Below the pieces are notes generated by a model, which saw only the letters and a program-made list of their open reading frames with translations, ran no database searches and was not told the DNA's origin. The position numbers and the translations under genes are program-made. From a virus, in IMG/VR virus record IMGVR_UViG_3300044675_001894, positions 1 through 64,000 of that record: DNA of 64,000 bases; one strand, written 5' to 3'. Positions 1 to 64,000 of the stretch are shown piece after piece (within the stretch, counting starts at the first letter, position 1; every line of letters starts with the position of its first letter).

Positions 1-523
1 CGCCAGCAGGCGCACCAGAAGCCACACGGCTTAGTGAGGACGAAGCAAATGCTCGCTTATCTACAACCAACTCTGTGGTGTAGGTGGTATTAAAAGTATT
101 CTTTACATAGACGGCATACAGCGGAATTTGTGTGTCAGCCAGCGTTGGGAACACTGGGTTAGTTGCACTAGATGTTCCCTGTACTACGTCAAACTGGAAA
201 GTACCACTGTTGTTGTATGCAACGATAATGTCAAAGCGGGTGTCGCTACTAATTGGAGCGGCAGCAACAACGACAGTTGATCCTGTAATAGATCCGTATG
301 TGTTACCAATACGGACCTCTACAGTACCGAGAGTTACGTTGAGGTAGGCAGGCGTTGCGTTACCAGCGGCACTAGCCACTGCAGTAATGTTTGCTCCACT
401 GATTACACCATGTCGGTGATCACCAATACTTGAAAAGTCAAGAGAGTCTGGCTCTGACTGATCTAATGAGGCAATATTCCCAAGTCCAAAATCGGTTGCG
501 TTAGGGACTGTAAAGCCTGCCAT
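1..523 (-). CDS. Virion structural protein, partial (runs off left edge)
   Basis: An open frame begins with ATG at 523-521 and stays open to the left edge, so only the first 174 codons are seen. The visible part (MAGFTVPNATDFG at the start) is rich in Ser, Thr, Ala, Val and Gly and reads like a beta-rich tail or baseplate protein. A segment near residues 30-40 (FSSIGDHRHGV) resembles the short His-containing turns of phage fibre proteins. It is the last gene seen in the capsid transcription direction, nine bases after the 79-aa gene. No family is recognised; the structural role is inferred from composition and position. Confidence 0.7.
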   Translation of the reverse strand, partial: MAGFTVPNATDFGLGNIASLDQSEPDSLDFSSIGDHRHGVISGANITAVASAAGNATPAYLNVTLGTVEVRIGNTYGSITGSTVVVAAAPISSDTRFDIIVAYNNSGTFQFDVVQGTSSATNPVFPTLADTQIPLYAVYVKNTFNTTYTTELVVDKRAFASSSLSRVASGAPAG

Positions 524-531
524 TTGTTACC

Positions 532-771
532 TCACAAGGTGTCGTAGATGTTTCCGCTTTTCTTCAAATAATTGTAGAGGTCACGTGGAAGCGTGTAGCG
601 GGTACCATCTTCAAAATTAAAAACTAATTGTCCCCAGAACATCGTCCACGTACCCTTAACACGGGCAGAGACTTGGTCACTGGATACTTCAAGCGGTTGT
701 ACTTCTACAACGACTTCTTCTGATTCTGTATCAACAGCCTCAGCAAACTGACTGACTTTTTTGGTTGCCAT
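532..771 (-). CDS. Small acidic protein in the head gene cluster
   Basis: This 79-aa protein has an acidic middle (residues about 14-30, rich in Glu and Val) followed by an aromatic segment (TMFWGQLVFNF) and a Tyr-rich end. A Shine-Dalgarno sequence (CAGGAG) lies 6 bases before the ATG. It sits between the capsid terminator and the next structural gene. Its position just after the capsid gene fits a decoration, head-completion or minor structural protein, but no family is recognised. Confidence 0.7.
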   Translation of the reverse strand: MATKKVSQFAEAVDTESEEVVVEVQPLEVSSDQVSARVKGTWTMFWGQLVFNFEDGTRYTLPRDLYNYLKKSGNIYDTL

Positions 772-803
772 GATTACTCCTGTTTGTTTAAGTTAACTAT
801 GAA

Positions 804-833
804 TAAAGGGGCGGGTTTTACCCCGCCCCTTAA
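804..833 (-). terminator. Rho-independent terminator after the capsid gene
   Basis: A 10-bp perfect inverted repeat (arms 806-815 and 822-831, core GGGGCGGG/CCCGCCCC) with a 6-base loop is followed on the minus strand by TTTATT. It lies 20 bases after the stop of the major capsid gene and probably limits read-through into the downstream structural genes. Confidence 0.85.
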
Positions 834-853
834 CTCTACTTCATTTTGCCTAA

Positions 854-1930
854 TTAGGCAGAGGCGATAGCGCCACCCTTGGTGTTGATCAACACTCGGG
901 ATTCGTGCGTGATTACGCCGAAGCCCCAGATTGCGTACCAAGCGAGACCATGCTCACGACCGAAGTCAATTACGCCACCGTCACGGAGTTCAACTGGCAA
1001 GGCGATTGCCTGACCAAATGCGTTGTCACCGATCATCATTGCGCTGTACGAGGTTGCGCTTGGGTCGTTGATTGAACCACCTGGGGTTACGTCAACGATT
1101 CCAGTGCCACCCTGAAGTACTTGAGTGGTTTCAATGAACACTACGTCGTAGATACGACCGATTTCACCGAGCATGAAGTTTCCTGGAGCGGCATACTTCG
1201 TGACTTCAATGAATTCAGGCCAGTCACGGAGCGAGCGGCTCTGCGATGGGTGAACGAAGCACACGTATGTGTCGCCAAGGCGTGGGATGTTCTGACCAGC
1301 AAGGATTTCAACTGCGTCCTTGATAGTTGCAGGCGAGAGGTAACCAGGAGCCGATGCTGAACCAGCGCTTGAGTACTCGTAAGGAGCGATTGAGCCACGG
1401 GTTGAGCCGTTGGTCGTACGACCGAAGACTACCGATGGAGCAACTGCTGAACCGCCGCCGAATGGAACGCCTGCCGAGTACAGCGTGTTGCGTGCCTGAA
1501 CGTCCATGGACTGTGCCATGTGACGACCGAGCAAGCGGCTGGACGAAGCCATAACGTCATCAAACGATGCGTTCAAGAGAAGTTCGGTTACTGCAACCGA
1601 CTTACCTTGTTCTTTAACGGTGATTTGAATCTGCGATGCAGTCAACGCCGTAGGTTCCATGCGGGTACCTTCGGTAAGTTCTGAACCACTTGCGCCAACC
1701 GAAAGGTTGTTGTAACGCATGAAGTTGACGGTGAGTCCTGGCATTACACCAAGTTCCGTCTTCTTTACTGCGAACTGTTCAAAACGTAGGACTGGCATTG
1801 CCTGGAACAAGATTTCCTTGGACCAGATTTGCTGAATTGCTGGGGAGAGTGCGGTTGCCGAGCCGTAGCCGTTTGGACTAATGCTTGCGGAACTGGTTAC
1901 TACTCCACCTGTTGGGGCTGGAAAAGCCAT
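854..1930 (-). CDS. Major capsid protein (N4 gp56-type, HK97 fold)
   Basis: This 358-aa protein should build the icosahedral head. The middle has the pattern of the N4 gp56 capsid family: a run leading into LTEGTRMEP, then VTELLLNASFDDVM, and later YVCFVHPSQSRSLRDWPEF followed by GEIGRIYDVVFIET, which matches the family's conserved P-domain region. The start is well set by AGGAGG 8 bases upstream of ATG. No long N-terminal delta domain is visible, which fits the separate scaffold gene just upstream. A strong terminator follows. The family call comes from pattern recognition and is fairly sure; the HK97 fold follows from the family. Confidence 0.88.
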   Translation of the reverse strand: MAFPAPTGGVVTSSASISPNGYGSATALSPAIQQIWSKEILFQAMPVLRFEQFAVKKTELGVMPGLTVNFMRYNNLSVGASGSELTEGTRMEPTALTASQIQITVKEQGKSVAVTELLLNASFDDVMASSSRLLGRHMAQSMDVQARNTLYSAGVPFGGGSAVAPSVVFGRTTNGSTRGSIAPYEYSSAGSASAPGYLSPATIKDAVEILAGQNIPRLGDTYVCFVHPSQSRSLRDWPEFIEVTKYAAPGNFMLGEIGRIYDVVFIETTQVLQGGTGIVDVTPGGSINDPSATSYSAMMIGDNAFGQAIALPVELRDGGVIDFGREHGLAWYAIWGFGVITHESRVLINTKGGAIASA

Positions 1931-1968
1931 GTTCTAATCCTCCTAGGATTAAGTGTTGATATTAGGTT

Positions 1969-2766
1969 TTAGAACCGACCCCTATTGGGGCGGGCATTAA
2001 GTAGCCGATCTCGCATTTTTGCATACTGGTCCATTGTCATGTTACGGATGTCATCCGCATTCAACGTTTGGTATTCCGTCTGAGTTTCCATTGGCCCTAC
2101 AGGAGGCGCCGTTACTGGTGCCCCCCTCAAACGACCTTGCTGTTGCGCAGTCGCTTGTTGGATTGATTCCATAATAGCATTACTTCGGTCACGAAGTACA
2201 CTAATTGATGTTTCAATCTCATCTTCCGTATTACCCGATACGAGATCAATCAATTCAGGGATGATTTCTTCCTGAGTTTCCTGAAGTCGGCGGTTACGGT
2301 AAGAACTGAGTTCCTGAAGACGGCGCTCTTTTTCAATGATTGCCTCTTGGGCTTGGCGCTGTCCTTCAATCTCCTCAAAACGACGCTTGTATTCACCGTC
2401 AATTTCCTGGAGTTTTACGTTGAACTCTTCTTCACGCTTAAGGAGTAGTTCCTTGGCGCTTAATTCGTCAACTTCTCGCTGGCGCAAGATGTCGGATTCT
2501 TTAGCCGCACGTGCTTCAGCCTCTTTTTTAGCGGCTTCACGTTCGGCGGAGATTACGCTCATCTGCTCTTCCATGCTCTTTACACGGGTATCCGCTTCTT
2601 CAAGACGCTTATACATCTTGTCTTTTTCTTGCTTGCGGATGCTTTCAACTTCATCTTCGGTAAATACCTTGGATGTTTTCATTGCCGACTCTACGAACTG
2701 TTCCACCATTGGGGCGTCCGCAGGTACGCTGATAATGTCCCCTTCGGGACTGGTATTTCTTGCCAT
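1969..2766 (-). CDS. Capsid scaffolding protein, coiled coil
   Basis: This 265-aa protein is dominated by a charged coiled coil (about residues 40-185, rich in Glu, Lys, Arg and Gln with heptad spacing). A Pro-rich linker (RGAPVTAPPVGPM) follows, then a short basic C-terminal region ending RPNRGRF. Size, composition and the position between portal and capsid are those of phage scaffolds, whose C-terminal basic helix usually binds the coat protein. No protease domain is fused to it. Assignment is by architecture and order; sequence families of scaffolds are poorly conserved. Confidence 0.82.
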   Translation of the reverse strand: MARNTSPEGDIISVPADAPMVEQFVESAMKTSKVFTEDEVESIRKQEKDKMYKRLEEADTRVKSMEEQMSVISAEREAAKKEAEARAAKESDILRQREVDELSAKELLLKREEEFNVKLQEIDGEYKRRFEEIEGQRQAQEAIIEKERRLQELSSYRNRRLQETQEEIIPELIDLVSGNTEDEIETSISVLRDRSNAIMESIQQATAQQQGRLRGAPVTAPPVGPMETQTEYQTLNADDIRNMTMDQYAKMRDRLLNARPNRGRF

Positions 2767-2815
2767 GTCTGTTCCTTAATGTGTTGTTTGGCGAATAATA
2801 ACTGTTTTTTTAAAC

Positions 2816-4504
2816 TTAATTGTCTTCGTCTGGGTTACGGCGCTGGGCGAACCTTGCTCCGTATGCCCGTGAAACTATCTTGTTTACTAACTCTTCTTCA
2901 ATCGGTGGAACCCCTGGTAAAGGACCATTGCCACCGTCTGACGAAGTTACATTACCATCTCCAGGTGAGGTGGGTGCGGGAGCCGCTCCACCGTCTGGAG
3001 TCGCAACCATTCCAGTAGCCAACATAATGGCTTGCTGAATTTGGGCACGCATCATGTCAAGAGATCCCTGATCCAGGGCGTCTTCTTGAAGTTCTTCAAA
3101 GATTTCAAGCATCTTTTCGTTCGGGAATTCCTCACCAAGTAGACGTAGAGCGCCACGCTTGGACTCAAGACCAAGAGCCATCTTGGCTTGTACTTCATTG
3201 AGTTTGATGAGTTGATCAACAGGCAATGGTTCAGGCCAGTGAACTGTTGTTTTATAAGTCACAGGGTCACCAGGATTTAACTGCGGTAACTGGTCTGTCT
3301 CAGGTTCAGCAGCAAGCAATGGGTTGTAGGTCAACCACTCAGGTTGGAAGATAGCAACAGTACGAATGATCAATTCGTTTACACGCTCAAGACCCTTTGT
3401 AAAGTGGATCTTTTTCATCATGAAACGGTTCATCATTGGCTGGTATTGAATAGCCAAAGCAACACCTGAGGTGTTAGACACTGGCTGGAATTGACCCAAC
3501 GCAGTTTCAGGAACACCTGTCATTTCGTGCATGGTGCGCTTAATAAATGCGATGTACTCCAAAGCGCCAGCCATCTCACCACGAGATTCAAGGTTGAATA
3601 CGTTTGCGTCTTTAGGAAGACCTGCCCAAACCTTCTTAGGACCACGCTCAAGTTGTGAAGCCTTAGCACCAGTGATGATCGTTACAGGAGCGGCGTGGTA
3701 GTTAATGATGTCTGAGACTTCAACCATCTTCTCGTTGAGTTCACGGTTGAGAGGGATGATGTCCCAAATGTCTGACTGACCCCAAGGTGACGACGAGATA
3801 GTGGAGTTAGGAATGTGGACAATAGGGATCGTTCCCAAAACGTTGTCGTACTGGTCAATAAGTTCATCGTTAATAAACTGTTGAACTGTTTCATCAGTGA
3901 GGATCTCAGTAAATGTATAAACCTGACGAGTACCTTCTGGTGATGTTCCCCAGAAACGATACTTAAGTTTGAATCTAATGATTCTGTCACGGTCGTGTGG
4001 GTGATACTCAGGGAAGCAATGCGCTGGGTTCAAAGGAATGATGCGGACACGACCCTCATGCGGGATTCCAGCAGGATCAACAAATGGCTCTTCAAAAGCA
4101 ACTTTGACAAAGGCGTCACCAGTTACAGAAGCAAGTTGACCTAGTTCCCAAAGAACGTAATGCTTGTTGTTGTCTTGATCCCAAACTCTATGAAGTAGGT
4201 GCGGGATAATCGCACCGTTCTGCTCAGGGACTTTAAATTGAACGCCCTTACCAAAACAAAAGTTGGTGATGTAATCCGACATGGTGCGGACATAGTTCAT
4301 GTAGAACTGTGACTCACCCATCTCACGGCGGTATGACCAGTGGTGACCTAGGTACCAAGCCCAAGCGGCGCCGTACCTGTTTAGGCGAGGTCCATGGACT
4401 TCAAACTCTTCGTCTGCGAGTTCAACTAACCCAAGCGGGGATATAGCAACTGTTAGGTCGCTTGAAGATGCTCTATATGATGGCGACCAAAAATCAACTG
4501 CCAT
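2816..4504 (-). CDS. Portal protein (SPP1 gp6-like)
   Basis: This 562-aa protein forms the DNA entry ring of the prohead. The N-terminal third has the aromatic wing region (RYGAAWAWYLGHHWSYRRE) and YVRTMSDYITNFCFGKG. The middle carries NRELNEKMVEVSDIINYHA and the helix motif MHEMTGVPETALGQ, typical of SPP1-type portals. The C-terminus is Pro/Gly/Asp-rich and probably disordered. Length matches the family. It lies upstream of the scaffold and capsid genes in transcription order. The ribosome-binding site is weak (AGGGG about 13 bases before ATG). Confidence 0.88.
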   Translation of the reverse strand: MAVDFWSPSYRASSSDLTVAISPLGLVELADEEFEVHGPRLNRYGAAWAWYLGHHWSYRREMGESQFYMNYVRTMSDYITNFCFGKGVQFKVPEQNGAIIPHLLHRVWDQDNNKHYVLWELGQLASVTGDAFVKVAFEEPFVDPAGIPHEGRVRIIPLNPAHCFPEYHPHDRDRIIRFKLKYRFWGTSPEGTRQVYTFTEILTDETVQQFINDELIDQYDNVLGTIPIVHIPNSTISSSPWGQSDIWDIIPLNRELNEKMVEVSDIINYHAAPVTIITGAKASQLERGPKKVWAGLPKDANVFNLESRGEMAGALEYIAFIKRTMHEMTGVPETALGQFQPVSNTSGVALAIQYQPMMNRFMMKKIHFTKGLERVNELIIRTVAIFQPEWLTYNPLLAAEPETDQLPQLNPGDPVTYKTTVHWPEPLPVDQLIKLNEVQAKMALGLESKRGALRLLGEEFPNEKMLEIFEELQEDALDQGSLDMMRAQIQQAIMLATGMVATPDGGAAPAPTSPGDGNVTSSDGGNGPLPGVPPIEEELVNKIVSRAYGARFAQRRNPDEDN

Positions 4505-4605
4505 TAGGACATGTGCCCCTATTCAAATTTGTAGGTGTATAAATTGTAGCCTGAGATAACAATAGCGTGTTGTGAGTCGGTGTGGGAGGAGGTATCGTGG
4601 ACGCC

Positions 4606-4776
4606 ATGGGAACTGGAGTATGGGAAAACATAGAACGTTTAGTCAAATCACCAACATGCGTGGTATGTGGTGAAGAGACAAACCTGGGCGGAAAAGGAAA
4701 GTATGAATTGTGCAAAAAACACAATTCGTGGATGACTTACTTTTTCTTACGGTTTAACAACTCTTCAGAAGCGTAA
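4606..4776 (+). CDS. Possible small zinc-finger protein on the opposite strand
   Basis: This 56-aa frame lies on the plus strand in the space upstream of the portal gene, against an otherwise minus-strand region. It carries CVVC (residues 18-21) and CKKH (36-39), a treble-clef or zinc-ribbon-like CxxC...CxxH arrangement. GGAGGAGGT lies 12 bases before this ATG; a GTG at 4597 or 4582 could also be used. The end overlaps the 3' end of the convergent gene by 40 bases. It fills the only 230-base gap in the head cluster, which supports it, but coding is not certain. Confidence 0.5.
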   Translation: MGTGVWENIERLVKSPTCVVCGEETNLGGKGKYELCKKHNSWMTYFFLRFNNSSEA

Positions 4777-5321
4777 ACTCCAGCCATTTCTTCTCGGCTA
4801 GGTATAATCTTCACGGTCTTTTCTGCTTGAGAAACCGCTGGTTTCATTGGGTCCTTTGCAGTCCCAGTTGACCAATCATTACCTGAATGTAGGTGTTCTG
4901 GGATATCAACGCTTCCAGCGTACCCACCTGTCTCATTGACCTCACCAATTGCTTGCTGACGGTTACGAGCGCCTTTTGTGTAGGCGGTCATAAACCCTTC
5001 ATCTGTGCGTGGAAGTGCCTCTGAGACGTCCTGAGTGCCTTCTCCTTCGGCAGGTACCCACCCGCCGTGGTACATGTCAGCACCCTTAAGAAGACCCTTA
5101 AACTTTCGTTGGTAACGGCTAATTGCACGAGACTGAACAGGGGCTGTAATGGTTTCTTCTACCCGTTCTTTAGGTAGTGCAACCATGTACGAGTCTTTAG
5201 CCTTTGCTCCAGCGTTCGCACCATAGGCGACTCTGGACCAGCCTGAACTACCGTCTTGGGCAATCTCTGTGTTTACTTCTTTAGCAAGTGTAGAGACTTC
5301 TCGCTTGGGCATTTTTGCCAT
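4737..5321 (-). CDS. Unknown head-cluster protein (194 aa)
   Basis: This hydrophilic 194-aa protein has Lys/Arg-rich ends (MAKMPKREVS; ELLNRKKK) and a Gly/Ser/Thr-rich middle without recognisable domains. Its ATG overlaps the stop of the holin-like gene by one base (TAATG), so the two are probably translationally coupled. The position between the holin-like gene and the portal suggests a minor head or internal protein. It resembles in style the low-complexity small proteins at 8.8-9.6 kb and 59.5-63 kb. Confidence 0.75.
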   Translation of the reverse strand: MAKMPKREVSTLAKEVNTEIAQDGSSGWSRVAYGANAGAKAKDSYMVALPKERVEETITAPVQSRAISRYQRKFKGLLKGADMYHGGWVPAEGEGTQDVSEALPRTDEGFMTAYTKGARNRQQAIGEVNETGGYAGSVDIPEHLHSGNDWSTGTAKDPMKPAVSQAEKTVKIIPSREEMAGVYASEELLNRKKK

Positions 5322-5587
5322 TACTTTTTAGCGGCGGCTTTCTTAGCAGGAGCCTTCTTGACAGGTACGTTTGTCATAGCGGCGGCTACTTCTTTAGCGG
5401 CTGGGAGGCGACCAAAAGCACCATCGTTAGGGTTGATTGCTCGCAAGGCTACTGGAGCAAGAGCCGCCAATAGTGAGTAAGCAAGTGTCTGTGGGTCAGT
5501 TACACCCGACATGTAGAGAGCAAGACCAGCACCGAGTACTGAACGTCCGTACGATGCGAGCATGCTTTTTAGTTGTTCTGTGTTCAT
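5321..5587 (-). CDS. Small membrane protein, holin candidate
   Basis: This 88-aa protein has a hydrophobic N-terminal half (about residues 14-50, with YGRSVLGAGLALYMSGV and SLLAALAPVALRAI) able to form one or two membrane helices. A Lys/Ala-rich tail (KKAPAKKAAAKK) follows, as in many holins. The segment ending ALRAINPNDGAFGR belongs to a recurrent phage family of unproved function. A good ribosome-binding site (AAGGAG) precedes the ATG. Holin is an inference from topology; the endolysin lies about 7 kb upstream in the same direction. Confidence 0.7.
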   Translation of the reverse strand: MNTEQLKSMLASYGRSVLGAGLALYMSGVTDPQTLAYSLLAALAPVALRAINPNDGAFGRLPAAKEVAAAMTNVPVKKAPAKKAAAKK

Positions 5588-5614
5588 AACACTCCTTGAA
5601 TAGGTTTAGATTGA

Positions 5615-6247
5615 TTATACCGTTTTACGGGTTCTGGTGCTTTCTTGTCCTTGAACATACGTTTGGTATGGGGGACCTGTATACGGGTCAAACCTAGCCG
5701 CAATATTAAGAGCCTTAAGGGCACTCGTTTTAGCCTGCTGGGCTGTCCACTTCTTTTTGTTCATCATGACCTGTAGAGCACCTAGGGCGTAATGCGCCCC
5801 AGACCCTATGGCGTAGATACCACTGGATTCTGAGCACCATGCGTAGTCGCCATCAACCATGTAGATAACGCCATTGACTACCACAATGATGCTGGATCCT
5901 TGTTCTGCAATGTGCTGTTTGTTTTCATTGAGGTCTGGAATTGAATAACCCTGTGCATCAAAGCACTCACGCAATGAAGGAATGAACTTGGCAGTAAAGA
6001 ACTGATCAAGTTTCTTTCCCTTTAGATTTGGAGGTACTGCTGGGGGCTGGAATACATGGTGCAAGATATTGATTGCACGCACATCTCCAGCCGCTCCTAG
6101 CAAGTATTTACCATTAGTAGACACCTTGCTTGAACCTTCACGAAGCGTTCCAGTTTGAGCAAGACCGTCAGCAAACATAGTTGAGATACGTGAGTCAACA
6201 CATACCACAGCAAAGCCGTCACCTTGAATGCCAACGATTGTTGTCAT
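5615..6247 (-). CDS. Proteasome/HslV-like Ntn hydrolase
   Basis: This 210-aa protein starts MTTIVG, as HslV and mature proteasome beta subunits do, so removing Met would expose the nucleophile Thr2. The supporting residues are in place: Asp18 and Arg20 in VCVDSRIS, Lys41 in SSKVSTNG (a longer spacing than usual), the GAAGD turn (51-55), and the late IGSGAHYALGAL segment that matches the GSG element of the family. It lies in the head operon between the metallophosphoesterase and the holin-like gene, upstream of portal, scaffold and capsid. No classical prohead protease is seen nearby, so a maturation role is possible but unproved. Its stop codon region abuts the next gene's stop without a gap. 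Confidence 0.82.
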   Translation of the reverse strand: MTTIVGIQGDGFAVVCVDSRISTMFADGLAQTGTLREGSSKVSTNGKYLLGAAGDVRAINILHHVFQPPAVPPNLKGKKLDQFFTAKFIPSLRECFDAQGYSIPDLNENKQHIAEQGSSIIVVVNGVIYMVDGDYAWCSESSGIYAIGSGAHYALGALQVMMNKKKWTAQQAKTSALKALNIAARFDPYTGPPYQTYVQGQESTRTRKTV

Positions 6248-7401
6248 TAGTCTGCTTGGTATTCTTTACCTTGGTACATTCCCCATCCGTTGTAGATAGG
6301 AATGACGTCGTAAGAGAAACGATGTTGGTTGTCATCTTCGTAACGAACTATTCCTAAACCTTGTTGCCAGTTTTCGTGACGAGTCAACGGGCGTCCGTCA
6401 AGATCTACGCCTCCACGTGTGGACGGAATCGCTCCGTCAATACGGGCAAGGCAACCAGGAGAAGCAGCCATGATGGTGCGTGGACCATCAAAGTCTTCAC
6501 GTGTTTTAAACGCCGTTTCAATGCGGTGAATATGCCCATAGATAACACTCGTCTTCTCTTGGTTGAGATAGATGTGCGCAGTTGAACCTGACGACTTCAC
6601 ACGATCGCCGTGGATGATTCGGAGTTTCTCATTGACCCAGTAATCAGATGCTGGGTATCCTGGCTTGTAAACAACATTGAAATCGTCCATACGACAAAGG
6701 TATGGAACACTCAAAACAGGCCATGATTCTGGGGTGTTTCCCTTGCGCAAACCATAAGCGGCTGATGCATTTACCAAGAGGTACTTAGGCATACGCTCTT
6801 CGTGGTTACCAGCAAGCCAAACGATTTCTGCATCAGGAGCCGCAGAACGCACCTGTGCACAGAACACTGTTGCACGATCAATTGATGCTTGTGTTGTTTG
6901 TGCATACGCAGGGTATGTCAAGTACTTACCCATCTCAGGGAAGTCAAGGTTGTCACCAACACAAATAACAGCATCAGGATTTAATTCTTCAATGATCTTG
7001 AGTGCAACACTAAGTGCCTTCTCATCATGAGTTGGTTCTAGTGTTCCATCACGTCCACGGTAGTAACCAATTTGAATGTCAGGAACAACAACACATGTTT
7101 TGAATGTTGATGCTTTCTTTACCTTTGCTTTAGGCGTTGGCATTTTGATTGCAGGACCTTGTTTAACAACAGGCCACTCTGGACCAGTTTCCCACTTAGG
7201 AGAAAACTGAATAGCGGCGAGGTCATGGATATGCGCCTCACCTTCTGAGTCCTTTGACATTGCTTGGTACAACTTGACACGCTTGATGTCACCAATTTCA
7301 TTGATGTCAATGTTCTTGCTTTCAAGCATTTCAACTAACTTGCCAAGCAACTTACTCTTGTCTTGTGGTGCGGTTGTTAACGCTTTTGCTAGTTCACTCA
7401 T
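6247..7401 (-). CDS. Calcineurin-like metallophosphoesterase
   Basis: This 384-aa protein has the metallophosphoesterase signature: PDIQIG (Asp108; the usual DxH is DxQ here), VGDNLDF (Asp150), AGNHEER (Asn199, His200), IIHGD, and GHIHR near the C-terminal third. The first 100 residues are an extra, mostly helical domain. I chose ATG at 7401-7399 because AAGGAG lies 7 bases upstream and it forms an ATGA overlap with the preceding HTH gene; a longer frame exists but lacks this. Targets may be nucleic-acid ends or nucleotides. Such genes often sit beside HTH genes upstream of phage packaging genes. Confidence 0.85.
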   Translation of the reverse strand: MSELAKALTTAPQDKSKLLGKLVEMLESKNIDINEIGDIKRVKLYQAMSKDSEGEAHIHDLAAIQFSPKWETGPEWPVVKQGPAIKMPTPKAKVKKASTFKTCVVVPDIQIGYYRGRDGTLEPTHDEKALSVALKIIEELNPDAVICVGDNLDFPEMGKYLTYPAYAQTTQASIDRATVFCAQVRSAAPDAEIVWLAGNHEERMPKYLLVNASAAYGLRKGNTPESWPVLSVPYLCRMDDFNVVYKPGYPASDYWVNEKLRIIHGDRVKSSGSTAHIYLNQEKTSVIYGHIHRIETAFKTREDFDGPRTIMAASPGCLARIDGAIPSTRGGVDLDGRPLTRHENWQQGLGIVRYEDDNQHRFSYDVIPIYNGWGMYQGKEYQAD

Positions 7402-7697
7402 TGTGCATCTCCTTGGTAACAGCAACACTCTTTGTTGACGTGTCGCTGGATTGTGCTTATACTCACGTTGTAACCATGTTGACGCATAACTTTAGTAAGC
7501 CATGATGCGCTGTATGATTTGCTTTTACCTAAACCGTTGTCCTCACGAATGAGTTCAATTGCACGGTTTATTGCTTCTTGTTCGTCAGCAGACATTTTGT
7601 CTACTGTTCTGGTGAACTTGCATGCGTCTGCCGAAAGATTAGTTCGGGGAGAAAGCAGGGCGTCCAGCAGTGTTATTTTCTGCTCTTGTTGTTTCAC
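7398..7697 (-). CDS. Helix-turn-helix protein with Cys-rich end
   Basis: This 99-aa protein ends with a probable helix-turn-helix (SASWLTKVMRQHGYNVSIS followed by TIQRHVNKE) and a CCC cluster. Similar proteins precede metallophosphoesterases in other actinophages. It may bind DNA as a regulator or as a small terminase-like subunit; the sequence does not decide. The stop overlaps the next start (ATGA), so expression is likely coupled. The 74-base gap before it contains a hairpin (arms 7746-7751 and 7757-7762) without a T-run. Confidence 0.72.
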   Translation of the reverse strand: MKQQEQKITLLDALLSPRTNLSADACKFTRTVDKMSADEQEAINRAIELIREDNGLGKSKSYSASWLTKVMRQHGYNVSISTIQRHVNKECCCYQGDAQ

Positions 7698-7771
7698 AAA
7701 TACCTAACCTTTTCCAATTCAGAATTACGGTCAGGAATATCCTAGCACCCAATTCATGGGTGTGTCATGTA

Positions 7772-8008
7772 TCACTTCTTAGCGTCTAGGTGCCAATCAA
7801 TGTGGTTCTCAAGACGTTCGGATACTGCTTCTACTTTGTCTCCGACGCTGTCAACACTGCGTCTTACACTCTTTAAATGAAGCATGACCATTCCGTGGTC
7901 ATTGCGGTTCTCTCTACGGAGTTCTTTTAGTTGTTTAATTCCTGCGCCAACAACTCCAGCAACAGTGGTAATAAGGGTGGCGATAATAAGCGCCCATGCA
8001 TCGGTCAT
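7772..8008 (-). CDS. Membrane protein with one helix and coiled coil (DUF2746/holin-like)
   Basis: This 78-aa protein has one N-terminal membrane helix (residues 5-25, WALIIATLITTVAGVVGAG), then a charged segment KELRRENRNDH and an amphipathic heptad region ending ENHIDWHLDAKK. The layout matches DUF2746-type phage proteins that are often called holins or spanin-like partners. It starts three bases after the preceding stop. Which of the several small membrane proteins here is the true holin cannot be decided from sequence. Confidence 0.72.
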   Translation of the reverse strand: MTDAWALIIATLITTVAGVVGAGIKQLKELRRENRNDHGMVMLHLKSVRRSVDSVGDKVEAVSERLENHIDWHLDAKK

Positions 8009-8010
8009 AG

Positions 8011-8769
8011 TTAATCAACTATTCCCCTCTGTCGGCGCCAGTTTACCCAACCTACAGCCTGTGCTTGGCTTGGGAGCATCCCTAAGTTACCAGCGGCATT
8101 ACGATGCGCTTCAGAAAATGTGTTGTATCTAGTAGGAGTCTGTAGCCCACGGTCAGCACTCCCAAGTACACGACCAACAGTAATATCGTGAGCATGACGA
8201 TCAACTGTCACGGCTTCAGGGTCATCTGGGTTAACAATGTTTTTAAAGAAGTTCCCTGTTTTCCTGTCCATTGGTAAATATTGTTCTGGCTGTGCGGAAC
8301 CCTCAAGGACTGAACGAGCCTGTGATACCTGCCGCCCAGTTACAAAACCACCACTAGCGGTTCCAGTATCCCTTAATTGGCGTGCCATACGCTGGTTGTC
8401 ATTCCAACCAACCTGCGAACTTAGGATTGCAATAGCGCCAGCCCCACGGCGTACATCGCCTTTTCCAATTTCAGTTGCAAAATCATGGGCACGCTTATAC
8501 CAGTCCATACCAGATTTAACATCTTCTGGACTAGCCGTTTTTACGGCGTGGGTGACGTTATGAACCATGCGATTAAATTGGCTTGGATGTAACTTATCCA
8601 TACGAGCACCCAATGCATTAGTAGGGTCCCAAGCACCAATGTTCTTACTTCCCTCTTTTGGAAGTACTCGTTTATAACCATGTGCTACAGGATCAAAGCC
8701 ACGACCAGTAGGAAGGCTTAGTTCTCCACTGTTTTCTGGTACATACAAATCGCCAGTATCCTTAGCCAT
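8011..8769 (-). CDS. Conserved phage protein with HhH-glycosylase-like pattern
   Basis: This 252-aa protein has a central core: WYKRAHDFATEIG, RRGAGAIAILSSQVGWNDN, then KTGNFFKNIVNPDDPEAVTV followed by DRHAHDITVGRVLG. The K..F......VTVDRHA...R.LG run resembles the end of helix-hairpin-helix base-excision glycosylases, where the Asp is catalytic. The similarity is only by eye and the HhH loop itself is not canonical, so it may instead be a structural head protein. It lies in the head cluster between the membrane protein and two disordered proteins, coupled to the latter by a TGATG overlap. Confidence 0.7.
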   Translation of the reverse strand: MAKDTGDLYVPENSGELSLPTGRGFDPVAHGYKRVLPKEGSKNIGAWDPTNALGARMDKLHPSQFNRMVHNVTHAVKTASPEDVKSGMDWYKRAHDFATEIGKGDVRRGAGAIAILSSQVGWNDNQRMARQLRDTGTASGGFVTGRQVSQARSVLEGSAQPEQYLPMDRKTGNFFKNIVNPDDPEAVTVDRHAHDITVGRVLGSADRGLQTPTRYNTFSEAHRNAAGNLGMLPSQAQAVGWVNWRRQRGIVD

Positions 8770-9227
8770 CAGATGCCATCCTTATTTTCAGGGTTAGCCT
8801 CTGCGTACGCACGGGTACCTTGTGCACGTCGTCGCATTGGGTCTTGTGGGCGGTGGTTCATACGAACACCTGTAGAAGTTTTATTTAAACCAGATCGCAT
8901 AGGCTTAAACAGATCAAGCGCATCTTGATAACCAACACCAAGTCCTGACATGTTGCGCTTCATGTCAATACCACCCCTAGGTCCTGGGGTTTTTCCAATT
9001 AGTGGATTGCGGTCGCTTGTACCGTAATCAGGGCGTCGGTACTGTTGATGGGTGTCGTGGAATTGTTGTTTACGGGATTTCATTGCCCCCGTAAAGAATC
9101 CTGCCCCAGCATAAACTTGACCAATCGCTATCCCAGATTGGGTATTAGTAGGGGGAGTCGTTGGACTCCCCCCACTTTCAACAGCGCTGTCAGTTGTGCT
9201 GGCGCCTGCATCGGCGCCGCCTTCCAT
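8769..9227 (-). CDS. Unknown low-complexity head-cluster protein
   Basis: This 152-aa protein starts with an acidic Gly/Ser/Thr/Pro stretch (residues 1-33). A short hydrophobic patch (IAIGQVYAGAGFFTGAM) and a long Arg/Lys/Gln/Gly-rich part (RPDYGTSDRNP; MRRRAQGTRAYAE) follow. No domain is recognised. Composition suggests an intrinsically disordered virion or packaging-associated protein. It is packed between neighbours with no space. Confidence 0.65.
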   Translation of the reverse strand: MEGGADAGASTTDSAVESGGSPTTPPTNTQSGIAIGQVYAGAGFFTGAMKSRKQQFHDTHQQYRRPDYGTSDRNPLIGKTPGPRGGIDMKRNMSGLGVGYQDALDLFKPMRSGLNKTSTGVRMNHRPQDPMRRRAQGTRAYAEANPENKDGI

Positions 9228-9229
9228 AA

Positions 9230-9631
9230 CTAGTCGTTAACGACTGTTGGATTCATGCGGTTCATTTTACCGCCGCTGTTTTGCTCGTACTCAAATGCTG
9301 GCATACCGTCGCCTGACATTGAACCTTGAACGAATTCTGAAAGAACCGCAGGTGCTTCAATCCATGAAGCCGAACCTACGTGAGCACGCTCACGCATTGT
9401 CTCTTCAGGGTACTTGTAGAACATTTCTGGGTTGTTGTGGTTCTGACGACCAGGAGCCGACGATGGGTCAGCATATGCACCACGAGCAAAGTCGTTAGGT
9501 ACATCTGTGTCAGTTGCTACGCCTTCTTCAAAGCGAAGTGGTCCACGGTTGCCTGGGATACTTGGCGCCATTGAACGCTCAAAAACGTTCGGTGAGCGCT
9601 CTGGGAATTGTGGTGCTGGTGCTACGTTCAC
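9230..9631 (-). CDS. Unknown Pro/Asn-rich head-cluster protein
   Basis: This 133-aa protein begins with GTG preceded by ACGGAGG, a strong ribosome-binding site 5 bases away. It is rich in Pro, Asn, Arg and Glu, with MFYKYPEETMRERA and ASWIEAPAVLSEFVQGS as the only ordered-looking parts. It directly follows the terminase gene in transcription order, where small head-joining proteins are common. No family is recognised. Confidence 0.68.
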   Translation of the reverse strand: MNVAPAPQFPERSPNVFERSMAPSIPGNRGPLRFEEGVATDTDVPNDFARGAYADPSSAPGRQNHNNPEMFYKYPEETMRERAHVGSASWIEAPAVLSEFVQGSMSGDGMPAFEYEQNSGGKMNRMNPTVVND

Positions 9632-9677
9632 GTAAGCCTCCGTAATAGGGGTTTTTTAACTTGTTACTAGAGTACCA

Positions 9678-11237
9678 TTAATTAAAGAATGGATTTTCTG
9701 CTACTTGGATCGTAGGCAGGGTGTCATGCATAGACATGAAACAGGCAATAGCCAAGGAGTCTGGGTAGTCGTCAAAAGCACCCTTTTCATCAGGTGCCTC
9801 AGCCAACATATACGGACCACGATAGGTCTTTTCTAGATCGCTCATCTGCTGATTAAAGCGCTTCCATCCACGAGTACGCCGTGCTTTAGAGTGCCCTGGA
9901 ATTATTAATTGATCTCTCTGAATCAACTCTGTAAGATGTACCCATCTCTCATGCTGTGCCTTTGAGTCTGATGAGACTGCAACAACATCTATGTCTGGTA
10001 GAAGTACTTGGAAGCGCTCCGCTACAGCACCACCAACACCTTGAGAGTCAATGCCGATTCTGATCGGGTCATAGTTTCTTAAGAAGTCAATGATCTGGAA
10101 GTACTGGGATTCCCATTCTTCGTTGTTAATCTCCAACCAGTTAAGAACACGGTGCTCATGGAAGCCGAAAGGGTCTGGGTGGTCCCAGTCAACCCAACAG
10201 ACTGTCACTACGGTGGAGTCATTAGATCGGGCAACGTCAATACCGACTACTACAGGAGTACGCCACCACTGCTTTACAAGAGCCATAGAGGGGTCATACA
10301 GGCGTTCTAAGCGCTCATCGGTTACAAACATACCTCGGTCAAGCACCCACTTGTTACAGTAGGACATCTGGAACTCGTCTGAGTCCTCACCGATTCGCAA
10401 TTTCTCTTTAGCAATAAACTTGGCGTAGTTAGGGTTGTACTTTGAAGCAACACGGTAGTCATACTCAAAGTGACATGGGCGTGTTTTCTTACCGTTGACC
10501 ATGCGTCGCTTGTTGTACTGGATCATCTTATAGAAGTAAGACTTGTTACGGGTAGCCGTTCCCGTCAAACAGATACTGCCGTTGTTAAACGCCAACATCG
10601 GCTTAATTGATTTAGCAATCATGTACTCGTCGGCTTCTTGAGCCTCGTCAATCATGACGAAGTGGTACGTCTTTGATTCAATCTTTGCTTTTGGGTTACA
10701 GGTCTGCATACGGCAAAGCGAGCCAGAGTGCTTCAAAGTAATGATGCGACCTTTACCACGGGCACCACCTGAAGTTGCCTTATCGTCAATCTCGGGGTCT
10801 AACAAGAAGTCCATTGCGTGGTCGCTAGTAAGTTTGCCAACGATACGACTGAACACCGTATCTGCTTGATCTTCTACTGGGGCGAACACTCCGCACCAAA
10901 AACCCTTATCAAACTTGTCAAGCCATGTTGGATAAACCTTTGCTAACTTAGGCAAAATCACCATGAGTGAAGCCATGACGTTAGAGAGAACCTCAGATTT
11001 ACCTGACTGACGTGTAGCCACTACCGTCATTTCTTCACCGTCACCAAGGATGACAGATTCAATCAATCGGTAGGCAATAGGTACCTGATACGGGAATAGT
11101 TCCACATCGCAGAACTCTTCGGTAAACACAATGATGCGCTTTACCAGCACGTCTATGAATTCGGCTGAAGTCTCGTCCAGTTCTTCGGCTACGTCCTCGG
11201 CTAAGAGGTTATCGTCTAGTTCTTCGTCTGTTAGCAC
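9678..11237 (-). CDS. terL: Terminase large subunit (DNA packaging motor)
   Basis: This 519-aa protein pumps DNA into the prohead and cuts it. The ATPase domain has Walker A ATRQSGKS (74-81), Walker B FVMIDEAQ (193-200) and the coupling motif LTGTAT (224-229). The RNase H-like nuclease domain has Asp334 in VVGIDVARS, Asp397 in IGIDSQG and a late acidic pair in KGAFDDYPDSLA. The start is GTG. Length is normal. No convincing small terminase is identified; the 99-aa HTH gene or one of the small upstream genes could serve. Confidence 0.93.
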   Translation of the reverse strand: MLTDEELDDNLLAEDVAEELDETSAEFIDVLVKRIIVFTEEFCDVELFPYQVPIAYRLIESVILGDGEEMTVVATRQSGKSEVLSNVMASLMVILPKLAKVYPTWLDKFDKGFWCGVFAPVEDQADTVFSRIVGKLTSDHAMDFLLDPEIDDKATSGGARGKGRIITLKHSGSLCRMQTCNPKAKIESKTYHFVMIDEAQEADEYMIAKSIKPMLAFNNGSICLTGTATRNKSYFYKMIQYNKRRMVNGKKTRPCHFEYDYRVASKYNPNYAKFIAKEKLRIGEDSDEFQMSYCNKWVLDRGMFVTDERLERLYDPSMALVKQWWRTPVVVGIDVARSNDSTVVTVCWVDWDHPDPFGFHEHRVLNWLEINNEEWESQYFQIIDFLRNYDPIRIGIDSQGVGGAVAERFQVLLPDIDVVAVSSDSKAQHERWVHLTELIQRDQLIIPGHSKARRTRGWKRFNQQMSDLEKTYRGPYMLAEAPDEKGAFDDYPDSLAIACFMSMHDTLPTIQVAENPFFN

Positions 11238-11255
11238 AGACCAATCATAGACTAA

Positions 11256-11525
11256 TTAGTAATCGGTTTTATCAAACTTGAGTTGGAGTTGCGATTCGTC
11301 GTTAAAGACTGGGCGTCGTGGGCGCAATTCTGAGATTAAGGCGGCTGAGTCCTCAATGATCATAATGAGGCTCTTGAGGTCTACGGAGACACTCTCAGGG
11401 TCTTCTTCAGAGGTCTGGAAGACCTTCGGGGAATACGATTCAGTAACCAAAAAGAGGTCATGAACTGCATTGATAAGGCGTCGTTTTTCGGTTGCTTCTA
11501 GGTTGTTGATAGTTGGTTTTGACAT
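11256..11525 (-). CDS. Small unknown protein upstream of terminase
   Basis: This 89-aa protein starts at MSKPTINNLEATEKRR; a longer frame would reach into the preceding gene. It is mostly helical and acidic in its middle (TSEEDPESVSVDLKSLIMII), with a basic break (RPRRP). It ends 18 bases before the terminase start. The place and size would suit a small terminase or packaging helper, but no HTH is obvious. Confidence 0.68.
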   Translation of the reverse strand: MSKPTINNLEATEKRRLINAVHDLFLVTESYSPKVFQTSEEDPESVSVDLKSLIMIIEDSAALISELRPRRPVFNDESQLQLKFDKTDY

Positions 11526-11544
11526 GAATTTGATAGTACCACTT

Positions 11545-11781
11545 CTATTTGGTGGCATCAACCCGTCTTTGTAATTCTTCCCAAATATCATCTAGAGCCT
11601 TAATGAACTCTGTTACTTCACCTTCAGGACCACCGTGATAACGCCAACGGTCAAACGAAGCGCCGAGACCCATGATGGTGGTGTCAAACCACTGAAGTAA
11701 TGAGGCTCGGTCTAAGTTCTGTACACGCTTAGGCACATCTCTTCTGGCTGTTTGCTCTTCTTCTTTTTTAAAGAAACCCAT
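11545..11781 (-). CDS. Small unknown helical protein
   Basis: This 78-aa protein starts at MGFFKKEEEQ, with a TGATG overlap with the preceding stop. The core DRASLLQWFDTTIMGLGASF followed by DRWRYHG looks helical and is a conserved-looking small actinophage type found near terminase genes. Function is unknown. The ending EELQRRVDATK is amphipathic and could mediate pairing. Confidence 0.7.
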   Translation of the reverse strand: MGFFKKEEEQTARRDVPKRVQNLDRASLLQWFDTTIMGLGASFDRWRYHGGPEGEVTEFIKALDDIWEELQRRVDATK

Positions 11782-12047
11782 CACCACATTCCAATCTCTT
11801 GTGCAGGTGTGTCCATCTCACGACCACCTATTGCTTGTAGAACACCATCTGTTTCATCTTGCATTTGAATACGCTTACATAGACCTACTTGCGCTGTGTA
11901 CTTGCGGGTGCGCAACTGTATACCTTTACCATGTCTCCATGGGTAGTCAGTTTCTCTTACAATACCCATAGAAACAAAAGGGGTATTAAGGTTTGCGAAA
12001 TCTCTAACAACCCAGTAAAGGCGTCCAATGGCATGGAGCCTATTCAT
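11781..12047 (-). CDS. Small conserved actinophage-type protein
   Basis: This 88-aa protein (MNRLHAIGRLYWVVRDF at the start, then MGIVRETDYPWRHGKGIQL and TAQVGLCKR) belongs to a type I recognise only as a hypothetical family of actinophages near packaging genes. It has a beta-rich pattern and one Cys. It is coupled by overlap to the 78-aa gene. No function is known. Confidence 0.7.
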   Translation of the reverse strand: MNRLHAIGRLYWVVRDFANLNTPFVSMGIVRETDYPWRHGKGIQLRTRKYTAQVGLCKRIQMQDETDGVLQAIGGREMDTPAQEIGMW

Positions 12048-12049
12048 AA

Positions 12050-12505
12050 CTACATCTGAGATTGTACGAAAAACGTGCTCTCTTCATCGCCTGACGCCCT
12101 ACTGTTTGGAAAGTTATTAAGTACCGAGTTAATATAGCGCCCTTTTGATTGAGCAGACGCAAATGATTGATAAACATGTTCTGGGACGTTCAAGTATTTC
12201 CAAGGAGTGCCGTTTTTAATAAAACGAACAAAGAGTATGCCGTTGTAGCCAATTGCTCCAGATGTACCTTCAGTAGCGACATATCGGAAGGCTTCTACAC
12301 GACTGCTCTCATCAGAGGCATGGTAGTAAGTGGTATTTGGATCCCATTGAATTGGAATCATTTCTGATGGCTTAAACTTCGTTTCGTTTGCACGAGTACG
12401 AGTACGCTCTTCTTGAATAGCGTATTGACCTGAGTAGTAGTTTAAACCTTCAGCCAAACGATCTTTTGCTGATCTACTTAGTCCTGGTTTAGGTCGTGGT
12501 GCCAC
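12050..12505 (-). CDS. KTSC-domain protein
   Basis: This 151-aa protein ends in a KTSC-like domain: WKYLNVPEHVYQSFASAQS followed by KGRYINSVLNNFP (about residues 101-133), matching the family's Y.Y..VP..V...F..A.S.G.Y.N pattern. KTSC domains resemble the C-terminal domain of lysyl-tRNA synthetase and are common in phages with unknown function. The N-terminal 60 residues are basic. The start is GTG, four bases after the endolysin stop, without a clear ribosome-binding site, so re-initiation is likely. Confidence 0.75.
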   Translation of the reverse strand: MAPRPKPGLSRSAKDRLAEGLNYYSGQYAIQEERTRTRANETKFKPSEMIPIQWDPNTTYYHASDESSRVEAFRYVATEGTSGAIGYNGILFVRFIKNGTPWKYLNVPEHVYQSFASAQSKGRYINSVLNNFPNSRASGDEESTFFVQSQM

Positions 12506-12509
12506 TTAT

Positions 12510-13277
12510 TTATTTTAGTCCTAAAAGTTGCTTTACTTTTGGACCGACAACAAAGTCCGCACCAAGTTTGTTAGCAACCTTAAACGCCTTCACGGCTTCA
12601 TCCGTTGCTGAGTCTTTTTGACCAGTGACTTCACCCTTGTAGAAGCCTTTTGCCTTGAGGGCTTCTTGAAGTTTCTTGATGTCATCCCCACCTGCTGGGG
12701 CGGGGGCTGGAGCCGTACCTACTGGTGCAGTTACCCCATTGGCATCCATCCATGCTTTTACTGATGCTGGGATATTGTCGCCACATACATAACGAAGGTG
12801 CCATGGCTCGCTTGGGACAACTTCCCATGAGAAACCAAATTCCTTCACGTTTGCAATCAACCAGTTGAGGCGCTTTGGCTCTGATGCTGAGTGAATGTCA
12901 ACCGCCAAGCCGAGGTTATGCTGCGATTTACCAGGCGTGGCAAGCATCGCCATACCTTTCTTGAGGTACCAAGTCTTGCCTTCAAATGTCTTGGTGCTGG
13001 TTCCGTCCACTTTGTCAAGTGTGTAGCGGGTCAAAAATCCTCGTTTTTGCAACTCGTAATCTCTATATGTATCGCCGCTGGAAGTTGGTTTTAGTTCAAC
13101 GCCTTCAGCCTTAGCCTTTTCAACCATTGCGGTCCATGCGCATGCGGCAATCCAATGCATCTTGCCGCCACCAGGAACGGCTTTCAAAAGGTTGGCAGGG
13201 AGTTTTCCTGGTTCAATACCTTTGAGATCTTTTGGAAGTACTACTGGAACAATGTAATCCCATGCAAGTTTGCCCAT
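12510..13277 (-). CDS. Endolysin: M15 D,D-carboxypeptidase-like peptidase plus peptidoglycan-binding domain
   Basis: This 255-aa enzyme should cut peptide cross-links of the cell wall at lysis. The VanY-type peptidase M15B domain has YRD (Arg72), SQHNLGLAVDIH (zinc ligands His120 and Asp127) and SEPWHLRY (Glu157, zinc ligand His160). An Ala/Pro linker (183-196) leads to a C-terminal peptidoglycan-binding domain (about 200-255) with LQEALKAKGFYKGEVTG. There is no signal peptide, so release needs a holin. It is the first gene of the leftward packaging cluster. Confidence 0.9.
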   Translation of the reverse strand: MGKLAWDYIVPVVLPKDLKGIEPGKLPANLLKAVPGGGKMHWIAACAWTAMVEKAKAEGVELKPTSSGDTYRDYELQKRGFLTRYTLDKVDGTSTKTFEGKTWYLKKGMAMLATPGKSQHNLGLAVDIHSASEPKRLNWLIANVKEFGFSWEVVPSEPWHLRYVCGDNIPASVKAWMDANGVTAPVGTAPAPAPAGGDDIKKLQEALKAKGFYKGEVTGQKDSATDEAVKAFKVANKLGADFVVGPKVKQLLGLK

Positions 13278-13334
13278 GATTTTCCACCATCTTTCCTGTT
13301 ACACACAGCGTTGTCTTGGCACTATTTTACACCA

Positions 13335-13922
13335 CTAGTAAACGAAAGAAATCCAACCAGTAGCAATATACTTTGTATCGTTTTGAGAGGTAACGCCCCT
13401 GTGTGTGTACATCCAATCAGCAGGAAATATGATAGTTAGCCCTTTTTGTGGCTGTATTGACAGTTTTTGATGAAACCATTCTGTTGTCCCACCATCAAAA
13501 ACATCATTTAAGTAGGTGTTAAAGACTAATAGTCTCTTAGATACCCCTGATGTTTGTCGTTCAGAATGCCAAGCAAAAAACCCTTCATTAGGCAAATACC
13601 TCTGAATGTTTATTCTTTCAGTGACCCCCCAATGGTCTAGTTCACCGAGTACAGGAAATAGGTTCTTATACTCAGTAACTACTTTTTCAAGTTCATGTGT
13701 GTACTTAACAAACGGGGTATCCCCACAGTCCGTGACAATTGATAGGTCTGTTGACTTCTTCCAATCCTCACGAAGAACTGGGGTAGTTCCGTTGTAGGTC
13801 ATTCCAGCGCTTTTATTTGGGCTGCTTTCAAAATAAGAAATTAGATCATCACACACCTGACCATCTATGTACCATCCCTTTAAAAAAGGGTCAGCATGAT
13901 TCATTTCGTATGATTCAAGCAT
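13335..13922 (-). CDS. 2OG-Fe(II) oxygenase 1
   Basis: This 195-aa protein has the prolyl-hydroxylase-like core of 2-oxoglutarate/Fe(II) dioxygenases: AWHSERQ (His119, Glu121 in place of the more usual Asp), then FPADWMYTHRGV (His174) and KYIATGW (Lys184 as a possible 2OG ligand). It is the last of three adjacent oxygenases and overlaps the preceding gene by 8 bases. The start at MLESYEMNH was chosen as nearest to the upstream stop. Substrate is unknown; phage members may hydroxylate virion proteins, host proteins or nucleic acids. Confidence 0.8.
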   Translation of the reverse strand: MLESYEMNHADPFLKGWYIDGQVCDDLISYFESSPNKSAGMTYNGTTPVLREDWKKSTDLSIVTDCGDTPFVKYTHELEKVVTEYKNLFPVLGELDHWGVTERINIQRYLPNEGFFAWHSERQTSGVSKRLLVFNTYLNDVFDGGTTEWFHQKLSIQPQKGLTIIFPADWMYTHRGVTSQNDTKYIATGWISFVY

Positions 13923-14523
13923 TATGTAACCCAAAGTTAAAAGAAATAACTATCTTGCGGTCACCAACAAGGGCTGGGCACCCGTGCATGAAGTCGCTTT
14001 TAAACATTAATAATCTTGCTGGAATGCACTTATATGAAACGTCTTCAAAAGAGTACTTATTAGGAAATGGAGCAGGGCTTATCATGTTCTGCGGGTTGTC
14101 ATAGAACTTAATAATGTCCTTGTCATCACAATCAACGTAATAAGCGCCACTAATAAAACTGCTTGGATGATTATGTGGAAATAGATAATCTCCCTCAACT
14201 GATAGGTTTGACCACATATTTTCTAATATTAAGTGCTGTTCCCTTAAATCATAACCAAGGGCTACCGCAAACTTTCGTGCTTCGTTTGTTAACTTCCTTA
14301 TAAACTCTGCAAAGAAACTTTCTTTTTCTAAATTTACTTGATTGTGGGTTGAGTTTACATTCAATTCTGGTGTTCTTTTGAAGTCACTATTGAATAGGAA
14401 CATTTCAGACAACCATATATCCATTTCTTCTATGGTTTCAGAACAAAAGTTATCTAATAAATAGATTGGCTTTGGAAACCATTGTTCAATTTTTGCTTCG
14501 TTATTTACAAATAAAGTTGACAT
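13915..14523 (-). CDS. 2OG-Fe(II) oxygenase 2 (TIGR02466-like)
   Basis: This 202-aa protein follows the TIGR02466 pattern: MWSNLSVEGDYLFPHNHP (His117 and His119) and SSFISGAYYVDCDD. RLLMFKSDFMHGCPAL gives the distal His180, and DRKIVISFNF gives Arg189. Family members are common in marine phages and bacteria and are predicted dioxygenases of unknown substrate. It overlaps the upstream oxygenase by 23 bases in another frame and the downstream one by 8, so the three form one unit. Confidence 0.85.
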   Translation of the reverse strand: MSTLFVNNEAKIEQWFPKPIYLLDNFCSETIEEMDIWLSEMFLFNSDFKRTPELNVNSTHNQVNLEKESFFAEFIRKLTNEARKFAVALGYDLREQHLILENMWSNLSVEGDYLFPHNHPSSFISGAYYVDCDDKDIIKFYDNPQNMISPAPFPNKYSFEDVSYKCIPARLLMFKSDFMHGCPALVGDRKIVISFNFGLHNA

Positions 14524-15040
14524 TTATTGCAATCCTTTTTGTGTGACTTACTGGATTTGAACCATGGTGCACAACTGTATTATCTAAAATAAGACACCTA
14601 TTAATAACTGGCTCAATTTCGTGCTTTGAGTCATTCTGATAGTAATAAAAGTTACCGTCAGATTCAATTGGGTAATAAACAGCAGTTAGTATACCCTTAC
14701 TTGCAGGTTGATTTGGTATGTCTACATGCTTTATGTTTTGATGTTCTTTTCCAACATTTGTTGTCATTACGCATCTTATTCTCAGTATTTCCGATAACTC
14801 AACGTCAAGTCGGGTTTCAATGCTGCGCAATATTGGAATGACATACTCAAAAAATGAACTTCTTTGCTCTAAATCACGAGAATAAAAGTCGTGTGAAAAA
14901 CCGTAGTTGGAAAAGTCTCCTAAAAAAGAGTCTTCATAGTCAATGTCTTCGTGAAAGTAATACGGGAAATTTCGTGATACAACCAAATTTGACAATGCAT
15001 CAAGTTCTTGCGCACTTAACAAACTATCCAGTATTTGCAT
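14501..15040 (-). CDS. 2OG-Fe(II) oxygenase 3
   Basis: This 179-aa protein has the iron triad HVD (His105, Asp107) and VVHHGSNP (His158/159), with KRIAINVNF giving Arg169 for 2-oxoglutarate. The spacing fits small phage dioxygenases. It is first of the trio and follows the tail-appendage cluster by 6 bases, so the trio may modify tail proteins. It is clearly diverged from its two neighbours, so the three are probably not recent duplicates. Confidence 0.82.
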   Translation of the reverse strand: MQILDSLLSAQELDALSNLVVSRNFPYYFHEDIDYEDSFLGDFSNYGFSHDFYSRDLEQRSSFFEYVIPILRSIETRLDVELSEILRIRCVMTTNVGKEHQNIKHVDIPNQPASKGILTAVYYPIESDGNFYYYQNDSKHEIEPVINRCLILDNTVVHHGSNPVSHTKRIAINVNFICK

Positions 15041-15046
15041 AGATCG

Positions 15047-15334
15047 TCAGTCTATGCCAGGTTGCACGTACCATTCTTCAGTTACTGGATTCCACATCCA
15101 TGCTGCTCTTGTTTCTGGTTGTGGCACTGGGTTCAACCAATGACCAGCACCATCTCTAGTAAAGTTTGGTGAAGGCTTAGGGGAATAAAAGTATCCGTCA
15201 ACGTAGTCACCATCAATAAATGCTGGGTTTGAGTCAAAGTACTCTATTTCGTTTTCTTTTAGAACATAGTCATCTGGACAAACAATAGCGTTGACAACAA
15301 TGTTGCCTTCCATAATTGCAATAGTTTTACTCAT
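15047..15334 (-). CDS. Small tail-appendage accessory protein
   Basis: This 95-aa acidic, aromatic protein begins MSKTIAIMEGNIVVNAIVCP and ends with RAAWMWNPVTEEWYVQPGID. The ending W.W......W resembles the Trp-containing ends of small phage fibre-assembly or fibre-tip proteins and of the 121-aa gene at 18067. It overlaps the stop of the glycine-rich gene by 4 bases (ATGA). It may be a fibre chaperone or a spike subunit; function is inferred from context. Confidence 0.72.
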   Translation of the reverse strand: MSKTIAIMEGNIVVNAIVCPDDYVLKENEIEYFDSNPAFIDGDYVDGYFYSPKPSPNFTRDGAGHWLNPVPQPETRAAWMWNPVTEEWYVQPGID

Positions 15335-16269
15335 GGTATTGGGAACCTAATAACAACAACTCCTGCTTTACCTGAACCACCGTCATGATGAGTACCGAAA
15401 CAATTTGCACCACCACCACCGCCTGAACCAAAAGAGTTTGCAGAACCGCCACCTCCACCGTATCCACCGTCTCCTGCACCTGATGCTCCACCTGAAGGCG
15501 TACCACCGTTGTTGCATTCTCCACCACCACCGCCACCTGAACCAATAACTGTATAGCCAAGAATTGTGGACAAGTACGCATCAAGGTTATTAACAGTTAA
15601 GCCAGCACCTCCACTACCAGCAGCAGCGGCAGCAAAACCACCACCCGAAGAACTATAACGACCACCAGAGCCACCAGTATTACCTTCGCTTGGAGAGAAG
15701 CCACCTTCGTTACCACTACCGTTCACTGAACCATTTACTGAGTGACCACCACCTGAACCACCAGTAATTCCAGCAGTTGTACCAATTCCACACCCTCCAC
15801 CACCACCACCATTAGTGGTCAAACTACCAATAGTAGAACTTCCACCTTTTCCACCTCTGTCACCTGAAGATGCAGCACCAGCAGCACCGACAGTAACTAA
15901 AACTGTTCCAGCAGAAAGAGAGACTTCTTGCCAAGTTGGACTACCGACAGAAGTAGCAACACGAGCGCCACCACCGCCGCCACCACCGCCACCAGCCCTA
16001 CCTCCGCCACCACCGCCACCCACAACAAGTGCTTGAGCGGTTCCGCCAGAAGATACAGTCAAGTTTCCTGTAGCGGTATAGCGGATATACCTAAAACCGT
16101 TGTAGTCAGTTGTTGTGAACGTTCCAGTTGCACCAACAGCGGCAAATGGAGAGTCACCACCAGCCCAATAGGACGTAACTTGGTTAGTACTACCACGAAG
16201 TGATCGTGGAGCCAACGATCCACCACTAACGGCTTTACCACCAGATGTACTCTTTAGAAAAGAAGCCAC
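15331..16269 (-). CDS. Glycine-rich tail adhesin-like protein 1
   Basis: This 312-aa protein has a 90-residue N-terminal part with TFTTTDYNGFRYIRYTATGN. Then about 200 residues are dominated by Gly runs broken by Ser, Thr, Asn and Ala, and the end is GKAGVVVIRFPIP. The Gly-rich part matches the glycine-rich domain class seen in phage receptor-binding adhesins, which can form polyglycine-II bundles. It is one of six such proteins between 15 and 26 kb. The shared VVVIR...P ending is a conserved beta element. Confidence 0.8.
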   Translation of the reverse strand: MASFLKSTSGGKAVSGGSLAPRSLRGSTNQVTSYWAGGDSPFAAVGATGTFTTTDYNGFRYIRYTATGNLTVSSGGTAQALVVGGGGGGGRAGGGGGGGGGARVATSVGSPTWQEVSLSAGTVLVTVGAAGAASSGDRGGKGGSSTIGSLTTNGGGGGGCGIGTTAGITGGSGGGHSVNGSVNGSGNEGGFSPSEGNTGGSGGRYSSSGGGFAAAAAGSGGAGLTVNNLDAYLSTILGYTVIGSGGGGGGECNNGGTPSGGASGAGDGGYGGGGGSANSFGSGGGGGANCFGTHHDGGSGKAGVVVIRFPIP

Positions 16270-16278
16270 TAAGACTCC

Positions 16279-16650
16279 TTACGCCGTAATGCGGTTAACG
16301 TACCCGTGCATCACAATGACGTTAGTAGTTGCGGCAAATGCACGTACAACTTTAGCGGTAGCGTTACCTTGCAACAAAAGACCTGGAACGATTAAATAAA
16401 GTCCGTTCTCAGCCTTAACCGTATATTCAATGTTTCCATCAGGGGCAGTTGCTTCGCCCCACTCAATCGTCAACTTCACATCAGATGCAGAAGTGTTTAC
16501 CGCATACAACCAAATTTCGTCAATGGTGGTAGCAGTTGCTGACGCTGTGTGGATTGCCGTACCAGCAGTTGCCGTAGCGGCGACCTTGATACCAAGGCCA
16601 GTTCCAGTTGAACCTGCTGGTTGTAGCGCTAATTTAGTGAATGTTGCCAT
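16279..16650 (-). CDS. Tail-appendage beta-sandwich protein, copy A
   Basis: This 123-aa protein is a close paralogue of the gene at 21193: both share KLALQPAG, ATATAGTAIHTAS, WLYA and an identical ending GYVNRITA. It is beta-rich and probably a small trimeric or ring-forming appendage subunit. Weaker relatives are at 19424 and 26070. The four copies are each next to a glycine-rich gene, which suggests a repeated two-gene module. Confidence 0.78.
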   Translation of the reverse strand: MATFTKLALQPAGSTGTGLGIKVAATATAGTAIHTASATATTIDEIWLYAVNTSASDVKLTIEWGEATAPDGNIEYTVKAENGLYLIVPGLLLQGNATAKVVRAFAATTNVIVMHGYVNRITA

Positions 16651-16658
16651 TGTTTCTC

Positions 16659-16916
16659 CTAACTAAAAACTTGTGAACTAATTACAGCCTGGTCTGTATC
16701 GTACACGGCGTTGGTACCGTTGGTACCGTTAGTTCCATTTGTACCGTTGGCTCCAGTAATACCACCATATGCCAGGCTAGTCCATGCGGTAAGCCCATCA
16801 CCAATCTTAAACTGGTCGGTATCTGTCTCAATACCCATTTCACCTTCAGCAAGGGTTGGGTTGGCACTAGTCCATGCCGATGCAGTACCACGCCTAAATT
16901 GAATTTGAACAGCCAT
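16659..16916 (-). CDS. Mtd N-terminal-type protein with collagen-like end
   Basis: This 85-aa protein has an N-terminal domain like that of the Bordetella phage major tropism determinant: IQFRRGTASAWTSANPTLAE, GEMGIETDTDQFKIGDG and TAWTSLAYGG. It then has a collagen-like run of Gly-Thr-Asn triplets (residues about 54-69). Such domains anchor fibres to the baseplate. It is short because the receptor-binding part is missing or lies in the next gene. No reverse transcriptase or template repeat is present. Confidence 0.8.
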   Translation of the reverse strand: MAVQIQFRRGTASAWTSANPTLAEGEMGIETDTDQFKIGDGLTAWTSLAYGGITGANGTNGTNGTNGTNAVYDTDQAVISSQVFS

Positions 16917-16933
16917 AGTGCTACCAGTTTACC

Positions 16934-18067
16934 TTATGCAATAGCAAACGAACCTGACGATAAAAATGTATGTATGGTGTACAACCCTGATGTTGTAATA
17001 CTGCCACCAGTAACAGTTCTACCAGTACCGTCAGCAGTTAAATACTTGATGACGACTATTCCTGAACCACCTGATGCGGCAAGGTTTCTATCTTGATGTG
17101 CAGAACCACCAGCGCCACCGCCAGTGTTAGTTCCTCCAGCACCACCTTTTCCTGTTGTTGTACCTACACCAACACCAGCGGCACCATTGTTTAAAGCATC
17201 AACACCGCCTGTTCCTACAGCAGAACCGCCACCGCCTCCACCTCCACCTCCACGACCACCGTTGCCTGAAGAACCCGTATAACCACCGCCACCGCCACCG
17301 CCAGCCCAATAGTAGTTTGGTCCTAATATGGTATTTAGTACACCTACACCGCCATTAATGTTTGTAGAAGCACCACCTGCACCACCACCACCACCAGAGT
17401 TCCATTCCGTACCTGTAAAACCTCCAGTAAAACCTTGACCAGCGGTTCCTGCTCCAGGGTTTGTCATACGTCCTGCGGCACCACCACCAGAACCACCAAC
17501 TTTTCCTGCTTGGTTGACTTGGGTATCGCCACGGTGTCCACCACCACCACCACCACCTGCAATAGATACAAAAGACACACCTATAGACGAGTTACTACCA
17601 CTCTCACCTCCTGGTGACGCACCCAGGTATGCGGCGTTGCTTCCAGCGCCACCTGCACCAACTGTAATGGTATACGAAGTACCTGATATAAAAGTTGAAG
17701 TACCTGCTAAGTAGCCACCGCCACCGCCGCCACCTCCCATGTCAGCGCCACCTCCACCGCCTCCAGCAATGACCATGTATTCTGCGGAAAACGCAATTTG
17801 TTGACGCATACCAACAGACCAACCAGTAGACGTATACACACGCACATAGTTTGTGTCAGTTTCAAAGATCATTTGACCAACTGTTGGGGATACTGGTTTA
17901 GTTGTAGAAGTGCAAATGGTCATACCACCAGCACCAGATGCAATCTTTGCAGTAGTCACCGCACCATCGGCTAGTTTTGCCGTGGTGATTGAACCGTCTG
18001 TTACAGCACCAAGATTATATTTAGTCTTGTTCTCTACAAACCTTAACTCAAAGTCAAGTGGGTCCAT
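16934..18067 (-). CDS. Glycine-rich tail adhesin-like protein 2
   Basis: This 377-aa protein has modules in order: a short tail-repeat segment (SITTAKLADGAVTTAK, about 26-41), a shared domain with VGQMIFETDTNYVRVYTSTGW (about 61-82), a long Gly-rich domain starting AEYMVIAGGGGGG, and a C-terminal module with VVIKYLTADGTGR, GLYTIHTFLSSGSFAIA. The C-terminal module recurs in the genes at 21931 and 25054. It is cut into the neighbours with one-base overlap. Role: fibre tip or adhesin, by composition. Confidence 0.82.
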   Translation of the reverse strand: MDPLDFELRFVENKTKYNLGAVTDGSITTAKLADGAVTTAKIASGAGGMTICTSTTKPVSPTVGQMIFETDTNYVRVYTSTGWSVGMRQQIAFSAEYMVIAGGGGGGADMGGGGGGGGYLAGTSTFISGTSYTITVGAGGAGSNAAYLGASPGGESGSNSSIGVSFVSIAGGGGGGGHRGDTQVNQAGKVGGSGGGAAGRMTNPGAGTAGQGFTGGFTGTEWNSGGGGGAGGASTNINGGVGVLNTILGPNYYWAGGGGGGGYTGSSGNGGRGGGGGGGGGSAVGTGGVDALNNGAAGVGVGTTTGKGGAGGTNTGGGAGGSAHQDRNLAASGGSGIVVIKYLTADGTGRTVTGGSITTSGLYTIHTFLSSGSFAIA

Positions 18068-18432
18068 TAGGCAGGGAGTTCTACTTCATCCCAAGTTTGT
18101 GCTTCTTCGTTCCATGTGTAGAAACCTTCTTCAGGGCGAGCAACTGGTGCTTCCCATTCAGTGGTGTCTTCATCAAGTGACCATGATGGGTAAGGCTTTG
18201 GAGCAATAAATGCGTCCAAGTCTGATCGGTATGTGTAACCCATACCTGCATAACGAGCACGCATGTTGCCGTTATATGAGGTCTGCTTCCATGTTCCACC
18301 AAGAAGGTTGCGACAGAATTCAGCGCCTACAGCCTCTGATTCGTTGCCCTCTGAGTCTTTACAATCATCATTAGATACTACGATTACTCGCAATACGATG
18401 TTGTCTTCGCCAAGTTCTGCAAAATGTGCCAT
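18067..18432 (-). CDS. Small appendage protein of a widespread aquatic-phage type
   Basis: This 121-aa protein begins MAHFAELGEDNIVLRVIVVS and contains CKDSEGNE, GAEFCRNLLGGTWKQTSYNG and MRARYAGMGYTYRSDLDAFI, followed by PKPYPSWSLDEDT. This pattern recurs in many cyanophages and other aquatic phages near fibre genes; function is unproved. The two Cys could form a disulfide or bind metal. It overlaps the following gene by one base. Confidence 0.8.
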   Translation of the reverse strand: MAHFAELGEDNIVLRVIVVSNDDCKDSEGNESEAVGAEFCRNLLGGTWKQTSYNGNMRARYAGMGYTYRSDLDAFIAPKPYPSWSLDEDTTEWEAPVARPEEGFYTWNEEAQTWDEVELPA

Positions 18433-18443
18433 TTAAGTTTCTC

Positions 18444-19424
18444 CTAAAAAGTTATACTGCCCGATGCAGTAAAAGTATATATCCTGTAGCCACCTGTGGT
18501 TGCTACGGTTGGTGAGCCAGTTGTAGAAACTGCTTCAGCATTTGTATCTGGGTATCTGATTATTACTACGCCTGAACCACCAGCACCACCACCTACTGGG
18601 GAGCCGCCGCTTTCTGTTTGTCCGTTTCCGCCACCGCCACCGCCTGTGTTTGCTGTGCCTGATTCACCTGACCAACTCGTACCATGTCCACGACCACCAC
18701 CGCCAGAACCACCAGTACCACCAATAACACCATTTCCAGAAACTCTTGCGCCGCCTCCACCACCACCGCCACGAGTTACCGAAGTTCCAGTTATTGAGGA
18801 TGCGACACCAGCACCACCAGCACCACCAGTTCCAGAAGCACTACCACCAGTTCCAGAAGCACCACCTCCGCCACCACCAGCAGGAGAACCGCCACTATCG
18901 TTACCAGACCCACCAGCACGACCCTCGTTCGCTGTTCCAGACCCACCACTACCAGGAGGAGCACCAAAGCCTGCGTTACCACCACCACCAGAACCGCCAG
19001 AACTACCACCAGCACTTTGACCCTGAGAACCTCTACCACCGCCCGTGCTCGTGATTGTTGTAATACCAGAACCCGAAAGCAAACTGTTAGCACCGCTAGA
19101 GCCAACAGCACCACCAGCACCAACAGTAACTGTATATGTGCTTCCTGCTGTGAAAGTTACTGGCGACGCTGCCGATGATCCACCACCGCTTAATTCTCCA
19201 ACAACAGAGGATCGGTAACCACCTGCACCGCCACCACCAGTACATGAAGAATTGCCAGCACCACCGCCTCCTGCGATGATTAGATACTCAACAAAAGTAG
19301 GAGGTTGTGCACCCCAATTAGCGGCTCCACGCTCACGTTGAGCATCACGGATAGCCCAAATACCAGAAGCAGATAATGGGCTTATTGTTTTTTTAGCACC
19401 AATAACACTTCCATTAGATCGCAT
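18444..19424 (-). CDS. Glycine-rich tail adhesin-like protein 3
   Basis: This 326-aa protein has a short N-terminal part (about 45 residues), then FVEYLIIAGGGGAG and more than 200 residues dominated by Gly, Ser and Ala. It closes with VVIIRYPDTNAEAVSTTGSP followed by GYRIYTFTASGSITF. The closing module is almost the same as in the gene at 20253, so these two are near relatives. Probable fibre-tip adhesin. Confidence 0.8.
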   Translation of the reverse strand: MRSNGSVIGAKKTISPLSASGIWAIRDAQRERGAANWGAQPPTFVEYLIIAGGGGAGNSSCTGGGGAGGYRSSVVGELSGGGSSAASPVTFTAGSTYTVTVGAGGAVGSSGANSLLSGSGITTITSTGGGRGSQGQSAGGSSGGSGGGGNAGFGAPPGSGGSGTANEGRAGGSGNDSGGSPAGGGGGGASGTGGSASGTGGAGGAGVASSITGTSVTRGGGGGGGARVSGNGVIGGTGGSGGGGRGHGTSWSGESGTANTGGGGGGNGQTESGGSPVGGGAGGSGVVIIRYPDTNAEAVSTTGSPTVATTGGYRIYTFTASGSITF

Positions 19425-19777
19425 TAACTAATTTCCTCATAACTACATACTGCTTCAAGGTCAGAGTTAGCAGATGCGGTAAGGCGCAATTCGTCGCCTT
19501 CTTCTAGATAAATAGATTTACTAATAACATCTAGCGTTGCGTCTGCTGGGACGGAAACAGTGTGGGCAATCTCATAGGAAACAGAAGACCGAAGAATTGC
19601 AACCGAGATGTCAGCCGCCGCCGCACCATCAACGTTTGATATATACAAAGCATTGATTTTAAATACTTTGTTTGAACCTGACGAGTTTGTAACAATAGCG
19701 GTAGCAGAGGTAGTTACCTGTTGTACTGCGGTCTTACCAATGATGGTTGTTACGTTAACAATGTTTGGTGCTGTCAT
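19424..19777 (-). CDS. Tail-appendage beta-sandwich protein, divergent copy
   Basis: This 117-aa beta-rich protein has VFKINALYISNVDGAAAADI, SVAILRSS and EGDELRLTASANSDLEAVCS. It has the plan of the small appendage subunits at 16279, 21193 and 26070, though diverged. It overlaps the glycine-rich gene downstream by one base, again forming a pair with it. Confidence 0.75.
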   Translation of the reverse strand: MTAPNIVNVTTIIGKTAVQQVTTSATAIVTNSSGSNKVFKINALYISNVDGAAAADISVAILRSSVSYEIAHTVSVPADATLDVISKSIYLEEGDELRLTASANSDLEAVCSYEEIS

Positions 19778-19780
19778 AAA

Positions 19781-20029
19781 TCATCCTCCAAAGACGATAG
19801 CCATGGCAATGGATTTGCCAGTTGAGGCAGGTGTATAACCTAAAGCGGTGGTAACTGATGTACTGTCAATATTAGGAAAGTAAGCCAAAGAAGTCCATGC
19901 CGTGGAACCATTTCCAACTTTCATTTTATTTGTGTCAGATTCAACGGCTAATTCACCTGCGGCAAGAATAGAGTTAGCGGCAGTCCACTCAGCGGCTGTT
20001 CCTCTACGGATTTGAATTTGGTAATACAT
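19781..20029 (-). CDS. Mtd N-terminal-type protein, second copy
   Basis: This 82-aa protein repeats the Mtd-type N-terminal domain of the gene at 16659 (IQIRRGTAAEWTAANSILAA, GELAVESDTNKMKVGNGSTA, WTSLAYFP), followed by a different end (TSVTTALGYTPASTGKSIA). The ALGYTP element is common in phage tail fibres. It overlaps the preceding gene by one base. Confidence 0.78.
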   Translation of the reverse strand: MYYQIQIRRGTAAEWTAANSILAAGELAVESDTNKMKVGNGSTAWTSLAYFPNIDSTSVTTALGYTPASTGKSIAMAIVFGG

Positions 20030-20241
20030 CAGGTAACCGTTCCTGCGTCTACAGGCCCCATAACAAAGAATTGAAGTGTATTAGGTCTACCACCGTCTAG
20101 TGCGGTAGTACTTGGCTCAATAGTAATTTCCGTAGTAGAGGTAACCAAAAGCCAGGCAGAACCATCATAGCGCCATGTCTTACCCCCAGAACTAAATAAC
20201 TGATTGGTTGTAGGAGAATTGGGAAAATCTATAGCCGCCAT
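20029..20241 (-). CDS. Small fibre N-terminal-type protein
   Basis: This 70-aa protein starts [20 protein letters not shown] and continues [13 protein letters not shown]. The same DFPNSP...GKAWTFNGTSW module opens the gene at 21578 and, with changes, the one at 21931. The module is a common N-terminal cap of phage fibre proteins. Here it stands almost alone, so it may be a remnant or a small plug subunit. Confidence 0.72.
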
Positions 20242-20252
20242 TTAAGTTTCTC

Positions 20253-21188
20253 CTAGAAGGTAATACTGCCAGACGCAGTAAAAGTATAGACCCTATACCC
20301 AGTTGGGTTTGTTACTGTTGGGGAACCAGTAGTTGCTGATGCTAAAGCAAATGAGTCTGGATAGCGAATAACTACTACACCAGAACCACCATTTGCAGCA
20401 GTATTGCTTGGGTAGTTACTACCTCCACCACCTCCACCACCACGATTTGTTGCACCAGCACCCGAAGCAGAAACTCCATTTTTTGCTCCAGCGCCACCAA
20501 TACCACTACCTCCAGCGCCTGGACTTCCCGATGAGCCGCTACCAACGCCACCGCCACCGCCACCTGAATAGAATAATCCAGAGCCAGTTATAGATGAAGA
20601 AATACCAGTACCGCCCACACCGCCAGTGTTTCCGCCCGAACTTCCACCACCGTTACCACCAGCACCTCCACCGCCTGTTCCAGCAGCAGCACCGCTTCCA
20701 GCAAGTGTTCCAGTGCCACCACCATTGAGTCCTTGGTTTGCTGTTCCACTTGATGAAGTAACCGTGTATGAGCCACCACCACCGCAACCACCTGTCACAC
20801 CAGCGGCACCATTTTCACTCATTCCTCCAGCGCCACCAAGTGATGTTATTGTTGAAAAAACCGAGTTTCCACCAGCCGACCCGTTTGTTAGGTTGACACC
20901 TCTTGCTCCTGCACCGCCAACCGTTACTGTATATGAAGTTCCTGCGGTTACTGAAAACGCTGACTCTGCCGATGAGTTTGCTCCAGACGTAGCGCCAGAC
21001 ACATTGGTTCTAAAACCTCCGCCACCGCCACCTCCAGCGTATGCATCGCCGCCGCCTCCGCCACCAGCGATGACCAAGTATTCAACTGTAGGTGGGGCAA
21101 ATACTGTTGTACCTAAACCACCAAAAGCAGGGTTCAACCAAGTACCAATACTTGTATTTAGCCTACTGCGTACACCAAATGCAGTCAT
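20253..21188 (-). CDS. Glycine-rich tail adhesin-like protein 4
   Basis: This 311-aa protein starts MTAFGVRSRLNTSIGTWLNP, then VEYLVIAGGGGGGDAYAGGG, a Gly-rich body of about 200 residues, and the ending VVVIRYPDSFALASATTGSP followed by GYRVYTFTASGSITF. The ending is nearly identical to that at 18444. Its opposite strand shows a long Pro-rich open frame, which is only a mirror of the Gly codons. Confidence 0.8.
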   Translation of the reverse strand: MTAFGVRSRLNTSIGTWLNPAFGGLGTTVFAPPTVEYLVIAGGGGGGDAYAGGGGGGGFRTNVSGATSGANSSAESAFSVTAGTSYTVTVGGAGARGVNLTNGSAGGNSVFSTITSLGGAGGMSENGAAGVTGGCGGGGSYTVTSSSGTANQGLNGGGTGTLAGSGAAAGTGGGGAGGNGGGSSGGNTGGVGGTGISSSITGSGLFYSGGGGGGVGSGSSGSPGAGGSGIGGAGAKNGVSASGAGATNRGGGGGGGSNYPSNTAANGGSGVVVIRYPDSFALASATTGSPTVTNPTGYRVYTFTASGSITF

Positions 21189-21192
21189 AGAA

Positions 21193-21564
21193 CTACGCCG
21201 TTATACGATTGACGTACCCAAAGATTGAGATTTGGCTTCCTGTTGCGGCAAATGCCCGAATTACCTTGGGTGTTGCGTTTCCCTGAACTAAAAGACCAGC
21301 AACTACAAGGACTAAACCATTTTGAGCAGTCAAGGTCTGTTTAATTACATCTTTAGGTGCGGTAACTCCACCATACTCAATGGTTAGAAGGATAGAAGAA
21401 GAATGATTATTGTAGGCGTATAGCCAAACTTCATCAACCGTTGTGGTAGTTGATGACGCAGTGTGGATTGCTGTACCTGCTGTGGCAGTAGCCGCAACCA
21501 AAATACCAAGACCGTCACCCGTGGTTCCCGCTGGTTGTAACGCTAATTTACTTAATGATGGCAT
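21193..21564 (-). CDS. Tail-appendage beta-sandwich protein, copy B
   Basis: This 123-aa protein is a paralogue of the 123-aa protein at 16279, with the same length and the shared blocks KLALQPAG, AATATAGTAIHTAS, VQGNATPKVIRAFAAT and GYVNRITA. The centres differ (YNNHSSSILLTIEYGGVTAP). The conserved ends and variable middle suggest a scaffold with an exposed variable face. Confidence 0.78.
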   Translation of the reverse strand: MPSLSKLALQPAGTTGDGLGILVAATATAGTAIHTASSTTTTVDEVWLYAYNNHSSSILLTIEYGGVTAPKDVIKQTLTAQNGLVLVVAGLLVQGNATPKVIRAFAATGSQISIFGYVNRITA

Positions 21565-21577
21565 AAGTTACTCCTTA

Positions 21578-21931
21578 TTAAGACCATATCTGTGTTGCTA
21601 AAAAAACTTGATCGTTAAACGCATCAAAACCGCTTCCTGTAGAAGCCGCAGTTAATCTGCCTTGTGCATCAACAGTAATGTTTGCTGTTGTGTAAGTGCC
21701 CGCTGTAACAGCAGTACTTGCAAGTTTTTCAGCAGTTACTGCCCCTGCGTTAATTTTGACCGTAGTAACAGAGTTACTTGCCAATTCAGTAGCACTAATA
21801 GAACCACTAGCAATACTTAAAGTAGCAGGGGTCTGGACAATATCCCAAGACGTTCCGTTAAAAGTCCAAGCCTTACCATTTGATTCAAAGTAAGCATTGT
21901 TTGCTGGGGAGTTAGGGAAATCTATAGCCAT
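21578..21931 (-). CDS. Short tail-fibre protein with tail repeats
   Basis: This 117-aa protein opens with the DFPNSPANNAYFESNGKAW cap, then carries phage tail repeats (SGSISATELASNSVTTVKI, GAVTAEKLASTAVTAG) and a TANITVDAQGRLTAAS element. These repeats usually form trimeric beta-helical shafts. It overlaps the following gene by one base. Confidence 0.76.
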   Translation of the reverse strand: MAIDFPNSPANNAYFESNGKAWTFNGTSWDIVQTPATLSIASGSISATELASNSVTTVKINAGAVTAEKLASTAVTAGTYTTANITVDAQGRLTAASTGSGFDAFNDQVFLATQIWS

Positions 21932-23040
21932 TATGCAATCACCAAACTTCCAGAGGCTGTAAACGTGCGAACTGTGTATGAACCAGAAGTTGTTGCTGTT
22001 CCGCCAGTGATTGTTAAACCAGAAGCATCAGCCGTTAAATATTTACAAATAACAACACCCGAACCGCCAGCGCCACCAGTTACCGCACTTGCAGTCGCAC
22101 CACCAGCAGCACCACCATTTCCCCTATTCGCTGTACCAGCAACACCGTTGCCATCGTTGGGTTGTGCGCCAACACCACCAACTGCATAAGTCACACTTGA
22201 ACCAGTAATTAAGTTCGCTGTACCAGCACCAGCAAGCCCTCTGGTATTGCCTGCTGCGTTACCACCGACCCCACCTGCACCACCACCACCACCACCTGAT
22301 GAGTTAGCACCATCAAAGCCGTTACCACCATTGTTGCCTTGCGATGGACTAACACTTGGCGTGTTACCCGCACCACCCGTGCGTGTCGCACCAAGATAGT
22401 CACCTCCACCACCGCCACCTGAACCACCAGCACCACCATTACTTGATGGCATACGACCACCACCAAAACCGCCACCAGTAGAGGTAATTGAACCAAAAAC
22501 AGAATCACTACCTGCGGCTCCGCTGGCACCAGTATTTGCACCTCCAGTACCACCACCACCCACAGTCACCGTAGATGTAGTACCAATAGTTAGCGACAAA
22601 GTTCCTGTGCGATAACCGCCAGCGCCAGCGCCACCAGCGCCACCGTTGTTAGCGTTTGAACCACCGCCACCTCCGCCTCCTGCGACGACAAGGTACTCAA
22701 CAAAAAGCGTGTCCGTATGTGTGAATCCACTTGACCATACAGAACCTAGCCAAACTTTCATTTTATTGGTGTCAGTTTCAAATATAGTTTGACCAGTAAA
22801 TGGTGACACAGGTTTTGTGCTAGAAGTACAAATAGTGACACCAGATAGTGCTGAATCAAGTTTTGCTTGCGTCACAGCGTTTGCCGCAATCTTGGCTGTA
22901 GTAACGCCCAAGTCTGGTAGTTGGGCCGTAACAATCTTACCGCCAGTCATTTCCCATACAGAACCAGTCCATGTATAGGTACGGTTGTTTACTGTGTATG
23001 TGTCATTAACAGCGGGGGAAGCAGGGAAGGAGAATGCCAT
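21931..23040 (-). CDS. Glycine-rich tail adhesin-like protein 5
   Basis: This 369-aa protein is modular: cap (MAFSFPASPAVNDTYTVNNR), Trp-containing turn (YTWTGSVWEMTGG), tail repeats (VTTAKIAANAVTQAKL), the shared FTGQTIFETDTNKMKVW block, the Gly-rich body and the ending VVICKYLTADASGLTITGGT followed by VRTFTASGSLVIA. It combines the cap of one neighbour with the body and end of others, direct evidence of module exchange within the cluster. Confidence 0.82.
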   Translation of the reverse strand: MAFSFPASPAVNDTYTVNNRTYTWTGSVWEMTGGKIVTAQLPDLGVTTAKIAANAVTQAKLDSALSGVTICTSSTKPVSPFTGQTIFETDTNKMKVWLGSVWSSGFTHTDTLFVEYLVVAGGGGGGGSNANNGGAGGAGAGGYRTGTLSLTIGTTSTVTVGGGGTGGANTGASGAAGSDSVFGSITSTGGGFGGGRMPSSNGGAGGSGGGGGGDYLGATRTGGAGNTPSVSPSQGNNGGNGFDGANSSGGGGGGAGGVGGNAAGNTRGLAGAGTANLITGSSVTYAVGGVGAQPNDGNGVAGTANRGNGGAAGGATASAVTGGAGGSGVVICKYLTADASGLTITGGTATTSGSYTVRTFTASGSLVIA

Positions 23041-23228
23041 TATATATCTCCGTTTTCTTCAGGTGCCCATTCTTCGGCGGTGTTACCTTCAGCAACCCAC
23101 GCATCGTATGCGGCTTTGTTTGGGTTGTCGTCAGTTAGGGGAAATGACTTAACAGCACCGTCTGCTAATGGTTGCAGGATGTGGCGTTGCACTTGCCCGA
23201 ATGATTCAAGGTCAATATAATAAAACAT
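23040..23228 (-). CDS. Small appendage accessory protein
   Basis: This 62-aa protein (MFYYIDLESFGQVQRHILQP at the start) is acidic at its end (TAEEWAPEENGDI). It overlaps both neighbours by one base. It resembles in size and Trp/Glu-rich ending the accessory genes at 15047 and 18067. Function is unknown. Confidence 0.68.
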   Translation of the reverse strand: MFYYIDLESFGQVQRHILQPLADGAVKSFPLTDDNPNKAAYDAWVAEGNTAEEWAPEENGDI

Positions 23229-24439
23229 TATAACTCCGCACTGATTTCCACATAACCATTAATGTTGTTGTCACTCAATAACCGACCGAATGTCGCTGTG
23301 ACAGAAGTAGCAATGGTCCCATATACCGAAGCAATATCAGGTGTCGTGCTGTATGTGCCTATTCCCAAAGCGGTAATTGAATGCGAAACATTGGCTGCTG
23401 TGTTTATCATCAGATTTTGGTAAGTGAGTGAGGTTGGTATTGCTCTCATTGTTACTGGAAGAGGTAATAAACATTCTACAAATGTTTGTTGCACTGCCCC
23501 TAGTGCGTGAGCAGCGTAAGCAAGACCTGTCGTGGAAGCGTTTGTTCGGAAAAGGTATCTCTGACATTTTGCGAGTGTTGTGCTGTGGTCTTCAAACTCA
23601 AATGGTGTAGCGACAGCACCAGCCTCAAACTGGACTCCAGTAACCTGCCAATAGTTACCCACCGTAGATGCAACATTGGGTTGACCAACATATCGGTTTG
23701 CGTTTGTTGTTGTCGCCCAAACAGTACTCAGCGTTCCAGATGTGTAATTACTTCCAGCGACCAAAGCAAACTGAACAAATAGGCTAATTTGATTGTCGTT
23801 ATCAAAAGCACCTGTTGTGTCAGCAGGAAAAGTTATGATCTTCTTTTCCCAAGTCGCTGAAGCAGAAATCGTATATGGTGCCGATACCGTGCGTGTGTTA
23901 TCTGGGTCGGACAAGTTCGCAATATATGTTCCAGTCACATTTGATTTTACCCAAAACGACAAAGTGAAAGGTTTTGCAGACGCAGTACCTTTTGCGAAGT
24001 GTTGAAGATTTTGACCCTCTATGCGTTGTTGAAGAGTCAATATGTCACCAGCATCAGGAGAGGCATCGGCAGTAGTGCAAAGCATCTTTAGCGATTTTCT
24101 AAATCCTGTACCTGTTGGTGCATCATTTTCCACAGATTGAGTCCAAGTTCCAGCAGTTATAAGTTGTAAGGCAAAACGGTCAGCCGTGAAATAGGTGTTA
24201 GCGGTAATTGATGCTGAAGAGGTTCCACGTTGATGTATCTGCATGGCACCGTTGTGGATCACATTACGGTTACGGTTACGGTCAAGTCCAGACCATGAGG
24301 TTCCATCCCAAACGGCAGATTGGTCTACATCTGTCATGTAAATGACTTGCCCAATATATGGTGACGCAGGACGAGTAGACGACGTGCATACACCTGGTTG
24401 CATGATTGATGATGAGCCAATAACAGATGAAAGAGGCAT
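23228..24439 (-). CDS. Tail-fibre protein with carbohydrate-binding-like jelly roll
   Basis: This 403-aa protein opens with the shared CTSSTRPASPYIGQVIY block. A domain common in aquatic phage fibres follows: RNVIHNGAMQIHQRGTSSAS, YFTADRFALQL, LTLQQRIEGQNLQHF and FTLSFWVKSN. The domain closes with VTGVQFEAGAVATPFEF and LAKCQRYLF. This domain resembles carbohydrate-binding jelly rolls. The last 100 residues form a separate beta domain. It probably binds host surface glycans. Confidence 0.82.
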   Translation of the reverse strand: MPLSSVIGSSSIMQPGVCTSSTRPASPYIGQVIYMTDVDQSAVWDGTSWSGLDRNRNRNVIHNGAMQIHQRGTSSASITANTYFTADRFALQLITAGTWTQSVENDAPTGTGFRKSLKMLCTTADASPDAGDILTLQQRIEGQNLQHFAKGTASAKPFTLSFWVKSNVTGTYIANLSDPDNTRTVSAPYTISASATWEKKIITFPADTTGAFDNDNQISLFVQFALVAGSNYTSGTLSTVWATTTNANRYVGQPNVASTVGNYWQVTGVQFEAGAVATPFEFEDHSTTLAKCQRYLFRTNASTTGLAYAAHALGAVQQTFVECLLPLPVTMRAIPTSLTYQNLMINTAANVSHSITALGIGTYSTTPDIASVYGTIATSVTATFGRLLSDNNINGYVEISAEL

Positions 24440-24448
24440 TAGTACTCC

Positions 24449-25057
24449 TTAACCAACCAACTGTATGGAAAATTGAGTAAATCTATCGCTAGTAAAGTTG
24501 TACAAAGCACCTTGATTTATACGGAAAACAATATAATCATTAGCGTTTAACGAAACAACACTATCTATAGCCACTGTGTCATATGTTGAGGCTTCTCTGT
24601 AGGCATGACCCCAGTTGTTTGATGAACTTGGTGTGTCGGTGTTAATACCAACAGTAACACGACCAGCACCAGAACCAGTATTAAAGAATGGATTAATAGT
24701 AATTCTATAAACACCAGCAATAGGGACTGTGAAACGTCTTGTTGTGGCGTTGTATGTAATTCCACGAGAAACCCAAAATTCATCAAACGGGATAATTTGG
24801 TCAGAAGCCAAAGCACCAGTAGCAAAAGAACCAACACGACCAGAAATAATTGGTTGGTTAGCCATGTTGACATAACCAGCACTGCTGATAACTAAACTAG
24901 TTGCTGAGGCAACAGATATCCAAGCAGAACCATTCCAAACTCTAACTGCACTAGTGTCTGTTTCATAAATAACCATACCTACATATGGGTTAGCAGGACG
25001 ATTAGTAGAAGTACAAACTCCTGGGCGCATGCCCTTATCTGATGCTGAAATACTCAT
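24449..25057 (-). CDS. Tail protein with C1q/TNF-like head domain
   Basis: This 202-aa protein opens with the shared block (CTSTNRPANPYVGMVIYETD, then AVRVWNGSAW). Its C-terminal 130 residues have the C1q/TNF-like pattern: RRFTVPIAGVYRITINPFF, SLNANDYIVFRINQG and FTQFSIQLVG. C1q-like domains form trimers and act as fibre knobs. It overlaps the next gene by 4 bases. Confidence 0.78.
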   Translation of the reverse strand: MSISASDKGMRPGVCTSTNRPANPYVGMVIYETDTSAVRVWNGSAWISVASATSLVISSAGYVNMANQPIISGRVGSFATGALASDQIIPFDEFWVSRGITYNATTRRFTVPIAGVYRITINPFFNTGSGAGRVTVGINTDTPSSSNNWGHAYREASTYDTVAIDSVVSLNANDYIVFRINQGALYNFTSDRFTQFSIQLVG

Positions 25058-26070
25058 GCTATTACCAAACTACCAGAGGCTGTAAACGTGTGAACTGTGT
25101 AAGTTCCTACTGTTGTTTTTGTTCCACCAGTAATGGTGTAGCCAGTTGCATCTGTTGTTGTATAACGGCAAATTACAATACCTGAACCGCCAGCACCACC
25201 GTTACCACCACCAGTTGCACCGCTTCCAATTCCACCCTGACCACCTCCGCCACCACCAGTGTTTGCAGTCCCTGCTGTACCAGCAGCACCTTTACCACCT
25301 GCTCCACCTCCACCAGTGCCCCCCGAGCCAGCAGAACCAGAAGAAGCGTTGTAAAGACCACCGCCTCCACCGCCAGCAAAATATGTTGCAGTGCCATTTA
25401 TAGATGTTTGAACGCCAATACCACCGTTCCCAGTTGTACCACCTGTTGCACCAACAGCACCTGCTCCGCCGCCGCCACCACCTCGGTAGATTTGAGTAGT
25501 GCTACCCTGACCACCTGCGTAACCTTGTCCTGATGTTCCAGAAGCACCAGCAATATTGTTTTCGCCACCGCCACCGCCACCAGAGCCACCAGCAGACGGA
25601 TAATATCCTGCGTCGTAAGGACCACCACCTCCACCACCTAGTGAGATTATTGTGCTGAAGACTGAGTTTTGACCTACAGTGCCCGTTTGGTATGTTCCGT
25701 CACCAGACCCTCCTGCACCACCAGCACCAATAGTTACTGTATGTGTTCCTATTGGCAAACCTAAAACAGATTCAATGGTGCTACCACCACCAGTTGATTC
25801 GCCAACAACGGATGATCGGTAGCCGCCTGCGCCTCCACCACCAGCATATGGTCTTCCACCGCCACCACCGCCAGCAACAACAACATATTCAATAGCAAGA
25901 GTGACTGAGTGTTTAAAACCTGCAGACCATGCAGTGCCAAGCCACGCACGTACTAATTTTGTATCAGTTTCAAATATTGTTTGACCTACAAAAGGTGAAG
26001 CAGGGCGAGTAGTACTAGTGCAAACACCTGTTCTAATAGAACCAAGACCGTAGGCAGAACTAAGACCCAT
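25054..26070 (-). CDS. Glycine-rich tail adhesin-like protein 6
   Basis: This 338-aa protein has the shared block (CTSTTRPASPFVGQTIFETD, then KLVRAWLGTAW), IEYVVVAGGGGGGRPYAGGG, a Gly-rich body and the ending IVICRYTTTDATGYTITGGT followed by VHTFTASGSLVIA. It is most like the proteins at 16934 and 21931. The start overlaps the stop of the 112-aa gene by one base. Confidence 0.82.
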   Translation of the reverse strand: MGLSSAYGLGSIRTGVCTSTTRPASPFVGQTIFETDTKLVRAWLGTAWSAGFKHSVTLAIEYVVVAGGGGGGRPYAGGGGAGGYRSSVVGESTGGGSTIESVLGLPIGTHTVTIGAGGAGGSGDGTYQTGTVGQNSVFSTIISLGGGGGGPYDAGYYPSAGGSGGGGGGENNIAGASGTSGQGYAGGQGSTTQIYRGGGGGGAGAVGATGGTTGNGGIGVQTSINGTATYFAGGGGGGLYNASSGSAGSGGTGGGGAGGKGAAGTAGTANTGGGGGGQGGIGSGATGGGNGGAGGSGIVICRYTTTDATGYTITGGTKTTVGTYTVHTFTASGSLVIA

Positions 26071-26408
26071 TAGGCGGTTTGCTTCTCCCAGCCAACGGCT
26101 GTAACTGTTACTTTGGCGGCTGTATCTGACAAACCTTGCAGTGTCTCACCAGCGGTTAATACGATGGCGGTGTCAAACACCATGAGATCGTTTGCGCCAA
26201 TAGGAAGAGCCGACATCAAACGGTTAGCGGCTGTTGCGGCTGAACCAATAGCCAACGTTACAGTACGGTCAATGGTGTCAGTGTTACAGATAATAATCTG
26301 TTTAATGATGTCAGCGTACCCTGTAGCGGCTGTAGCAATGACTGTGGTCGTTGTTCCTAGTTGAACTGGGCCACCAAGCCGTGCTTCGTTTCTGTCTCCG
26401 ATTGCCAT
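26070..26408 (-). CDS. Tail-appendage beta-sandwich protein, divergent copy
   Basis: This 112-aa protein (VQLGTTTTVIATAATGYADI, TIDRTVTLAIGSAA, VLTAGETLQGLSDTAAKVTV) has the repeated appendage-subunit plan, here most like a distant relative of the gene at 19424. It follows the big fibre gene directly with no space and precedes a glycine-rich gene, as the other copies do. Confidence 0.75.
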   Translation of the reverse strand: MAIGDRNEARLGGPVQLGTTTTVIATAATGYADIIKQIIICNTDTIDRTVTLAIGSAATAANRLMSALPIGANDLMVFDTAIVLTAGETLQGLSDTAAKVTVTAVGWEKQTA

Positions 26409-28724
26409 TTACGCTCCTATAGCCATAGTTACTAGTGCTCCTTCAGATGAAGTATTTAAACCACCGCCACCTGCCGCAATTGTTTCCCATTTTACTCCAT
26501 AGGTTGCGGCTGGATCAACGGTAAGAACTTGTCCTGTTGTGCCAACTGACAACTTGGCGGCAGTATTATCTGCGCTACCAACAAACATGTCACCTTTAGC
26601 ATCTAAAAGATTAAGTAAGTTGTTTACAGGTACAGCACCAACTTCTGTCCATGCACTGCTGTAATAGATGTAGGTACCACCGTTAAGAGAATTAAACCAA
26701 ACTTGTCCTGTTACGGGGCTGGATGGGGCGGTATCTGAAACAATTGCTGTTGGGGCAAGTCCACCAACTTCAACCCAGAATGAGTCGTAGTAGATGTACG
26801 TACGAGCCGTGTCTGACTCAAACCAAAGGTTTCCTGAACTAGGTGATGCTGGAGGTGTTTGAGAGACAGTAACACTGGCTCCACCGCCTCCCGCTGATGC
26901 GGCTGTCCATGCGGAGCCGTTATAGGTAAGGACATCTCCAGCGGAAGCGCCACTTGTATTGACGTCATAAATATCGTCAAGAACAACACTTGCCATTGCT
27001 GTTGAGTGGTCTAGTGCATCATGGCGAGCGTCGGTTAAGTACTGAGTGTGGTCATCATCTGCAAGACCAGTCATTGACCCGTGGTCGGAAACAGGTGTTG
27101 AAGGGATTGCATCACCGCCAGAAGAGACACGGCGTAAGTCGTAAATACCACGAATAGCAGCATTTACAGAGTTAGTGAATGAATCGGTTCCTTGGAATAC
27201 AACCTTATGCAATGGGCGGAATTCAAAGATTGGGAATCCGTCAAGGTTAAGGTCTTCCCAAATAGCCGCTTCTGCTTCGCCAATGGTGTTGTATGAAGCC
27301 TGCCCCATGATTGCAATGACTGGCTCATTCAGGTTGTTCGTAGCAATAATCCAAGAGATAGCAAACTTATTGTTATCAATGTCTACCGTTGACCAGTTTG
27401 GTGCGCTGTACGAGTTATATCTTGGGCGAGAAGTACCTTGTTTAAATGCAAACTCTGTTGCTACATCTTTAGTCCAATGCGAGTTCAGTTTGTAGAAAAC
27501 TGGAATCTCAGCATTGCCTTCAAGTACCTGTTGCCAAGTATTTGCTGTAGGGGTGTTTGAATGAACAATGTCAACCTGGAGGTCTTCGTCAAAGAATGTT
27601 CCACCAGCAAGGTCAAACTTGGCATGAGCATCAGATGAGCCGTTGCCAACAATTGAGTAGTTTGATACACCAAAACCGTTCGCAATGACAGCACCACGAG
27701 TTCGGTGAAGATATTCGTGTGTTGCCCAGTCAAGGGTTATACCGTGTCGTTCATCGGCAAAGAAGTATGCCTTATTGTCTACTTCGTTCCAGTAGATATA
27801 GGCAGTTGGGGTATCAGTATCCCAAGTGAAATATGTTGTCTTGTACGCCAGAGCACCTGAAGAGTTAAAATAAATGTAGTAAAGACCAGAAGTGTCTGGA
27901 ATAGTAACCGTTGAAGTGGTTGTTTTTACAAAGCGCTTTCCAGCACACCACACGGTGTATGAAGCAGAAACTGGAGCAATAGAGAATGTGCGTGTGCCTT
28001 CATTAAAGGAAATTACGCTGTCGTCTTTGTTCTCGTGACCCATCGGTTCATTTGATGGGCGAACTGTGTTAACCCAGTTTGTTCCGTTGTATACAAGTAT
28101 TTGACCATTGGTTGCTGATGTAATGGTAACGTCAGTAAGACCATCAAGGTTGGTAGCACCAACAGTTGAGGAAGCAACGTTTACCCATGCTGTTCCGTTC
28201 CACTGGATTAGATCACCGTTTGATGGAGAAGGTGCGGTTACGTTTCCAATGTCATCTAGGCTTGCAACACCACCAGAACCACCTACTTCAACCCATGATG
28301 AGTCATAGTAAACGTAGGTTCTGGCGTTAGTGGAGTTAAACCAGAGGTCGCCCACTTCTGGTGATGCAGGCGCTGTATCAGAAACAGTAAGTGAGGCACC
28401 ACCTGATGCGGCAACATCTCCTGGAACAAACTTGACACCGTTAAAGACAAGTGCTTGAGTTGTTGTTGCACCTGTAGTGTCAATTTCAATGTTGTCTACG
28501 AATAGAGCAGGAGTTTTAAAAGTGTCATCTGTCTTTAGAACATCAGCAGAATCACGATAAAGGTTTACGTCCCCAGCAGATGCGCCAGAACCCCAAGTAA
28601 GACGACCGCCTGCTTCAACTTTTAAGCGAGAAAAGGTATCTTGGTCAACATAAACGGTGACAGCATCAGAACCAGCAGACGCAAGTTGCTTGACAGTAAT
28701 AGGTACTGTAAATTTCTGTGCCAC
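26409..28724 (-). CDS. Large tail-fibre protein
   Basis: This 771-aa protein is the largest in the tail cluster. The N-terminal part (FTVPITVKQLASAGSDAVTV, then FSRLKVEAGGRLTWGSG) is a typical baseplate-attachment region. Repeated blocks with SDTAPASPEVGDLWFNST and YVYYDSSWVEVG follow at about 130-150, 660-680 and 700-720. A central 300-residue domain (DWATHEYLHRTRGAVIANGF, FNEGTRTFSIAP) is followed by TGLADDDHTQYL near residue 555, a common fibre element. The block repeats show internal duplication. Confidence 0.85.
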   Translation of the reverse strand: MAQKFTVPITVKQLASAGSDAVTVYVDQDTFSRLKVEAGGRLTWGSGASAGDVNLYRDSADVLKTDDTFKTPALFVDNIEIDTTGATTTQALVFNGVKFVPGDVAASGGASLTVSDTAPASPEVGDLWFNSTNARTYVYYDSSWVEVGGSGGVASLDDIGNVTAPSPSNGDLIQWNGTAWVNVASSTVGATNLDGLTDVTITSATNGQILVYNGTNWVNTVRPSNEPMGHENKDDSVISFNEGTRTFSIAPVSASYTVWCAGKRFVKTTTSTVTIPDTSGLYYIYFNSSGALAYKTTYFTWDTDTPTAYIYWNEVDNKAYFFADERHGITLDWATHEYLHRTRGAVIANGFGVSNYSIVGNGSSDAHAKFDLAGGTFFDEDLQVDIVHSNTPTANTWQQVLEGNAEIPVFYKLNSHWTKDVATEFAFKQGTSRPRYNSYSAPNWSTVDIDNNKFAISWIIATNNLNEPVIAIMGQASYNTIGEAEAAIWEDLNLDGFPIFEFRPLHKVVFQGTDSFTNSVNAAIRGIYDLRRVSSGGDAIPSTPVSDHGSMTGLADDDHTQYLTDARHDALDHSTAMASVVLDDIYDVNTSGASAGDVLTYNGSAWTAASAGGGGASVTVSQTPPASPSSGNLWFESDTARTYIYYDSFWVEVGGLAPTAIVSDTAPSSPVTGQVWFNSLNGGTYIYYSSAWTEVGAVPVNNLLNLLDAKGDMFVGSADNTAAKLSVGTTGQVLTVDPAATYGVKWETIAAGGGGLNTSSEGALVTMAIGA

Positions 28725-28772
28725 GACCTCAATCGCTTCCTATGTTGTGACCCCTCAAGGTCTATTTAATTA

Positions 28773-30071
28773 CTAACCTACTACAACAATAGTGTAATCG
28801 TTAGCAGAGATGGTGCCGTACAAGACAACTGAGAGAGTGTCTGCGTTAGCACGGGTCACGTCCCCAATTACCGTTGCACCAGTTGATACTTCGTAAATCT
28901 GCACGTTTACATCTGTTGTATTAAAGTTGTGAGTAACTGTGGTGGTTGATACACCTGTGCTACTTGCGGCACAACCCTGCTTGGCAATACGAGCAAGTGT
29001 TGAGGTTGATGTTGTGACTGCACCAGCACTGGTTTTAATACCAAGGTTCGTACGAGCAGTTGCCGCATCACTTGCGCCAGTACCACCGTCTGTAACAGCA
29101 ACGTCTGTACCGTTCCATACACCCGTGGTGATCGTACCAAGGGTTGTAATGCTGGATTGACCAACGTAGTTGGTAGAGATGTCTACAGCGTCTGAACTGA
29201 CCGAGATACGGTCTGTTGTACCTACAACGTTGAGGGTGTTCCCAGTCTTGGTAAGACCGTCACCAGCAAAAATGGATCCAGCAACCGAGAACAAAGCCCA
29301 TGTGAGACCAGTTACACCTACGTTGATGGTTCCGTTGGTGGTGAGTACCCAACCGCTGTCTGCGTTGAGTGTTCCTTCTTCAACAAAGGTGAATGCACCA
29401 GGAGTTACTTCTGCGTTAGAGTCAAAGTCTGTTGCACGAACTGCGGCACCTGAAGCCTGAACAACGTAGATACCATTCTCAGATGCTGTGCTCTGGTCTT
29501 TAACGAGAACACGGTCACCAGCAACAAGCGTTACGTTGGTGTCAAGAGTATCGCCAGCCTCAAGTTGGTTTGCAAGGTTTACAGGGCCAGTAGTTGCGGC
29601 ACGAACTGATTGCTTAACATCAAGCCCTGAACGAGCAGCGTCTACATAACCTTTAGTTGCGGCGTGTGCGTCATCGGTAGGAGTGCCAAACTTGGCTTGA
29701 CCGTTAGCGTCACGGATAACCAACTTGTTGGCGGTTGCTTCTGAAGTAGCATCTGCCAACTTTGAGAAGTCTGAAGCCGATAGAAGACCAGCACTTGCTG
29801 AAGTAGCAAGGTTTGGTGTAATGGTAATAGCACCATTAGATTCGTTAATAGTAAGGGCGGTTGACTGGGAACCAGCAGAGGTAACCCCAGTGATCATCTT
29901 TCGCCATGCGGAGGCGGTAGCGTCGTAAACCTTAATAGTACCTTCAGTGCTATTAAAGATCATGCGACCATCAAAGTTGCCCGTGTTAGGGTCGGTGCCT
30001 ACAACCTCAAACGTGCCGTTAAGCAGTTGATTCTGATTGAGGTCAATATTAGTTAGAAACTTTTGAGCCAT
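28773..30071 (-). CDS. Tail-fibre protein with phage tail-repeat shaft
   Basis: This 432-aa protein has an N-terminal attachment region (FLTNIDLNQNQLLNGTFEV, RMIFNSTEGTIKVYDATASA), AATKGYVDAARSGLDVKQSV, a central DRVLVKDQSTASENGIYVVQ domain, and a C-terminal beta domain with VTHNFNTTDVNVQIYEVSTG. The central part is frequent in cyanophage and actinophage fibres. It sits upstream of the large fibre gene. Confidence 0.85.
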   Translation of the reverse strand: MAQKFLTNIDLNQNQLLNGTFEVVGTDPNTGNFDGRMIFNSTEGTIKVYDATASAWRKMITGVTSAGSQSTALTINESNGAITITPNLATSASAGLLSASDFSKLADATSEATANKLVIRDANGQAKFGTPTDDAHAATKGYVDAARSGLDVKQSVRAATTGPVNLANQLEAGDTLDTNVTLVAGDRVLVKDQSTASENGIYVVQASGAAVRATDFDSNAEVTPGAFTFVEEGTLNADSGWVLTTNGTINVGVTGLTWALFSVAGSIFAGDGLTKTGNTLNVVGTTDRISVSSDAVDISTNYVGQSSITTLGTITTGVWNGTDVAVTDGGTGASDAATARTNLGIKTSAGAVTTSTSTLARIAKQGCAASSTGVSTTTVTHNFNTTDVNVQIYEVSTGATVIGDVTRANADTLSVVLYGTISANDYTIVVVG

Positions 30072-30080
30072 TAAGATTCC

Positions 30081-30512
30081 TTACGTGAGGTAGGCATAGC
30101 CAGAGAACGCTGATGTAAAGTTTACTACAACTTGTGTGGTACTTGAGTAGGTAACTTCCCCGATAACTACTGTTTTGGCGCTATCCACAATGGAGACCGA
30201 AGGGTAGCCACCTAAAGCATGGTTAATTGTCCATGTTGTAGCGACTGTTCCTTGAGTGTGGACGTGGCGAACAGATGCGGGGTAAACAAGATTTAGTACT
30301 TGATTTGGAGCAATACCAGTAATATTGGCGCTTGCGGTCTCGGCAACCGTAACTGTCCCAATGCTAAGAACGTTTGGAGGGCCAGCGACACCTGGGTCAT
30401 GAACTTCAATTACTTGGTCAGCAGGATCCGTGACAGTAGAAACCGTTTTCTTCTGCGTTACCGTAACGTACTTGTTCGGTTGCTTGGTTACCTCAACGGT
30501 TTTGGTGGTCAT
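30081..30512 (-). CDS. Tail/baseplate-associated beta protein
   Basis: This 143-aa protein starts at MTTKTVEVTKQPNKYVTVTQ; the ATG overlaps the preceding stop (ATGA), so I chose it over a longer frame. The second half has the fibre-like module VRHVHTQGTVATTWTINHAL, GGYPSVSIVDSAKTVVIG and VTYSSTTQVVVNFTSAFSGY, which recurs at the ends of baseplate and fibre proteins. Probable structural subunit. Confidence 0.78.
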   Translation of the reverse strand: MTTKTVEVTKQPNKYVTVTQKKTVSTVTDPADQVIEVHDPGVAGPPNVLSIGTVTVAETASANITGIAPNQVLNLVYPASVRHVHTQGTVATTWTINHALGGYPSVSIVDSAKTVVIGEVTYSSTTQVVVNFTSAFSGYAYLT

Positions 30513-31225
30513 GCGGGCGGTGTGGAGATAGCGGCTTCTACAACAACAGTTCCAGATGCCAAACAATCCCAATCACCAGCCGAGTCCTGAACAAACAAAT
30601 CAAAGTTGTAACTACCTGCGGCAATTGTGTTTTTGTCTGAAATATGCATTTCTAATGTGGAACCAGCAATTGGAGCAAGATAACCTCGGCGCTCCACAGG
30701 GAGTGCAATAACGGTCGCTTCTGATGGGGTAGACGAGTACCAGCGCAAGTCCAACACAGTGGTGCCTGCGGTGTCCTTTGCCTGCATGTAGGCGTTCTGA
30801 ACGGTAAGGACGTCGCCATCGGCGTCTTTCCATGTAAATGTGCGACGGAAGTCCACACGTTGCTTGAAACGGATTTCCATTGCCTGTGAGTCCTCCATCG
30901 GGGTTATATTGTCAAGAGCCGACACAACGATTGTACCCCGTGCAACAGGGCGCTGAATATCGTCAATAGTGGCGAGGACGTCATATTCAAGTTCTCCTAG
31001 AGGGAGGTCTTGGGTCTCTTCGGCGCTCAAGTAGAGCATAATGCCATTTGCACTTGTTATTTCAACAGTCACTTCTTTTTTAGCCAAATTCGTTGTCTGG
31101 ATAAATGACCGAGCCTCAGTAGGCTTTATCTGTTTACGGGTGCGGCGATCCTTGACAATGATCAAGCGCTCCCAAGGTAACCCACGGACAATTGAATAAT
31201 TAACGGTGTGGGCACTAGTAGTCAT
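30509..31225 (-). CDS. Baseplate or tail protein, two similar beta domains (BppU-like)
   Basis: This 238-aa protein appears to contain two beta domains. The first has RGLPWERLIIVKDRRTRKQI, LYLSAEETQDLPLGELEYD and VARGTIVVS. The second has RQRVD-like RFKQRVDFRRTFTWKDADGD, MHISDKNTIAAGSYNFDLFV and LASGTVVVE. The repeated L/I..G.Y.FD......G....A.GT..V pattern resembles BppU-type baseplate domains. It is the first gene of the leftward tail-appendage cluster. Confidence 0.78.
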   Translation of the reverse strand: MTTSAHTVNYSIVRGLPWERLIIVKDRRTRKQIKPTEARSFIQTTNLAKKEVTVEITSANGIMLYLSAEETQDLPLGELEYDVLATIDDIQRPVARGTIVVSALDNITPMEDSQAMEIRFKQRVDFRRTFTWKDADGDVLTVQNAYMQAKDTAGTTVLDLRWYSSTPSEATVIALPVERRGYLAPIAGSTLEMHISDKNTIAAGSYNFDLFVQDSAGDWDCLASGTVVVEAAISTPPA

Positions 31226-31234
31226 GTTATAAGT

Positions 31235-31408
31235 TTACTCTACGGAGTCGTCACCTTTTAGAAGGGCGCCAGCGAGGTGTATCACCAAGGAGGCGATTGT
31301 AATCCAGATGCCCCACTTCAGTGTCTGCCCGCTAAGGGTAATCAGGACCATGCCCGTACCACCCAGCGTCCAAGCCAGAGCGTGCATTTCATTAATAAGT
31401 TTCTTCAC
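31235..31408 (-). CDS. Two-helix small membrane protein, holin candidate
   Basis: This 57-aa frame starts at GTG with AGGAG 4 bases upstream. It has two membrane helices (about residues 11-28, LAWTLGGTGMVLITLSGQ, and 32-50, WGIWITIASLVIHLAGALL) with a charged end (KGDDSVE). It fills the gap between the tail gene and the secreted protein exactly. A class II holin has this plan, but other membrane roles are possible. Confidence 0.72.
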   Translation of the reverse strand: MKKLINEMHALAWTLGGTGMVLITLSGQTLKWGIWITIASLVIHLAGALLKGDDSVE

Positions 31409-31435
31409 AAGTCTCCTAGAAAAAGGTCAGATGGG

Positions 31436-33319
31436 TTATCTACGTCTAGAAACGACTGGTGCAGGCAATATAAATGATACCGTAGTTACGGCGATGATAA
31501 CTCTGCGTCCACTGACAGGTATCCCTGATCCAATTGCGGTATAGGTGTCAAAGACACCCTCGTAGATATTTAATTCTTCTTCAAAAGATTCCTTAACGGG
31601 TTCTGGGGCATCTTGCACAGCGTCAACAATGGCAAGACCATCCTCTGGGGTTACAGCCGAAGCCACAATCGCATCAAACACCTCAGCCGCTTGCTCTCCC
31701 GAAACGCTTTCCAGCACTTTGGCGCTCGTAGCCAGTTCGGTGGCTTGTCCTTCACTTACTCCACCTTCTTGAGAAATGACCAAATCCACTACTTGAGCAA
31801 CCTGATCGTTTGTAATGGTGTCATTTTCAAGGATATTTACTACTTCCTCAAACTTACTGTCCGACAGTTCAGGAGTTAAAATGGCATCAAAAGTTTGTGT
31901 CAAAACTTCATCAGATACTTCTTCGTCAAAAATGGCATTGATTACCGTTGCAAACTCGTTGTCATCAAGTGGGCTACTAAGGATCTCTTCAACGAGGGCA
32001 ACAGTTGCCTCATCGGATAAGTCTCCGTCAAAAGCAGCCGTAAAGACCGCTTCCAGTTCTGCCAAAGAAAGGTTAGAACCCAGCAAGTTCTCAACAATTG
32101 CTCCCATCTCTTCTACGCTTGCTTCTGCGCTAAAGACGGTATCCATCACAATTGTAAGTTCTTCACCTGAAAGATTAGAACTCAGCAAAGAAACTAAGAC
32201 TTCAGATACTTGCTCGGTATCAGTCGTATCAGCAAGTACGGCATCCATTACGGCAGTAAATTGTTCTGTAGAAAGGTCGGCGCTCAGAATCTCATCAAGT
32301 GCATCCGTTATCTCTTCGGTAGAAGCATCGGGGGTAAAGATGTTCTCAAGGATGTCTGTCAATGGCTCTAAATTTGGCTCTAAATTTGGCTCTAACTCAG
32401 TTGTGATTGTGGGTTCTTCCACGATAATCTCAGGGGATGTTTCAGTTATCGTGGTTGTTTCTTCGGGAAGCGGCTCCTCTGTCATGGGTTCCTCTACTAC
32501 TGTCGTTGTGGTGCCTGTCGGCACTTCTACGATCACTTCGGGAACGGGAGGCAATGTAGATGTTGTGGTGGTGCTTGTTGTATTCTCCACTAACGTGGTA
32601 CTTGTTGCTGGCACTGTTGTGGAAGTTGAAGAAGTAGATGTTGTCGTCGTCTGAGGTTCAGTACTTGTTGTGGTCGTGGATTCCGTGGTCGTTGTCGGCG
32701 GTATTGTTGTTGTGGATGACGTCGTCGTCGTCGTTGTGGAAGTGGTGGAAGAAGTAGTAGTTGTTGTAGAGGTACTAGTGGAAGAAGTAGTAGAAGTGCT
32801 AGTGCTAGTGGAAGAAGTAGTCGTTGTTTGTGAAATACCGTTCCACAAAGACAAATTACTAATTGTAAGATGACCTGGCTGGCAGCAGGTATCTATTGAG
32901 TATTGACGGAACGTGAACACGTCACCCTCGTTGACGGGTACAGACTTGGTTCCTGTCGCATTGTTCTGTTGTGTAAGCAAGGTGTATACACCGTTAACTG
33001 CGTACTGCGGTGGATCATAGACCCAACCATCATTGGTTTGATATGACCAAGTGAAATCTATTGTGTCTACATCTGCGGGAATTGTGGTCTCAATTTTGAC
33101 CCAATGCGCTCCCCCACAAGGTGATCCTTGCGGCGCTAATTGATTATCAGGACCATGCAGAGTTATGGCGTCGTTTACGACTTCAATGTACCCACCACAA
33201 TAAGTAGACTCACTGTATGTCCATTCACCGAGAGCGTCTGCTTTAACAGAAGTGATTGGCGAAATCCAAGCAAAGAGTGCTACAGGGAAGTAGATCCAAA
33301 AGCCTTTACGAAATCTCAT
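31436..33319 (-). CDS. Secreted Thr/Ser-rich protein with helical repeats
   Basis: This 627-aa protein has five parts: a signal peptide (about residues 1-27, MRFRKGFWIYFPVALFAW then TSVKA), a beta domain with six Cys (about 28-165), and a mucin-like Thr/Ser linker of more than 90 residues (with IPPTTTTES). Then come at least ten degenerate repeats of about 24 residues (such as LSTEQFTAVMDAVLA and LSGEELTIVMDTVFS), and a hydrophobic end followed by RRR. The start is set by AAGGAGG. The ending looks like a membrane or sorting tail. It resembles actinobacterial surface proteins more than virion proteins, so it may be a host-derived surface factor. The function is unknown. Confidence 0.75.
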   Translation of the reverse strand: MRFRKGFWIYFPVALFAWISPITSVKADALGEWTYSESTYCGGYIEVVNDAITLHGPDNQLAPQGSPCGGAHWVKIETTIPADVDTIDFTWSYQTNDGWVYDPPQYAVNGVYTLLTQQNNATGTKSVPVNEGDVFTFRQYSIDTCCQPGHLTISNLSLWNGISQTTTTSSTSTSTSTTSSTSTSTTTTTSSTTSTTTTTTSSTTTIPPTTTTESTTTTSTEPQTTTTSTSSTSTTVPATSTTLVENTTSTTTTSTLPPVPEVIVEVPTGTTTTVVEEPMTEEPLPEETTTITETSPEIIVEEPTITTELEPNLEPNLEPLTDILENIFTPDASTEEITDALDEILSADLSTEQFTAVMDAVLADTTDTEQVSEVLVSLLSSNLSGEELTIVMDTVFSAEASVEEMGAIVENLLGSNLSLAELEAVFTAAFDGDLSDEATVALVEEILSSPLDDNEFATVINAIFDEEVSDEVLTQTFDAILTPELSDSKFEEVVNILENDTITNDQVAQVVDLVISQEGGVSEGQATELATSAKVLESVSGEQAAEVFDAIVASAVTPEDGLAIVDAVQDAPEPVKESFEEELNIYEGVFDTYTAIGSGIPVSGRRVIIAVTTVSFILPAPVVSRRR

Positions 33320-33339
33320 GTCCCTCCTTAGACACGAAA

Positions 33340-33365
33340 GACGGGCCGCCCGCAGGCAACCCGTC
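33340..33365 (-). terminator. GC-rich hairpin before the secreted-protein gene
   Basis: Arms GACGGG (33340-33345) and CCCGTC (33360-33365) enclose a GC-rich inner stem; on the minus strand TTTCGT follows. It lies between the tiny zinc-ribbon gene and the ribosome-binding site of the secreted gene, so it could end the upstream transcript or attenuate the downstream one. Confidence 0.5.
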
Positions 33366-33435
33366 CTCGTTGAGTCTCGGTAATACATTGTACTACATTT
33401 GTAACAACGTACTTATAAAATAGTTTGGAAAACAC

Positions 33436-33579
33436 CTAATATACCCCTTCACAGCAGGCGTCTCTGGACCCGCACTCAGGGCAACGGTAATGGGCATGTT
33501 CTGGGCGCATACGAGCGCCGCACCGAACACACTGCTCGCTACAGTCGGTTACTTCAGTACTTGGAGTTTTACTTCCCAT
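33436..33579 (-). CDS. Small zinc-ribbon protein
   Basis: This 47-aa frame has AGGAG 7 bases before ATG. It carries CVRCGARM and CPECGSRDACC, a two-knuckle zinc ribbon as in many phage transcription- or nucleic-acid-related proteins. Its start overlaps the 3' end of the 52-aa frame by 31 bases in another phase. Function is unknown; zinc binding is inferred from the Cys spacing. Confidence 0.68.
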   Translation of the reverse strand: MGSKTPSTEVTDCSEQCVRCGARMRPEHAHYRCPECGSRDACCEGVY

Positions 33580-33707
33580 GCACCTGCTCCTACAGACCGA
33601 ATGTTTAATAAAACAGACGACTTGTAGCCATGAGCCTTAGCAAGACGCATTGCTTGATCAATTGCGTCCTGCATAGCAGGGGTGTGTATCGGGTAAGTAA
33701 CAATCAC
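33549..33707 (-). CDS. Possible small protein (52 aa)
   Basis: This frame starts at GTG and reads MIVTYPIHTPAMQDAIDQAM then RLAKAHGYKSSVLLN, with a regular helix-strand alternation and ending VKLQVLK. It fills the space up to the divergent plus-strand oxygenase (17 bases). No ribosome-binding site is seen; TAGACT 6 bases upstream could give a leaderless transcript. It may be real, since the gap would otherwise be empty, but evidence is modest. Confidence 0.45.
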   Translation of the reverse strand: MIVTYPIHTPAMQDAIDQAMRLAKAHGYKSSVLLNIRSVGAGAWEVKLQVLK

Positions 33708-33710
33708 ATG

Positions 33711-33723
33711 TATAGTCTACATC
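33711..33723 (+). promoter_or_regulatory. Possible leaderless -10 element
   Basis: TATAGT (33711-33716) is followed by 7 bases and then ATG at 33724, the spacing expected when transcription starts at the A of ATG. There is no ribosome-binding site before this gene, and leaderless mRNAs are common in actinobacteria. No -35 element is apparent. Confidence 0.4.
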
Positions 33724-34488
33724 ATGGATTTATCTGACCTGACTATACCTGCACCGCTTCCTGGTCCTGCTGATTGGAATGATGACGGCTTTGTCATTAA
33801 AAAAGGATTGCTTCCAGAAGACCTAATGGTTGCATATGAGCAGTGTTGGGTAGAACATAATGAGGCAAGACCTGGTGGTTGGCCTGACTGTACTCCGTAC
33901 CGTCGTCACCCAGAAGTATTAAATATTCTTACCCATCACATGATTAACGACACGATGGAACAATTGATTGGCGAACCTGCCGCTGTTCACTTAAACCTAA
34001 CTGGTTGGGTTACTACTCGCCGTAACTGGCATCAAGACACTTATCTCAATCCATCACACGTTGGTGACTACTACGTTGCAATTTGGATTGCACTGGAAGA
34101 CATCCATCCAGATTCTGGTCCATTTCAATTTGTTCGTGGATCACACAGGTGGCCTACGGTTACAAGAGAAAAGATCCTTAACGCATTAGACCCATCTGAG
34201 CGTGACCATACATGGCCTAAGCACAGTGAGCGCTTGCTCACTCCGTTGTTTGAAGCCGAGATTGAAAAGCGTAATGCGGAAGTAATCACATATCTTCCAA
34301 AACGTGGAGATGTTTTGTTCTGGCATGGTCGTTTGCTACACCGTGGTTCTGAACCAAACGTTCCTGGAATGCAACGCAAATCATTAATTGCACATTACTC
34401 AGGAGTTAATCACCGACAAGATATGCCTACTGCTGTACCCCATGGTAGTGGTTGGTACTTTCCAATTGATGGAGGAAATGTTCAATGA
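33724..34488 (+). CDS. PhyH-type 2OG-Fe(II) oxygenase
   Basis: This 254-aa protein belongs to the phytanoyl-CoA dioxygenase superfamily: NWHQDTYLNP gives His103 and Asp105, DSGPFQFVRGSHRWP is the conserved strand-turn, LPKRGDVLFWHGRLLHRGSE gives the distal His (201 or 206), and Arg218 in GMQRKSLIAHYS is the 2OG ligand. It is the fourth 2OG oxygenase in the window but of a different subfamily. It is coupled by ATGA to a methyltransferase on the plus strand, against the surrounding direction, which suggests separate acquisition. Substrate is unknown. Confidence 0.85.
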   Translation: MDLSDLTIPAPLPGPADWNDDGFVIKKGLLPEDLMVAYEQCWVEHNEARPGGWPDCTPYRRHPEVLNILTHHMINDTMEQLIGEPAAVHLNLTGWVTTRRNWHQDTYLNPSHVGDYYVAIWIALEDIHPDSGPFQFVRGSHRWPTVTREKILNALDPSERDHTWPKHSERLLTPLFEAEIEKRNAEVITYLPKRGDVLFWHGRLLHRGSEPNVPGMQRKSLIAHYSGVNHRQDMPTAVPHGSGWYFPIDGGNVQ

Positions 34489-35066
34489 AACTTTTAAATG
34501 TTGGTTGTGGAACACACTACGCACAGGGTTGGGTAAACGCAGATACATGGGAAACAGATGACACTAAACCAGATGTCAAAGTAACTCCTGGTGAACCATA
34601 TCCTTTTGAAGACAATACGTTTGATGCCATCTATATGGGACATGTATTGGAGCACATTCCTTGGTTAGAAGTATCTACCTTCCTTAAAGATATGCAACGC
34701 ATTGCTAAACCTAATGCACCGATGCTTATTGTTGGACCCGACGTCCATAAAACTATTAAGCGATGGAAAGACGGACAAGAGCCATGGTGGCTAGTTGAGT
34801 CAGTTATGGAGCATTTAGATGTTCCCGACACACATGTCCCTGGTTTGGAATGGTGGGATGGTGCACACCATCATTGGAACTGCCACGAGACAAGAGTTGA
34901 GAAGTTATTGACTTCGTTGGAGTTCAATAGCATTGTTAATCAGTTTGATGTAATACCTAATGATCCAAACGGTAAGTCATGGTTTGACGCAGACAACCAG
35001 ATTGAATGGCCTGTTGTAGGTAAATACTATTGGCAATTAGCCTTTAGTTGTAAAAACCTTATTTAA
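34485..35066 (+). CDS. SAM-dependent methyltransferase (class I)
   Basis: This 193-aa protein has motif I LLNVGCGTHYAQGWVNAD (residues 3-20), an acidic loop, and FDAIYMGHVLEHIP (about 47-60), as in Methyltransf_11-type enzymes; it is shorter than most. WWDGAHHHWNCHET in the middle is unusual and could bind the substrate or a metal. Overlap with the oxygenase gene suggests that the two act on one substrate, such as a sugar, lipid or peptide. It converges on the next minus-strand gene with an 8-base overlap. Confidence 0.82.
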   Translation: MKLLNVGCGTHYAQGWVNADTWETDDTKPDVKVTPGEPYPFEDNTFDAIYMGHVLEHIPWLEVSTFLKDMQRIAKPNAPMLIVGPDVHKTIKRWKDGQEPWWLVESVMEHLDVPDTHVPGLEWWDGAHHHWNCHETRVEKLLTSLEFNSIVNQFDVIPNDPNGKSWFDADNQIEWPVVGKYYWQLAFSCKNLI

Positions 35067-35667
35067 TCCAAATACCAAGTCTTTCAACTTCATTACCACT
35101 GTCACTAACAAATTTAAAACCTTCTGGCATAGGGTCTGCTTCGTCAAACCACACAGGGATCATACAAGTGTTACCGTAAGCAAAGTCAGGGTTACCTCTT
35201 AAATGAACTTCTATAAGTTTGCCATTAATAAATTCACAATTTATAGTTTTGTATTTAGTGGTTAGGTGTTTTAAGAAGGTAGGTAATGGGTAAGTCTTAC
35301 TGGTCTTCTCCCAGTAAATAAACCTGCTGTACGGGTGTTCTGAATGCTTGACACCAACAACAGACAGTATTGGCTTACCTAACTCGTAATCAATGCTTAA
35401 ATGCTCACCTGTAAAGATTTCACACCAAAACTCACCTGGGTGTAGATGATTTGTACTATCTGTGAGATACTCAACACGTGCTTTAGCACCCATGCCGTTA
35501 ATATTCATAACAGGCTTAACAAAGTAGTTATCAGGTTTTGGAACTGTTACACCTGCGGGACCGCAAGTATGACCAGCATGTCTTGCAACGATTAATTTAT
35601 CAAAGACCCATAAGTCTTCGTTAGATACAAACCCAATCCACGCAATGGCGTCTAGGGATGGTTGCAT
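35059..35667 (-). CDS. Conserved phage protein with ATP-grasp-like pattern
   Basis: This 202-aa protein (start MQPSLDAIAWIGF) has DLWVFDKLIVARHAGHTCGP, NYFVKPVMNINGMGAKAR, HPGEFWCEIFTGEHLSIDYE and INCEFINGKLIEVHLRGNPD. The lysine before the PVMN..G.GA turn and the late E.HLRGNPD recall ATP-grasp ligases, in which these parts bind ATP and Mg. I recognise it as a recurrent aquatic-phage family but not with a proved function. The start was chosen to follow the preceding stop. Confidence 0.72.
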   Translation of the reverse strand: MQPSLDAIAWIGFVSNEDLWVFDKLIVARHAGHTCGPAGVTVPKPDNYFVKPVMNINGMGAKARVEYLTDSTNHLHPGEFWCEIFTGEHLSIDYELGKPILSVVGVKHSEHPYSRFIYWEKTSKTYPLPTFLKHLTTKYKTINCEFINGKLIEVHLRGNPDFAYGNTCMIPVWFDEADPMPEGFKFVSDSGNEVERLGIWIK

Positions 35668-35668
35668 A

Positions 35669-35950
35669 CTATTCTTGGTCGTCAGGGATCCCGTTACCGT
35701 CTTTGTCTTCACTGTTACGTCCTGTGGAGATCATTAGACCTGCCAACGTACCTGTGATAAATGTTGCTACGGAAGAAAGAACACCGAAGAACATCTTGTC
35801 ATTCTCGGCTTGAGCGCCAATTGGCTGTGTGACGAATACGAGTGCCCAGAGCACACCGATGGTTGTAATCATGAGAACAAAGCCAAGCATGCATCCGATA
35901 ACGAACTTAAGGCGAGCATCTAGTTCTGCTGGTGTCATACGCTTTTTCAT
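35669..35950 (-). CDS. Two-helix membrane protein with Asp-rich C-terminal motif
   Basis: This 93-aa protein has two membrane helices (about residues 15-41 and 53-76) and ends GRNSEDKDGNGIPDDQE, an EF-hand- or thrombospondin-3-like DKDGNGIPDD calcium-binding motif. It overlaps the lipoprotein gene by 4 bases. With a lipoprotein beside it, it may form a lysis or envelope unit. Holin is possible. Confidence 0.74.
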   Translation of the reverse strand: MKKRMTPAELDARLKFVIGCMLGFVLMITTIGVLWALVFVTQPIGAQAENDKMFFGVLSSVATFITGTLAGLMISTGRNSEDKDGNGIPDDQE

Positions 35951-36171
35951 GGGGCAACTGTCTCCTCTGTAGGAACGGTGTCAATAAATAAAGATCCTGA
36001 AAGCGGATCAAAGCCGAGCAATACGTCGGGGCATGCTCCATCTACTTCACATGCTGGTCTTTGGCACTGTGGCGCTTCCCAGTTTTCTGGGTCTTGGCAC
36101 TCATAACGGTACTTACCGTCATAGCCACAACTTGCAAGCAAAACAACAGAAATAAAAAGTAGTTTCTTCAC
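35947..36171 (-). CDS. Small lipoprotein, Cys-rich
   Basis: This 74-aa protein has a lipoprotein signal: MKKLLFISVVLLASCG, with Cys15 as the lipidated residue in the lipobox LASC. The mature part has four more Cys (YECQDPENWEAPQCQRPACE, DGACPD), likely paired in disulfides outside the membrane. Phage lipoproteins may block superinfection or help lysis; neither can be shown here. Confidence 0.78.
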   Translation of the reverse strand: MKKLLFISVVLLASCGYDGKYRYECQDPENWEAPQCQRPACEVDGACPDVLLGFDPLSGSLFIDTVPTEETVAP

Positions 36172-36188
36172 CTACCAATTATAGATGA

Positions 36189-36398
36189 TTAGACCTTAGA
36201 GCGCCTCTTGAAGTCCGTGTGGGTACCAAGGTATGAGTAAGTCTCATACTCTGGCTCTTCTTTAGGTGCTGGCGAGGTGTATTCGTAAGATTCTACAGAG
36301 CGCATTACAAAACGATGAAATGAACGAATAGCGAATATAATGGCGGCGGCAATAAAGAAGGTAGTCATAAGGGGTTTAAGTATAACCGATTTGGTCAT
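36189..36398 (-). CDS. Single-helix membrane protein
   Basis: This 69-aa protein has one membrane helix (about residues 8-26, KPLMTTFFIAAAIIFAIRSF) and a charged, Tyr-rich tail (APKEEPEYETYSYLGT). It belongs to the small envelope-protein group at 35.7-36.4 kb. It stops 17 bases before the lipoprotein start. No family is recognised. Confidence 0.7.
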   Translation of the reverse strand: MTKSVILKPLMTTFFIAAAIIFAIRSFHRFVMRSVESYEYTSPAPKEEPEYETYSYLGTHTDFKRRSKV

Positions 36399-36401
36399 GA
36401 T

Positions 36402-36575
36402 TCATCCTCCATTGGAATAAAAGCCACGACCGACCAGATTGACGGCTGGAGAGAAGTAGACAGGGCGTAACTGCTCACCGCAGTCTGGACAATTGATTAC
36501 TTGTTGTTCGTCATAGATACTGCGGGTTTCTTCATGACGGTGGTCATTCCCGCATTTGTAAGCATATGTTGGCAT
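36402..36575 (-). CDS. FmdB-type zinc-ribbon protein
   Basis: This 57-aa protein begins MPTYAYKCGNDHRHEETRSI and has CPDCGEQLRPV, the layout of FmdB-family putative regulatory proteins. The first CxxC is replaced by KCGNDH, so zinc binding may use His. It ends YSNGG, as family members often do. The ATG lacks a clear ribosome-binding site. It probably binds nucleic acid or a partner protein; the role is unknown. Confidence 0.72.
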   Translation of the reverse strand: MPTYAYKCGNDHRHEETRSIYDEQQVINCPDCGEQLRPVYFSPAVNLVGRGFYSNGG

Positions 36576-36584
36576 GACAAAAGT

Positions 36585-36953
36585 CTAGTCGTATTGAACG
36601 GGGATTTCTGAACGTGGGTTGATGTCATTGGCAACCGCAATGCGGTGGTGCCCATCTTCAATGACAGGACCTTTGTAATCGGCTCCAGGAAAGTAATCGT
36701 ACATACGACCACGAACACTGAAAGGATGTTGACCTATTGTGATTGGGTCTTGTACACCTTCACTCTTAATTTCATTGTACAAACCTTCAGTTTTTGCTTC
36801 TTGTACTTTACGAGAAGTTACTTGAGGAAGATCTTTGTACTTTTGTGGTTTATCAGTTTCTGGCTGATCTAACGGGATCATATCCATCAACTTGTGTGCA
36901 GGGATGAACATAGCCAATTGGGCTTCGTTCAGGACATGCTTCTTTTTACCCAT
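36585..36953 (-). CDS. ParB/sulfiredoxin-like protein, copy A
   Basis: This 122-aa protein has LYNEIKSEGVQDPITIG and VIEDGHHRIAVANDINPRSE (about 96-115), the ParB/sulfiredoxin nucleotide-binding core. It is a paralogue of the gene at 40222. Both share near the N-terminus a QL(A/S)MFIPA peptide followed by a KLM/ELM helix (residues about 12-23 here). The peptide resembles a sliding-clamp-binding motif. It overlaps the preceding gene by one base. Function could be nucleotide hydrolysis or DNA binding; the paralogues flank the effector-like cluster. Confidence 0.75.
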   Translation of the reverse strand: MGKKKHVLNEAQLAMFIPAHKLMDMIPLDQPETDKPQKYKDLPQVTSRKVQEAKTEGLYNEIKSEGVQDPITIGQHPFSVRGRMYDYFPGADYKGPVIEDGHHRIAVANDINPRSEIPVQYD

Positions 36954-37408
36954 TAGCGTTTGTAACGAGCACCTTTTTTACCGAGGTTTACACGACCTAG
37001 ATTATCAGATACATCCTCACCAGTTTCTGGATCAGTCATGGATCCTGGGCGAATCTTTAGAGGCTTACCGCCACGCATGCTGGGACCAATGTTCCCTTTG
37101 ACAAATGTGTTACGTGTCTTAGCACCTGTTGGACTTTCTAAATGCTTTTTAAGTTGTTGAGCATCTATTGCCATAGCGGCGCCGTCTAATGAAACATTTC
37201 GGCTGTGCCCAATAAGACGGCGAGTGTTATCAAGAATGCTGTAAATAGGCTCACCCAAGGCTTTCATAGCAGGGGTGTGCATATGGACGTTGACGGGCGT
37301 GCCTCTAAGACCAATCATGGACTCAGGACTAATAATACGGACAGGTGCTCCACGAACAATATGCTCTTCAGAAAACTGAATGCTATTGAAAGCACGCCTA
37401 CTAGTCAT
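36953..37408 (-). CDS. Unknown basic protein
   Basis: This 151-aa protein has MTSRRAFNSIQFSEEHIVRG, SILDNTRRLIGHSRNVSLDG and a basic C-terminal third (GKPLKIRPGSMTDPETGEDV; KKGARYKR). It lies between paralogous families and overlaps each neighbour by one base. No domain is recognised. Confidence 0.68.
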   Translation of the reverse strand: MTSRRAFNSIQFSEEHIVRGAPVRIISPESMIGLRGTPVNVHMHTPAMKALGEPIYSILDNTRRLIGHSRNVSLDGAAMAIDAQQLKKHLESPTGAKTRNTFVKGNIGPSMRGGKPLKIRPGSMTDPETGEDVSDNLGRVNLGKKGARYKR

Positions 37409-38250
37409 TATTCAATTCCTGGGAGTTTCATCTGCTCGCCTTGCATAGCAGGTCGTTTTTCACGCTTATTTAATCCAGCAAGTTTGTAGGCTGTTTGCCT
37501 ACCTTCAGCAATAGTTTGATTTGACAAACGATCATGATCACTAAAGTCAAGGTGTTCTGGACGATGAGCCATACTCCACTTAGTGTCGTCATTCCTATTT
37601 AGTGTTTGCCTACCTGATTCGTTACTTACGGCTCCCTTAATGGCTCCCTTTTCTATTCCTCTACGAGCCAACCTACTGCTGTATTGCGTCATACTGCTAG
37701 GGCTGTGGAACTCCGCATCAGGGTGATCGTTCATAGCAATACCTATAAGGGTAGGTAAGGAACCACGCAATGTAGGGTGCACGAAAGCATTCTCAAATTG
37801 AACTTTACGTGGCTTACTTGTAAAAAACTCTGTAGGTACAGGAATGTCTTTGCGAGTTTCCGCAGGAGCATTGTGGTCTAATGCAGCACGTAGTTTCTTT
37901 GTAGGTTCAGGGTTACGTGTTGCAACCATGTCGGCTGTTGCTTTTTGGTTTTTGTCCCACATGTAGTGTTGGCTAATACCAGTATCTAAAGTCTGTTGGG
38001 CGTGTGGGTACCTAGGGTCATGGGTGTTTGCTTTTAGGTTGTCCATGTTTTTTTGATCAAAGTCAAAGTTAACAATGGTTTCAGCAGGTTCAATGGTCTC
38101 TACTGCGATATGCCCATACGGTGTGTGAGTTGGGGGTTTCTTAGACATCTCATCAAACTGGTTACCGTGAACCAACTTATCCCCGACAATGGAATACTTA
38201 CTGTTTCTACCACCGTACCAGTGGCTATCTTTCTTATAAAACTTAGCCAC
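37408..38250 (-). CDS. Unknown cluster protein, larger paralogue A
   Basis: This 280-aa protein contains QFENAFVHPTLRGSLPTLIG and SSMTQYSSRLARRG, and ends QGEQMKLPGIE. The gene at 38699 has matching features: RGAFAHTSMKAHIPVMGAYL, LSEHSSRMTEHAEKLG and an end with QPQLPGMEDK. The two are probably distant paralogues with a common core followed by a flexible tail and a terminal LPG(I/M) peptide. The role is unknown; a virion-delivered or early effector is a guess from context. Confidence 0.7.
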   Translation of the reverse strand: MAKFYKKDSHWYGGRNSKYSIVGDKLVHGNQFDEMSKKPPTHTPYGHIAVETIEPAETIVNFDFDQKNMDNLKANTHDPRYPHAQQTLDTGISQHYMWDKNQKATADMVATRNPEPTKKLRAALDHNAPAETRKDIPVPTEFFTSKPRKVQFENAFVHPTLRGSLPTLIGIAMNDHPDAEFHSPSSMTQYSSRLARRGIEKGAIKGAVSNESGRQTLNRNDDTKWSMAHRPEHLDFSDHDRLSNQTIAEGRQTAYKLAGLNKREKRPAMQGEQMKLPGIE

Positions 38251-38261
38251 GATGCTTTATA

Positions 38262-38492
38262 TTAGTATTCTGATCCTGGGTTCATGACCATATGTGCAAT
38301 GTCACGATAATCACAGCAACGTGGACAACCACAGTCACCCGCTACTGCACCAAGAAACGCCGCCTGACGCATAGGGCGGGTTGTAGGGTTTGGCTGATCA
38401 GAGGAACCAATACGCTGTCCAGAAATGCTTGGAGCGCCCTCACTTGGAGAACTTGGATCAGGGTTGTTTCGGTTTACTTTGCGTTTTGCCAT
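38262..38492 (-). CDS. Small Cys-containing protein
   Basis: This 76-aa protein starts with a basic, Pro/Ser-rich half (MAKRKVNRNNPDPSSPSEGA) and has CGCPRCCDYRD near residues 56-66, a CxCxxCC cluster that may bind metal. A start at TTG 15 bases earlier is possible. It is the first gene of a leftward unit and has a candidate promoter upstream. Confidence 0.65.
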   Translation of the reverse strand: MAKRKVNRNNPDPSSPSEGAPSISGQRIGSSDQPNPTTRPMRQAAFLGAVAGDCGCPRCCDYRDIAHMVMNPGSEY

Positions 38493-38533
38493 GTACCGAT
38501 TGTACAACTAAACAAAATTACCCGCTCACCCCA

Positions 38534-38563
38534 AAAGTATCACTGATGTATACGAGTTGTCAA
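38534..38563 (-). promoter_or_regulatory. Candidate leftward promoter
   Basis: On the minus strand a perfect TTGACA (38558-38563) is followed after 17-18 bases by ATACTT or TACTTT (38534-38540). It lies in a 200-base noncoding space upstream of the 76-aa gene. The -35 is strong, the -10 weak. Confidence 0.42.
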
Positions 38564-38633
38564 GACCTTTTAGCGAAAAAATACACATGTATATTTCGTA
38601 CACACGTCAGATGGCAGTTAAACTAAGTGTGTA

Positions 38634-38663
38634 AAGGCTAATAAGCCTCTGTATTAGTGCCTT
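38634..38663. repeat. Inverted repeat in the intergenic space
   Basis: Arms 38634-38643 (AAGGCTAATA) and 38652-38663 (TATTAGTGCCTT) pair except for a two-base bulge. It lies just beyond the stop of the gene at 38699, so on the minus strand it could act as its terminator. No clear T-run follows. Confidence 0.45.
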
Positions 38664-38698
38664 AACCTACAAGTTGTACTTTCACCAAAAAATTGTGT

Positions 38699-39523
38699 CT
38701 ACTTGTCTTCCATACCAGGGAGTTGTGGCTGACTGAACTGAGGACTCAACGGCTTAGGGGTATTTTTACCAATACCACGGAGTTCCTTGTAGTGTTGCTT
38801 TGCCGAACGCATGGTTGAATCAGGGATCCTCTTAGTACTAGATGTACTAAACGGTGTAGCAGAAGAAACCATGTCTCTATTATCAAAGTCGTAAGAGTTT
38901 GTAACGTCTAGTCCTGGGTTATCTTCACTGCGCTTTACAGGCAGTCCTAGTTTTTCGGCATGTTCAGTCATGCGTGAACTATGCTCTGACAGGTCATCTG
39001 ATGCCGTAAGGTCACCATACTTCTGATGAAGGTATGCTCCCATGACAGGGATATGGGCTTTCATGGATGTATGAGCAAAAGCCCCACGTACTTCTGTAGA
39101 GGCAGGCTCAGGGGTAAACATTTGAGAAGTTGTTTTATGGATTTCATTTATGTTTTGTGCGTAAACTAAGCCGTAATAACGACGACTGTACTGCCTCCCA
39201 CTTGGGTTAGGTTTGTTTTTGTACTCTTCATGAGCCTTAGCCGCCTCTACTGCGTAGTAGTGGGCCTTGTTAGCCTCACCTGTGAGTTCATGCCTGTCAA
39301 ATCCTGTTGCATCAAACACTTTTTGACCTGCTTGGCTTCGTGTAATTTCAGAATTGTCTTCTAATTGCTTGAAATTCTCACGCTCACGGGCTGGTTGGTG
39401 TCTAACGGTCATAGTTGCACGTGGGTACATACCACGAGCGTTAGGGCGGTCACTAATTGCGTGAACTTCTTCGTAAGTCAATCGTCCGCCATAAGGAGTC
39501 TGGTCTGAGTAGTATTTAGTCAT
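38699..39523 (-). CDS. Unknown cluster protein, larger paralogue B
   Basis: This 274-aa protein is a likely relative of the gene at 37408 (see its shared features). The N-terminal part has YGGRLTYEEVHAISDRPN; the middle has HELTGEANKAHYYAVEAAKA and RRYYGLVYAQNINEIHKTTS. The last 20 residues are Pro/Ser/Gln-rich and finish with a QLPGM peptide. It begins with TAATG overlap to the preceding gene. No known domain is recognised. Confidence 0.7.
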   Translation of the reverse strand: MTKYYSDQTPYGGRLTYEEVHAISDRPNARGMYPRATMTVRHQPARERENFKQLEDNSEITRSQAGQKVFDATGFDRHELTGEANKAHYYAVEAAKAHEEYKNKPNPSGRQYSRRYYGLVYAQNINEIHKTTSQMFTPEPASTEVRGAFAHTSMKAHIPVMGAYLHQKYGDLTASDDLSEHSSRMTEHAEKLGLPVKRSEDNPGLDVTNSYDFDNRDMVSSATPFSTSSTKRIPDSTMRSAKQHYKELRGIGKNTPKPLSPQFSQPQLPGMEDK

Positions 39524-39858
39524 TACTCGTCCTTTGTAGGAAACTGCTGGTTGGATAGGTATTCACGCCTTCTTTTGGTGTTTCTGTATTTTACTTTTGG
39601 TAATGTGATTTCACCAGAAGACAATCCGTGTAAGTAATCTTCTTGGGCGGATTGGATATAGTCTCCCCATTCAGCCTGATTAGGGCGGATACGACCCATA
39701 TTGCGAGGACCCATTGAGATGTCGCCGTATTCTTCCTGCTCTACATCGTCTGTATATCTGCCCATAGGTTTACGAGGCTCTGAGTCTCCTTTTAACGATG
39801 TGTAGTTAGTTACACGCTCTTTAGCCCGAGGCGGAAGTGGCTTGCGAGGATCCTGCAT
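39523..39858 (-). CDS. Unknown basic/acidic mixed protein
   Basis: This 111-aa protein is Pro/Arg-rich at the start (MQDPRKPLPPRAKERVTNYT) and carries SGEITLPKVKYRNTKRRREY near the end. QAEWGDYIQSAQEDYLHGLS in the middle should be helical. It is coupled to the following paralogue gene. No family is recognised. Confidence 0.66.
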   Translation of the reverse strand: MQDPRKPLPPRAKERVTNYTSLKGDSEPRKPMGRYTDDVEQEEYGDISMGPRNMGRIRPNQAEWGDYIQSAQEDYLHGLSSGEITLPKVKYRNTKRRREYLSNQQFPTKDE

Positions 39859-39900
39859 AAACTAATTATAGACGGTCATCACCAAAAAATTATGCAGATA

Positions 39901-40218
39901 CTACTGACCCATCTTCTTTTTCCAGTTTGCACCTTCATCAGATGAGGTCGGACCAATATCAATTGGACCATAGTGTGACTCGGCGGCGTTAAACATTGCG
40001 GTGGCTACACCTCTGTTTTGATACCGTTTGTTTGTAGCAATACCGAACACTACGTGCTCACGCTCTTGTCCAGAATTAAAACCGAGCATGACGCCTAAGC
40101 GACCAGTAACGGTCTTACCACTGCGTGCTTCAACATCACCGAACGGGTTCGTACGGATCGTGTGCTCTTTACCACGCTTGTCTACGAACTGGTGGCTGAG
40201 ACTCTCATATGCTGACAT
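39901..40218 (-). CDS. GNAT-like N-acetyltransferase
   Basis: This 105-aa protein has VVFGIATNKRYQNRGVATAM followed by FNAAESHYG (about residues 56-85), matching the acetyl-CoA-binding (R/Q)xxGxA motif of GNAT enzymes. It is short for the family, with the first strands reduced. In this cluster of modifying-enzyme-like genes it could acetylate a host protein or small molecule. Substrate unknown. Confidence 0.72.
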   Translation of the reverse strand: MSAYESLSHQFVDKRGKEHTIRTNPFGDVEARSGKTVTGRLGVMLGFNSGQEREHVVFGIATNKRYQNRGVATAMFNAAESHYGPIDIGPTSSDEGANWKKKMGQ

Positions 40219-40221
40219 GTA

Positions 40222-40590
40222 CTACGCTCCTGGTCTCTGGTCTACAGAATAACGTACAGGTACTTCCATGTTTGGGTCAATATCATGGGCTGTGGCAATA
40301 CGATGGTCACCATCCCATACTCGTACACCAGAGCCATAATTTGTTAGACGCAGGTGTACAGGGGTTTGAACCCCTTCTTTTTTAATATTGTCGTAAAGAC
40401 TCTCTTTTTTACCCCCATATGGGTGTCCCTCTTTAGATTCTCGCAATTTTGTAGCACGTAGGTTAGGAGACTCAGCCATAGGAAGATAACCTGAACTAGA
40501 TGTTTCCTCACCTGCGGCGGGGTATGTCATCAGTTCCCGTGCAGGGATAAACATGGACAACTGACCACTGAGGTGCTCTTGTGCGGGCAT
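40222..40590 (-). CDS. ParB/sulfiredoxin-like protein, copy B
   Basis: This 122-aa protein has SGQLSMFIPARELM (residues about 8-21), LYDNIKKEGVQTPVHL and VWDGDHRIATAHDIDPNMEV, followed by PVRYS. The same blocks in the same order are in copy A at 36585, with about the same length. The DGDHR core fits ParB/sulfiredoxin proteins. The shared N-terminal peptide before the domain is the most conserved part, which suggests a binding function of its own. Confidence 0.76.
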   Translation of the reverse strand: MPAQEHLSGQLSMFIPARELMTYPAAGEETSSSGYLPMAESPNLRATKLRESKEGHPYGGKKESLYDNIKKEGVQTPVHLRLTNYGSGVRVWDGDHRIATAHDIDPNMEVPVRYSVDQRPGA

Positions 40591-40607
40591 TTATCTAGTA
40601 TAGAGGG

Positions 40608-40994
40608 TTACTTAACTTCAAGCACATTCTCTGGAGGAATGTGACCCCAGTGCATTGCTGAACCTGTTTGGCGAAGGCTATTCTTCCAGTCACTAGAATC
40701 ATCAGTACGTAGTTTAGACTCATCAAAATTTCTATTTACGCTTGTGTGTACAGGATCCTCAAAGGAGTTCCAGTCCACTTGCAGGTTTCTTGGGTTTACA
40801 CGGACTTTTACGATTGCTGGGTCTTTGTGCATACTGGCGTAGTGTTCAGCCAATTCATGGTCAGGTGTTACATAAACATTGGGCTTACCGAGTCCTGTGC
40901 GTGCACCTATCCCATGTTCTTTAATGTCTTGAGCGTTCTCTTTTGAAGTCCCATGGTACATATGCATGTGGAACTGGTCGGGACTAAGAGCCAT
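40608..40994 (-). CDS. ADP-ribosyltransferase-like protein
   Basis: This 128-aa protein starts MALSPDQFHMHMYHGTSKEN and continues AQDIKEHGIGAR then KPNVYVTPDHELAEHYAS. This is the pattern of small ADP-ribosyltransferase-fold domains (HGTS, then a strand with VYVT, then A..YA); VKVRVNPRNLQVD is the next strand. A catalytic Glu is not obvious, perhaps in the PPENVLEV ending. It is the first leftward gene from the hinge. Phages often use such enzymes early to modify host proteins; here that is an inference. Confidence 0.7.
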   Translation of the reverse strand: MALSPDQFHMHMYHGTSKENAQDIKEHGIGARTGLGKPNVYVTPDHELAEHYASMHKDPAIVKVRVNPRNLQVDWNSFEDPVHTSVNRNFDESKLRTDDSSDWKNSLRQTGSAMHWGHIPPENVLEVK

Positions 40995-41001
40995 AGTTTC
41001 A

Positions 41002-41007
41002 AGTATA
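41002..41007 (-). promoter_or_regulatory. Possible leaderless -10 element facing left
   Basis: On the minus strand TATACT is followed by 7 bases and then the ATG of the ADP-ribosyltransferase-like gene, the same spacing as the TATAGT element at 33711. No ribosome-binding site is present, so a leaderless transcript is likely if the promoter is real. Confidence 0.42.
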
Positions 41008-41016
41008 GGGCTATTT

Positions 41017-41031
41017 GGGCGGGTTGGGTGG
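41017..41031 (+). other. G-tract run, possible G-quadruplex
   Basis: The run GGGCGGGTTGGGTGG has three G3 tracts and one G2 within 15 bases. It lies at the edge of the hinge, between the leftward promoter and the DnaA boxes. Quadruplex formation is only a possibility. Confidence 0.4.
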
Positions 41032-41132
41032 TCGGTCGGATTTTTGGATGGGGCTATTGCGGTGGAGCAGTTCGGGTGGGGCCTGTTGTCTACCCCCCGC
41101 CTCCGCTCGCCCCCTCACTTAACCATGGGGGG

Positions 41133-41233
41133 TTATCCACAGCCCGCTCCATGCCCTGTATGGCTCGCATGGGTTATCCACAGGTACCCCTGTGTACAGC
41201 CTGTGGATACTGTGGAACATCTCTGTGGAACAT
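41133..41233. other. DnaA-box cluster, candidate replication origin
   Basis: Two perfect TTATCCACA boxes lie at 41133-41141 and 41174-41182 in the same orientation. A reverse box TGTGGATAC (one mismatch) is at 41202-41210. Two copies of CTGTGGAACAT follow (41210-41220 and 41223-41233). The cluster is in the hinge where gene orientation diverges, next to the phased palindromes. DnaA boxes of this quality point to host DnaA-dependent initiation. There is no phage DnaA in the window. Confidence 0.65.
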
Positions 41234-41254
41234 TGGGGGCGAACACCCGTTTGT

Positions 41255-41316
41255 GTGACGTTCGTCACGTGTGACCATCGTCACATGGATTGTTCCAATC
41301 GTGTGACATTCGTCAC
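41255..41316. repeat. Phased palindrome array (iterons or operators)
   Basis: Three 14-bp palindromes GTGAC-N4-GTCAC lie at 41255-41268, 41271-41284 and 41303-41316. A related shape, GATTG-TTC-CAATC, occupies 41288-41300. Starts are 16 bases apart (41255, 41271, about 41287, 41303), so repeats lie about one and a half helical turns apart. Such an array suits an initiator or repressor that binds as dimers co-operatively. A TTGACA follows at 41323, but no good -10. Confidence 0.7.
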
Positions 41317-41941
41317 AAACCCTTGACAAACGCCAAAACGCCTCAGACGCACCACAATGCGTTCTCAGAGGAGGAGGGAGGGATGTAAGGGGTCAAGGCG
41401 GGCAGTGGTACAAAGTACCCTCAGAGAGGCTCTCGTACGCCTACGAATAGGGCTATGAGCCTTGCTGGGTAAGGGTTTGCGGGGTATGGGTAGGTTACGA
41501 AGTACTCGCCACAGCGCCCCAATTGCTATCCACTGCACACTCGCTCCATATCGGCACCTGCACGCAACACAGAGCCTCCTAGGCACCTCTCCTGCCATCC
41601 TGCGGTATTCATTGATCAATTGAATTCTGTGGGTATTCATGCCTCCTCTCTCCTGTATCTCCTCCTCCATCCGATGGATGGCTGGTCGTTGGGGGCGCCC
41701 AATTCCAGCCCTGTCCCCGCCGTCCCGAGGCTCCAGCCCATGCTGGGCAAGGCTCAAAAGAATTCTCAGGAATTGTTTAATTGGGGGTTGACAGATGTAC
41801 CCCATCTGTGCGTTTAATGGGGGTGGAGGGGGATGCGTCCCCCGCCTCGGTTCCTTGACAAGTGGCAGGTACGGCACGCAGGCTTCGCCCTGCGCATTTT
41901 GCGTTCCTGCCCTCAGAATCAAACATGGTTCAAAATTCCTC
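41317..41941. other. Noncoding hinge with small hairpins
   Basis: No convincing gene is seen here; frames on both strands overlap each other and show no ribosome-binding sites or protein-like composition. The sequence holds an AT-rich spot with the perfect palindrome ATTGATCAAT (41611-41620) and GGTATTCAT repeated at 41604 and 41632. It also has hairpins at 41733-41746, 41792-41810 and 41864-41911 (the last nested, with an inner CGCAGG/CCTGCG stem). TTGACA also occurs at 41789 and 41855. It may contain the unwinding site and early promoters. Confidence 0.5.
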
Positions 41942-42068
41942 AGCGTCACGGGCTGGCTTCGGCTGGCTCGTGGCGCTCAATGAGGGCTGGAGGCATTCCC
42001 CCTGCTTCAGCCCTGATTGAGCGCACAGCGCTCCATTGGCACACAGCCAATGCAGTCCTGAGGAGGAC
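41942..42068 (+). promoter_or_regulatory. Structured leader 1 (A-B-C-D plus SD hairpin)
   Basis: Hairpin A (41942-41977) has a 16-bp stem closed by a TTCG loop. Hairpin B (41973-42024) pairs GCGCTCAAT with ATTGAGCGC and has an inner stem. Hairpin C (42019-42033) is GAGCGC-ACA-GCGCTC, and D (42034-42052) is CATTGGC-ACACA-GCCAATG. A shares 5 bases with B, and B shares 6 with C, so neighbours exclude one another. The SD hairpin (42055-42068) is GTCCT-GAGG-AGGAC, 5 bases before ATG. Confidence 0.8.
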
Positions 42069-42073
42069 ACACC

Positions 42074-43051
42074 ATGGATATTCAACTATCAACACTCAAT
42101 CCTGTGGAACACGATTTGCTGTACATGGAGCGCCTACGGACAGCGTCCAAAGCGAACTACCAGTACCGAATCACCAGCCACTACTTGATCAGTGCCTATG
42201 GCAAGGAGTTGCGTTGGAGCAATGGCTACGGAAGCCGTGACAGCGTTGCTGTCGTGGACTACCGCACCGATCCAATGCCCACCGAATATGCACAAGCACG
42301 TCTCATGGAGTTGTACGGCGAAACTGCCGAGGCAATGTTCAATGACGGCGTGGTCGGCATTTACGGCTCACTGCCAACCCGTGAGGCTGAACGCTTCACT
42401 GAGGCTCGTATCGCAATGGAGGATGCACGGCGTGACCTGCGTGAGTGTGACACCGAATATGACAGCCGTCCTTGGAGTCGTTACTTCTTGGTCACGTCAT
42501 CGGATGGGCACATTCACTCCAGCACACAGTGCTCCACCTGCAATAAGGGCGTCAATGACACTGAGTTTGCACTCGTGCCTTACCTCAGCGGATCCAGTGC
42601 CGATGTTGCGGTTGCCGATCTCGGATCGGCGCTGTGCTCGGTCTGCTTCCCTGATGCTCCCGTGGAGTCACGTGAGCAGGTCAAGATCAGCGCCAGCGTG
42701 GCGTTGACACTTGCCGAGCAGGGCGTGGAGGCATTCCAGCAAGCCCGAGCCAAGGCTCGTGCGAACGCTGTGAAGCGTGCTCAGGAGCGTTGCGAAGGCA
42801 GTGGTCAACCAACGGTCAGAAGTGATCGCTGGCATCATTGCCCAGTATGCGGATATGGACAGCGTGCGGACGGTAAGTCCCGTGCACATCGCCGTCCTCG
42901 CTTCTACGCCACCAAAGAGGTCGGCTACGACACCAAATACTGGAACGGCACCACGTGGGCGCCATCAACCAAGAAGGTTGACCTACTCACTCGTGAGCAG
43001 GCTGAAGCCGTCTTGGTGGCTCACGGTGGCTCACGAGTCATTCAGGATTGA
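42074..43051 (+). CDS. Zinc-binding early protein of actinophage/plasmid type
   Basis: This 325-aa protein is first of the rightward early genes. The middle has HIHSSTQCSTCNKGVNDTEF and LGSALCSVCFPDAPVE (about residues 144-199), a conserved zinc site of a family found in actinobacterial phages and plasmids. A second zinc motif may be made by CEGSGQP and CPVCGYGQ (about 238-261). The C-terminus has YATKEVGYDTKYWNGTTWAP. The function is unknown; nucleic-acid binding is likely. It has its own structured leader. Confidence 0.78.
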   Translation: MDIQLSTLNPVEHDLLYMERLRTASKANYQYRITSHYLISAYGKELRWSNGYGSRDSVAVVDYRTDPMPTEYAQARLMELYGETAEAMFNDGVVGIYGSLPTREAERFTEARIAMEDARRDLRECDTEYDSRPWSRYFLVTSSDGHIHSSTQCSTCNKGVNDTEFALVPYLSGSSADVAVADLGSALCSVCFPDAPVESREQVKISASVALTLAEQGVEAFQQARAKARANAVKRAQERCEGSGQPTVRSDRWHHCPVCGYGQRADGKSRAHRRPRFYATKEVGYDTKYWNGTTWAPSTKKVDLLTREQAEAVLVAHGGSRVIQD

Positions 43052-43057
43052 TCATTC

Positions 43058-43136
43058 CCCCAGCGCCTAGGGCGTGCCCGTTCAATCGGGACTGGGGACT
43101 ACTGGCACCCGCCAGTTACAACGACCTGAGGAGGTC
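43058..43136 (+). promoter_or_regulatory. Structured leader 2 (three-helix type)
   Basis: An outer stem CCCCAG/CTGGGG (43058-43063 with 43092-43097) encloses two hairpins. These are CGCC-TAG-GGCG (43064-43074) and CCCG-TTCAAT-CGGG (43077-43090). A separate hairpin ACTGGC-ACCC-GCCAGT follows (43101-43116), then the SD hairpin GACCT-GAGG-AGGTC (43123-43136). Leader 4 has the same fold with compensating base changes. Confidence 0.8.
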
Positions 43137-43141
43137 AAGCC

Positions 43142-43828
43142 ATGAATACAGAAGCAATCTACGACAAGGTGCAGGCAATCCTTGATCGTGCCAATCACCC
43201 GAACACGCCACAAGCGGAAGCCGAGACGGCTCTCGCCATGGCACAACGGCTCATGATGAAGCACGGTCTTGAAGAGTCCGCATTCGCCAAGGCTCAAGAT
43301 CGTGACGAGAACATCGTTACCGATCAGATCCCAATCAGTGGTCAATGGCAACTTCGCCGTCTCGGTCTTGCTGGTGCAATCGCTAGTGCCAACTCTGTTG
43401 CCAACTACCGCTCCACATCGTGGGCGGATGGCAAGAAGTCGTTGGTGTTGGTGGTGTACGGCACTGCTGGTGACATCTTCGCTGTCAAGACACTGTTTGC
43501 ATCGGCAGACTTGCTCGCTTCTCGTGTGATCCCAAAGGGTGATCGGTCATTCCGCAATGCGTGGTGGCTCGGATTCTCCTCGGGAGTGCGTGAGGTGTTG
43601 CGCAAGTCCAAGAACGAAGTGATCGCAGAGCAAGGTGCTGGCACTGGGCTGGTGCTCGCTGACAAGTTCAAGCGTGCAGACGCTGAGATGCGTTCAAAAG
43701 TCAAACTCAAGTCCAGTGGGTACTACAGGTACTCATCGGGTAACGGTTACAACGCTGGTCGTTCTGCTGGTCGTTCGTTCAACACTGGTGGCATCGGTAA
43801 CGGTGTCGCTGGAGCGCTCGGACGATGA
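43142..43828 (+). CDS. DUF2786 protein
   Basis: This 228-aa protein begins with a DUF2786 domain: IYDKVQAILDRANHPNTPQA, EAETALAMAQRLMMKHGLEE (residues 5-44). The middle (LGLAGAIASANSVANYRSTS; SLVLVVYGTAGDIFAVKTLF) fits the DUF7168-like part that often follows. The Gly/Ser/Tyr/Arg-rich end is likely disordered. Family members are frequent in actinophages; function is unknown. The stop overlaps the next gene start (ATGA), so only the first of the pair has a structured leader. Confidence 0.82.
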   Translation: MNTEAIYDKVQAILDRANHPNTPQAEAETALAMAQRLMMKHGLEESAFAKAQDRDENIVTDQIPISGQWQLRRLGLAGAIASANSVANYRSTSWADGKKSLVLVVYGTAGDIFAVKTLFASADLLASRVIPKGDRSFRNAWWLGFSSGVREVLRKSKNEVIAEQGAGTGLVLADKFKRADAEMRSKVKLKSSGYYRYSSGNGYNAGRSAGRSFNTGGIGNGVAGALGR

Positions 43829-44301
43829 GCATCCATGCATACATGGAGGTAGTGCGGGAGGGCGTTGCAAAGCGCTCTCCCAAAATGCCCGAACATCAAG
43901 CCACGGTGTATGCAATTGAGAATGTGGTGGAGCGTCACTTGCCATCGCAAGTGATCGCTACCAAGAACGCATTCGCTTGGCTGGATCGTGTGTGTGAGAC
44001 CGAAGGCTGGGACACGCCGATGGTTGATCGCATCCGATCCACCAAGTGGGCAGGTGTCGCTAGTGCCGAAGGCAATGTCATCGGCATCAGTGGCTCCAGC
44101 ACGACAGCACTGGTACTGGCTCACGAACTCGCTCACATCGTGTGTGGCGAGCGTGGTCACAATGAGTGTTGGCGTAATGCGTTCGTGAACATCGTCCGAG
44201 ATCACATCTCGGTACAGCATGCGTCACTCCTGCATACCTTGTACGAGCGTTTCCAACTTCAATCAGGTCAGTGGAGGCTGACCGACACATCACGAGTGTG
44301 A
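43825..44301 (+). CDS. HExxH zinc metallopeptidase-like protein
   Basis: This 158-aa protein has LVLAHELAHIVCGERGH (about 96-112): His100, Glu101 and His104 form an HExxH site, and His112 may be the third ligand. It resembles small gluzincin or SprT-like domains. It is coupled to the DUF2786 gene, and many DUF2786 proteins have such a partner. The stop codon falls inside the loop of hairpin A of the next leader. Confidence 0.76.
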   Translation: MSIHAYMEVVREGVAKRSPKMPEHQATVYAIENVVERHLPSQVIATKNAFAWLDRVCETEGWDTPMVDRIRSTKWAGVASAEGNVIGISGSSTTALVLAHELAHIVCGERGHNECWRNAFVNIVRDHISVQHASLLHTLYERFQLQSGQWRLTDTSRV

Positions 44302-44388
44302 ACTCGTGGTGCTGTCATGGCTCATCGGCGCAAGTTGGTGAGTCATGACAGCATCATCCGATGCTGAATAAAGCGACCTGAGGAGGTC
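44288..44388 (+). promoter_or_regulatory. Structured leader 3 (A-B-C plus SD hairpin)
   Basis: Hairpin A (44288-44311) has a 9-bp stem whose loop holds the stop codon of the upstream gene. Hairpin B (44306-44357) has about 24 pairs with wobbles, closed by GCAA. Hairpin C (44349-44366) is CAGCATC-ATCC-GATGCTG. A and B share 44306-44311, and B and C share 44349-44357. The SD hairpin (44375-44388) is GACCT-GAGG-AGGTC. Confidence 0.82.
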
Positions 44389-44392
44389 AACC

Positions 44393-44947
44393 ATGAAAAC
44401 ATCAGAGATCAAGCAGATCATTGCCAAGGATCCGAACGCCGTGTTTCGCATTGGCGGTCGTGGTCGGTACACGCACTACGGCTCAATCACAGAGATTAAA
44501 GAAAATGTCGTGGACACTTACAGCAGTTGGGGTCGCAAGACGGGCACCCGTGTCAATGTGTTATTCACAGTGCGTTACGAGTACTTCACTAGTGGCACTG
44601 AGGCTCATTACGGCTACCCCGAGAAGTTGCCTTCAGTAACACTGGAGCGCAACACTTGGACTAAGCCACGTGACATTGAATGGCACGTGTCGGACTTCGG
44701 TCAGACCATTGAAGAATATGTGGTAACGACTGACGCCGAAGTGAAGGCTGACTGGCAGGCAAAGAAGGACAATGACAATGCCAAACAACAACTGATCAAC
44801 CGAATTCTCAACGACTTCGGAATCGTGTTGAGTGTGGGTGATGAAGCCACTGACAAGCGCTGGGATCACCTAAACGATGAGTTGGACAGACTCAGCCTTG
44901 ACACATTGAAAATGCTTGTACACAACTACACACCTTCACGGGTGTGA
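44393..44947 (+). CDS. Unknown early protein (184 aa)
   Basis: This 184-aa protein has a beta-rich N-terminal half (VFRIGGRGRYTHYGSITEIK, VNVLFTVRYEYF) like small barrel folds, then a helical end (QQLINRILNDFGIVLSVGDE, DELDRLSLDTLKMLVHN). No family is recognised. It is a single-gene unit with its own leaders before and after. Confidence 0.72.
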   Translation: MKTSEIKQIIAKDPNAVFRIGGRGRYTHYGSITEIKENVVDTYSSWGRKTGTRVNVLFTVRYEYFTSGTEAHYGYPEKLPSVTLERNTWTKPRDIEWHVSDFGQTIEEYVVTTDAEVKADWQAKKDNDNAKQQLINRILNDFGIVLSVGDEATDKRWDHLNDELDRLSLDTLKMLVHNYTPSRV

Positions 44948-44954
44948 TTGGTTC

Positions 44955-45035
44955 CCCTAGCGCCTCGGGCGTGCCGATTCAATTCGGACTAGGGACTGTG
45001 AGCACTCGCTCACTACAAAATACCTGAGGAGGTAT
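44955..45035 (+). promoter_or_regulatory. Structured leader 4 (three-helix type)
   Basis: The outer stem is CCCTAG/CTAGGG (44955-44960 with 44989-44994). Its hairpins are CGCC-TCG-GGCG (44961-44971) and CCGA-TTCAAT-TCGG (44974-44987). A GTGAGC-ACTC-GCTCAC hairpin (44998-45013) and the SD hairpin ATACCT-GAGG-AGGTAT (45020-45035) follow. Compared with leader 2, eight base pairs change to other pairs, while the TTCAAT loop and the ACT spacer are kept. Confidence 0.82.
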
Positions 45036-45039
45036 AGCC

Positions 45040-45363
45040 ATGGCATATCAACTAACAGACTGGGATCTAGAGCAGATCACTGACACGCTGGACATGTATG
45101 AAGCGGGCACCGTGAGGCGGTACTCGGGTCGTGCGATGTACGGCGAGCAGTGTCTCGGCATCGTGACCGAAGATGTGGCATCAGCATTCATGATCCTCGG
45201 ATCAGCACTCGCTGACTTGGGCAATGACGGTAACGCATTGACAAGAAAACTTCTTCGTGAAGTGCGCCAAGACAGCATGGGTCGTGACTCAGCCGTTGTC
45301 TACTTCCCATCCATCACAATGCCCGAGGGTTACGTGGAGGGTGACGAAGACAGCGACAACTAG
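45040..45363 (+). CDS. Unknown acidic early protein (107 aa)
   Basis: This 107-aa protein (MAYQLTDWDLEQITDTLDMY at the start) is mostly helical, with GTVRRYSGRAMYGEQCLGIV and an acidic end (YVEGDEDSDN). It may be a small regulatory or inhibitory protein, but no family is recognised. It is a single-gene unit. Confidence 0.72.
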   Translation: MAYQLTDWDLEQITDTLDMYEAGTVRRYSGRAMYGEQCLGIVTEDVASAFMILGSALADLGNDGNALTRKLLREVRQDSMGRDSAVVYFPSITMPEGYVEGDEDSDN

Positions 45364-45382
45364 TCGTAAGTGGTAGTCGGGA

Positions 45383-45486
45383 GCATCACGGGTTCGCCCG
45401 TGATGCCCTCACAGTGCATCGGCGTTGTGTCGGTGCATTGTGAGGGCATACAATTGCCCGTTCAACTAATAAGACCTGAGGAGGTC
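45383..45486 (+). promoter_or_regulatory. Structured leader 5 (A-B-C plus SD hairpin)
   Basis: Hairpin A (45383-45406) is a perfect 10-bp stem with a TTCG loop. Hairpin B (45403-45449) pairs ATGCCCTCACA with TGTGAGGGCAT plus about 10 inner pairs. Hairpin C (45444-45459) is GGGCA-TACAAT-TGCCC. A and B share 4 bases, B and C share 6. The SD hairpin (45473-45486) is GACCT-GAGG-AGGTC. Confidence 0.82.
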
Positions 45487-45489
45487 ACC

Positions 45490-45744
45490 ATGGATGCAAC
45501 TATTCACAAAGTAACTGGGCTTCGGATTGAGAAGACTGGTGACTCACGACTCCACACGATTGATCTCGTGATTGAGTACGAAGACTTGGCGTTCAGCCGT
45601 CCCCAGTGGGAGCAGGACAACGAGTCATTCGGTTACGCAAAGTTGGAGTCAACGATCACGCTCTTCATCAGTGACACCGCTGATATTGAGACAGTGTTGT
45701 GGAAGGCGATCGCAGATCTCACTTCCGACCTTGCCAATGCGTGA
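45490..45744 (+). CDS. Unknown early protein (84 aa)
   Basis: This 84-aa protein starts at the ATG right after the SD hairpin; a longer in-frame extension would run through the leader and is rejected. It is beta-rich (GLRIEKTGDSRLHTIDLVIE) with a helical end (ETVLWKAIADLTSDLANA). No family is recognised. Confidence 0.72.
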   Translation: MDATIHKVTGLRIEKTGDSRLHTIDLVIEYEDLAFSRPQWEQDNESFGYAKLESTITLFISDTADIETVLWKAIADLTSDLANA

Positions 45745-45761
45745 GTAATGAGCAATGGGCA

Positions 45762-45867
45762 GTCATGGCGCAAGCCATGGCGTGCTCGGAGTGCACTGAC
45801 CCCCATCGGTGCATTCCGAGGACGCAAGTCCATACTTAGTAATTCAAAACAGAATCTGAGGAGGTTC
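45762..45867 (+). promoter_or_regulatory. Structured leader 6 (A-B-C plus SD hairpin)
   Basis: Hairpin A (45762-45781) is GTCATGGC-GCAA-GCCATGGC. Hairpin B (45782-45823) pairs GTGCTCGGA with TCCGAGGAC with one mismatch, plus an inner stem. Hairpin C (45820-45831) is GGAC-GCAA-GTCC and shares 4 bases with B. The SD hairpin (45852-45867) is GAATCT-GAGG-AGGTTC, with one G-T wobble. Confidence 0.8.
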
Positions 45868-45872
45868 TTACC

Positions 45873-46598
45873 ATGGGTGCAATAACACCAAAACAGCAAG
45901 CGTTCATTCGCACAATGCTCCTTGAGCGTGCTTCAACACTCGGTCTTGATGAGGCTGGCGTTGATCAGTACATCATTGATCAGAAGGTGAATGAGTTGTC
46001 AAACAAGTCAGCGTCCACCGTCATTGATGCGATCAAACGCATTGAAATCAAGCGTGTGGGCACCGATCACTTGCCGAAGGCAGAGCGCACCATTGTCAAC
46101 AAGTATGCGAACCCGTGCACATTGTGCGGTCATCCTGTACCTGTTGGTGCTGGTCATGCATTGCTTATCGGTGGCAAGTGGCAGACGTACCACGCACTCG
46201 GTCAGTGCTCCAGCGAAACTGCTGTAGCGCCCGAGCGTGTGAGCAATGAGTTGTTCGGGACATTGCCTGATGGCTTCTATGCAATGAAGTCAACGGGCAC
46301 CAATGACCTCGTGTTCTATGCGGTGAAGACAAACAAGGGTTTTCATGATCCGAAGTTCAAGGGTCACCGCTCCATCTACCTGATCGTAGGTGGACACAAG
46401 GACGAGCGACTCACTGGTGAGCGTGGCGTGAACGCTGTGAAGCGTCTCGTAGCGCTCAACGATGCAGAGCGTGTGCAGGCACGAGCACTGTACGGTCAAG
46501 AGATCGGACGGTGTGGTGTGTGCGGGCGTCATCTCACTGATGAGGCAACACGCAAGCGAGGCATCGGCAATGACTGCGCAAGCAGGTTGGGCATCTAG
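45873..46598 (+). CDS. DUF6011-type zinc-ribbon protein
   Basis: This 241-aa protein has a helical N-terminal region (TPKQQAFIRTMLLERASTLG), a first zinc site (NPCTLCGHPVPVGAGH) and a C-terminal DUF6011 motif (GRCGVCGRHLTDEATRKRG then IGNDCASRLG). DUF6011 proteins are common in actinobacterial phages and often accompany helicases, here the SNF2 gene immediately downstream. A nucleic-acid-binding role is inferred. Confidence 0.78.
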   Translation: MGAITPKQQAFIRTMLLERASTLGLDEAGVDQYIIDQKVNELSNKSASTVIDAIKRIEIKRVGTDHLPKAERTIVNKYANPCTLCGHPVPVGAGHALLIGGKWQTYHALGQCSSETAVAPERVSNELFGTLPDGFYAMKSTGTNDLVFYAVKTNKGFHDPKFKGHRSIYLIVGGHKDERLTGERGVNAVKRLVALNDAERVQARALYGQEIGRCGVCGRHLTDEATRKRGIGNDCASRLGI

Positions 46599-46607
46599 CC
46601 CAAGGAT

Positions 46608-46699
46608 GTCATGGCGTAAGCCATGGCGTCCTCACAACACATCGGGCAACTGGTGTGCTGTGAGGACGCAAGTCCACTAACAATTACCTGAGGAGGTAA
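46608..46699 (+). promoter_or_regulatory. Structured leader 7 (A-B-C plus SD hairpin)
   Basis: Hairpin A (46608-46627) is GTCATGGC-GTAA-GCCATGGC. Hairpin B (46628-46667) pairs GTCCTCACA with TGTGAGGAC and has an inner 8-bp stem closed by GCAA. Hairpin C (46664-46675) is GGAC-GCAA-GTCC and shares 4 bases with B. The SD hairpin (46684-46699) is TTACCT-GAGG-AGGTAA, six pairs. Confidence 0.83.
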
Positions 46700-46705
46700 C
46701 AGACC

Positions 46706-48238
46706 ATGAATACACAACTAGGAGAACTAAGCGCATTGCTTAGTCGTGTTGAGCGTGTAGCGCCAGCCATCACGGCTGACCCTGCGCTCCATGCGTTAAG
46801 CAGTGCTCACGATGGCGAAGTCGCTGTAGACCTCGCCCAACCTCTCTTCCCATTCCAGCGTGCTGGTGTGGCGTATGCACTCAAGCAACGCCGTGCCATC
46901 ATCGGAGATGAGATGGGGCTGGGTAAGACTCCACAAGGCATCGCAGTAGCAGTGCACGCACACAAGGAGGGACACAAAGTCCTCGTTGTAGTGCCACCAT
47001 CGCTCCGCATCAACTGGCAACGCTCCTTCGCACTGTTCGCACCGTGGCTCTCAACAGCCATTGTGTCGGGCAACAAGGTGACGGCTCTTCCCAAAGCAGA
47101 TGTGCTCATTATTGGTGACAGCATCATTGACACTTGGTCAGTGAGGCTCGTCAATGCCAAGTTCGGCGCACTGATCGTGGACGAGGCACACCGTGCGAAG
47201 AATGCAAAGTCAGGACGCACCAAGGGCATCGCACATATCGCAAAGTCAATCCCGACTGAAGGATATGTGACGCTCTTGAGCGGAACGATCATCGTGAACC
47301 GTCCGAACGAATTGGTCTCGCCATTGTCAATCATTGGCAGGCTTGACCGAGTGTTCGGTGGTAAGTCAGCGTTCCTGTTTCGTTACTGTGACCCGATCCA
47401 CAACGGCTGGGGTTACGTGTATAACGGAGCAACCAACACCACTGAGTTGAACGACAAATTGCGTGGCACCTGCTACGTGAGGCGTAACAAGTCAGATGTG
47501 TTGAAGGAACTACCTGCCAAGCGCCGTGCTCAGGTTGCTACCGAGATCAGCAACACCGATCTCGTGGCATATCGCTCTGCCGAAGAGAACTTCCGTGACT
47601 TCGTCATCGCCAATGGCGGTGTTGAAGCGTGGCAGAGAGCCTCTAAGGCTGAAGTGATTACACGCTTGAATGCATTGCGCAGGTTGCTAGGCATCGCCAA
47701 GATCCCGTATGTGGTTGAGCACGTAGAAGAACTTGTCGCACAAGGCGAGAAGGTCATCGTGTTCGCACACCACAAAGAAGTCATCGCACAACTAAGCAGT
47801 GCTCTTCATGAGCACGGCGTAGTCAAGGTGGCTGGCGGACTCAGCGATGTGCAGAAGCAGGAAGCAGTTGACGCATTCCAAACTGGTAGCGCCAAGGTGT
47901 TCATCGGACAATTTCAATCCGCTGGTGTTGGTCTCACATTGACCGCATCATCGCATGTCGTGTTCGCTGAATTGCCATGGGAGCCAGCCTCCGCAGTACA
48001 AGCCGAAGACCGTGCGCATCGCATCGGTCAAGACAACGCTGTGGTGGCATGGTGGCTACTGGCTGTAGACAACACAAGCGAGATCCCAACAGTGGACGAT
48101 CGCATGTGGGCGCTACTGAATGCCAAACACGAGACAGTCTCGGCTGTCTTGACGGGGCATGGTGAGGACATGGGCGCCGAGGGTGCGACAAGCATCACTC
48201 AATCGCTCATTGAAGGCATCATCGGCAACGGAGGTTGA
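46706..48238 (+). CDS. SNF2-family DNA helicase/translocase
   Basis: This 510-aa protein is a superfamily 2 ATPase. It has Q-like FPFQRAGVAYALKQ, motif I GDEMGLGKT (67-75), Ia VVVPPSL, motif II DEAH (159-162), motif III LLSGTIIVNRP, motif V GVGLTLTASSHVVF and motif VI EDRAHRIGQ (about residue 440). It is the size of a minimal SNF2 core with no added domains, like phage SNF2 proteins thought to act in replication or recombination. It has its own leader. Confidence 0.9.
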   Translation: MNTQLGELSALLSRVERVAPAITADPALHALSSAHDGEVAVDLAQPLFPFQRAGVAYALKQRRAIIGDEMGLGKTPQGIAVAVHAHKEGHKVLVVVPPSLRINWQRSFALFAPWLSTAIVSGNKVTALPKADVLIIGDSIIDTWSVRLVNAKFGALIVDEAHRAKNAKSGRTKGIAHIAKSIPTEGYVTLLSGTIIVNRPNELVSPLSIIGRLDRVFGGKSAFLFRYCDPIHNGWGYVYNGATNTTELNDKLRGTCYVRRNKSDVLKELPAKRRAQVATEISNTDLVAYRSAEENFRDFVIANGGVEAWQRASKAEVITRLNALRRLLGIAKIPYVVEHVEELVAQGEKVIVFAHHKEVIAQLSSALHEHGVVKVAGGLSDVQKQEAVDAFQTGSAKVFIGQFQSAGVGLTLTASSHVVFAELPWEPASAVQAEDRAHRIGQDNAVVAWWLLAVDNTSEIPTVDDRMWALLNAKHETVSAVLTGHGEDMGAEGATSITQSLIEGIIGNGG

Positions 48239-48319
48239 TCGTGGGCGCTCGGCGCCTCATGGTCGGCGCCAGTAGCGACAGACGATGTGTTCTTGTCCTC
48301 ACGAGAACCCATCACAGTG

Positions 48320-48421
48320 CATCACGGGCGCAAGCCCGTGGTGTTCTGACAGTACATTGGCACACCGCTTGTGTACTGTCAGAACATCACCCGATGTTCA
48401 AGTAACAACGCCTGAGGAGGC
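48320..48421 (+). promoter_or_regulatory. Structured leader 8 (A-B-C plus SD hairpin)
   Basis: Hairpin A (48320-48343) is CATCACGGGC-GCAA-GCCCGTGGTG. Hairpin B (48338-48390) has a 19-bp stem around a 15-base loop. Hairpin C (48382-48399) is GAACATC-ACCC-GATGTTC. A and B share 6 bases, B and C share 9. The SD hairpin (48410-48421) is GCCT-GAGG-AGGC. An extra GGCGCC repeat pair lies upstream, at about 48255-48275. Confidence 0.83.
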
Positions 48422-48424
48422 ACC

Positions 48425-48661
48425 ATGAAAGTAAGTCAAGCAATCAAGTTATTGAGTGAGATCAACCCTGACGAAGAGATCGCTATCTCTTGGTGGGAAT
48501 CAAACTTGTTCACTGACAAAGACAACAACCAACTATTGGCAGACTCAGAACTGTGGCTCAAGGCAGTCGCAGTGTTTGACGCCAACGGTGGTTACGACAG
48601 CGTCAACCAATTGGTATGGGATTACCTCAATTACGACATCAATCAAGAAGGAGAGTTTTAA
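48425..48661 (+). CDS. Unknown small acidic early protein (78 aa)
   Basis: This 78-aa protein (MKVSQAIKLLSEINPDEEIA, then ISWWESNLF) is helical at the start with an acidic, Asn-rich remainder. It heads a four-gene unit; the next gene begins with no space after its stop. The SQAI..L...NPDEEI pattern recurs in phage proteins of unknown role. It is weakly like the start of the next gene (MDISEAIQTMI). Confidence 0.72.
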   Translation: MKVSQAIKLLSEINPDEEIAISWWESNLFTDKDNNQLLADSELWLKAVAVFDANGGYDSVNQLVWDYLNYDINQEGEF

Positions 48662-48904
48662 ATGGACATTTCAGAAGCAATTCAAACAATGATCACTAAT
48701 CGCCACCTCAAAGAACACGAAATAGTGGTGAGGTGGTCGTGGTGCGACATCCAAGCGATGTACCCACAGTGGACAGAAGACCAATGCCGAGATGCCCTGT
48801 ATGAAGTTGACGATTATGTACACGAGAGAATCGTGGAACTCGGCAACGATGTGTTGAAGCAACTTGTATACGAAATCGTTGAAACGAAATGGGAGAGTGA
48901 ATAA
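48662..48904 (+). CDS. Unknown small acidic early protein (80 aa)
   Basis: This 80-aa protein contains VVRWSWCDIQAMYPQWTEDQ and CRDALYEVDDYVHERIVELG, helical and acidic. It follows the previous gene directly and overlaps the next by one base (TAATG). No family is recognised. Confidence 0.7.
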   Translation: MDISEAIQTMITNRHLKEHEIVVRWSWCDIQAMYPQWTEDQCRDALYEVDDYVHERIVELGNDVLKQLVYEIVETKWESE

Positions 48905-49209
48905 TGAACAACATCGGAACACCAATCGGTGCATGGGCAATCATCAAGTGGTATGACTCAGGCATTGAGAGCGAGGTATTCATCTCGTTCGGTACATGGA
49001 ATGAGAACGAGTGGAACGGCGAGTTTGACTCGTTCGGGAATCGTGACGATGAGGTCTTCTTCTACTGCGAAGGTGGAGAAGAGGAACTCAAGTCGCTCAT
49101 GGGTGACAGCAAGGAAGACTTCGTGGTCATCAACTACGCAGTTGACTACAGCATCCCGCTCGTGCTCGCTGACATGGACGAGCCAGTATTCAAGGAGGAA
49201 GCACAATGA
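48904..49209 (+). CDS. Unknown acidic early protein (101 aa)
   Basis: This 101-aa protein (ESEVFISFGTWNENEWNGEF, DDEVFFYCEGGEEELKSLM) is strongly acidic with a beta-rich pattern. Such acidic DNA-mimic-like small proteins are common in early phage regions, but mimicry is only a guess. It overlaps the next gene by 4 bases. Confidence 0.7.
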   Translation: MNNIGTPIGAWAIIKWYDSGIESEVFISFGTWNENEWNGEFDSFGNRDDEVFFYCEGGEEELKSLMGDSKEDFVVINYAVDYSIPLVLADMDEPVFKEEAQ

Positions 49210-49469
49210 TCGGTACAAAGAGTTGGCTACTGACAGGTTGTTATGTAGACGGCACACACGGCGTCTACAGCGCCATGGAAGCGTGCAGGATCGCACGAGA
49301 ACTCGGATGGGATGGGCAACAGCCCACAGACATTGAGGACTCGTGGTACCAAGAAGAGGTAGCCACGGAATGGCTGAACGAAATGATCGCTGATGATGGT
49401 CACTCGTTCGGCTGGCATGACGCCGAATACTTCTACATGCCACAAGCATGGTGGGAGGATGTCGCTTGA
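49206..49469 (+). CDS. Unknown small early protein (87 aa)
   Basis: This 87-aa protein has GVYSAMEACRIARELGWDGQ, SWYQEEVATEWLNEMIADDG and HSFGWHDAEYFYMPQAWWED. It is rich in Trp and acidic residues. It closes the four-gene unit; a structured leader starts 7 bases after its stop codon. Confidence 0.7.
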   Translation: MIGTKSWLLTGCYVDGTHGVYSAMEACRIARELGWDGQQPTDIEDSWYQEEVATEWLNEMIADDGHSFGWHDAEYFYMPQAWWEDVA

Positions 49470-49476
49470 TCGGGAG

Positions 49477-49586
49477 CATCACGGGCTACGGCTCGTGGTG
49501 TCCTCACAGCCCATAAATCATATTTGTGGGTTGTGAGGGCACTCAGTGCCCGATAAATTAATTAATCCCTATGACCTGAGGAGGTC
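49477..49586 (+). promoter_or_regulatory. Structured leader 9 (A-B-C plus SD hairpin)
   Basis: Hairpin A (49477-49500) is CATCACGGGC-TACG-GCTCGTGGTG. Hairpin B (49498-49542) pairs GTGTCCTCACA with TGTGAGGGCAC and continues inward for about 10 more pairs. Hairpin C (49537-49551) is GGGCAC-TCA-GTGCCC. A and B share 3 bases, B and C share 6. The SD hairpin (49573-49586) is GACCT-GAGG-AGGTC. Confidence 0.82.
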
Positions 49587-49588
49587 TT

Positions 49589-49948
49589 ATGTTAGAGCCA
49601 GTAATCACGATGACCGTTGAGCAATGGGAAGAGCAATACGAACCCTTTGTCAATCACCTAGATGCAGATGCATCATGGGCAACCGATGACGCCAACGGCA
49701 TCATGTTTGAAACGTACGGTGCCGAAGTTGATTATGTGTTTGCCCGACCGCTCAACCACACATGGACATATGTGGATGGCGAAGAGGGCACATACATTAT
49801 TGCTGGACGCCATCTCGTAAATCGCATCGGTTACTTCGTAACTGCGGTGCCATGGAAGGATGACTTCAACACCAAGTATGAAATTCAAGTAAGCGCCAAT
49901 GATGATTATTACCAAACAGTGTTAGACCTTGAAGGAGGTAGCAAATGA
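49589..49948 (+). CDS. Unknown early protein (119 aa)
   Basis: This 119-aa protein has MTVEQWEEQYEPFVNHLDAD and a beta-rich second half (VFARPLNHTWTYVDGEEGTY, VNRIGYFVTAVPW). The stop overlaps the next start (ATGA). No family is recognised. Confidence 0.72.
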   Translation: MLEPVITMTVEQWEEQYEPFVNHLDADASWATDDANGIMFETYGAEVDYVFARPLNHTWTYVDGEEGTYIIAGRHLVNRIGYFVTAVPWKDDFNTKYEIQVSANDDYYQTVLDLEGGSK

Positions 49949-50166
49949 GCAAGATCAGTTTTGACAATGTGGATGAAGGTACCGAGGTAGAAGTACTCGT
50001 GCAGATATCCCCGAGGGAGACATTCCCGTACACAGGGATCGTTTCACGAGTCAGTGACACCGAGTTGTCAATGTGGACTACAGACAGTCCGAACGACACT
50101 TACGAGACCGAGCGTGAGATTGATATTCCAATCGCAAAGATCCTTGAACTGGACATCTTTGAATAA
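49945..50166 (+). CDS. Unknown small beta-rich early protein (73 aa)
   Basis: This 73-aa protein (MSKISFDNVDEGTEVEVLVQ, YTGIVSRVSDTELSMWTTDS) has the alternating pattern of a small SH3- or Tudor-like barrel. It is coupled to the preceding gene. A nucleic-acid- or protein-binding role is possible but unproved. Confidence 0.7.
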   Translation: MSKISFDNVDEGTEVEVLVQISPRETFPYTGIVSRVSDTELSMWTTDSPNDTYETEREIDIPIAKILELDIFE

Positions 50167-50202
50167 TGAATCGTTAAGCGAGTCCTGAGAGGCTTGTACG
50201 AA

Positions 50203-50326
50203 GGGTGGCATCAGCCTCGGCTGGTGTCATCCCGTGGATGCTCTGCTTCCTATAGGGGGTCAGCGGAGCGTCCACGGGGTGAGGCAACTGTGCAACACCT
50301 GTACATAACAATGATCTGAGGAGGTC
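50203..50326 (+). promoter_or_regulatory. Structured leader 10 (A-B-C plus SD hairpin)
   Basis: Hairpin A (50203-50232) has 13 pairs with wobbles and a CTCG loop. Hairpin B (50228-50281) pairs CATCCCGTGGA with TCCACGGGGTG plus an inner GCTCTGC/GCGGAGC stem. C (50278-50299) is weaker (GGTG/CACC with an inner GCA/TGC). A and B share 5 bases, B and C share 4. The SD hairpin (50313-50326) is GATCT-GAGG-AGGTC, with one wobble. Confidence 0.78.
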
Positions 50327-50329
50327 AAA

Positions 50330-50575
50330 ATGAGTAAATGGAATGTAACGGTCTCGCTCCAAACGGGCGTGTACCTAAAAGAAGTCATTGCAAATGATCC
50401 ATCAACATTGATTGAGGGAGACCTCAATGAAGCAGATGTGATCAAAGCATTGATTGAGCAATTGCAGTCGGGTGATTCAACACTGGACTGGGTAGTGGAA
50501 GAAGTGCAAACACTGGACGGTCGTGTCGTGCGGTTTGACGATGAGGATCGTGTATGGCTCGGAGATGCAGTATGA
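50330..50575 (+). CDS. Unknown small early protein (81 aa)
   Basis: This 81-aa protein (MSKWNVTVSLQTGVYLKEVI, ADVIKALIEQLQSGDSTLDW) has a strand-helix layout ending with VRFDDEDRVWLGDAV. It is the first gene of a five-gene unit; the stop overlaps the next start (ATGA). No family is recognised. Confidence 0.72.
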   Translation: MSKWNVTVSLQTGVYLKEVIANDPSTLIEGDLNEADVIKALIEQLQSGDSTLDWVVEEVQTLDGRVVRFDDEDRVWLGDAV

Positions 50576-50778
50576 GCAAAGGCTGGGTCACACAGATCGT
50601 CATGCTTCTCGGTGTCACGGAGATGGAAGCCGAACAGATTGACAAGTACGCCCTTGAAGAAGGGCTGTACAACGAGATAGACAGCAGTGAAGCCAGTGTG
50701 GCAGAACTTAAAGGGTTCTACGCAATGGTTAGCGATGAGTACAGAAGAGCAAACAACATTGAAACAAAGAGCCTTTAG
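50572..50778 (+). CDS. Unknown small helical early protein (68 aa)
   Basis: This 68-aa protein begins MSKGWVTQIVMLLGVTEMEA, chosen because its ATG overlaps the preceding stop. It is helical and acidic, with VAELKGFYAMVSDEYRRANN. No family is recognised. Confidence 0.7.
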   Translation: MSKGWVTQIVMLLGVTEMEAEQIDKYALEEGLYNEIDSSEASVAELKGFYAMVSDEYRRANNIETKSL

Positions 50779-50789
50779 GAGGGCACAAC

Positions 50790-51086
50790 ATGGGAACAAT
50801 TAATGCACTAGGCATGGCGGAAGCCGTGGAAGACGGAATGATTGAACTGCGTCAGGCGCTCGCATGGCACCTGCAAAGCAATCACTATCCAGCAGTACCA
50901 CTGAACATGGTTGATCCATGTGTTATTGCAATTCAGTTAGTCACCGAAGGTGAGCACGACAGCAATGTCTCGCTCCCCGACGGAATCTTGTGGCGAGGTC
51001 AGCCAGTTGCTCCAGCGTGGGCAGTTGTAGACGCACACCACCTTGAATCATTCATTGACATCAGCGAAGAAGAATGGGGTTTCTAA
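50790..51086 (+). CDS. Unknown early protein (98 aa)
   Basis: This 98-aa protein has MGTINALGMAEAVEDGMIEL and HLQSNHYPAVPLNMVDPCVI, followed by an acidic end (DISEEEWGF). GAGG lies 7 bases before the ATG. The stop overlaps the next start (TAATG). No family is recognised. Confidence 0.7.
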   Translation: MGTINALGMAEAVEDGMIELRQALAWHLQSNHYPAVPLNMVDPCVIAIQLVTEGEHDSNVSLPDGILWRGQPVAPAWAVVDAHHLESFIDISEEEWGF

Positions 51087-51637
51087 TGAGCGAAGAAACA
51101 GTAAACAAATGTTGTGAGTGCGAGGAGATCGTGGACACCGAAGGTGACTTCGGCTGGAGCACCGTCAAAGAGGATTACCTCTGCTGGGGTTGCTACGAGT
51201 CAGATCAGAACCACGCTTCAACTTTGCAGGTCATTGATGATGGTGCAGTACTCAAGTACTACATCGGAGATCATGTACGCATGGATGAATACGGCGATGA
51301 CATGTTTCGTACCAACATCACGGTCAATCGTGAGTATGTGCACTCCAGTGCATGGCGTGGTTACTACAACACCACGATTGAAGGCTGGACACAGGTCATG
51401 GATGGCTGGACAACGGGAGGCTGGGATGACCCAATCGCTCAACGTAAGCAGACATTCAATGAATGGGCTGAGTCATTAGTGACAGGTGACTTGGTACCGC
51501 CCGTTCCTGTAGCCATCGTGGCTGACCCCACGAGCAATGTGTTCAGCATGGGCATCTCGGTGCTCACACCTGAGCCAGCCAAACTCAAGGAATGGATCAA
51601 CGGAGACTTTGACAAACTTTACGGAGCACTGTCATGA
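51086..51637 (+). CDS. Zinc-finger early protein (183 aa)
   Basis: This 183-aa protein starts MSEETVNKCCECEEIVDTEG and has YLCWGCYES: the CxxC pairs (about residues 10-12 and 35-38) make a short zinc finger like those of phage regulators. The rest is acidic and aromatic (YVHSSAWRGYYNTTIEGWTQ). The start was placed at the ATG overlapping the preceding stop. Function is unknown. Confidence 0.74.
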   Translation: MSEETVNKCCECEEIVDTEGDFGWSTVKEDYLCWGCYESDQNHASTLQVIDDGAVLKYYIGDHVRMDEYGDDMFRTNITVNREYVHSSAWRGYYNTTIEGWTQVMDGWTTGGWDDPIAQRKQTFNEWAESLVTGDLVPPVPVAIVADPTSNVFSMGISVLTPEPAKLKEWINGDFDKLYGALS

Positions 51638-51918
51638 GAGACTACACAAAGACCAACAACAGGATCACAGGAGCGTTCTATGTGTACCTTGCGGTTCTTG
51701 TAACAGTATTCGTAGTAGTACTGTTCCGAGATTATGTAGAGCGCATGGACTCGTATGTCTGCAACACAAAGCAACACACCGTGACATACGGGGAGAGCCT
51801 GTGGGAGATCGCTCAGAGCAACTGCTCAGGCAATATCCGATCAGCCGTAGATGACCTCGTAGACACCTACGGGTCAACCATCCAAAACGGGCAGGTCATT
51901 GACCTTCCCACAAAATAG
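51634..51918 (+). CDS. Membrane-anchored LysM protein
   Basis: This 94-aa protein has one membrane helix (about residues 14-31, AFYVYLAVLVTVFVVVLF) and an extracytoplasmic LysM-like domain (HTVTYGESLWEIAQSNCSGN to IQNGQVIDLP). LysM binds peptidoglycan. Small actinobacterial proteins of this shape occur next to LexA as cell-division factors; here a role in wall anchoring or division control is only a suggestion. It closes the five-gene unit. Confidence 0.8.
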   Translation: MRDYTKTNNRITGAFYVYLAVLVTVFVVVLFRDYVERMDSYVCNTKQHTVTYGESLWEIAQSNCSGNIRSAVDDLVDTYGSTIQNGQVIDLPTK

Positions 51919-52007
51919 AAATAGAAGTTGCAATTCCCAATCCACGGAGGTAGTTTTATCTCAGTGGTACAACAAATCAAATAAGTCAAACAACAAGGAG
52001 AAATAAC

Positions 52008-53033
52008 ATGTCAAGAGAAACCAGCCAGTGGCTCAACCAGAACGTTCTGGTGGGCTTCACATCCAAGCGTGGAAATGCATGGCACTACAAGGCAACTGAA
52101 CAAGGAACCGAGCCAAACCATTATGAGCAGGCGATCCCTGTTGAAGATGTGCGCAGGCGTTTGTTCAACTGGCAGGCTGTTGAAGCACCAGTGTTCGTTC
52201 AAGTTCCTGACAACGCTGGAGTCAACCGTTACATTGCGCAGAATGACCGCAAGGCAATTGTTCGCAACGACACCTATGAGACTCTCGGTCTCTTCAAGGA
52301 CTCGTATCAGATCCACCAGTACAACGAGTGGTTGATCGGAACCATCAGCAACATCATTGATGACAGCAACCTTCAGATCGGCTCTGCGGGCTTGCTCCGC
52401 AACGGTGGAGTTGCTTGGGTCAGCATTGAGATGCCTGAGACAGTTCAGACCAAGGCGGGCTTTGAGTTCCGTCCTCACCTACTCGGAACTACGAGCCACA
52501 ACGGCACACTTGCCACCACCTTCAAGCGCACAGTCACCGCTGTGGTGTGTGACAACACGCTTGCTGGAGCACTTGGTGAGAGCGGATCAGAGTTCAAGAC
52601 CCGTCACAGCAAGTTCAGCAACGGACGCATCCAAGACATCCGTGATGCTCTCGGAATCATCCACACCATGGCAGACGAAGTCAGCCTTGAGATTGAGCGC
52701 TTGTCATCATTGACAGTCACCCAGTCTGAATGGGATGCCATCGTTGACCGCTTGGTGCCAGTGAGTATCACTGATGATGCTCGCCCTCAAGCCGTGAGCC
52801 GTGCTCAGAACAAGCAAGAGTTGATCCGTCACCTCTACAAGAATGACCCACGCTGTGCTCCATGGGTTGGTACCCAACTCGGAGTGTTGCAGGCATTCAA
52901 CACATGGACTCACCACTTCAGTGGCAAGGACGAGTCCCGTGTAGAGCGCAACGCAATGAATGCACTCAACGGCAAGACCGATGAGTTTGACCGTCAGGTG
53001 CTTCGCATCATGAATGACGTGGTACTCGTATGA
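52008..53033 (+). CDS. DUF932 / phage-plasmid-like protein (TIGR03299)
   Basis: This 341-aa protein has the DUF932 pattern: NDTYETLGLFKDSYQIHQYN (about 86-105), GSAGLLRNGGVAWVSIEMPE, FKRTVTAVVCDNTLAGALGE and PVSITDDARPQAVSRAQNKQ. Such proteins are common in phages and plasmids and are usually early and abundant; the role is unknown. It has a plain ribosome-binding site (AAGGAG) and an unstructured 89-base leader, unlike the ten upstream units. It overlaps the WhiB gene by 4 bases. Confidence 0.88.
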   Translation: MSRETSQWLNQNVLVGFTSKRGNAWHYKATEQGTEPNHYEQAIPVEDVRRRLFNWQAVEAPVFVQVPDNAGVNRYIAQNDRKAIVRNDTYETLGLFKDSYQIHQYNEWLIGTISNIIDDSNLQIGSAGLLRNGGVAWVSIEMPETVQTKAGFEFRPHLLGTTSHNGTLATTFKRTVTAVVCDNTLAGALGESGSEFKTRHSKFSNGRIQDIRDALGIIHTMADEVSLEIERLSSLTVTQSEWDAIVDRLVPVSITDDARPQAVSRAQNKQELIRHLYKNDPRCAPWVGTQLGVLQAFNTWTHHFSGKDESRVERNAMNALNGKTDEFDRQVLRIMNDVVLV

Positions 53034-53422
53034 CCGAAGCGCTGGTGGGGGAGCAATCCCCCACCTATGCTCGGGACACCGAATACACAGCCTTACCATT
53101 CCCCGAAGTGATGGCGGAATGGAGATCGCAAGCCAAGTGCAAAGATGAAGACGGATCACTGTGGTTTGCCAGCAAGCCGAAAGGCATTAACAACTCATCC
53201 ATCAAAGGAAGAATTGTTAACAGCCGTAGGAAGCGGGCACAGCGTATTTGTAAAGTGTGTCCTGTTCAGTATGAATGCCTGCGCTACGCCGTCTTGAATG
53301 ACTTCAGGGATGGCATATGGGCTGGTTATGAAATGGATGACCTCACACATACAGACCGTCAAGTACTTCGTCAGCGTATTAAACGAGCAGAACGAAAGTT
53401 AAGTAAGACTGTCAATAAGTGA
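53030..53422 (+). CDS. WhiB-like Fe-S transcription factor 1
   Basis: This 130-aa protein has the four WhiB cysteines: Cys37 (AKCKDED), Cys74 and Cys77 (ICKVCPVQYEC) and Cys83, followed by GIWAGYE and a basic C-terminus (RQRIKRAERKLSK) that could bind DNA. WhiB proteins bind a 4Fe-4S cluster and sigma factor in actinobacteria; phage versions can repress host genes. It is coupled to DUF932 and converges on the glycosyltransferase gene with 24 bases overlap. Confidence 0.9.
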   Translation: MTEALVGEQSPTYARDTEYTALPFPEVMAEWRSQAKCKDEDGSLWFASKPKGINNSSIKGRIVNSRRKRAQRICKVCPVQYECLRYAVLNDFRDGIWAGYEMDDLTHTDRQVLRQRIKRAERKLSKTVNK

Positions 53423-54472
53423 ACTGAGGCGGTGTGCTCCGAGGCTGATGTCTCGTGAGCGCACCGCTTCTAGTAAAGCCTCTCCCTCGTCTGCTCGCCT
53501 GACTGGATCCCGAAGATCCTTCAGATGCTTGAGCCACTGCGATGGTTTACTCGCAGTACGACCAATCCCCCAACTCTTACGCAAGCCCTCATACGCTGAT
53601 AGCGATGAACCAATCCATGGAATGCCCGAGGCTGAGTACTCCAGCAACTTGATGTCGCTCTTGGCATGGTTGAATGGTGTGTCACGCAATGGTGCGATAC
53701 CCACGTCCATGGTCAGCAGAGATGGGTACTCCCTAGCGTCTACAGCATTTAGAACGCTTACTTGATCTTCGTGAAGTCCAAGTTTGCTGGCAACAGATAC
53801 TGCATGTGCATAATGCCCACTATGTTGAAACTTAATATCGTTATTAGCAAGCAAAGGGTTGATAACCCCCTTCATAATCTCTAAGTCACTGGAGCGATGG
53901 CTCGTGGCTCCCACCCAACCAACTACAGGAACAGAACTATCGGTGTGCACATGCGGAGTAAACCGTGCGATGTCTACGGTGTTCTCCAGCACAATGATCG
54001 GACAACGAACGAAGGACTTAATGCGATCAGCAAGGTACTGCGTGGACACTGTGACCATATCGCTGGAAGCAATCACCTTCTTGTAATGGTCTCGGTTCTC
54101 TTTTGGGTTTGTCTTTGGGTGCGAGGAATTGAATGCGTCATTGGTTGGATCAAGACCCCAGTACCAATCGTCTAGGTCATTCACTACTATCTGACCAACG
54201 GAACGAGCCTTATAGATGTGATCGGCAAGCGAATCGTGCATGAGGCGTTGCATGATAATCATGTCAACTTCCTGTAGTTCTTCGTACTGGTCACGAATGA
54301 GGAAGCGATCATCCTTCCATGTCAACACGCCTGTGAACACTTCTTTCTCCAAGTGCTCTAACCATTCAACGTACTGACCAAAGCGTGCCCATCCCGAGCC
54401 ACCCCAATGCTCTAATCCATCTTTGGATTTCAATGCTGGCAGGTAGTCTCCACTAGCAAACCCAACCCTCAC
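53399..54472 (-). CDS. GT4-like glycosyltransferase
   Basis: This 357-aa protein starts at GTG in a GTGA overlap. It has the two-domain GT-B plan: N-terminal MRVGFASGDYLPALKSK and GGSGWARFGQY, the linker with VGWVGATSHRSSDLEIMKGV, and a C-terminal VGIAPLRDTPFNHAKSDIKL followed by LEYSASGIPWIGS. The late ...SDIKLLEYSASGIP stretch replaces the EXE-type nucleotide-sugar site. It could decorate phage DNA, virion or host wall. It is grouped with zinc-ribbon and HTH genes. Confidence 0.82.
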   Translation of the reverse strand: MRVGFASGDYLPALKSKDGLEHWGGSGWARFGQYVEWLEHLEKEVFTGVLTWKDDRFLIRDQYEELQEVDMIIMQRLMHDSLADHIYKARSVGQIVVNDLDDWYWGLDPTNDAFNSSHPKTNPKENRDHYKKVIASSDMVTVSTQYLADRIKSFVRCPIIVLENTVDIARFTPHVHTDSSVPVVGWVGATSHRSSDLEIMKGVINPLLANNDIKFQHSGHYAHAVSVASKLGLHEDQVSVLNAVDAREYPSLLTMDVGIAPLRDTPFNHAKSDIKLLEYSASGIPWIGSSLSAYEGLRKSWGIGRTASKPSQWLKHLKDLRDPVRRADEGEALLEAVRSRDISLGAHRLSSLIDSLT

Positions 54473-54606
54473 TTCTTCTCCACCATTTCTACAGTGAGGC
54501 TGGTGTGCTTTTCAGGGTTAGTACACGTTGGTGGCACCGATGGCTTTACATACACGGTGACGACCTTCCCACACTGTGGGCATTCGTAGTGTCGCTTGTC
54601 GCTCAT
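54469..54606 (-). CDS. Small zinc-ribbon protein
   Basis: This 45-aa protein reads MSDKRHYECPQCGKVVTVYV at the start and TCTNPEKH later, a CPxCG...C...H pattern that may bind zinc. It overlaps both the HTH gene upstream (ATGA) and the glycosyltransferase downstream (GTGA), so the three are co-translated. Function is unknown. Confidence 0.7.
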   Translation of the reverse strand: MSDKRHYECPQCGKVVTVYVKPSVPPTCTNPEKHTSLTVEMVEKK

Positions 54607-54812
54607 TGTTGTGCCACCTTCCATGGACGCCACTCAGCAAGGAATGCCTGAATGTCACGCTTATCCCAAATTGGTGTTGATGCCAAGTTTGCGATTGGTT
54701 GTGGAAACTTCTTCTGCTTACGCAGTGCATGGATGCGCTGTTTGGTTACTCCAAGAATTACAGCGATCTCGCTAGTGCCTGCTAAGTGTTCGGGTTGTAG
54801 TTGATTTGTCAT
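54603..54812 (-). CDS. MerR/excisionase-like HTH protein
   Basis: This 69-aa protein has GTSEIAVILGVTKQRIHALR (about residues 12-31) and ASTPIWDKRDIQAFLAEWRP, the winged-helix pattern of AlpA/Xis-type DNA-binding proteins. It is probably a small regulator. No integrase is seen in the window, so excision is unlikely. Confidence 0.78.
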   Translation of the reverse strand: MTNQLQPEHLAGTSEIAVILGVTKQRIHALRKQKKFPQPIANLASTPIWDKRDIQAFLAEWRPWKVAQQ

Positions 54813-54844
54813 GTTTACATCCTACCTTGTTGTGTACGTTGTTG

Positions 54845-55342
54845 CTACAAACTCCAGTGACCAAGTCCTCCGTTGTCATACAGATACTTCGCTACCGACA
54901 GGTTGCAATCCACATTGAATAATCCTTTTATTTCTGTCCCGCATATGTTCCTCGTGACCGTTTTCCATGAGGAATTAATCTGTACGAGTCCAAGGTCTTG
55001 TGAGCCGTTTTTGTTTAGAGTGCGGTTCCAAGCATTTACGTTGCACCGACTTTCTCTATACGAGATGTACGAAAATGCAACTACTGGCAAGCCATACTCA
55101 CGGAACTTGTCTTCCCATTGCGGGCATCGCTTTGTTGGGTCTTTCGGTATTCCTTTAGGCACTACCACCTCTTCGGGTGCCAATTCCTTTGCATTTACTA
55201 CCTCAAGTGCTACCGACTGCACTAGTGGGGTTAATTGAACTGTTGTTACTTCGGGCGTTGGTGATTGTGAGGAAATCCCAAGTACCAATGTCATTATTGA
55301 GTACAGGATTGTCCCCGCTACTACTAGCGTGCGATCTAACAA
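54845..55342 (-). CDS. Lytic transglycosylase-like lysozyme with membrane anchor
   Basis: This 165-aa protein has an N-terminal membrane helix (about residues 8-24) and then an SLT-like domain: YISYRESRCNVNAWN (Glu97 as the catalytic acid), DLGLVQINSSW (116-126) and a late KYLYDNGGLGHW. It cuts glycan strands of peptidoglycan. It may help DNA entry or lysis together with the M15 endolysin, or act in superinfection exclusion. It is shorter than most SLT domains. Confidence 0.8.
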   Translation of the reverse strand: MLDRTLVVAGTILYSIMTLVLGISSQSPTPEVTTVQLTPLVQSVALEVVNAKELAPEEVVVPKGIPKDPTKRCPQWEDKFREYGLPVVAFSYISYRESRCNVNAWNRTLNKNGSQDLGLVQINSSWKTVTRNICGTEIKGLFNVDCNLSVAKYLYDNGGLGHWSL

Positions 55343-55373
55343 TATTCTTCTCCTTGATAGGCGGATAAAGCAA

Positions 55374-55411
55374 AACGCCCACAGGATTCTGTGAAGAACT
55401 CTATGGGCGTT
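55374..55411 (-). terminator. Rho-independent terminator after the second WhiB gene
   Basis: Arms AACGCCCA (55374-55381) and TGGGCGTT (55404-55411) pair perfectly; on the minus strand the second arm is followed by TTGCTTT. It lies 21 bases after the WhiB stop and before the transglycosylase gene. Confidence 0.72.
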
Positions 55412-55431
55412 ACCCTTCTAGTTTACAGGTG

Positions 55432-55848
55432 TTAAGGCTGAATCAACCTAAACTTAAGCATCTCTAAATCAATCTCTTTGTCACCCATCTTAGGAATCTC
55501 TTCAATATTTATTTTATTAATCTCTGCTGACTCTGCTTCCGCACACTCATTACAGCGACAACCTTGTCTGTAACGCACCCAGGTGCCATGTTGACGCATG
55601 ATGCTCGCTTTAGGATGCTCTACAGTGAGCGCTGTTCGCTCTTGTGGTGTGAGACCGCCCCACATTCCCCACTTCTCATCCACCCCATCGTCTAAACATT
55701 CTTTCCACACAGGACATTGGCGACATACTGCTTTAGAAATTATGTAGTAATTATCTGGTACGTCAGTGTCTAGCGGTGGGTACCAAAGGTCAATGGCTCG
55801 GTCTTTGCAAAGTGCGTCAACACGCCAGTCCTCTGCGAACTGTGGCAA
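55432..55848 (-). CDS. WhiB-like Fe-S transcription factor 2
   Basis: This 138-aa protein has Cys14 (ALCKDRAIDLWYPP), Cys42 and Cys45 (CRQCPVWKEC), Cys51, and the canonical GMWGG turn (61-65). The C-terminal half has GTWVRYRQGCRCNECAEAES, a possible extra metal site seen in phage WhiB relatives. It probably regulates host or phage promoters with the sigma factor. It is closer to classical WhiB than the first copy. Confidence 0.9.
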   Translation of the reverse strand: MPQFAEDWRVDALCKDRAIDLWYPPLDTDVPDNYYIISKAVCRQCPVWKECLDDGVDEKWGMWGGLTPQERTALTVEHPKASIMRQHGTWVRYRQGCRCNECAEAESAEINKINIEEIPKMGDKEIDLEMLKFRLIQP

Positions 55849-56283
55849 TTAAAACTCTTCCGTTGGAACTTCATCGTGGATGCGCTTGTCACGAATCGGA
55901 CGAATGGTGTTTTCAATAGCGGTGTATATCGCTGTACTCATGCGTTCTACTTGCTCATTCATCTTTTCAATCTGTCCGAGAAGGGCAACAACCTCACCTG
56001 ACAGGCGTTTGTTTTCTACAGCCAATTGAAGGATATTGTCCCAGTTGTCTAGCAAAATCTCTGCCATGGACAACTCAGCCTGAGCCGAGAACTCTTCCAA
56101 TGTAGGTGTTGTTTCTTGCTTTACAATCTGTGGAATCATGCTGAGGGCGTACGACATACGCTTGCGCTCACGTTCTAGTTCCTGTGCCATCGTCCAATGG
56201 TTCGGTTCACTAGGGTTATAGATGTAGCGTGGGTCTTTTTTTGACATCCACTCATTGTAATAGTCGTGGTTGTTGTGCATCAT
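55849..56283 (-). CDS. Unknown coiled-coil protein (144 aa)
   Basis: This 144-aa protein starts MMHNNHDYYNEWMSKKDPRY (ATGA overlap with the preceding gene). The second half is a heptad-patterned helix (ILQLAVENKRLSGEVVALLG, QIEKMNEQVERMSTA). It stops directly before the WhiB start, so WhiB translation may be coupled. No family is recognised. Confidence 0.7.
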   Translation of the reverse strand: MMHNNHDYYNEWMSKKDPRYIYNPSEPNHWTMAQELERERKRMSYALSMIPQIVKQETTPTLEEFSAQAELSMAEILLDNWDNILQLAVENKRLSGEVVALLGQIEKMNEQVERMSTAIYTAIENTIRPIRDKRIHDEVPTEEF

Positions 56284-56597
56284 TGAAGACCCTCTTCCTG
56301 CACTTCGCAATCCCAACCGCAGGCTCCGTAACCAATAGCGTCAGTCCAGTGGTCACGCTTTTCAGGAGTCCACGAGAGTCGGGCGATCTTAAGAAGCATC
56401 ATCATTACAGCAACGTCATGTGGTTTGATCTGCACTTCTTGACGGCGGTCAATGATGCGCCGAAGGTAAGTGCTCCACAAGTCCCCTGTGGTGGCAAAGT
56501 CATCAATTGGATCGCCGTAATCGGCGTCTCGGACACCATTTACTAGGTGATCGGCTTCCGCCAAGATGTTGGTACGGTTGGTGGGATTACTAGTCAT
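56280..56597 (-). CDS. DUF6378 protein (MazG-like helical family)
   Basis: This 105-aa protein starts at MTSNPTNRTNILAEADHLVN; the start was chosen because GAGGTG lies close upstream. It has RDADYGDPIDDF, LWSTYLRRII, DVAVMMMLLKIARLSWTPEK and HWTDAIGYGACG. This is the DUF6378 pattern of phages, which resembles all-alpha NTP pyrophosphatases (MazG-like). A nucleotide-pool role is an inference. Confidence 0.8.
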   Translation of the reverse strand: MTSNPTNRTNILAEADHLVNGVRDADYGDPIDDFATTGDLWSTYLRRIIDRRQEVQIKPHDVAVMMMLLKIARLSWTPEKRDHWTDAIGYGACGWDCEVQEEGLQ

Positions 56598-56650
56598 GGT
56601 GCACCTCGCTGTTGGGTTGCGGGAATTATAGAGGTGCGTGAGCGGTTCTG

Positions 56651-58087
56651 TCAATTATCTTCGGATAGATCCAAGATATCTGAGTACATGGAATTGGTCG
56701 CATTTGGTCCCATTCCGCCACCTTCTAGCATGCGATTGGATTCTCCAGCCTTGGCTCCAAATAATCTAGATAAAACTCCGCTGGATCCTCGTGCTTCCAT
56801 CTCTAAACGGATGGTGTCACGGGTGTCTGAGATGTTCTTGAAACGGTCAATCAAGTTGAACAAGCGATCCATTTCGTTGGACAACGCTGGGTCAAGACCT
56901 TGACCTTCTAGTTCTTCAGCAAAGCGAGCGAACATCACACGACCTACTTGCATCTCTAACAGGGCACGCATCGCCGCCTGTAATTGATCCTTTGTGCGTA
57001 TCTCAATCGGCAAGTTAAATGCGCATTCTGTGTTTTCTTTAAATGAAGGACATCTACTGCTCAAATAGCAATTATTGCATTGGCGTAAAGGGTTCGCATT
57101 GTAACGAATTACGTTCACTTTTTCAGGGTCAATTTCTATTGATTCCCCTTGATTATCAACGGTTTGTGAGCCAAAGGAGGTGATCGTTTCCATACCCATT
57201 ACTGGTAGCAATACACGGTCACTCTCGTGCCGCTTGTTTGGTACGTTGATAGCAATAGATGACCCCCCTGAAACCGCTAAAGTGGGGGTATGTGGTTTAG
57301 GGTCAATAGCAATTATTGACCCATCTTCAGTACTACTGATCTCTTGCTCGTCATCGTCATTCATAGGGTCATAGCCCCCAAAAGTATGGGTCTCCCACTG
57401 GCGCCATGAAGCGATAGCGAGGGTACCGATTGCGGATACGTTGTCATCCATTACAGCATCAAAGTCAATACCGAGTCGGATGATGTCCGCTCGGTGCTTC
57501 TTTCGTGAAGACTCTTTCTGTTGTGCTGGGTATCGGCGCAAGCCGTGACCGTCCCACACCTGTGTCTCGCCGTAACGGATAGCGCTCGTCCATGATCCCA
57601 CGATTACGGTGTCCCATGGGATGCGCTCAATCAGATCGGGCTTAGATGTAATGCCGACTAACTTGGCACTCCAGCGCTGTTGTATGGACGCTATGCGCCC
57701 CACATTGCGTCCTGTGACCGCCTTGTCGCTGATCGCAGCACGACCGTACTTCTGGCACAGCCATGTCAGGCGCTCCAGATCTTGCTCGTCATTCCATAGC
57801 GGGTAGTACTTATCACCCAGCCATGTCCCGTCATACTCAGGACGCCCAATCACAATATGTATATTATCTGCGTGATCCCGTACGAACTGATCAAATCGGC
57901 TTGTGTCCTCATCGTTCTCGGATGTGTACACAATGACCTCGCCACCTCCGAAGAGCACGCTGAGGTCTAGTTCTTTCTTCTTGGGGATCGGAAAGTGGGT
58001 CAGGTTGATGGCATGACGCTCTACCCCAGCGTCAATGAGCATCTTCCGATACGTCCCCTTTTCCGCTCCGCCAAAGAAGACTTTCAT
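56651..58087 (-). CDS. Conserved phage protein with Cys cluster (478 aa)
   Basis: This 478-aa protein has an N-terminal alpha/beta domain with KVFFGGAEKGTYRKMLIDAG, and further on DTVIVGSWTSAIRYGETQVW and HRADIIRLGIDFDAVMDDN. A linker follows, then RQCNNCYLSSRCPSFKENTE followed by CAFN (about 340-363), four Cys that could hold an Fe-S cluster or zinc. The C-terminal 100 residues are helical. I know this type from actinophages but not its function; a DNA- or base-modifying enzyme is possible. It is the largest gene in this region. Confidence 0.74.
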   Translation of the reverse strand: MKVFFGGAEKGTYRKMLIDAGVERHAINLTHFPIPKKKELDLSVLFGGGEVIVYTSENDEDTSRFDQFVRDHADNIHIVIGRPEYDGTWLGDKYYPLWNDEQDLERLTWLCQKYGRAAISDKAVTGRNVGRIASIQQRWSAKLVGITSKPDLIERIPWDTVIVGSWTSAIRYGETQVWDGHGLRRYPAQQKESSRKKHRADIIRLGIDFDAVMDDNVSAIGTLAIASWRQWETHTFGGYDPMNDDDEQEISSTEDGSIIAIDPKPHTPTLAVSGGSSIAINVPNKRHESDRVLLPVMGMETITSFGSQTVDNQGESIEIDPEKVNVIRYNANPLRQCNNCYLSSRCPSFKENTECAFNLPIEIRTKDQLQAAMRALLEMQVGRVMFARFAEELEGQGLDPALSNEMDRLFNLIDRFKNISDTRDTIRLEMEARGSSGVLSRLFGAKAGESNRMLEGGGMGPNATNSMYSDILDLSEDN

Positions 58088-58338
58088 TCGTTTGAAGGAA
58101 GTTCTTCCCAGCCAGCCTTACGCCATACTGACGGGCTGTGGTTCTGCTCTACGAGCATCGCTTCAAGATCATCTACATAAAGACGCAAGATGTGAATGCA
58201 AGGGTCATCGCCCTCGTCCCATGCGCTGTCTTCGTCCTCGGTGGATGGTAACCCGTCATGTGTTGAACACACAGGAGGACCGACCCACTTATTCTCTAAT
58301 CCCATTTTAAGCCATGAGTCAAAATCCAATTTAGACAT
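58084..58338 (-). CDS. Small conserved actinophage protein
   Basis: This 84-aa protein starts MSKLDFDSWLKMGLENKWVG, followed by PPVCSTHDGLPSTEDEDSAW, DPCIHILRLYVDD and NHSPSVWRKAGW. This layout is a widespread actinophage hypothetical family, often near packaging or replication genes. The Cys/His pairs (VCSTHD and DPCIH) could bind metal. It overlaps neighbours by 4-8 bases. Confidence 0.78.
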   Translation of the reverse strand: MSKLDFDSWLKMGLENKWVGPPVCSTHDGLPSTEDEDSAWDEGDDPCIHILRLYVDDLEAMLVEQNHSPSVWRKAGWEELPSNE

Positions 58339-58813
58339 CGCCCCAATTCCTTTCCGCTCTTGCAAGAGCCTGCTTCTCGGTTTCTTCTACAATATCGCCC
58401 CACTCTTTCTTAAAGCGGGACTCAGACCATTCAGGTCTAACGGTGTGTGGCACCGTCATTAGCAGTGTAGGGATTCCGTTATGGGCTACACGGGCTATGA
58501 CATTCGGGTCAACGTCAATGTACCAGTTGATGCGTCCATAAACAGCATGCAGATTACTAATTCTTGCGACCTTGGCTTCAACAGTGTTTTCAGGAATAAA
58601 ATCAACCGTTGATGCTTTAAAGTTTTCACGCTTCAACCAACTAAGCAAACCCTCTTGGTTTTCTACACCATGAGCAAACACCACCATTCGTCCGCTGTAT
58701 GCGGGGAACAGTGTGTTCCATAGTTTCCGACCCTCAGGTGTTGGTTGTCTTGCTCCGACATCATCACTTACTGGGCTAGGTACCGAAAGGACATCTAGCG
58801 ACAGGATAATCAT
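58331..58813 (-). CDS. HAD-like phage protein, possibly degenerate
   Basis: This 160-aa protein starts MIILSLDVLSVPSP and has MVVFAHGVENQEGLLSWLKR, NWYIDVDPNVIARVAHNGIP then TLLMTVPHT. The layout (N-terminal Asp strand, a later YIDVDP strand, then GIPTLLM) resembles small HAD-fold phosphatases of phages, but the usual DxD is incomplete (DVL). It may have lost activity. It overlaps the downstream gene. Confidence 0.68.
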   Translation of the reverse strand: MIILSLDVLSVPSPVSDDVGARQPTPEGRKLWNTLFPAYSGRMVVFAHGVENQEGLLSWLKRENFKASTVDFIPENTVEAKVARISNLHAVYGRINWYIDVDPNVIARVAHNGIPTLLMTVPHTVRPEWSESRFKKEWGDIVEETEKQALARAERNWGDV

Positions 58814-59277
58814 CAGTCGTAAAGACCCAACTCAATTCGTTGACGGTGCGTGTAGTACTCGGCGGCTGGGCAGTACATGCAGAGATACTGGCGTTTATCT
58901 TTAGGAACACCAACCTTGCGACCGACTGTCTTGTCGTCCGCACACCAGTCAAGACAACCTTGCTTAGGTCGGTTGTGTCGGTTAAAGCACTTGAGTGCAT
59001 CTACCTTTAACTCGTCACGAGTGTCACGGATGTAGACGTCATTCTTTTCTAGTTCACCCTTGACGGCTGTCTCGGTGTCTAGTTTCTTGGCGGTCTCTTC
59101 ATCTGTGCGGAAGATGATGGCGTTACAGTCTTGTGGGTTTGGCACCTGTGCGTTGTGGCGATCGCAGAGTTCACGCAACTCTTGGTCGTACTCTGCTGGT
59201 CCGTCATACGGCTTCATCTTGTACATAACGCCGTGTGTTTTGCATACCAAAAGACGGTGTGCTTGATCATTAGCCAT
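58813..59277 (-). CDS. Cys/His-rich protein, probable zinc or Fe-S binder
   Basis: This 154-aa protein has many Cys and His residues: LLVCKTHGVMYK, LRELCDRHNAQV, DCNAIIFRTDEE, LKCFNRHNRPKQGCLDWCAD and YLCMYCPAAEYY. The last cluster is reminiscent of Fe-S-binding CPAA motifs. It is a recurrent actinophage type of unknown role. TAGGAG lies close before the start, with a hairpin (59291-59307) just upstream. Confidence 0.74.
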   Translation of the reverse strand: MANDQAHRLLVCKTHGVMYKMKPYDGPAEYDQELRELCDRHNAQVPNPQDCNAIIFRTDEETAKKLDTETAVKGELEKNDVYIRDTRDELKVDALKCFNRHNRPKQGCLDWCADDKTVGRKVGVPKDKRQYLCMYCPAAEYYTHRQRIELGLYD

Positions 59278-59290
59278 GTTGTGCTCCTAA

Positions 59291-59307
59291 CTTCGGTCTA
59301 GCCGAAG
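59291..59307 (-). terminator. Small hairpin upstream of the Cys/His-rich gene
   Basis: CTTCGG (59291-59296) pairs with CCGAAG (59302-59307) around a 5-base loop. It lies between the stop of the 61-aa gene and the ribosome-binding site of the next. No T-run follows, so it may be a weak terminator or a processing site. Confidence 0.4.
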
Positions 59308-59318
59308 CCTACTATAAA

Positions 59319-59504
59319 TTATTCCGTGTCTGTTCTGCCGTACAAAGGTTGCATAGTCAACAAGCCATCATTGCATGATTTACACAAATGGGCTGTGAGA
59401 TGTTCAGGGCTTTCCTGCTCTGTATCGCAATGAACGCAGGTGCGCTTATAGTCCTTCTTATTGACCGAAGGGTTACCTCTAAACGCCCGATAGTCGGGAC
59501 GCAT
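59319..59504 (-). CDS. Small zinc-ribbon protein (61 aa)
   Basis: This 61-aa protein has TCVHCDTEQESPEHLTAHLC followed by KSC, a CxxC...CxxC zinc ribbon with extra His. It is a Cys-rich small protein next to the Cys/His-rich 154-aa gene. Function is unknown. Confidence 0.72.
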   Translation of the reverse strand: MRPDYRAFRGNPSVNKKDYKRTCVHCDTEQESPEHLTAHLCKSCNDGLLTMQPLYGRTDTE

Positions 59505-59505
59505 G

Positions 59506-59709
59506 TTATTGGTGCAGGTGTGCTTCGGGAGCGTTAGCCAAAGGGGTGCGCTCTACTATGCCGTATTGTGCTTGGAGTTCCATAGCACGCACTGAAGCGT
59601 CAGTTGGATCAAGGTCACCACCACGGTCTGGTGTGGTGCTCTTAAACTTACCGTCCTTGGCACCAAGGCGAAGGTCGTTGTTCATTGAGCGGGTTTCGTT
59701 TACAGCCAT
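59506..59709 (-). CDS. Unknown small protein (67 aa)
   Basis: This 67-aa protein (MAVNETRSMNNDLRLGAKDG at the start) is polar, with DPTDASVRAMELQAQYGIVE as the only helix. It is one of a run of low-complexity small genes up to 63.2 kb. No family is recognised. Confidence 0.65.
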   Translation of the reverse strand: MAVNETRSMNNDLRLGAKDGKFKSTTPDRGGDLDPTDASVRAMELQAQYGIVERTPLANAPEAHLHQ

Positions 59710-59722
59710 AGTATTAATCCTA

Positions 59723-60391
59723 TCACGGTTTCTGGGTATTTAGAGATTCACGTATTTTGTTAATAGCGTCAGCGCCCATAGACCTACGTTGTGAGCGGGT
59801 CTTTGCTGGTGTTTTAGCAGGTGCAGTACGCTGTGCTTTCATCTGAGCCACTCCAGCAACAGCACTTTGTTGCAGTGGGGTCAATGGTGGGCGAGCAGGG
59901 GGAGGAGTTCCTGGTGCTGGGAACGCTTGGTTCTGCGATGGAGTTCCGAATGGTTGTACTCCTGGCGCTGGTGGTGGCATTGCTTTACTAGGCAATGCTG
60001 GTGCAGGGGACTTTTGAAAAGCGGCTTGATATTGTGCTCGGTTAGCAAGTCCTACATACTGACTATAAAAGTTCTGACCAGCCTGCTGACTCTGTTGAGC
60101 CTGTTGGGCTTGTGCTTGACGGTTCAGGTTTCGGTTAACAAGCCCTTGTCCAATTGCATTAACAGCATCGGCAGTAGCGCCTGGTTTGGTGCGGGTGTCA
60201 CGGATTTCTCCGCCACGCCACGCCTGCTGTACGCCAGCATTTGGGGCTTGGTACTTATTTTGCTGAGTGCGATTACCCTGCTTAAACTCACCCTGCATCC
60301 ATGATGGTGTGCGGTTTAAGTAACTCGCATTCATTGACTGCCAGCGAGAGGTGCTTAAGTTACCAATGTAGTCACTGTCATTGTCAGCCAT
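59723..60391 (-). CDS. Gln/Pro/Ala-rich protein (222 aa)
   Basis: This 222-aa protein has a Gln/Ala block (QAQAQQAQQSQQAGQNFYSQ) around residue 100 and a long Pro/Ala part, ending with the basic TRSQRRSMGADAINKIRESL. It is probably disordered and perhaps a virion-internal or structural protein. No family is recognised. Confidence 0.66.
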   Translation of the reverse strand: MADNDSDYIGNLSTSRWQSMNASYLNRTPSWMQGEFKQGNRTQQNKYQAPNAGVQQAWRGGEIRDTRTKPGATADAVNAIGQGLVNRNLNRQAQAQQAQQSQQAGQNFYSQYVGLANRAQYQAAFQKSPAPALPSKAMPPPAPGVQPFGTPSQNQAFPAPGTPPPARPPLTPLQQSAVAGVAQMKAQRTAPAKTPAKTRSQRRSMGADAINKIRESLNTQKP

Positions 60392-60393
60392 AG

Positions 60394-60711
60394 TTACATC
60401 CCCAAACTTTGCATTGAATAGCGACTAGAACCTGAGAAGTTGTCTTCCATGAATGTACCATCACGGAACATTACAGGAGCGCCAGAAACCCATGAACGAT
60501 TTGAAGCCGCATAACGGTCAATGTTCAGTACATCCATGATGCCCATTGTCTGTTTCTCAAAGCCACGGTTTTGTGGGAACACTTGCTGTGGGTAGACAGG
60601 GCGAATCTTGCGAATGGTGTCTGGATCAGATATGGCGTTCTGCAATGCCATATCAACGAGCATCTCGGTGTGAGACTGCCACGGGCGTGAAGGTGGGACT
60701 TGTTGAGCCAT
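60394..60711 (-). CDS. Unknown protein (105 aa)
   Basis: This 105-aa protein has MLVDMALQNAISDPDTIRKI then RPVYPQQVFPQNRG, and SSRYSMQSLGM at the end. It begins 3 bases after the preceding stop. It may be a structural accessory protein like its neighbours; no family is recognised. Confidence 0.66.
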   Translation of the reverse strand: MAQQVPPSRPWQSHTEMLVDMALQNAISDPDTIRKIRPVYPQQVFPQNRGFEKQTMGIMDVLNIDRYAASNRSWVSGAPVMFRDGTFMEDNFSGSSRYSMQSLGM

Positions 60712-60714
60712 TAG

Positions 60715-61125
60715 TTAGTTGTACCAACCGTTTTTGTACTTATCTTCACGGCTTTCACGCTCAGGTAACTTAGGACGTGGCATACCGTATGGGTTTGCAT
60801 CGTCATTACCACTCTTCTTAGGCTTGTCTTTACCAGCATCACCAGTTTTAGTCTTAGGCTTCTTTGGTGGTTGTTTGCCACCTTCGCCTGCCATGGCTTT
60901 GTAAATGTTGCGTGGGGACAAGTCAGAGATACGTGCTTCTTGACCCGTGTACTCAGGGGTGTTGGGGTCATCCAAATCTGGATTTCCTGGACTACCCATA
61001 AGGGCGTTCTTAAGGCGACTAGCGCCTTTTTGCAGACCACCAGACGCAGGATGGTTGCGCATCTTGTATGCGTTCATGTCAACAATACGTGCACCGTTGC
61101 GTGATTCGTCATTACCTTTTGCCAT
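60715..61125 (-). CDS. Lys/Pro/Gly-rich protein (136 aa)
   Basis: This 136-aa protein has MNAYKMRNHPASGGLQKGAS, ARISDLSPRNIYKAMAGEGG and a Lys/Pro-rich second half (KQPPKKPKTKTGDAGKDKPK). It is strongly basic and likely disordered. DNA or capsid binding is possible. Confidence 0.66.
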   Translation of the reverse strand: MAKGNDESRNGARIVDMNAYKMRNHPASGGLQKGASRLKNALMGSPGNPDLDDPNTPEYTGQEARISDLSPRNIYKAMAGEGGKQPPKKPKTKTGDAGKDKPKKSGNDDANPYGMPRPKLPERESREDKYKNGWYN

Positions 61126-61127
61126 GG

Positions 61128-61619
61128 TTATTTCCAGTTCGGTGCTAGGGATTTGAGTTGAGAACGGCGTTGAAGGCTGATTTCTGTAGCCTCTTCACGC
61201 TTTTGGTCTCGTGAAATACCACGAGGACCGACCTTGCCATCATTAGTAAGACGCACAGGCTCTGCACCAGTTGGCGCAAACTTCAAACCTTGTGCTTGAT
61301 ACTGAAGAGCAGTATAAAGGTTGAACTCATCGGGCCAAATGTAATCGCCCGCATTAATCCGTTCACCTTTATGCACACCACGTGAGTACTGGCGAGCATT
61401 CATTCGGCTGAGTGAGCCGAGGATCTTGTCTTGACGGCGGTTAGCCGACATGGTGCCAAGGTATCCGTCTGGATACTGGGTGTCAGCGCCTGTCTGGTAA
61501 CCAGATAGCGCTAGGTCTTTGGCGTTGCGGAATACTGGGCTAGGACCAAAGTCGGACTGCGTGCCTACACCGTTTTGCGCCGCTGGAGTCATCCATGATG
61601 TAAAAGTGTTTTTGCTCAT
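61128..61619 (-). CDS. Unknown protein (163 aa)
   Basis: This 163-aa protein contains VFRNAKDLALSGYQTGADTQ, LGSLSRMNARQYSRGVHKGE and YIWPDEFNLYTALQYQAQGL. It has more order than its neighbours and could be a minor structural protein. It overlaps the preceding small gene by ATGA. Confidence 0.68.
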   Translation of the reverse strand: MSKNTFTSWMTPAAQNGVGTQSDFGPSPVFRNAKDLALSGYQTGADTQYPDGYLGTMSANRRQDKILGSLSRMNARQYSRGVHKGERINAGDYIWPDEFNLYTALQYQAQGLKFAPTGAEPVRLTNDGKVGPRGISRDQKREEATEISLQRRSQLKSLAPNWK

Positions 61620-61783
61620 ATGCCCGTTTGACCTTGTCCGCTCGGACTGAGCAGACCACCCATTATACCTCCACCTAGAGGTGAGATTGGGCGTATTGCA
61701 TAGCGGGCACCGCCACGCTCACCAGTCATAGATGCAGGAGTCCTACCGATAGTAGGTTTGCGAGGCTTCTTCTTGGAAGCCAT
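61616..61783 (-). CDS. Very small basic protein (55 aa)
   Basis: This 55-aa frame begins MASKKKPRKPTIGRTPASMT and ends LLSPSGQGQTGI, with a Gly-rich centre. It fills the gap between two genes exactly: its stop overlaps the next start (ATGA), and its ATG is 2 bases after the previous stop. The fit argues that it is coding. Confidence 0.66.
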   Translation of the reverse strand: MASKKKPRKPTIGRTPASMTGERGGARYAIRPISPLGGGIMGGLLSPSGQGQTGI

Positions 61784-61785
61784 GG

Positions 61786-62412
61786 TCACATCTCGTTAGG
61801 TTTTTTGGCTTTAGGGTTAGGAATTGTTGCCTTCGGGTAAGTCTTGTTGGCAACTGAAGGTGCATCAATGCGCTTAGTGCGCTTGCTAGGTTTGTCATTA
61901 GGCAACAATGCCATGCGCCGTTCACGCTTTGCTTTACGGGTTGCGTTTAGTTTTTCTGAAGCCATTGCTTTAACAGTTGCATTGCGCTCTTCAACATACT
62001 TGTCTCTGCCAGCCATGTACTCATCATGAGTAGCAGGGGTGCCTACAGTTCTACCCAGTAAACGTGGATGGTTCTTTTCTAGTTGCTCAGGTGACGCTGT
62101 TTTACCTGTTGACTCAAGTCTTTCAACTGTTTGGGTATTTGGGTCACGCAAAGCAATACGGACGTTTCCTACATCACCAATGTGGCTTGTCTTGGTTGAA
62201 GTGTTGCGCTCAATTTTAATACGGTTAGTCCACTTGACTGGATACCCAGCATCGTCTGGACCCAATGTCCCTGCTTCACGGGCAGGAGTGTGGATCATAG
62301 GAACAACAGTTTCAGTAGGTTCTTCTGAAGACTTACCAGTGTTTGGTAGATCCCAAATCTTAAATGAAGACTCTGAACTTGCTCCAGATGCGAAGTGGTC
62401 TTTACGAGCCAT
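61786..62412 (-). CDS. Basic low-complexity protein (208 aa)
   Basis: This 208-aa protein has ESSFKIWDLPNTGKSSEEPT, TLGPDDAGYPVKWTNRIKIE and VRIALRDPNTQTVERLESTG, then a basic C-terminal third (KAKRERRMALLPNDKPSKRT). It may bind nucleic acid. No family is recognised. Confidence 0.68.
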   Translation of the reverse strand: MARKDHFASGASSESSFKIWDLPNTGKSSEEPTETVVPMIHTPAREAGTLGPDDAGYPVKWTNRIKIERNTSTKTSHIGDVGNVRIALRDPNTQTVERLESTGKTASPEQLEKNHPRLLGRTVGTPATHDEYMAGRDKYVEERNATVKAMASEKLNATRKAKRERRMALLPNDKPSKRTKRIDAPSVANKTYPKATIPNPKAKKPNEM

Positions 62413-62663
62413 TAACGACCAGATACATCGTATGGTTTGGCGTAACCGTTCTTCATGCCCCAGTCTTTATCCATCTGTGATAAGCGTGCATCAACTTGCG
62501 GAGTTGTCATTGCTGGCTTACCACCTGATCCCAGTTTTCCTTGGGCATCAAGTTGCTTAGGAGAGCCAGTTGGGCGAGTTGTTACCCATGATGGTGGTTG
62601 TGGTGGAGCGCTACGCATACCACGATGTGGTTCGTTATTTGAAATACGGCTGTGGATGCTCAT
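62412..62663 (-). CDS. Unknown small protein (83 aa)
   Basis: This 83-aa protein starts MSIHSRISNNEPHRGMRSAP and continues PTGSPKQLDAQGKLGSG. It is Pro/Ser/Gly-rich. It overlaps the next gene by one base. No family is recognised. Confidence 0.62.
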   Translation of the reverse strand: MSIHSRISNNEPHRGMRSAPPQPPSWVTTRPTGSPKQLDAQGKLGSGGKPAMTTPQVDARLSQMDKDWGMKNGYAKPYDVSGR

Positions 62664-62668
62664 GGCTG

Positions 62669-62959
62669 TTAGTAACCTGCTTCTTTCAACCAACTATCAT
62701 CTTCTTTAGCGGTTGCTTGAGGTTCAGCCGCTTTTGCACGGATTCCGTCACCCCACACATCTCGCTTCATGTTTCCAACCTCATCTTGTTCGTAAGCCCT
62801 GTTTTGAGGAGCCAGAGGTTTTCCGTTTTTGCCATAACCACCAGATGAAAATACGTTTTGTGCACCTGGAACGTACGCTTGACCTGGTTGGGTGAACTGT
62901 TTCTTCTTTGCTGGGTACTCAGGGTACGAACCACCACGAATCTTGCTAAAAATGCCCAT
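62669..62959 (-). CDS. Unknown small protein (96 aa)
   Basis: This 96-aa protein starts MGIFSKIRGGSYPEYPAKKK and has QAYVPGAQNVFSSGGYGKNG. It is rich in Gly, Lys and Tyr and likely disordered. No family is recognised. Confidence 0.62.
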   Translation of the reverse strand: MGIFSKIRGGSYPEYPAKKKQFTQPGQAYVPGAQNVFSSGGYGKNGKPLAPQNRAYEQDEVGNMKRDVWGDGIRAKAAEPQATAKEDDSWLKEAGY

Positions 62960-62961
62960 AG

Positions 62962-63168
62962 TTAGTCTTCTACTTTCGTCAAAAAGGATTTAGAGGAATC
63001 ATAATCAGGATGCTTTTCCATACCTGCTGGCATGTCAAGGTCATCACTGTCTTGTGTTACGCCGTGAGGGTCATCCCCACGACCTGCATTGTAAGCACGA
63101 TGGTGCACCATTTTTGAACGGGCAGCGGCTGGAAGAGTGCCTCGCAATTTTGGGCTGATATCTGCCAC
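62962..63168 (-). CDS. Unknown small protein (68 aa)
   Basis: This 68-aa protein (MADISPKLRGTLPAAARSKM, VHHRAYNAGRGDDPHG) is basic at the start and acidic at the end (PDYDSSKSFLTKVED). It starts 2 bases after the SpoVS-like gene. No family is recognised. Confidence 0.64.
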   Translation of the reverse strand: MADISPKLRGTLPAAARSKMVHHRAYNAGRGDDPHGVTQDSDDLDMPAGMEKHPDYDSSKSFLTKVED

Positions 63169-63170
63169 GA

Positions 63171-63461
63171 CTACCTCACAATTGGTTTGAAGGAGATAGC
63201 CGAAATGGATTCTCCGTTATCACCAATAATATCATCAAACCCAATAATGTAAGTAAGATCCACACCACGTGGGGCAACAAAGCCTCTGGCAATTGCGGCG
63301 GCTTTTGCGGCTTGGTTGACTGCGCTTGCACCAATCGCTCGCATCTTTGGCGCTTGCCCTGCGTTCACTGCACGAGCAAGAATGGATCCAACGCTCTGTG
63401 GGTTGCTGGAACCCGAGACTTTGAGGACGTCTTCAATTGGGGAATTAAGTTCTTGTGACAT
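63171..63461 (-). CDS. SpoVS-like protein (Alba-like fold)
   Basis: This 96-aa protein matches SpoVS almost along its length: VLKVSGSSNPQSVGSILARA, MRAIGASAVNQAAKAAAIAR and GFVAPRGVDLTYIIGFDDI. The AIGA.A.NQA.KA.AIARG core (about residues 41-59) is the signature. SpoVS in spore-formers has an Alba-like fold and may bind nucleic acid. A SpoVS in a phage outside spore-forming hosts suggests a nucleoid or DNA-related role. Alignment is by eye but strong. Confidence 0.86.
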   Translation of the reverse strand: MSQELNSPIEDVLKVSGSSNPQSVGSILARAVNAGQAPKMRAIGASAVNQAAKAAAIARGFVAPRGVDLTYIIGFDDIIGDNGESISAISFKPIVR

Positions 63462-63505
63462 GTTTGTACTCCTAATAGAACAATGAATTAAATTGTTCCC
63501 AAAGT

Positions 63506-63871
63506 TTAGAAGTACTCTGCCTCTTTCAAGAGTTCTATCAGGTCATCTAGCCTCATCACAGCGTACGACTCACCCAACGCTTTTTCCCCTTTACCTTTCC
63601 TCTTCACTACCAACGCAGGAACGCCGTCACCTAGACGATCCGCCTGCTCTACAGTGTCATTGAGCCAACCACTGATGTTAAATGACTTGTCGTTCTTGCA
63701 CTGGATCGCAACCTCACGTTCGGTAACACGGCGCACAATGCCATTGATGTCACCTGTGTCCATGGCTCCAGCAAGGGCTGTTCTGCGGGCATTACGAAAC
63801 CCTGCACCGATCAAGTAGTCCTTGACCAAAGTCTCAAAGGCTGTTCCTTTGGCTTTGTGTTTGTTACCCAT
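63506..63871 (-). CDS. PD-(D/E)XK nuclease, Holliday junction resolvase-like
   Basis: This 121-aa protein has KGTAFETLVKDYLIGAGFRN (Glu13), AMDTGDINGI (Asp41) and VAIQCKNDKSF (Gln57, Lys59). The order E...GD...QxK is that of Hjc-like and related PD-(D/E)XK nucleases. It probably resolves junctions before packaging. The ribosome-binding site AAGGAG is 7 bases before ATG. Confidence 0.8.
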   Translation of the reverse strand: MGNKHKAKGTAFETLVKDYLIGAGFRNARRTALAGAMDTGDINGIVRRVTEREVAIQCKNDKSFNISGWLNDTVEQADRLGDGVPALVVKRKGKGEKALGESYAVMRLDDLIELLKEAEYF

Positions 63872-63883
63872 TACTTAACTCCT

Positions 63884-64000
63884 TTACTTATACTTTGTGA
63901 TGACAGGGTACCCAGTCAGTGGGCACATTTCTAAGTCTGGCGATACTGGGCTGGTGTAACTGCGGACAAGCAAACGTTGAACCCAACGGTCGGTCCCGTC
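63884..64000 (-). CDS. Unknown protein, C-terminal end (runs off right edge)
   Basis: The frame is open from the right edge to the stop at 63886-63884, giving the last 38 codons (DGTDRWVQRLLVRSYTSPVS, LEMCPLTGYPVITKYK). It lies 12 bases before the nuclease gene in the same direction. CPLTG.P looks like a short beta turn; no family is recognised. Confidence 0.6.
   Translation of the reverse strand, partial: DGTDRWVQRLLVRSYTSPVSPDLEMCPLTGYPVITKYK

Follow-up and report, generated by a model that had tools for sequence, protein, structure and literature searches.

RNase III cutting at sites such as T7 R1.1 is the precedent for the cleavage of early phage transcripts (PMC8708148, PMC6121014), and a 12-bp stem with a tetraloop suffices for the E. 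coli enzyme (PMC8708148). Hammerhead ribozymes also flank phage genes (Perreault et al. 2011, PMC3088659); HHphage lies 13 nt upstream of the early helicase start in HF1/HF2 (PMC3088659). In cluster K mycobacteriophages, the SAS/ESAS elements are repeats with a Shine-Dalgarno core, placed just 5' of non-structural gene starts and in many cases preceded by an inverted repeat; for the ESAS repeats, RNA pairing was judged to lack support, and they are read as DNA sites (PMC3203893). Attenuators of the trp type are built from overlapping, mutually exclusive stems (1:2, 2:3, 3:4).

The relay of three serial hairpins (A, B and C) described here matches no Rfam family, yet is probably kin to known phage mRNA-processing sites. 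The window is the whole 64,000-nt stretch analysed, positions 1-64,000 of the uncultured-phage record IMGVR_UViG_3300044675_001894 (96.9 kb in full). Leaders 1-10 lie between same-strand genes, and folding places the relay, always on the plus strand, in leaders 1, 3 and 5-10, ahead of eight early genes or gene groups. The leader 1 relay spans 41942..42033 (A 41942-41977, B 41974-42023, C 42019-42033); an additional hairpin (42034-42052) directly follows C. The next copies are in leader 3 at 44284..44366 (A 44284-44316, B 44310-44353, C 44349-44366), leader 5 at 45379..45459 (A 45379-45410, B 45404-45448, C 45444-45459) and leader 6 at 45757..45831 (A 45757-45787, B 45781-45824, C 45820-45831, the last being GGAC-GCAA-GUCC). 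Leader 7 (46604..46675; A 46604-46631, B 46627-46668, C 46664-46675) stands 5' of an SNF2/DEAD-type helicase gene (46706..48238, plus strand), which served as bait for relatives. Leaders 8 (48315..48399; A 48315-48348, B 48342-48386, C 48382-48399) and 9 (49472..49551; A 49472-49505, B 49499-49541, C 49537-49551) follow, and leader 10 (50203..50299; A 50203-50233, B 50228-50281, C 50276-50299) is a variant that lacks the letters usual at the A/B junction.

Every one of the eight relay leaders uses the 3' arm of B as the 5' arm of C, with 4-6 nt in common in each; folding and arm mapping thus bear out what the initial annotation had proposed. The common letters include GGGCA (leaders 5 and 9), GGAC (6 and 7), GAACA (8) and GAGCG (1). 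The arms of A and B are shared as well. This had been credited to six leaders; the sharing stands, and the count is 8/8, since leader 6 (GGGC/GCUC around one mismatch) and leader 7 (GGAUGUC/GGCGUCC) also have it.

Chance is excluded as the source of this overlap. Maximal stems overlap by a mean of 7.9 nt for A-B and 8.5 nt for B-C in 21 non-redundant leaders, a few of them misparsed. Swapping hairpins between leaders gives 4.4 ± 0.55 and 5.1 ± 0.56 nt, and permuting base pairs within A and C gives 3.9 and 4.7 nt; the worry that shuffles might produce equal overlaps is answered by both controls, which fell short for either junction. A strand-swap test on 26 non-redundant leaders separates the two junctions. 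The base of B (s2:s3) scores z=10.9 and hairpin C (s3:s4) z=5.5, values reached by 0/2000 swaps, and the negative controls are about 0 or lower. Because both pairings far exceed the swapped controls, B-C sharing is strongly supported as leader-specific. A-B sharing (s1:s2) scores z=1.6; it is always possible, and is mostly explained by letters conserved across the class. A cloverleaf closed by s1:s4 appears in several minimum-energy folds, yet leader-specific support for it is absent (z=0.3).

The sense strand has the lower minimum free energy in 26/26 leaders (-54.5 vs -40.4 kcal/mol for antisense), from which it follows that the relay acts as RNA, as had been suspected from the A loops; these are indeed UUCG, UNCG or GNRA in 6/8 leaders (1, 5, 6, 7, 8 and 9). 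The repetition of one architecture with common motifs might also be expected of DNA-level inverted or paralogous repeats that are functionless in RNA. That origin is very improbable in view of the strand asymmetry, the conservation of G.U pairs, and co-changes in orthologs that preserve the relay pairs.

Hairpin B is ruler-like, its helix measuring 18-21 bp in 28/29 non-redundant leaders and 23 bp in one. Its conserved pairs hold a fixed register: bp 2 and 14 are invariant, bp 5-8 and 15 are near-invariant, G.U wobbles are kept at bp 11, 16 and 18, and the pairs at bp 9, 13, 17 and 20 drift. At bp 3-4, pairing in some orthologs is interrupted by a G x G or C x A mismatch. In 26/26 leaders the energies favour full B over C, by 0.9-6.6 kcal/mol. 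This energy order bears on the switch proposed in the initial annotation, taken here as an attenuator-like regulatory one in which A, B and C would alternate in the intact RNA upon a signal. The 1:2, 2:3, 3:4 strand logic is that of trp-type attenuators, and in some leaders the B and C states lie within about 1 kcal/mol of each other. Unlike those attenuators, however, the relay leaders lack a terminator, show no evident leader peptide and favour the same state throughout; moreover, the Shine-Dalgarno hairpin lies outside both B and C, and one gene can carry different leader types in different phages. The mutually exclusive stems are therefore retained from the proposal, and the two-state regulatory switch, which we consider improbable, is not. 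The best reading is that the second state arises after a cut, instead of by gene-specific switching.

Searches against known classes give no competing identity. Rfam 15 returned zero families above the gathering threshold over the whole 96.9-kb record, and the best match in the leader region at E<1 is an irrelevant miRNA. Terminator-like sites in the leader region number 6 (7.8 ± 2.7 expected), with none on A, B or C. This agrees with the earlier view that ordinary termination is not involved, and an intrinsic-termination attenuator (G+C-rich hairpin plus U-run) was rejected. Promoter-like sites show no excess there either (3 vs 6.9 ± 2.5 expected), and the leaders were rejected as promoters. 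A riboswitch would present an unpaired conserved ligand core tied to related genes; here the conserved letters are paired and unrelated leader types interchange.

Each relay is followed by a conserved start element, CCTGAGGAGG with complementary flanks, which forms a Shine-Dalgarno hairpin. In leader 1 it is GUCC-UGAGGA-GGAC (42055..42068, plus strand); elsewhere the element nn[C/U]CUGAGGAGGnn has its CTGAGGAGG core at 43126, 44378, 45024, 45476, 45856, 46688, 48412, 49576 and 50316. The flanking pairs covary (35/35 and 28/35 vs shuffle means of 24.0 and 13.1), and neither B nor C overlaps the hairpin. Like SAS/ESAS, this is a short repeat with a Shine-Dalgarno core just 5' of starts, with hairpins upstream where SAS/ESAS often have an inverted repeat. 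The letters differ, the 13-bp SAS/ESAS repeat beside starts being GGGATAGGAGCCC, and membership was rejected; unlike in ESAS, RNA covariation is seen both in the start hairpin and in the hairpins 5' of it.

The covarying hairpin next door and the fixed-register pairs of B, including the wobbles at bp 11, 16 and 18, would suit a protein-bound element, whose 20-bp B is read so that the message is protected or ribosomes are recruited without any cut. This explanation is rather unlikely, and it leaves unaccounted for both the C 5' arm inside B in every leader and the replacement of the relay by self-cleaving ribozymes in relatives. The recognised requirement of RNase III is helix length, with little sequence consensus. 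The fixed-register pairs, which that requirement alone does not explain, could point to another protein.

We consider it about an even chance that the relay leaders are modular processing sites at which B is cut as double-stranded RNA and the freed arms refold as hairpins. An RNase III site between genes needs a double-stranded stem no shorter than about 12 bp, and B reaches 18-23 bp in 29/29 leaders. In the nascent RNA, B would first pair along all 18-21 bp, down to the basal s2:s3 pairs. The helix would then be cleaved, with host RNase III or a similar enzyme as the likeliest nuclease (a search of this record gave no RNase III gene); the cut would release both basal arms, s2 and s3. With B modelled as cut some 10 nt in, the folding energy of C is -6 to -11 kcal/mol, and A lengthens until a median of 1-3 unpaired 3' nt is left. 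On the upstream message, s2 would re-pair with s1, which would leave the new 3' end at a hairpin or close to one. In the downstream message, C would form from s3 and s4 some 5 nt inside the new 5' end; a short linker then leads to the Shine-Dalgarno hairpin and the start codon. The refolded hairpins may protect both products, and a long polycistronic early transcript would be split at the leaders into shorter messages. If the freed arms refold in this way, strand sharing is a cut-and-refold device that needs no sensing switch. Since s1:s2 is weak alone, the 3'-end half of the model draws on class-conserved pairing and one quadruple change. The T7 early-region RNase III sites are alike in being hairpins between genes at which an early phage transcript is split, and T7 processing both matures and protects mRNAs. 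Unlike them, the leaders here form a three-hairpin module with shared arms, present in eight copies and interchangeable with ribozymes, in which the cut is predicted and B is a near-perfect helix of about 20 bp with fixed-register pairs.

The relay arrangement is kept in about 25 related IMG/VR contigs, although the initial annotation had allowed that homologous phages might lack the shared arms. All four strands of the helicase leader change together at their fourth base, from G:C:G:C in the window to C:G:C:G in contig L027. Cultured relatives give no DNA match, and the best helicase match among them is 34%. In three relatives, 16 leaders carry canonical type II hammerhead ribozymes 14-24 nt 5' of the Shine-Dalgarno hairpin (seven in L032, eight in contig 3300032233_001072, one in L144); the same scan of 4.2 Mb of shuffled sequence gave zero matches. 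These true hammerheads hold the relay position and, like the relay, the known gene-flanking phage hammerheads lie just 5' of early gene starts, in serial repeats, with the same proposed purpose (PMC3088659). The window's own leaders, by contrast, lack the CUGANGA/GAAA/NUH arrangement, which has zero matches in the window by core scan and Rfam. Rfam did not confirm the type I hammerhead-like elements of distant phages.

Leader types also change before homologous genes. As assigned by simple patterns, the leader is a three-way junction or a relay before the DUF2786 gene (at 86-88% identity) and before a 172-aa gene (at 81-91%), and the helicase gene has a relay in 16 leaders and a three-way junction in L144. 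The leaders of the 172-176-aa gene are a three-way junction (L018), a hammerhead (L032, L229) or a relay (L016), the hammerhead-relay swap depending on this one relay, identified by eye. Such interchange speaks for a generic role in mRNA processing and against sensing specific to a gene, and ribozymes at the equivalent position suggest that the relay leaders are most likely sites of mRNA cutting and refolding.

New self-cleaving classes have been sought where one class takes the place of another (PMC10085705). By that logic, and by its position, the relay might be a new self-cleaving ribozyme, the counterpart of the hammerheads at the same sites. We think this unlikely: the conserved letters are nearly all base-paired, without a conserved core of unpaired letters or a complex junction, B is a long, near-perfect helix, and no Rfam ribozyme matches. 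The window's remaining type occupies leader 2 (43058..43116, plus strand), as a three-way junction with a UUCAAU loop (43058-43097) and a hairpin (43101-43116), and leader 4 (44955..45013, plus strand; junction 44955-44994, hairpin 44998-45013). Tentatively, this phage family may possess a plug-in set of mRNA-processing leaders that all carry the same conserved Shine-Dalgarno hairpin and in which hammerheads are replaced by at least two RNA classes not described before: the relay (cut-and-refold substrate or self-cleaving RNA) and the UUCAAU three-way junction (candidate self-cleaving ribozyme). If true, one phage lineage would make many hairpin-ended messages from one transcript by means of interchangeable RNA parts, some of them helices cut by protein and others ribozymes that cut themselves. 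There would then be a testable reason for hammerheads between phage genes, a question left open, and a natural setting for a position-based hunt for an unknown ribozyme class.

The hammerheads of the relatives follow the same logic as the proposed step from s3 to C in the relay, in that a substrate strand is predicted to re-pair after cleavage. In 16/16, the predicted 3' product starts with the stem I hairpin, and in the same 16 the 3' strand of stem II is able to form a new hairpin after the 5' product departs.

The initial annotation proposed that hairpins B and C share an arm in eight leaders and that A and B do so in six. Folding at located coordinates gives three hairpins with common arms, A, B and C, in leaders 1, 3 and 5–10: B–C sharing is borne out in all eight, and A–B sharing is also real, but its count was too low, as all eight have it. 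When whole hairpins were exchanged between 21 non-redundant leaders, the observed overlaps (A–B 7.9 nt, B–C 8.5 nt) fell to 4.4 ± 0.55 and 5.1 ± 0.56 nt; the relays all come from one phage lineage, and such swaps leave some relatedness in. Permuting base pairs inside A and C gave 3.9 nt (A–B) and 4.7 nt (B–C). No Rfam family covers the relay.

A cleaner test, run on 26 non-redundant leaders, sets the four strands s1 (before A), s2 (A/B), s3 (B/C) and s4 (after C) against swapped partners. The base of B (s2:s3) reached z = 10.9 and C (s3:s4) z = 5.5; the extension of A (s1:s2) gave 1.6, s1:s4 0.3, and the control pairings s2:s4 and s1:s3 0.4 and −1.8. With bulges allowed in register, s1:s2 rose to z = 3.4 overall (0/4000), but was 1.6 within pairing classes. 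B–C sharing is therefore leader-specific, and A–B sharing is universal but carried mostly by class letters. Of 70 relay leaders, 67 have A:U:A or G:C:G as the base triple where A, B and C join, and the other 3 have G:U:A.

Orthologous leaders preserve these relations, in co-changes that reflect few events among sequences related by descent and are not independent counts. In the helicase leader (leader 7, ahead of the SNF2/DEAD-type helicase gene at 46706–48238, plus strand), position 4 of the four strands is G:C:G:C in the window and C:G:C:G in the related locus L027 (helicase identity 76%), so three mutually exclusive helices survive a fourfold change. Some orthologs of this leader carry a G × G mismatch in B and keep C. 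In leader 9, s3 C to U is paired with s4 G to A in four relatives.

The sense strand folds more stably than the antisense in 26/26 leaders (mean −54.5 versus −40.4 kcal/mol), and in each of the 26 full B is favoured over C, by 0.9–6.6 kcal/mol. Counted from the base directly 3' of the UGG of A, B spans 18–21 bp in all but one of 29 non-redundant leaders, the exception having 23 bp. Conservation of its pairs follows the register: bp 2 and 14 never change and 5–8 and 15 hardly do, G·U is common at 11, 16 and 18, and 9, 13, 17 and 20 are free to vary. Common descent by itself would not leave such unevenness, which shows that full B, shared arms included, is a selected form.

All ten leaders (41,942–50,332) finish with one common element: the Shine-Dalgarno sequence enclosed in a hairpin, nn[C/U]CUGAGGAGGnn, set a few bases ahead of the start codon. 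Among 35 distinct copies from relatives fetched by protein, the first flanking pair is complementary in 35 (shuffles: mean 24.0, maximum 30) and the second in 28 (mean 13.1, maximum 21). CCTGAGGAGG occurs once on the minus strand, at G000 77684–77693, distant from the early block.

Upstream of this hairpin, leader types differ. Leaders 2 and 4 fold otherwise, into a three-way junction (43058–43097 and 44955–44994) that carries a UUCAAU loop, together with one hairpin. Alignment A1 includes about 50 such leaders of related phages, in which CGUG, UUCAAU and GGGAC are near-invariant, with conserved unpaired letters, in a set collected via the UUCAAU loop itself. The junction is possibly a processing element, self-cleaving or tRNA-like, that has not been described before.

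Serial type II hammerheads stand ahead of early genes in relatives: seven complete copies in L032 (1302–3680; helicase 68%), eight in contig 3300032233_001072 (loci L228 and L229) and one in L144 (2442–2501). Each of the 16 lies 14–24 nt upstream of the Shine-Dalgarno hairpin, and a scan of 4.2 Mb of shuffled sequence gave no match. Rfam scored the L144 copy at E = 0.0086 and several L032 copies more weakly, all below gathering scores. L113 and L117, unrelated phage contigs fetched only for the GACCTGAGGAGGTC pattern, also contain type II hammerheads, not adjoining that motif.

Leader types, as called from simple patterns, are exchanged before homologous genes. The DUF2786 gene (86–88% identity) and a 172-aa gene (81–91%) are each preceded by a relay or a three-way junction; the helicase gene has a relay in 16 cases and a three-way junction in L144; and the 172–176-aa gene has a three-way junction in L018, a hammerhead in L032 and L229 (57–59%) and, read by eye, a relay in L016. 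Like the structures, co-changes and energies of the relay leaders, their replacement by ribozymes is shown by computation. Since self-cleaving ribozymes take their place, the implied role of the relay leaders is likewise to cut the transcript.

Post-cleavage refolding of the hammerhead leaders would explain the strand sharing. In 16/16, the predicted 3' product opens with the stem I hairpin, and the 3' strand of stem II, freed once the 5' product leaves, can form a second hairpin (CUGAUG/CAUCAG in L032-type copies, UGGG/CCCA in L144), possible only after cleavage. In the relay this part would fall to s3, which leaves B and is taken up by s4. B fits a double-strand nuclease substrate, because a 12-bp stem with a tetraloop suffices for E. 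coli RNase III, whose targets have little sequence in common (PMC8708148). Were B opened by cutting at an assumed ~10 nt from its base, C is computed to form with −6 to −11 kcal/mol, lying ~5 nt inside the new 5' end, and A to extend into s2, leaving a median of 1–3 unpaired 3' nt; both ends would presumably be protected. In the hammerheads, N7 of CUGANGA, a free base, matches the base opposite it in the post-cleavage hairpin in 14/15 L032-type copies.

The relay is alike in proposed working to T7 RNase III sites, with RNase III the putative enzyme acting on B, and to phage hammerheads, proposed to divide transcripts into gene-length mRNAs (PMC3088659); membership is established in neither class, and no hammerhead core was found in the window. 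The SAS/ESAS of cluster K phages (PMC3203893) are alike in position, but the window element differs in sequence and has clear RNA covariation.

More distant phages (L161, L169, L149 and L102), which have in common only the Shine-Dalgarno hairpin and a distant DUF2786 gene, carry type I hammerhead-like elements at the same position, upstream of CTGAGGAGG; an Rfam search did not confirm them. Their cores are odd (CUGAAUGA, CCGAUGA), and the stem II loop possibly pairs with a downstream strand. At L161 4237–5289, L102 8585 and L149 197 and 4571 stands a fourth type of leader, whose long stem has its internal loop around GAAGCC...GGUUUC.

The record spans 96,857 bases, of which the window is bases 1–64000. 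The minus strand carries portal and other structural genes; small plus-strand genes, forming an early-type block, begin near 42,000. A DNA-level search for cultured relatives gave no match; the closest helicase among phage records is 34% identical, and about 25 IMG/VR contigs encode the helicase behind leader 7 at 67–100% identity. A queuine tRNA-ribosyltransferase-like gene of auxiliary kind lies at 56651–58087. Repeated TGTGACNNTCGTCAC-like palindromes at 41240–41320, in the long non-coding stretch ahead of the first leader, are possible operator or origin sites.
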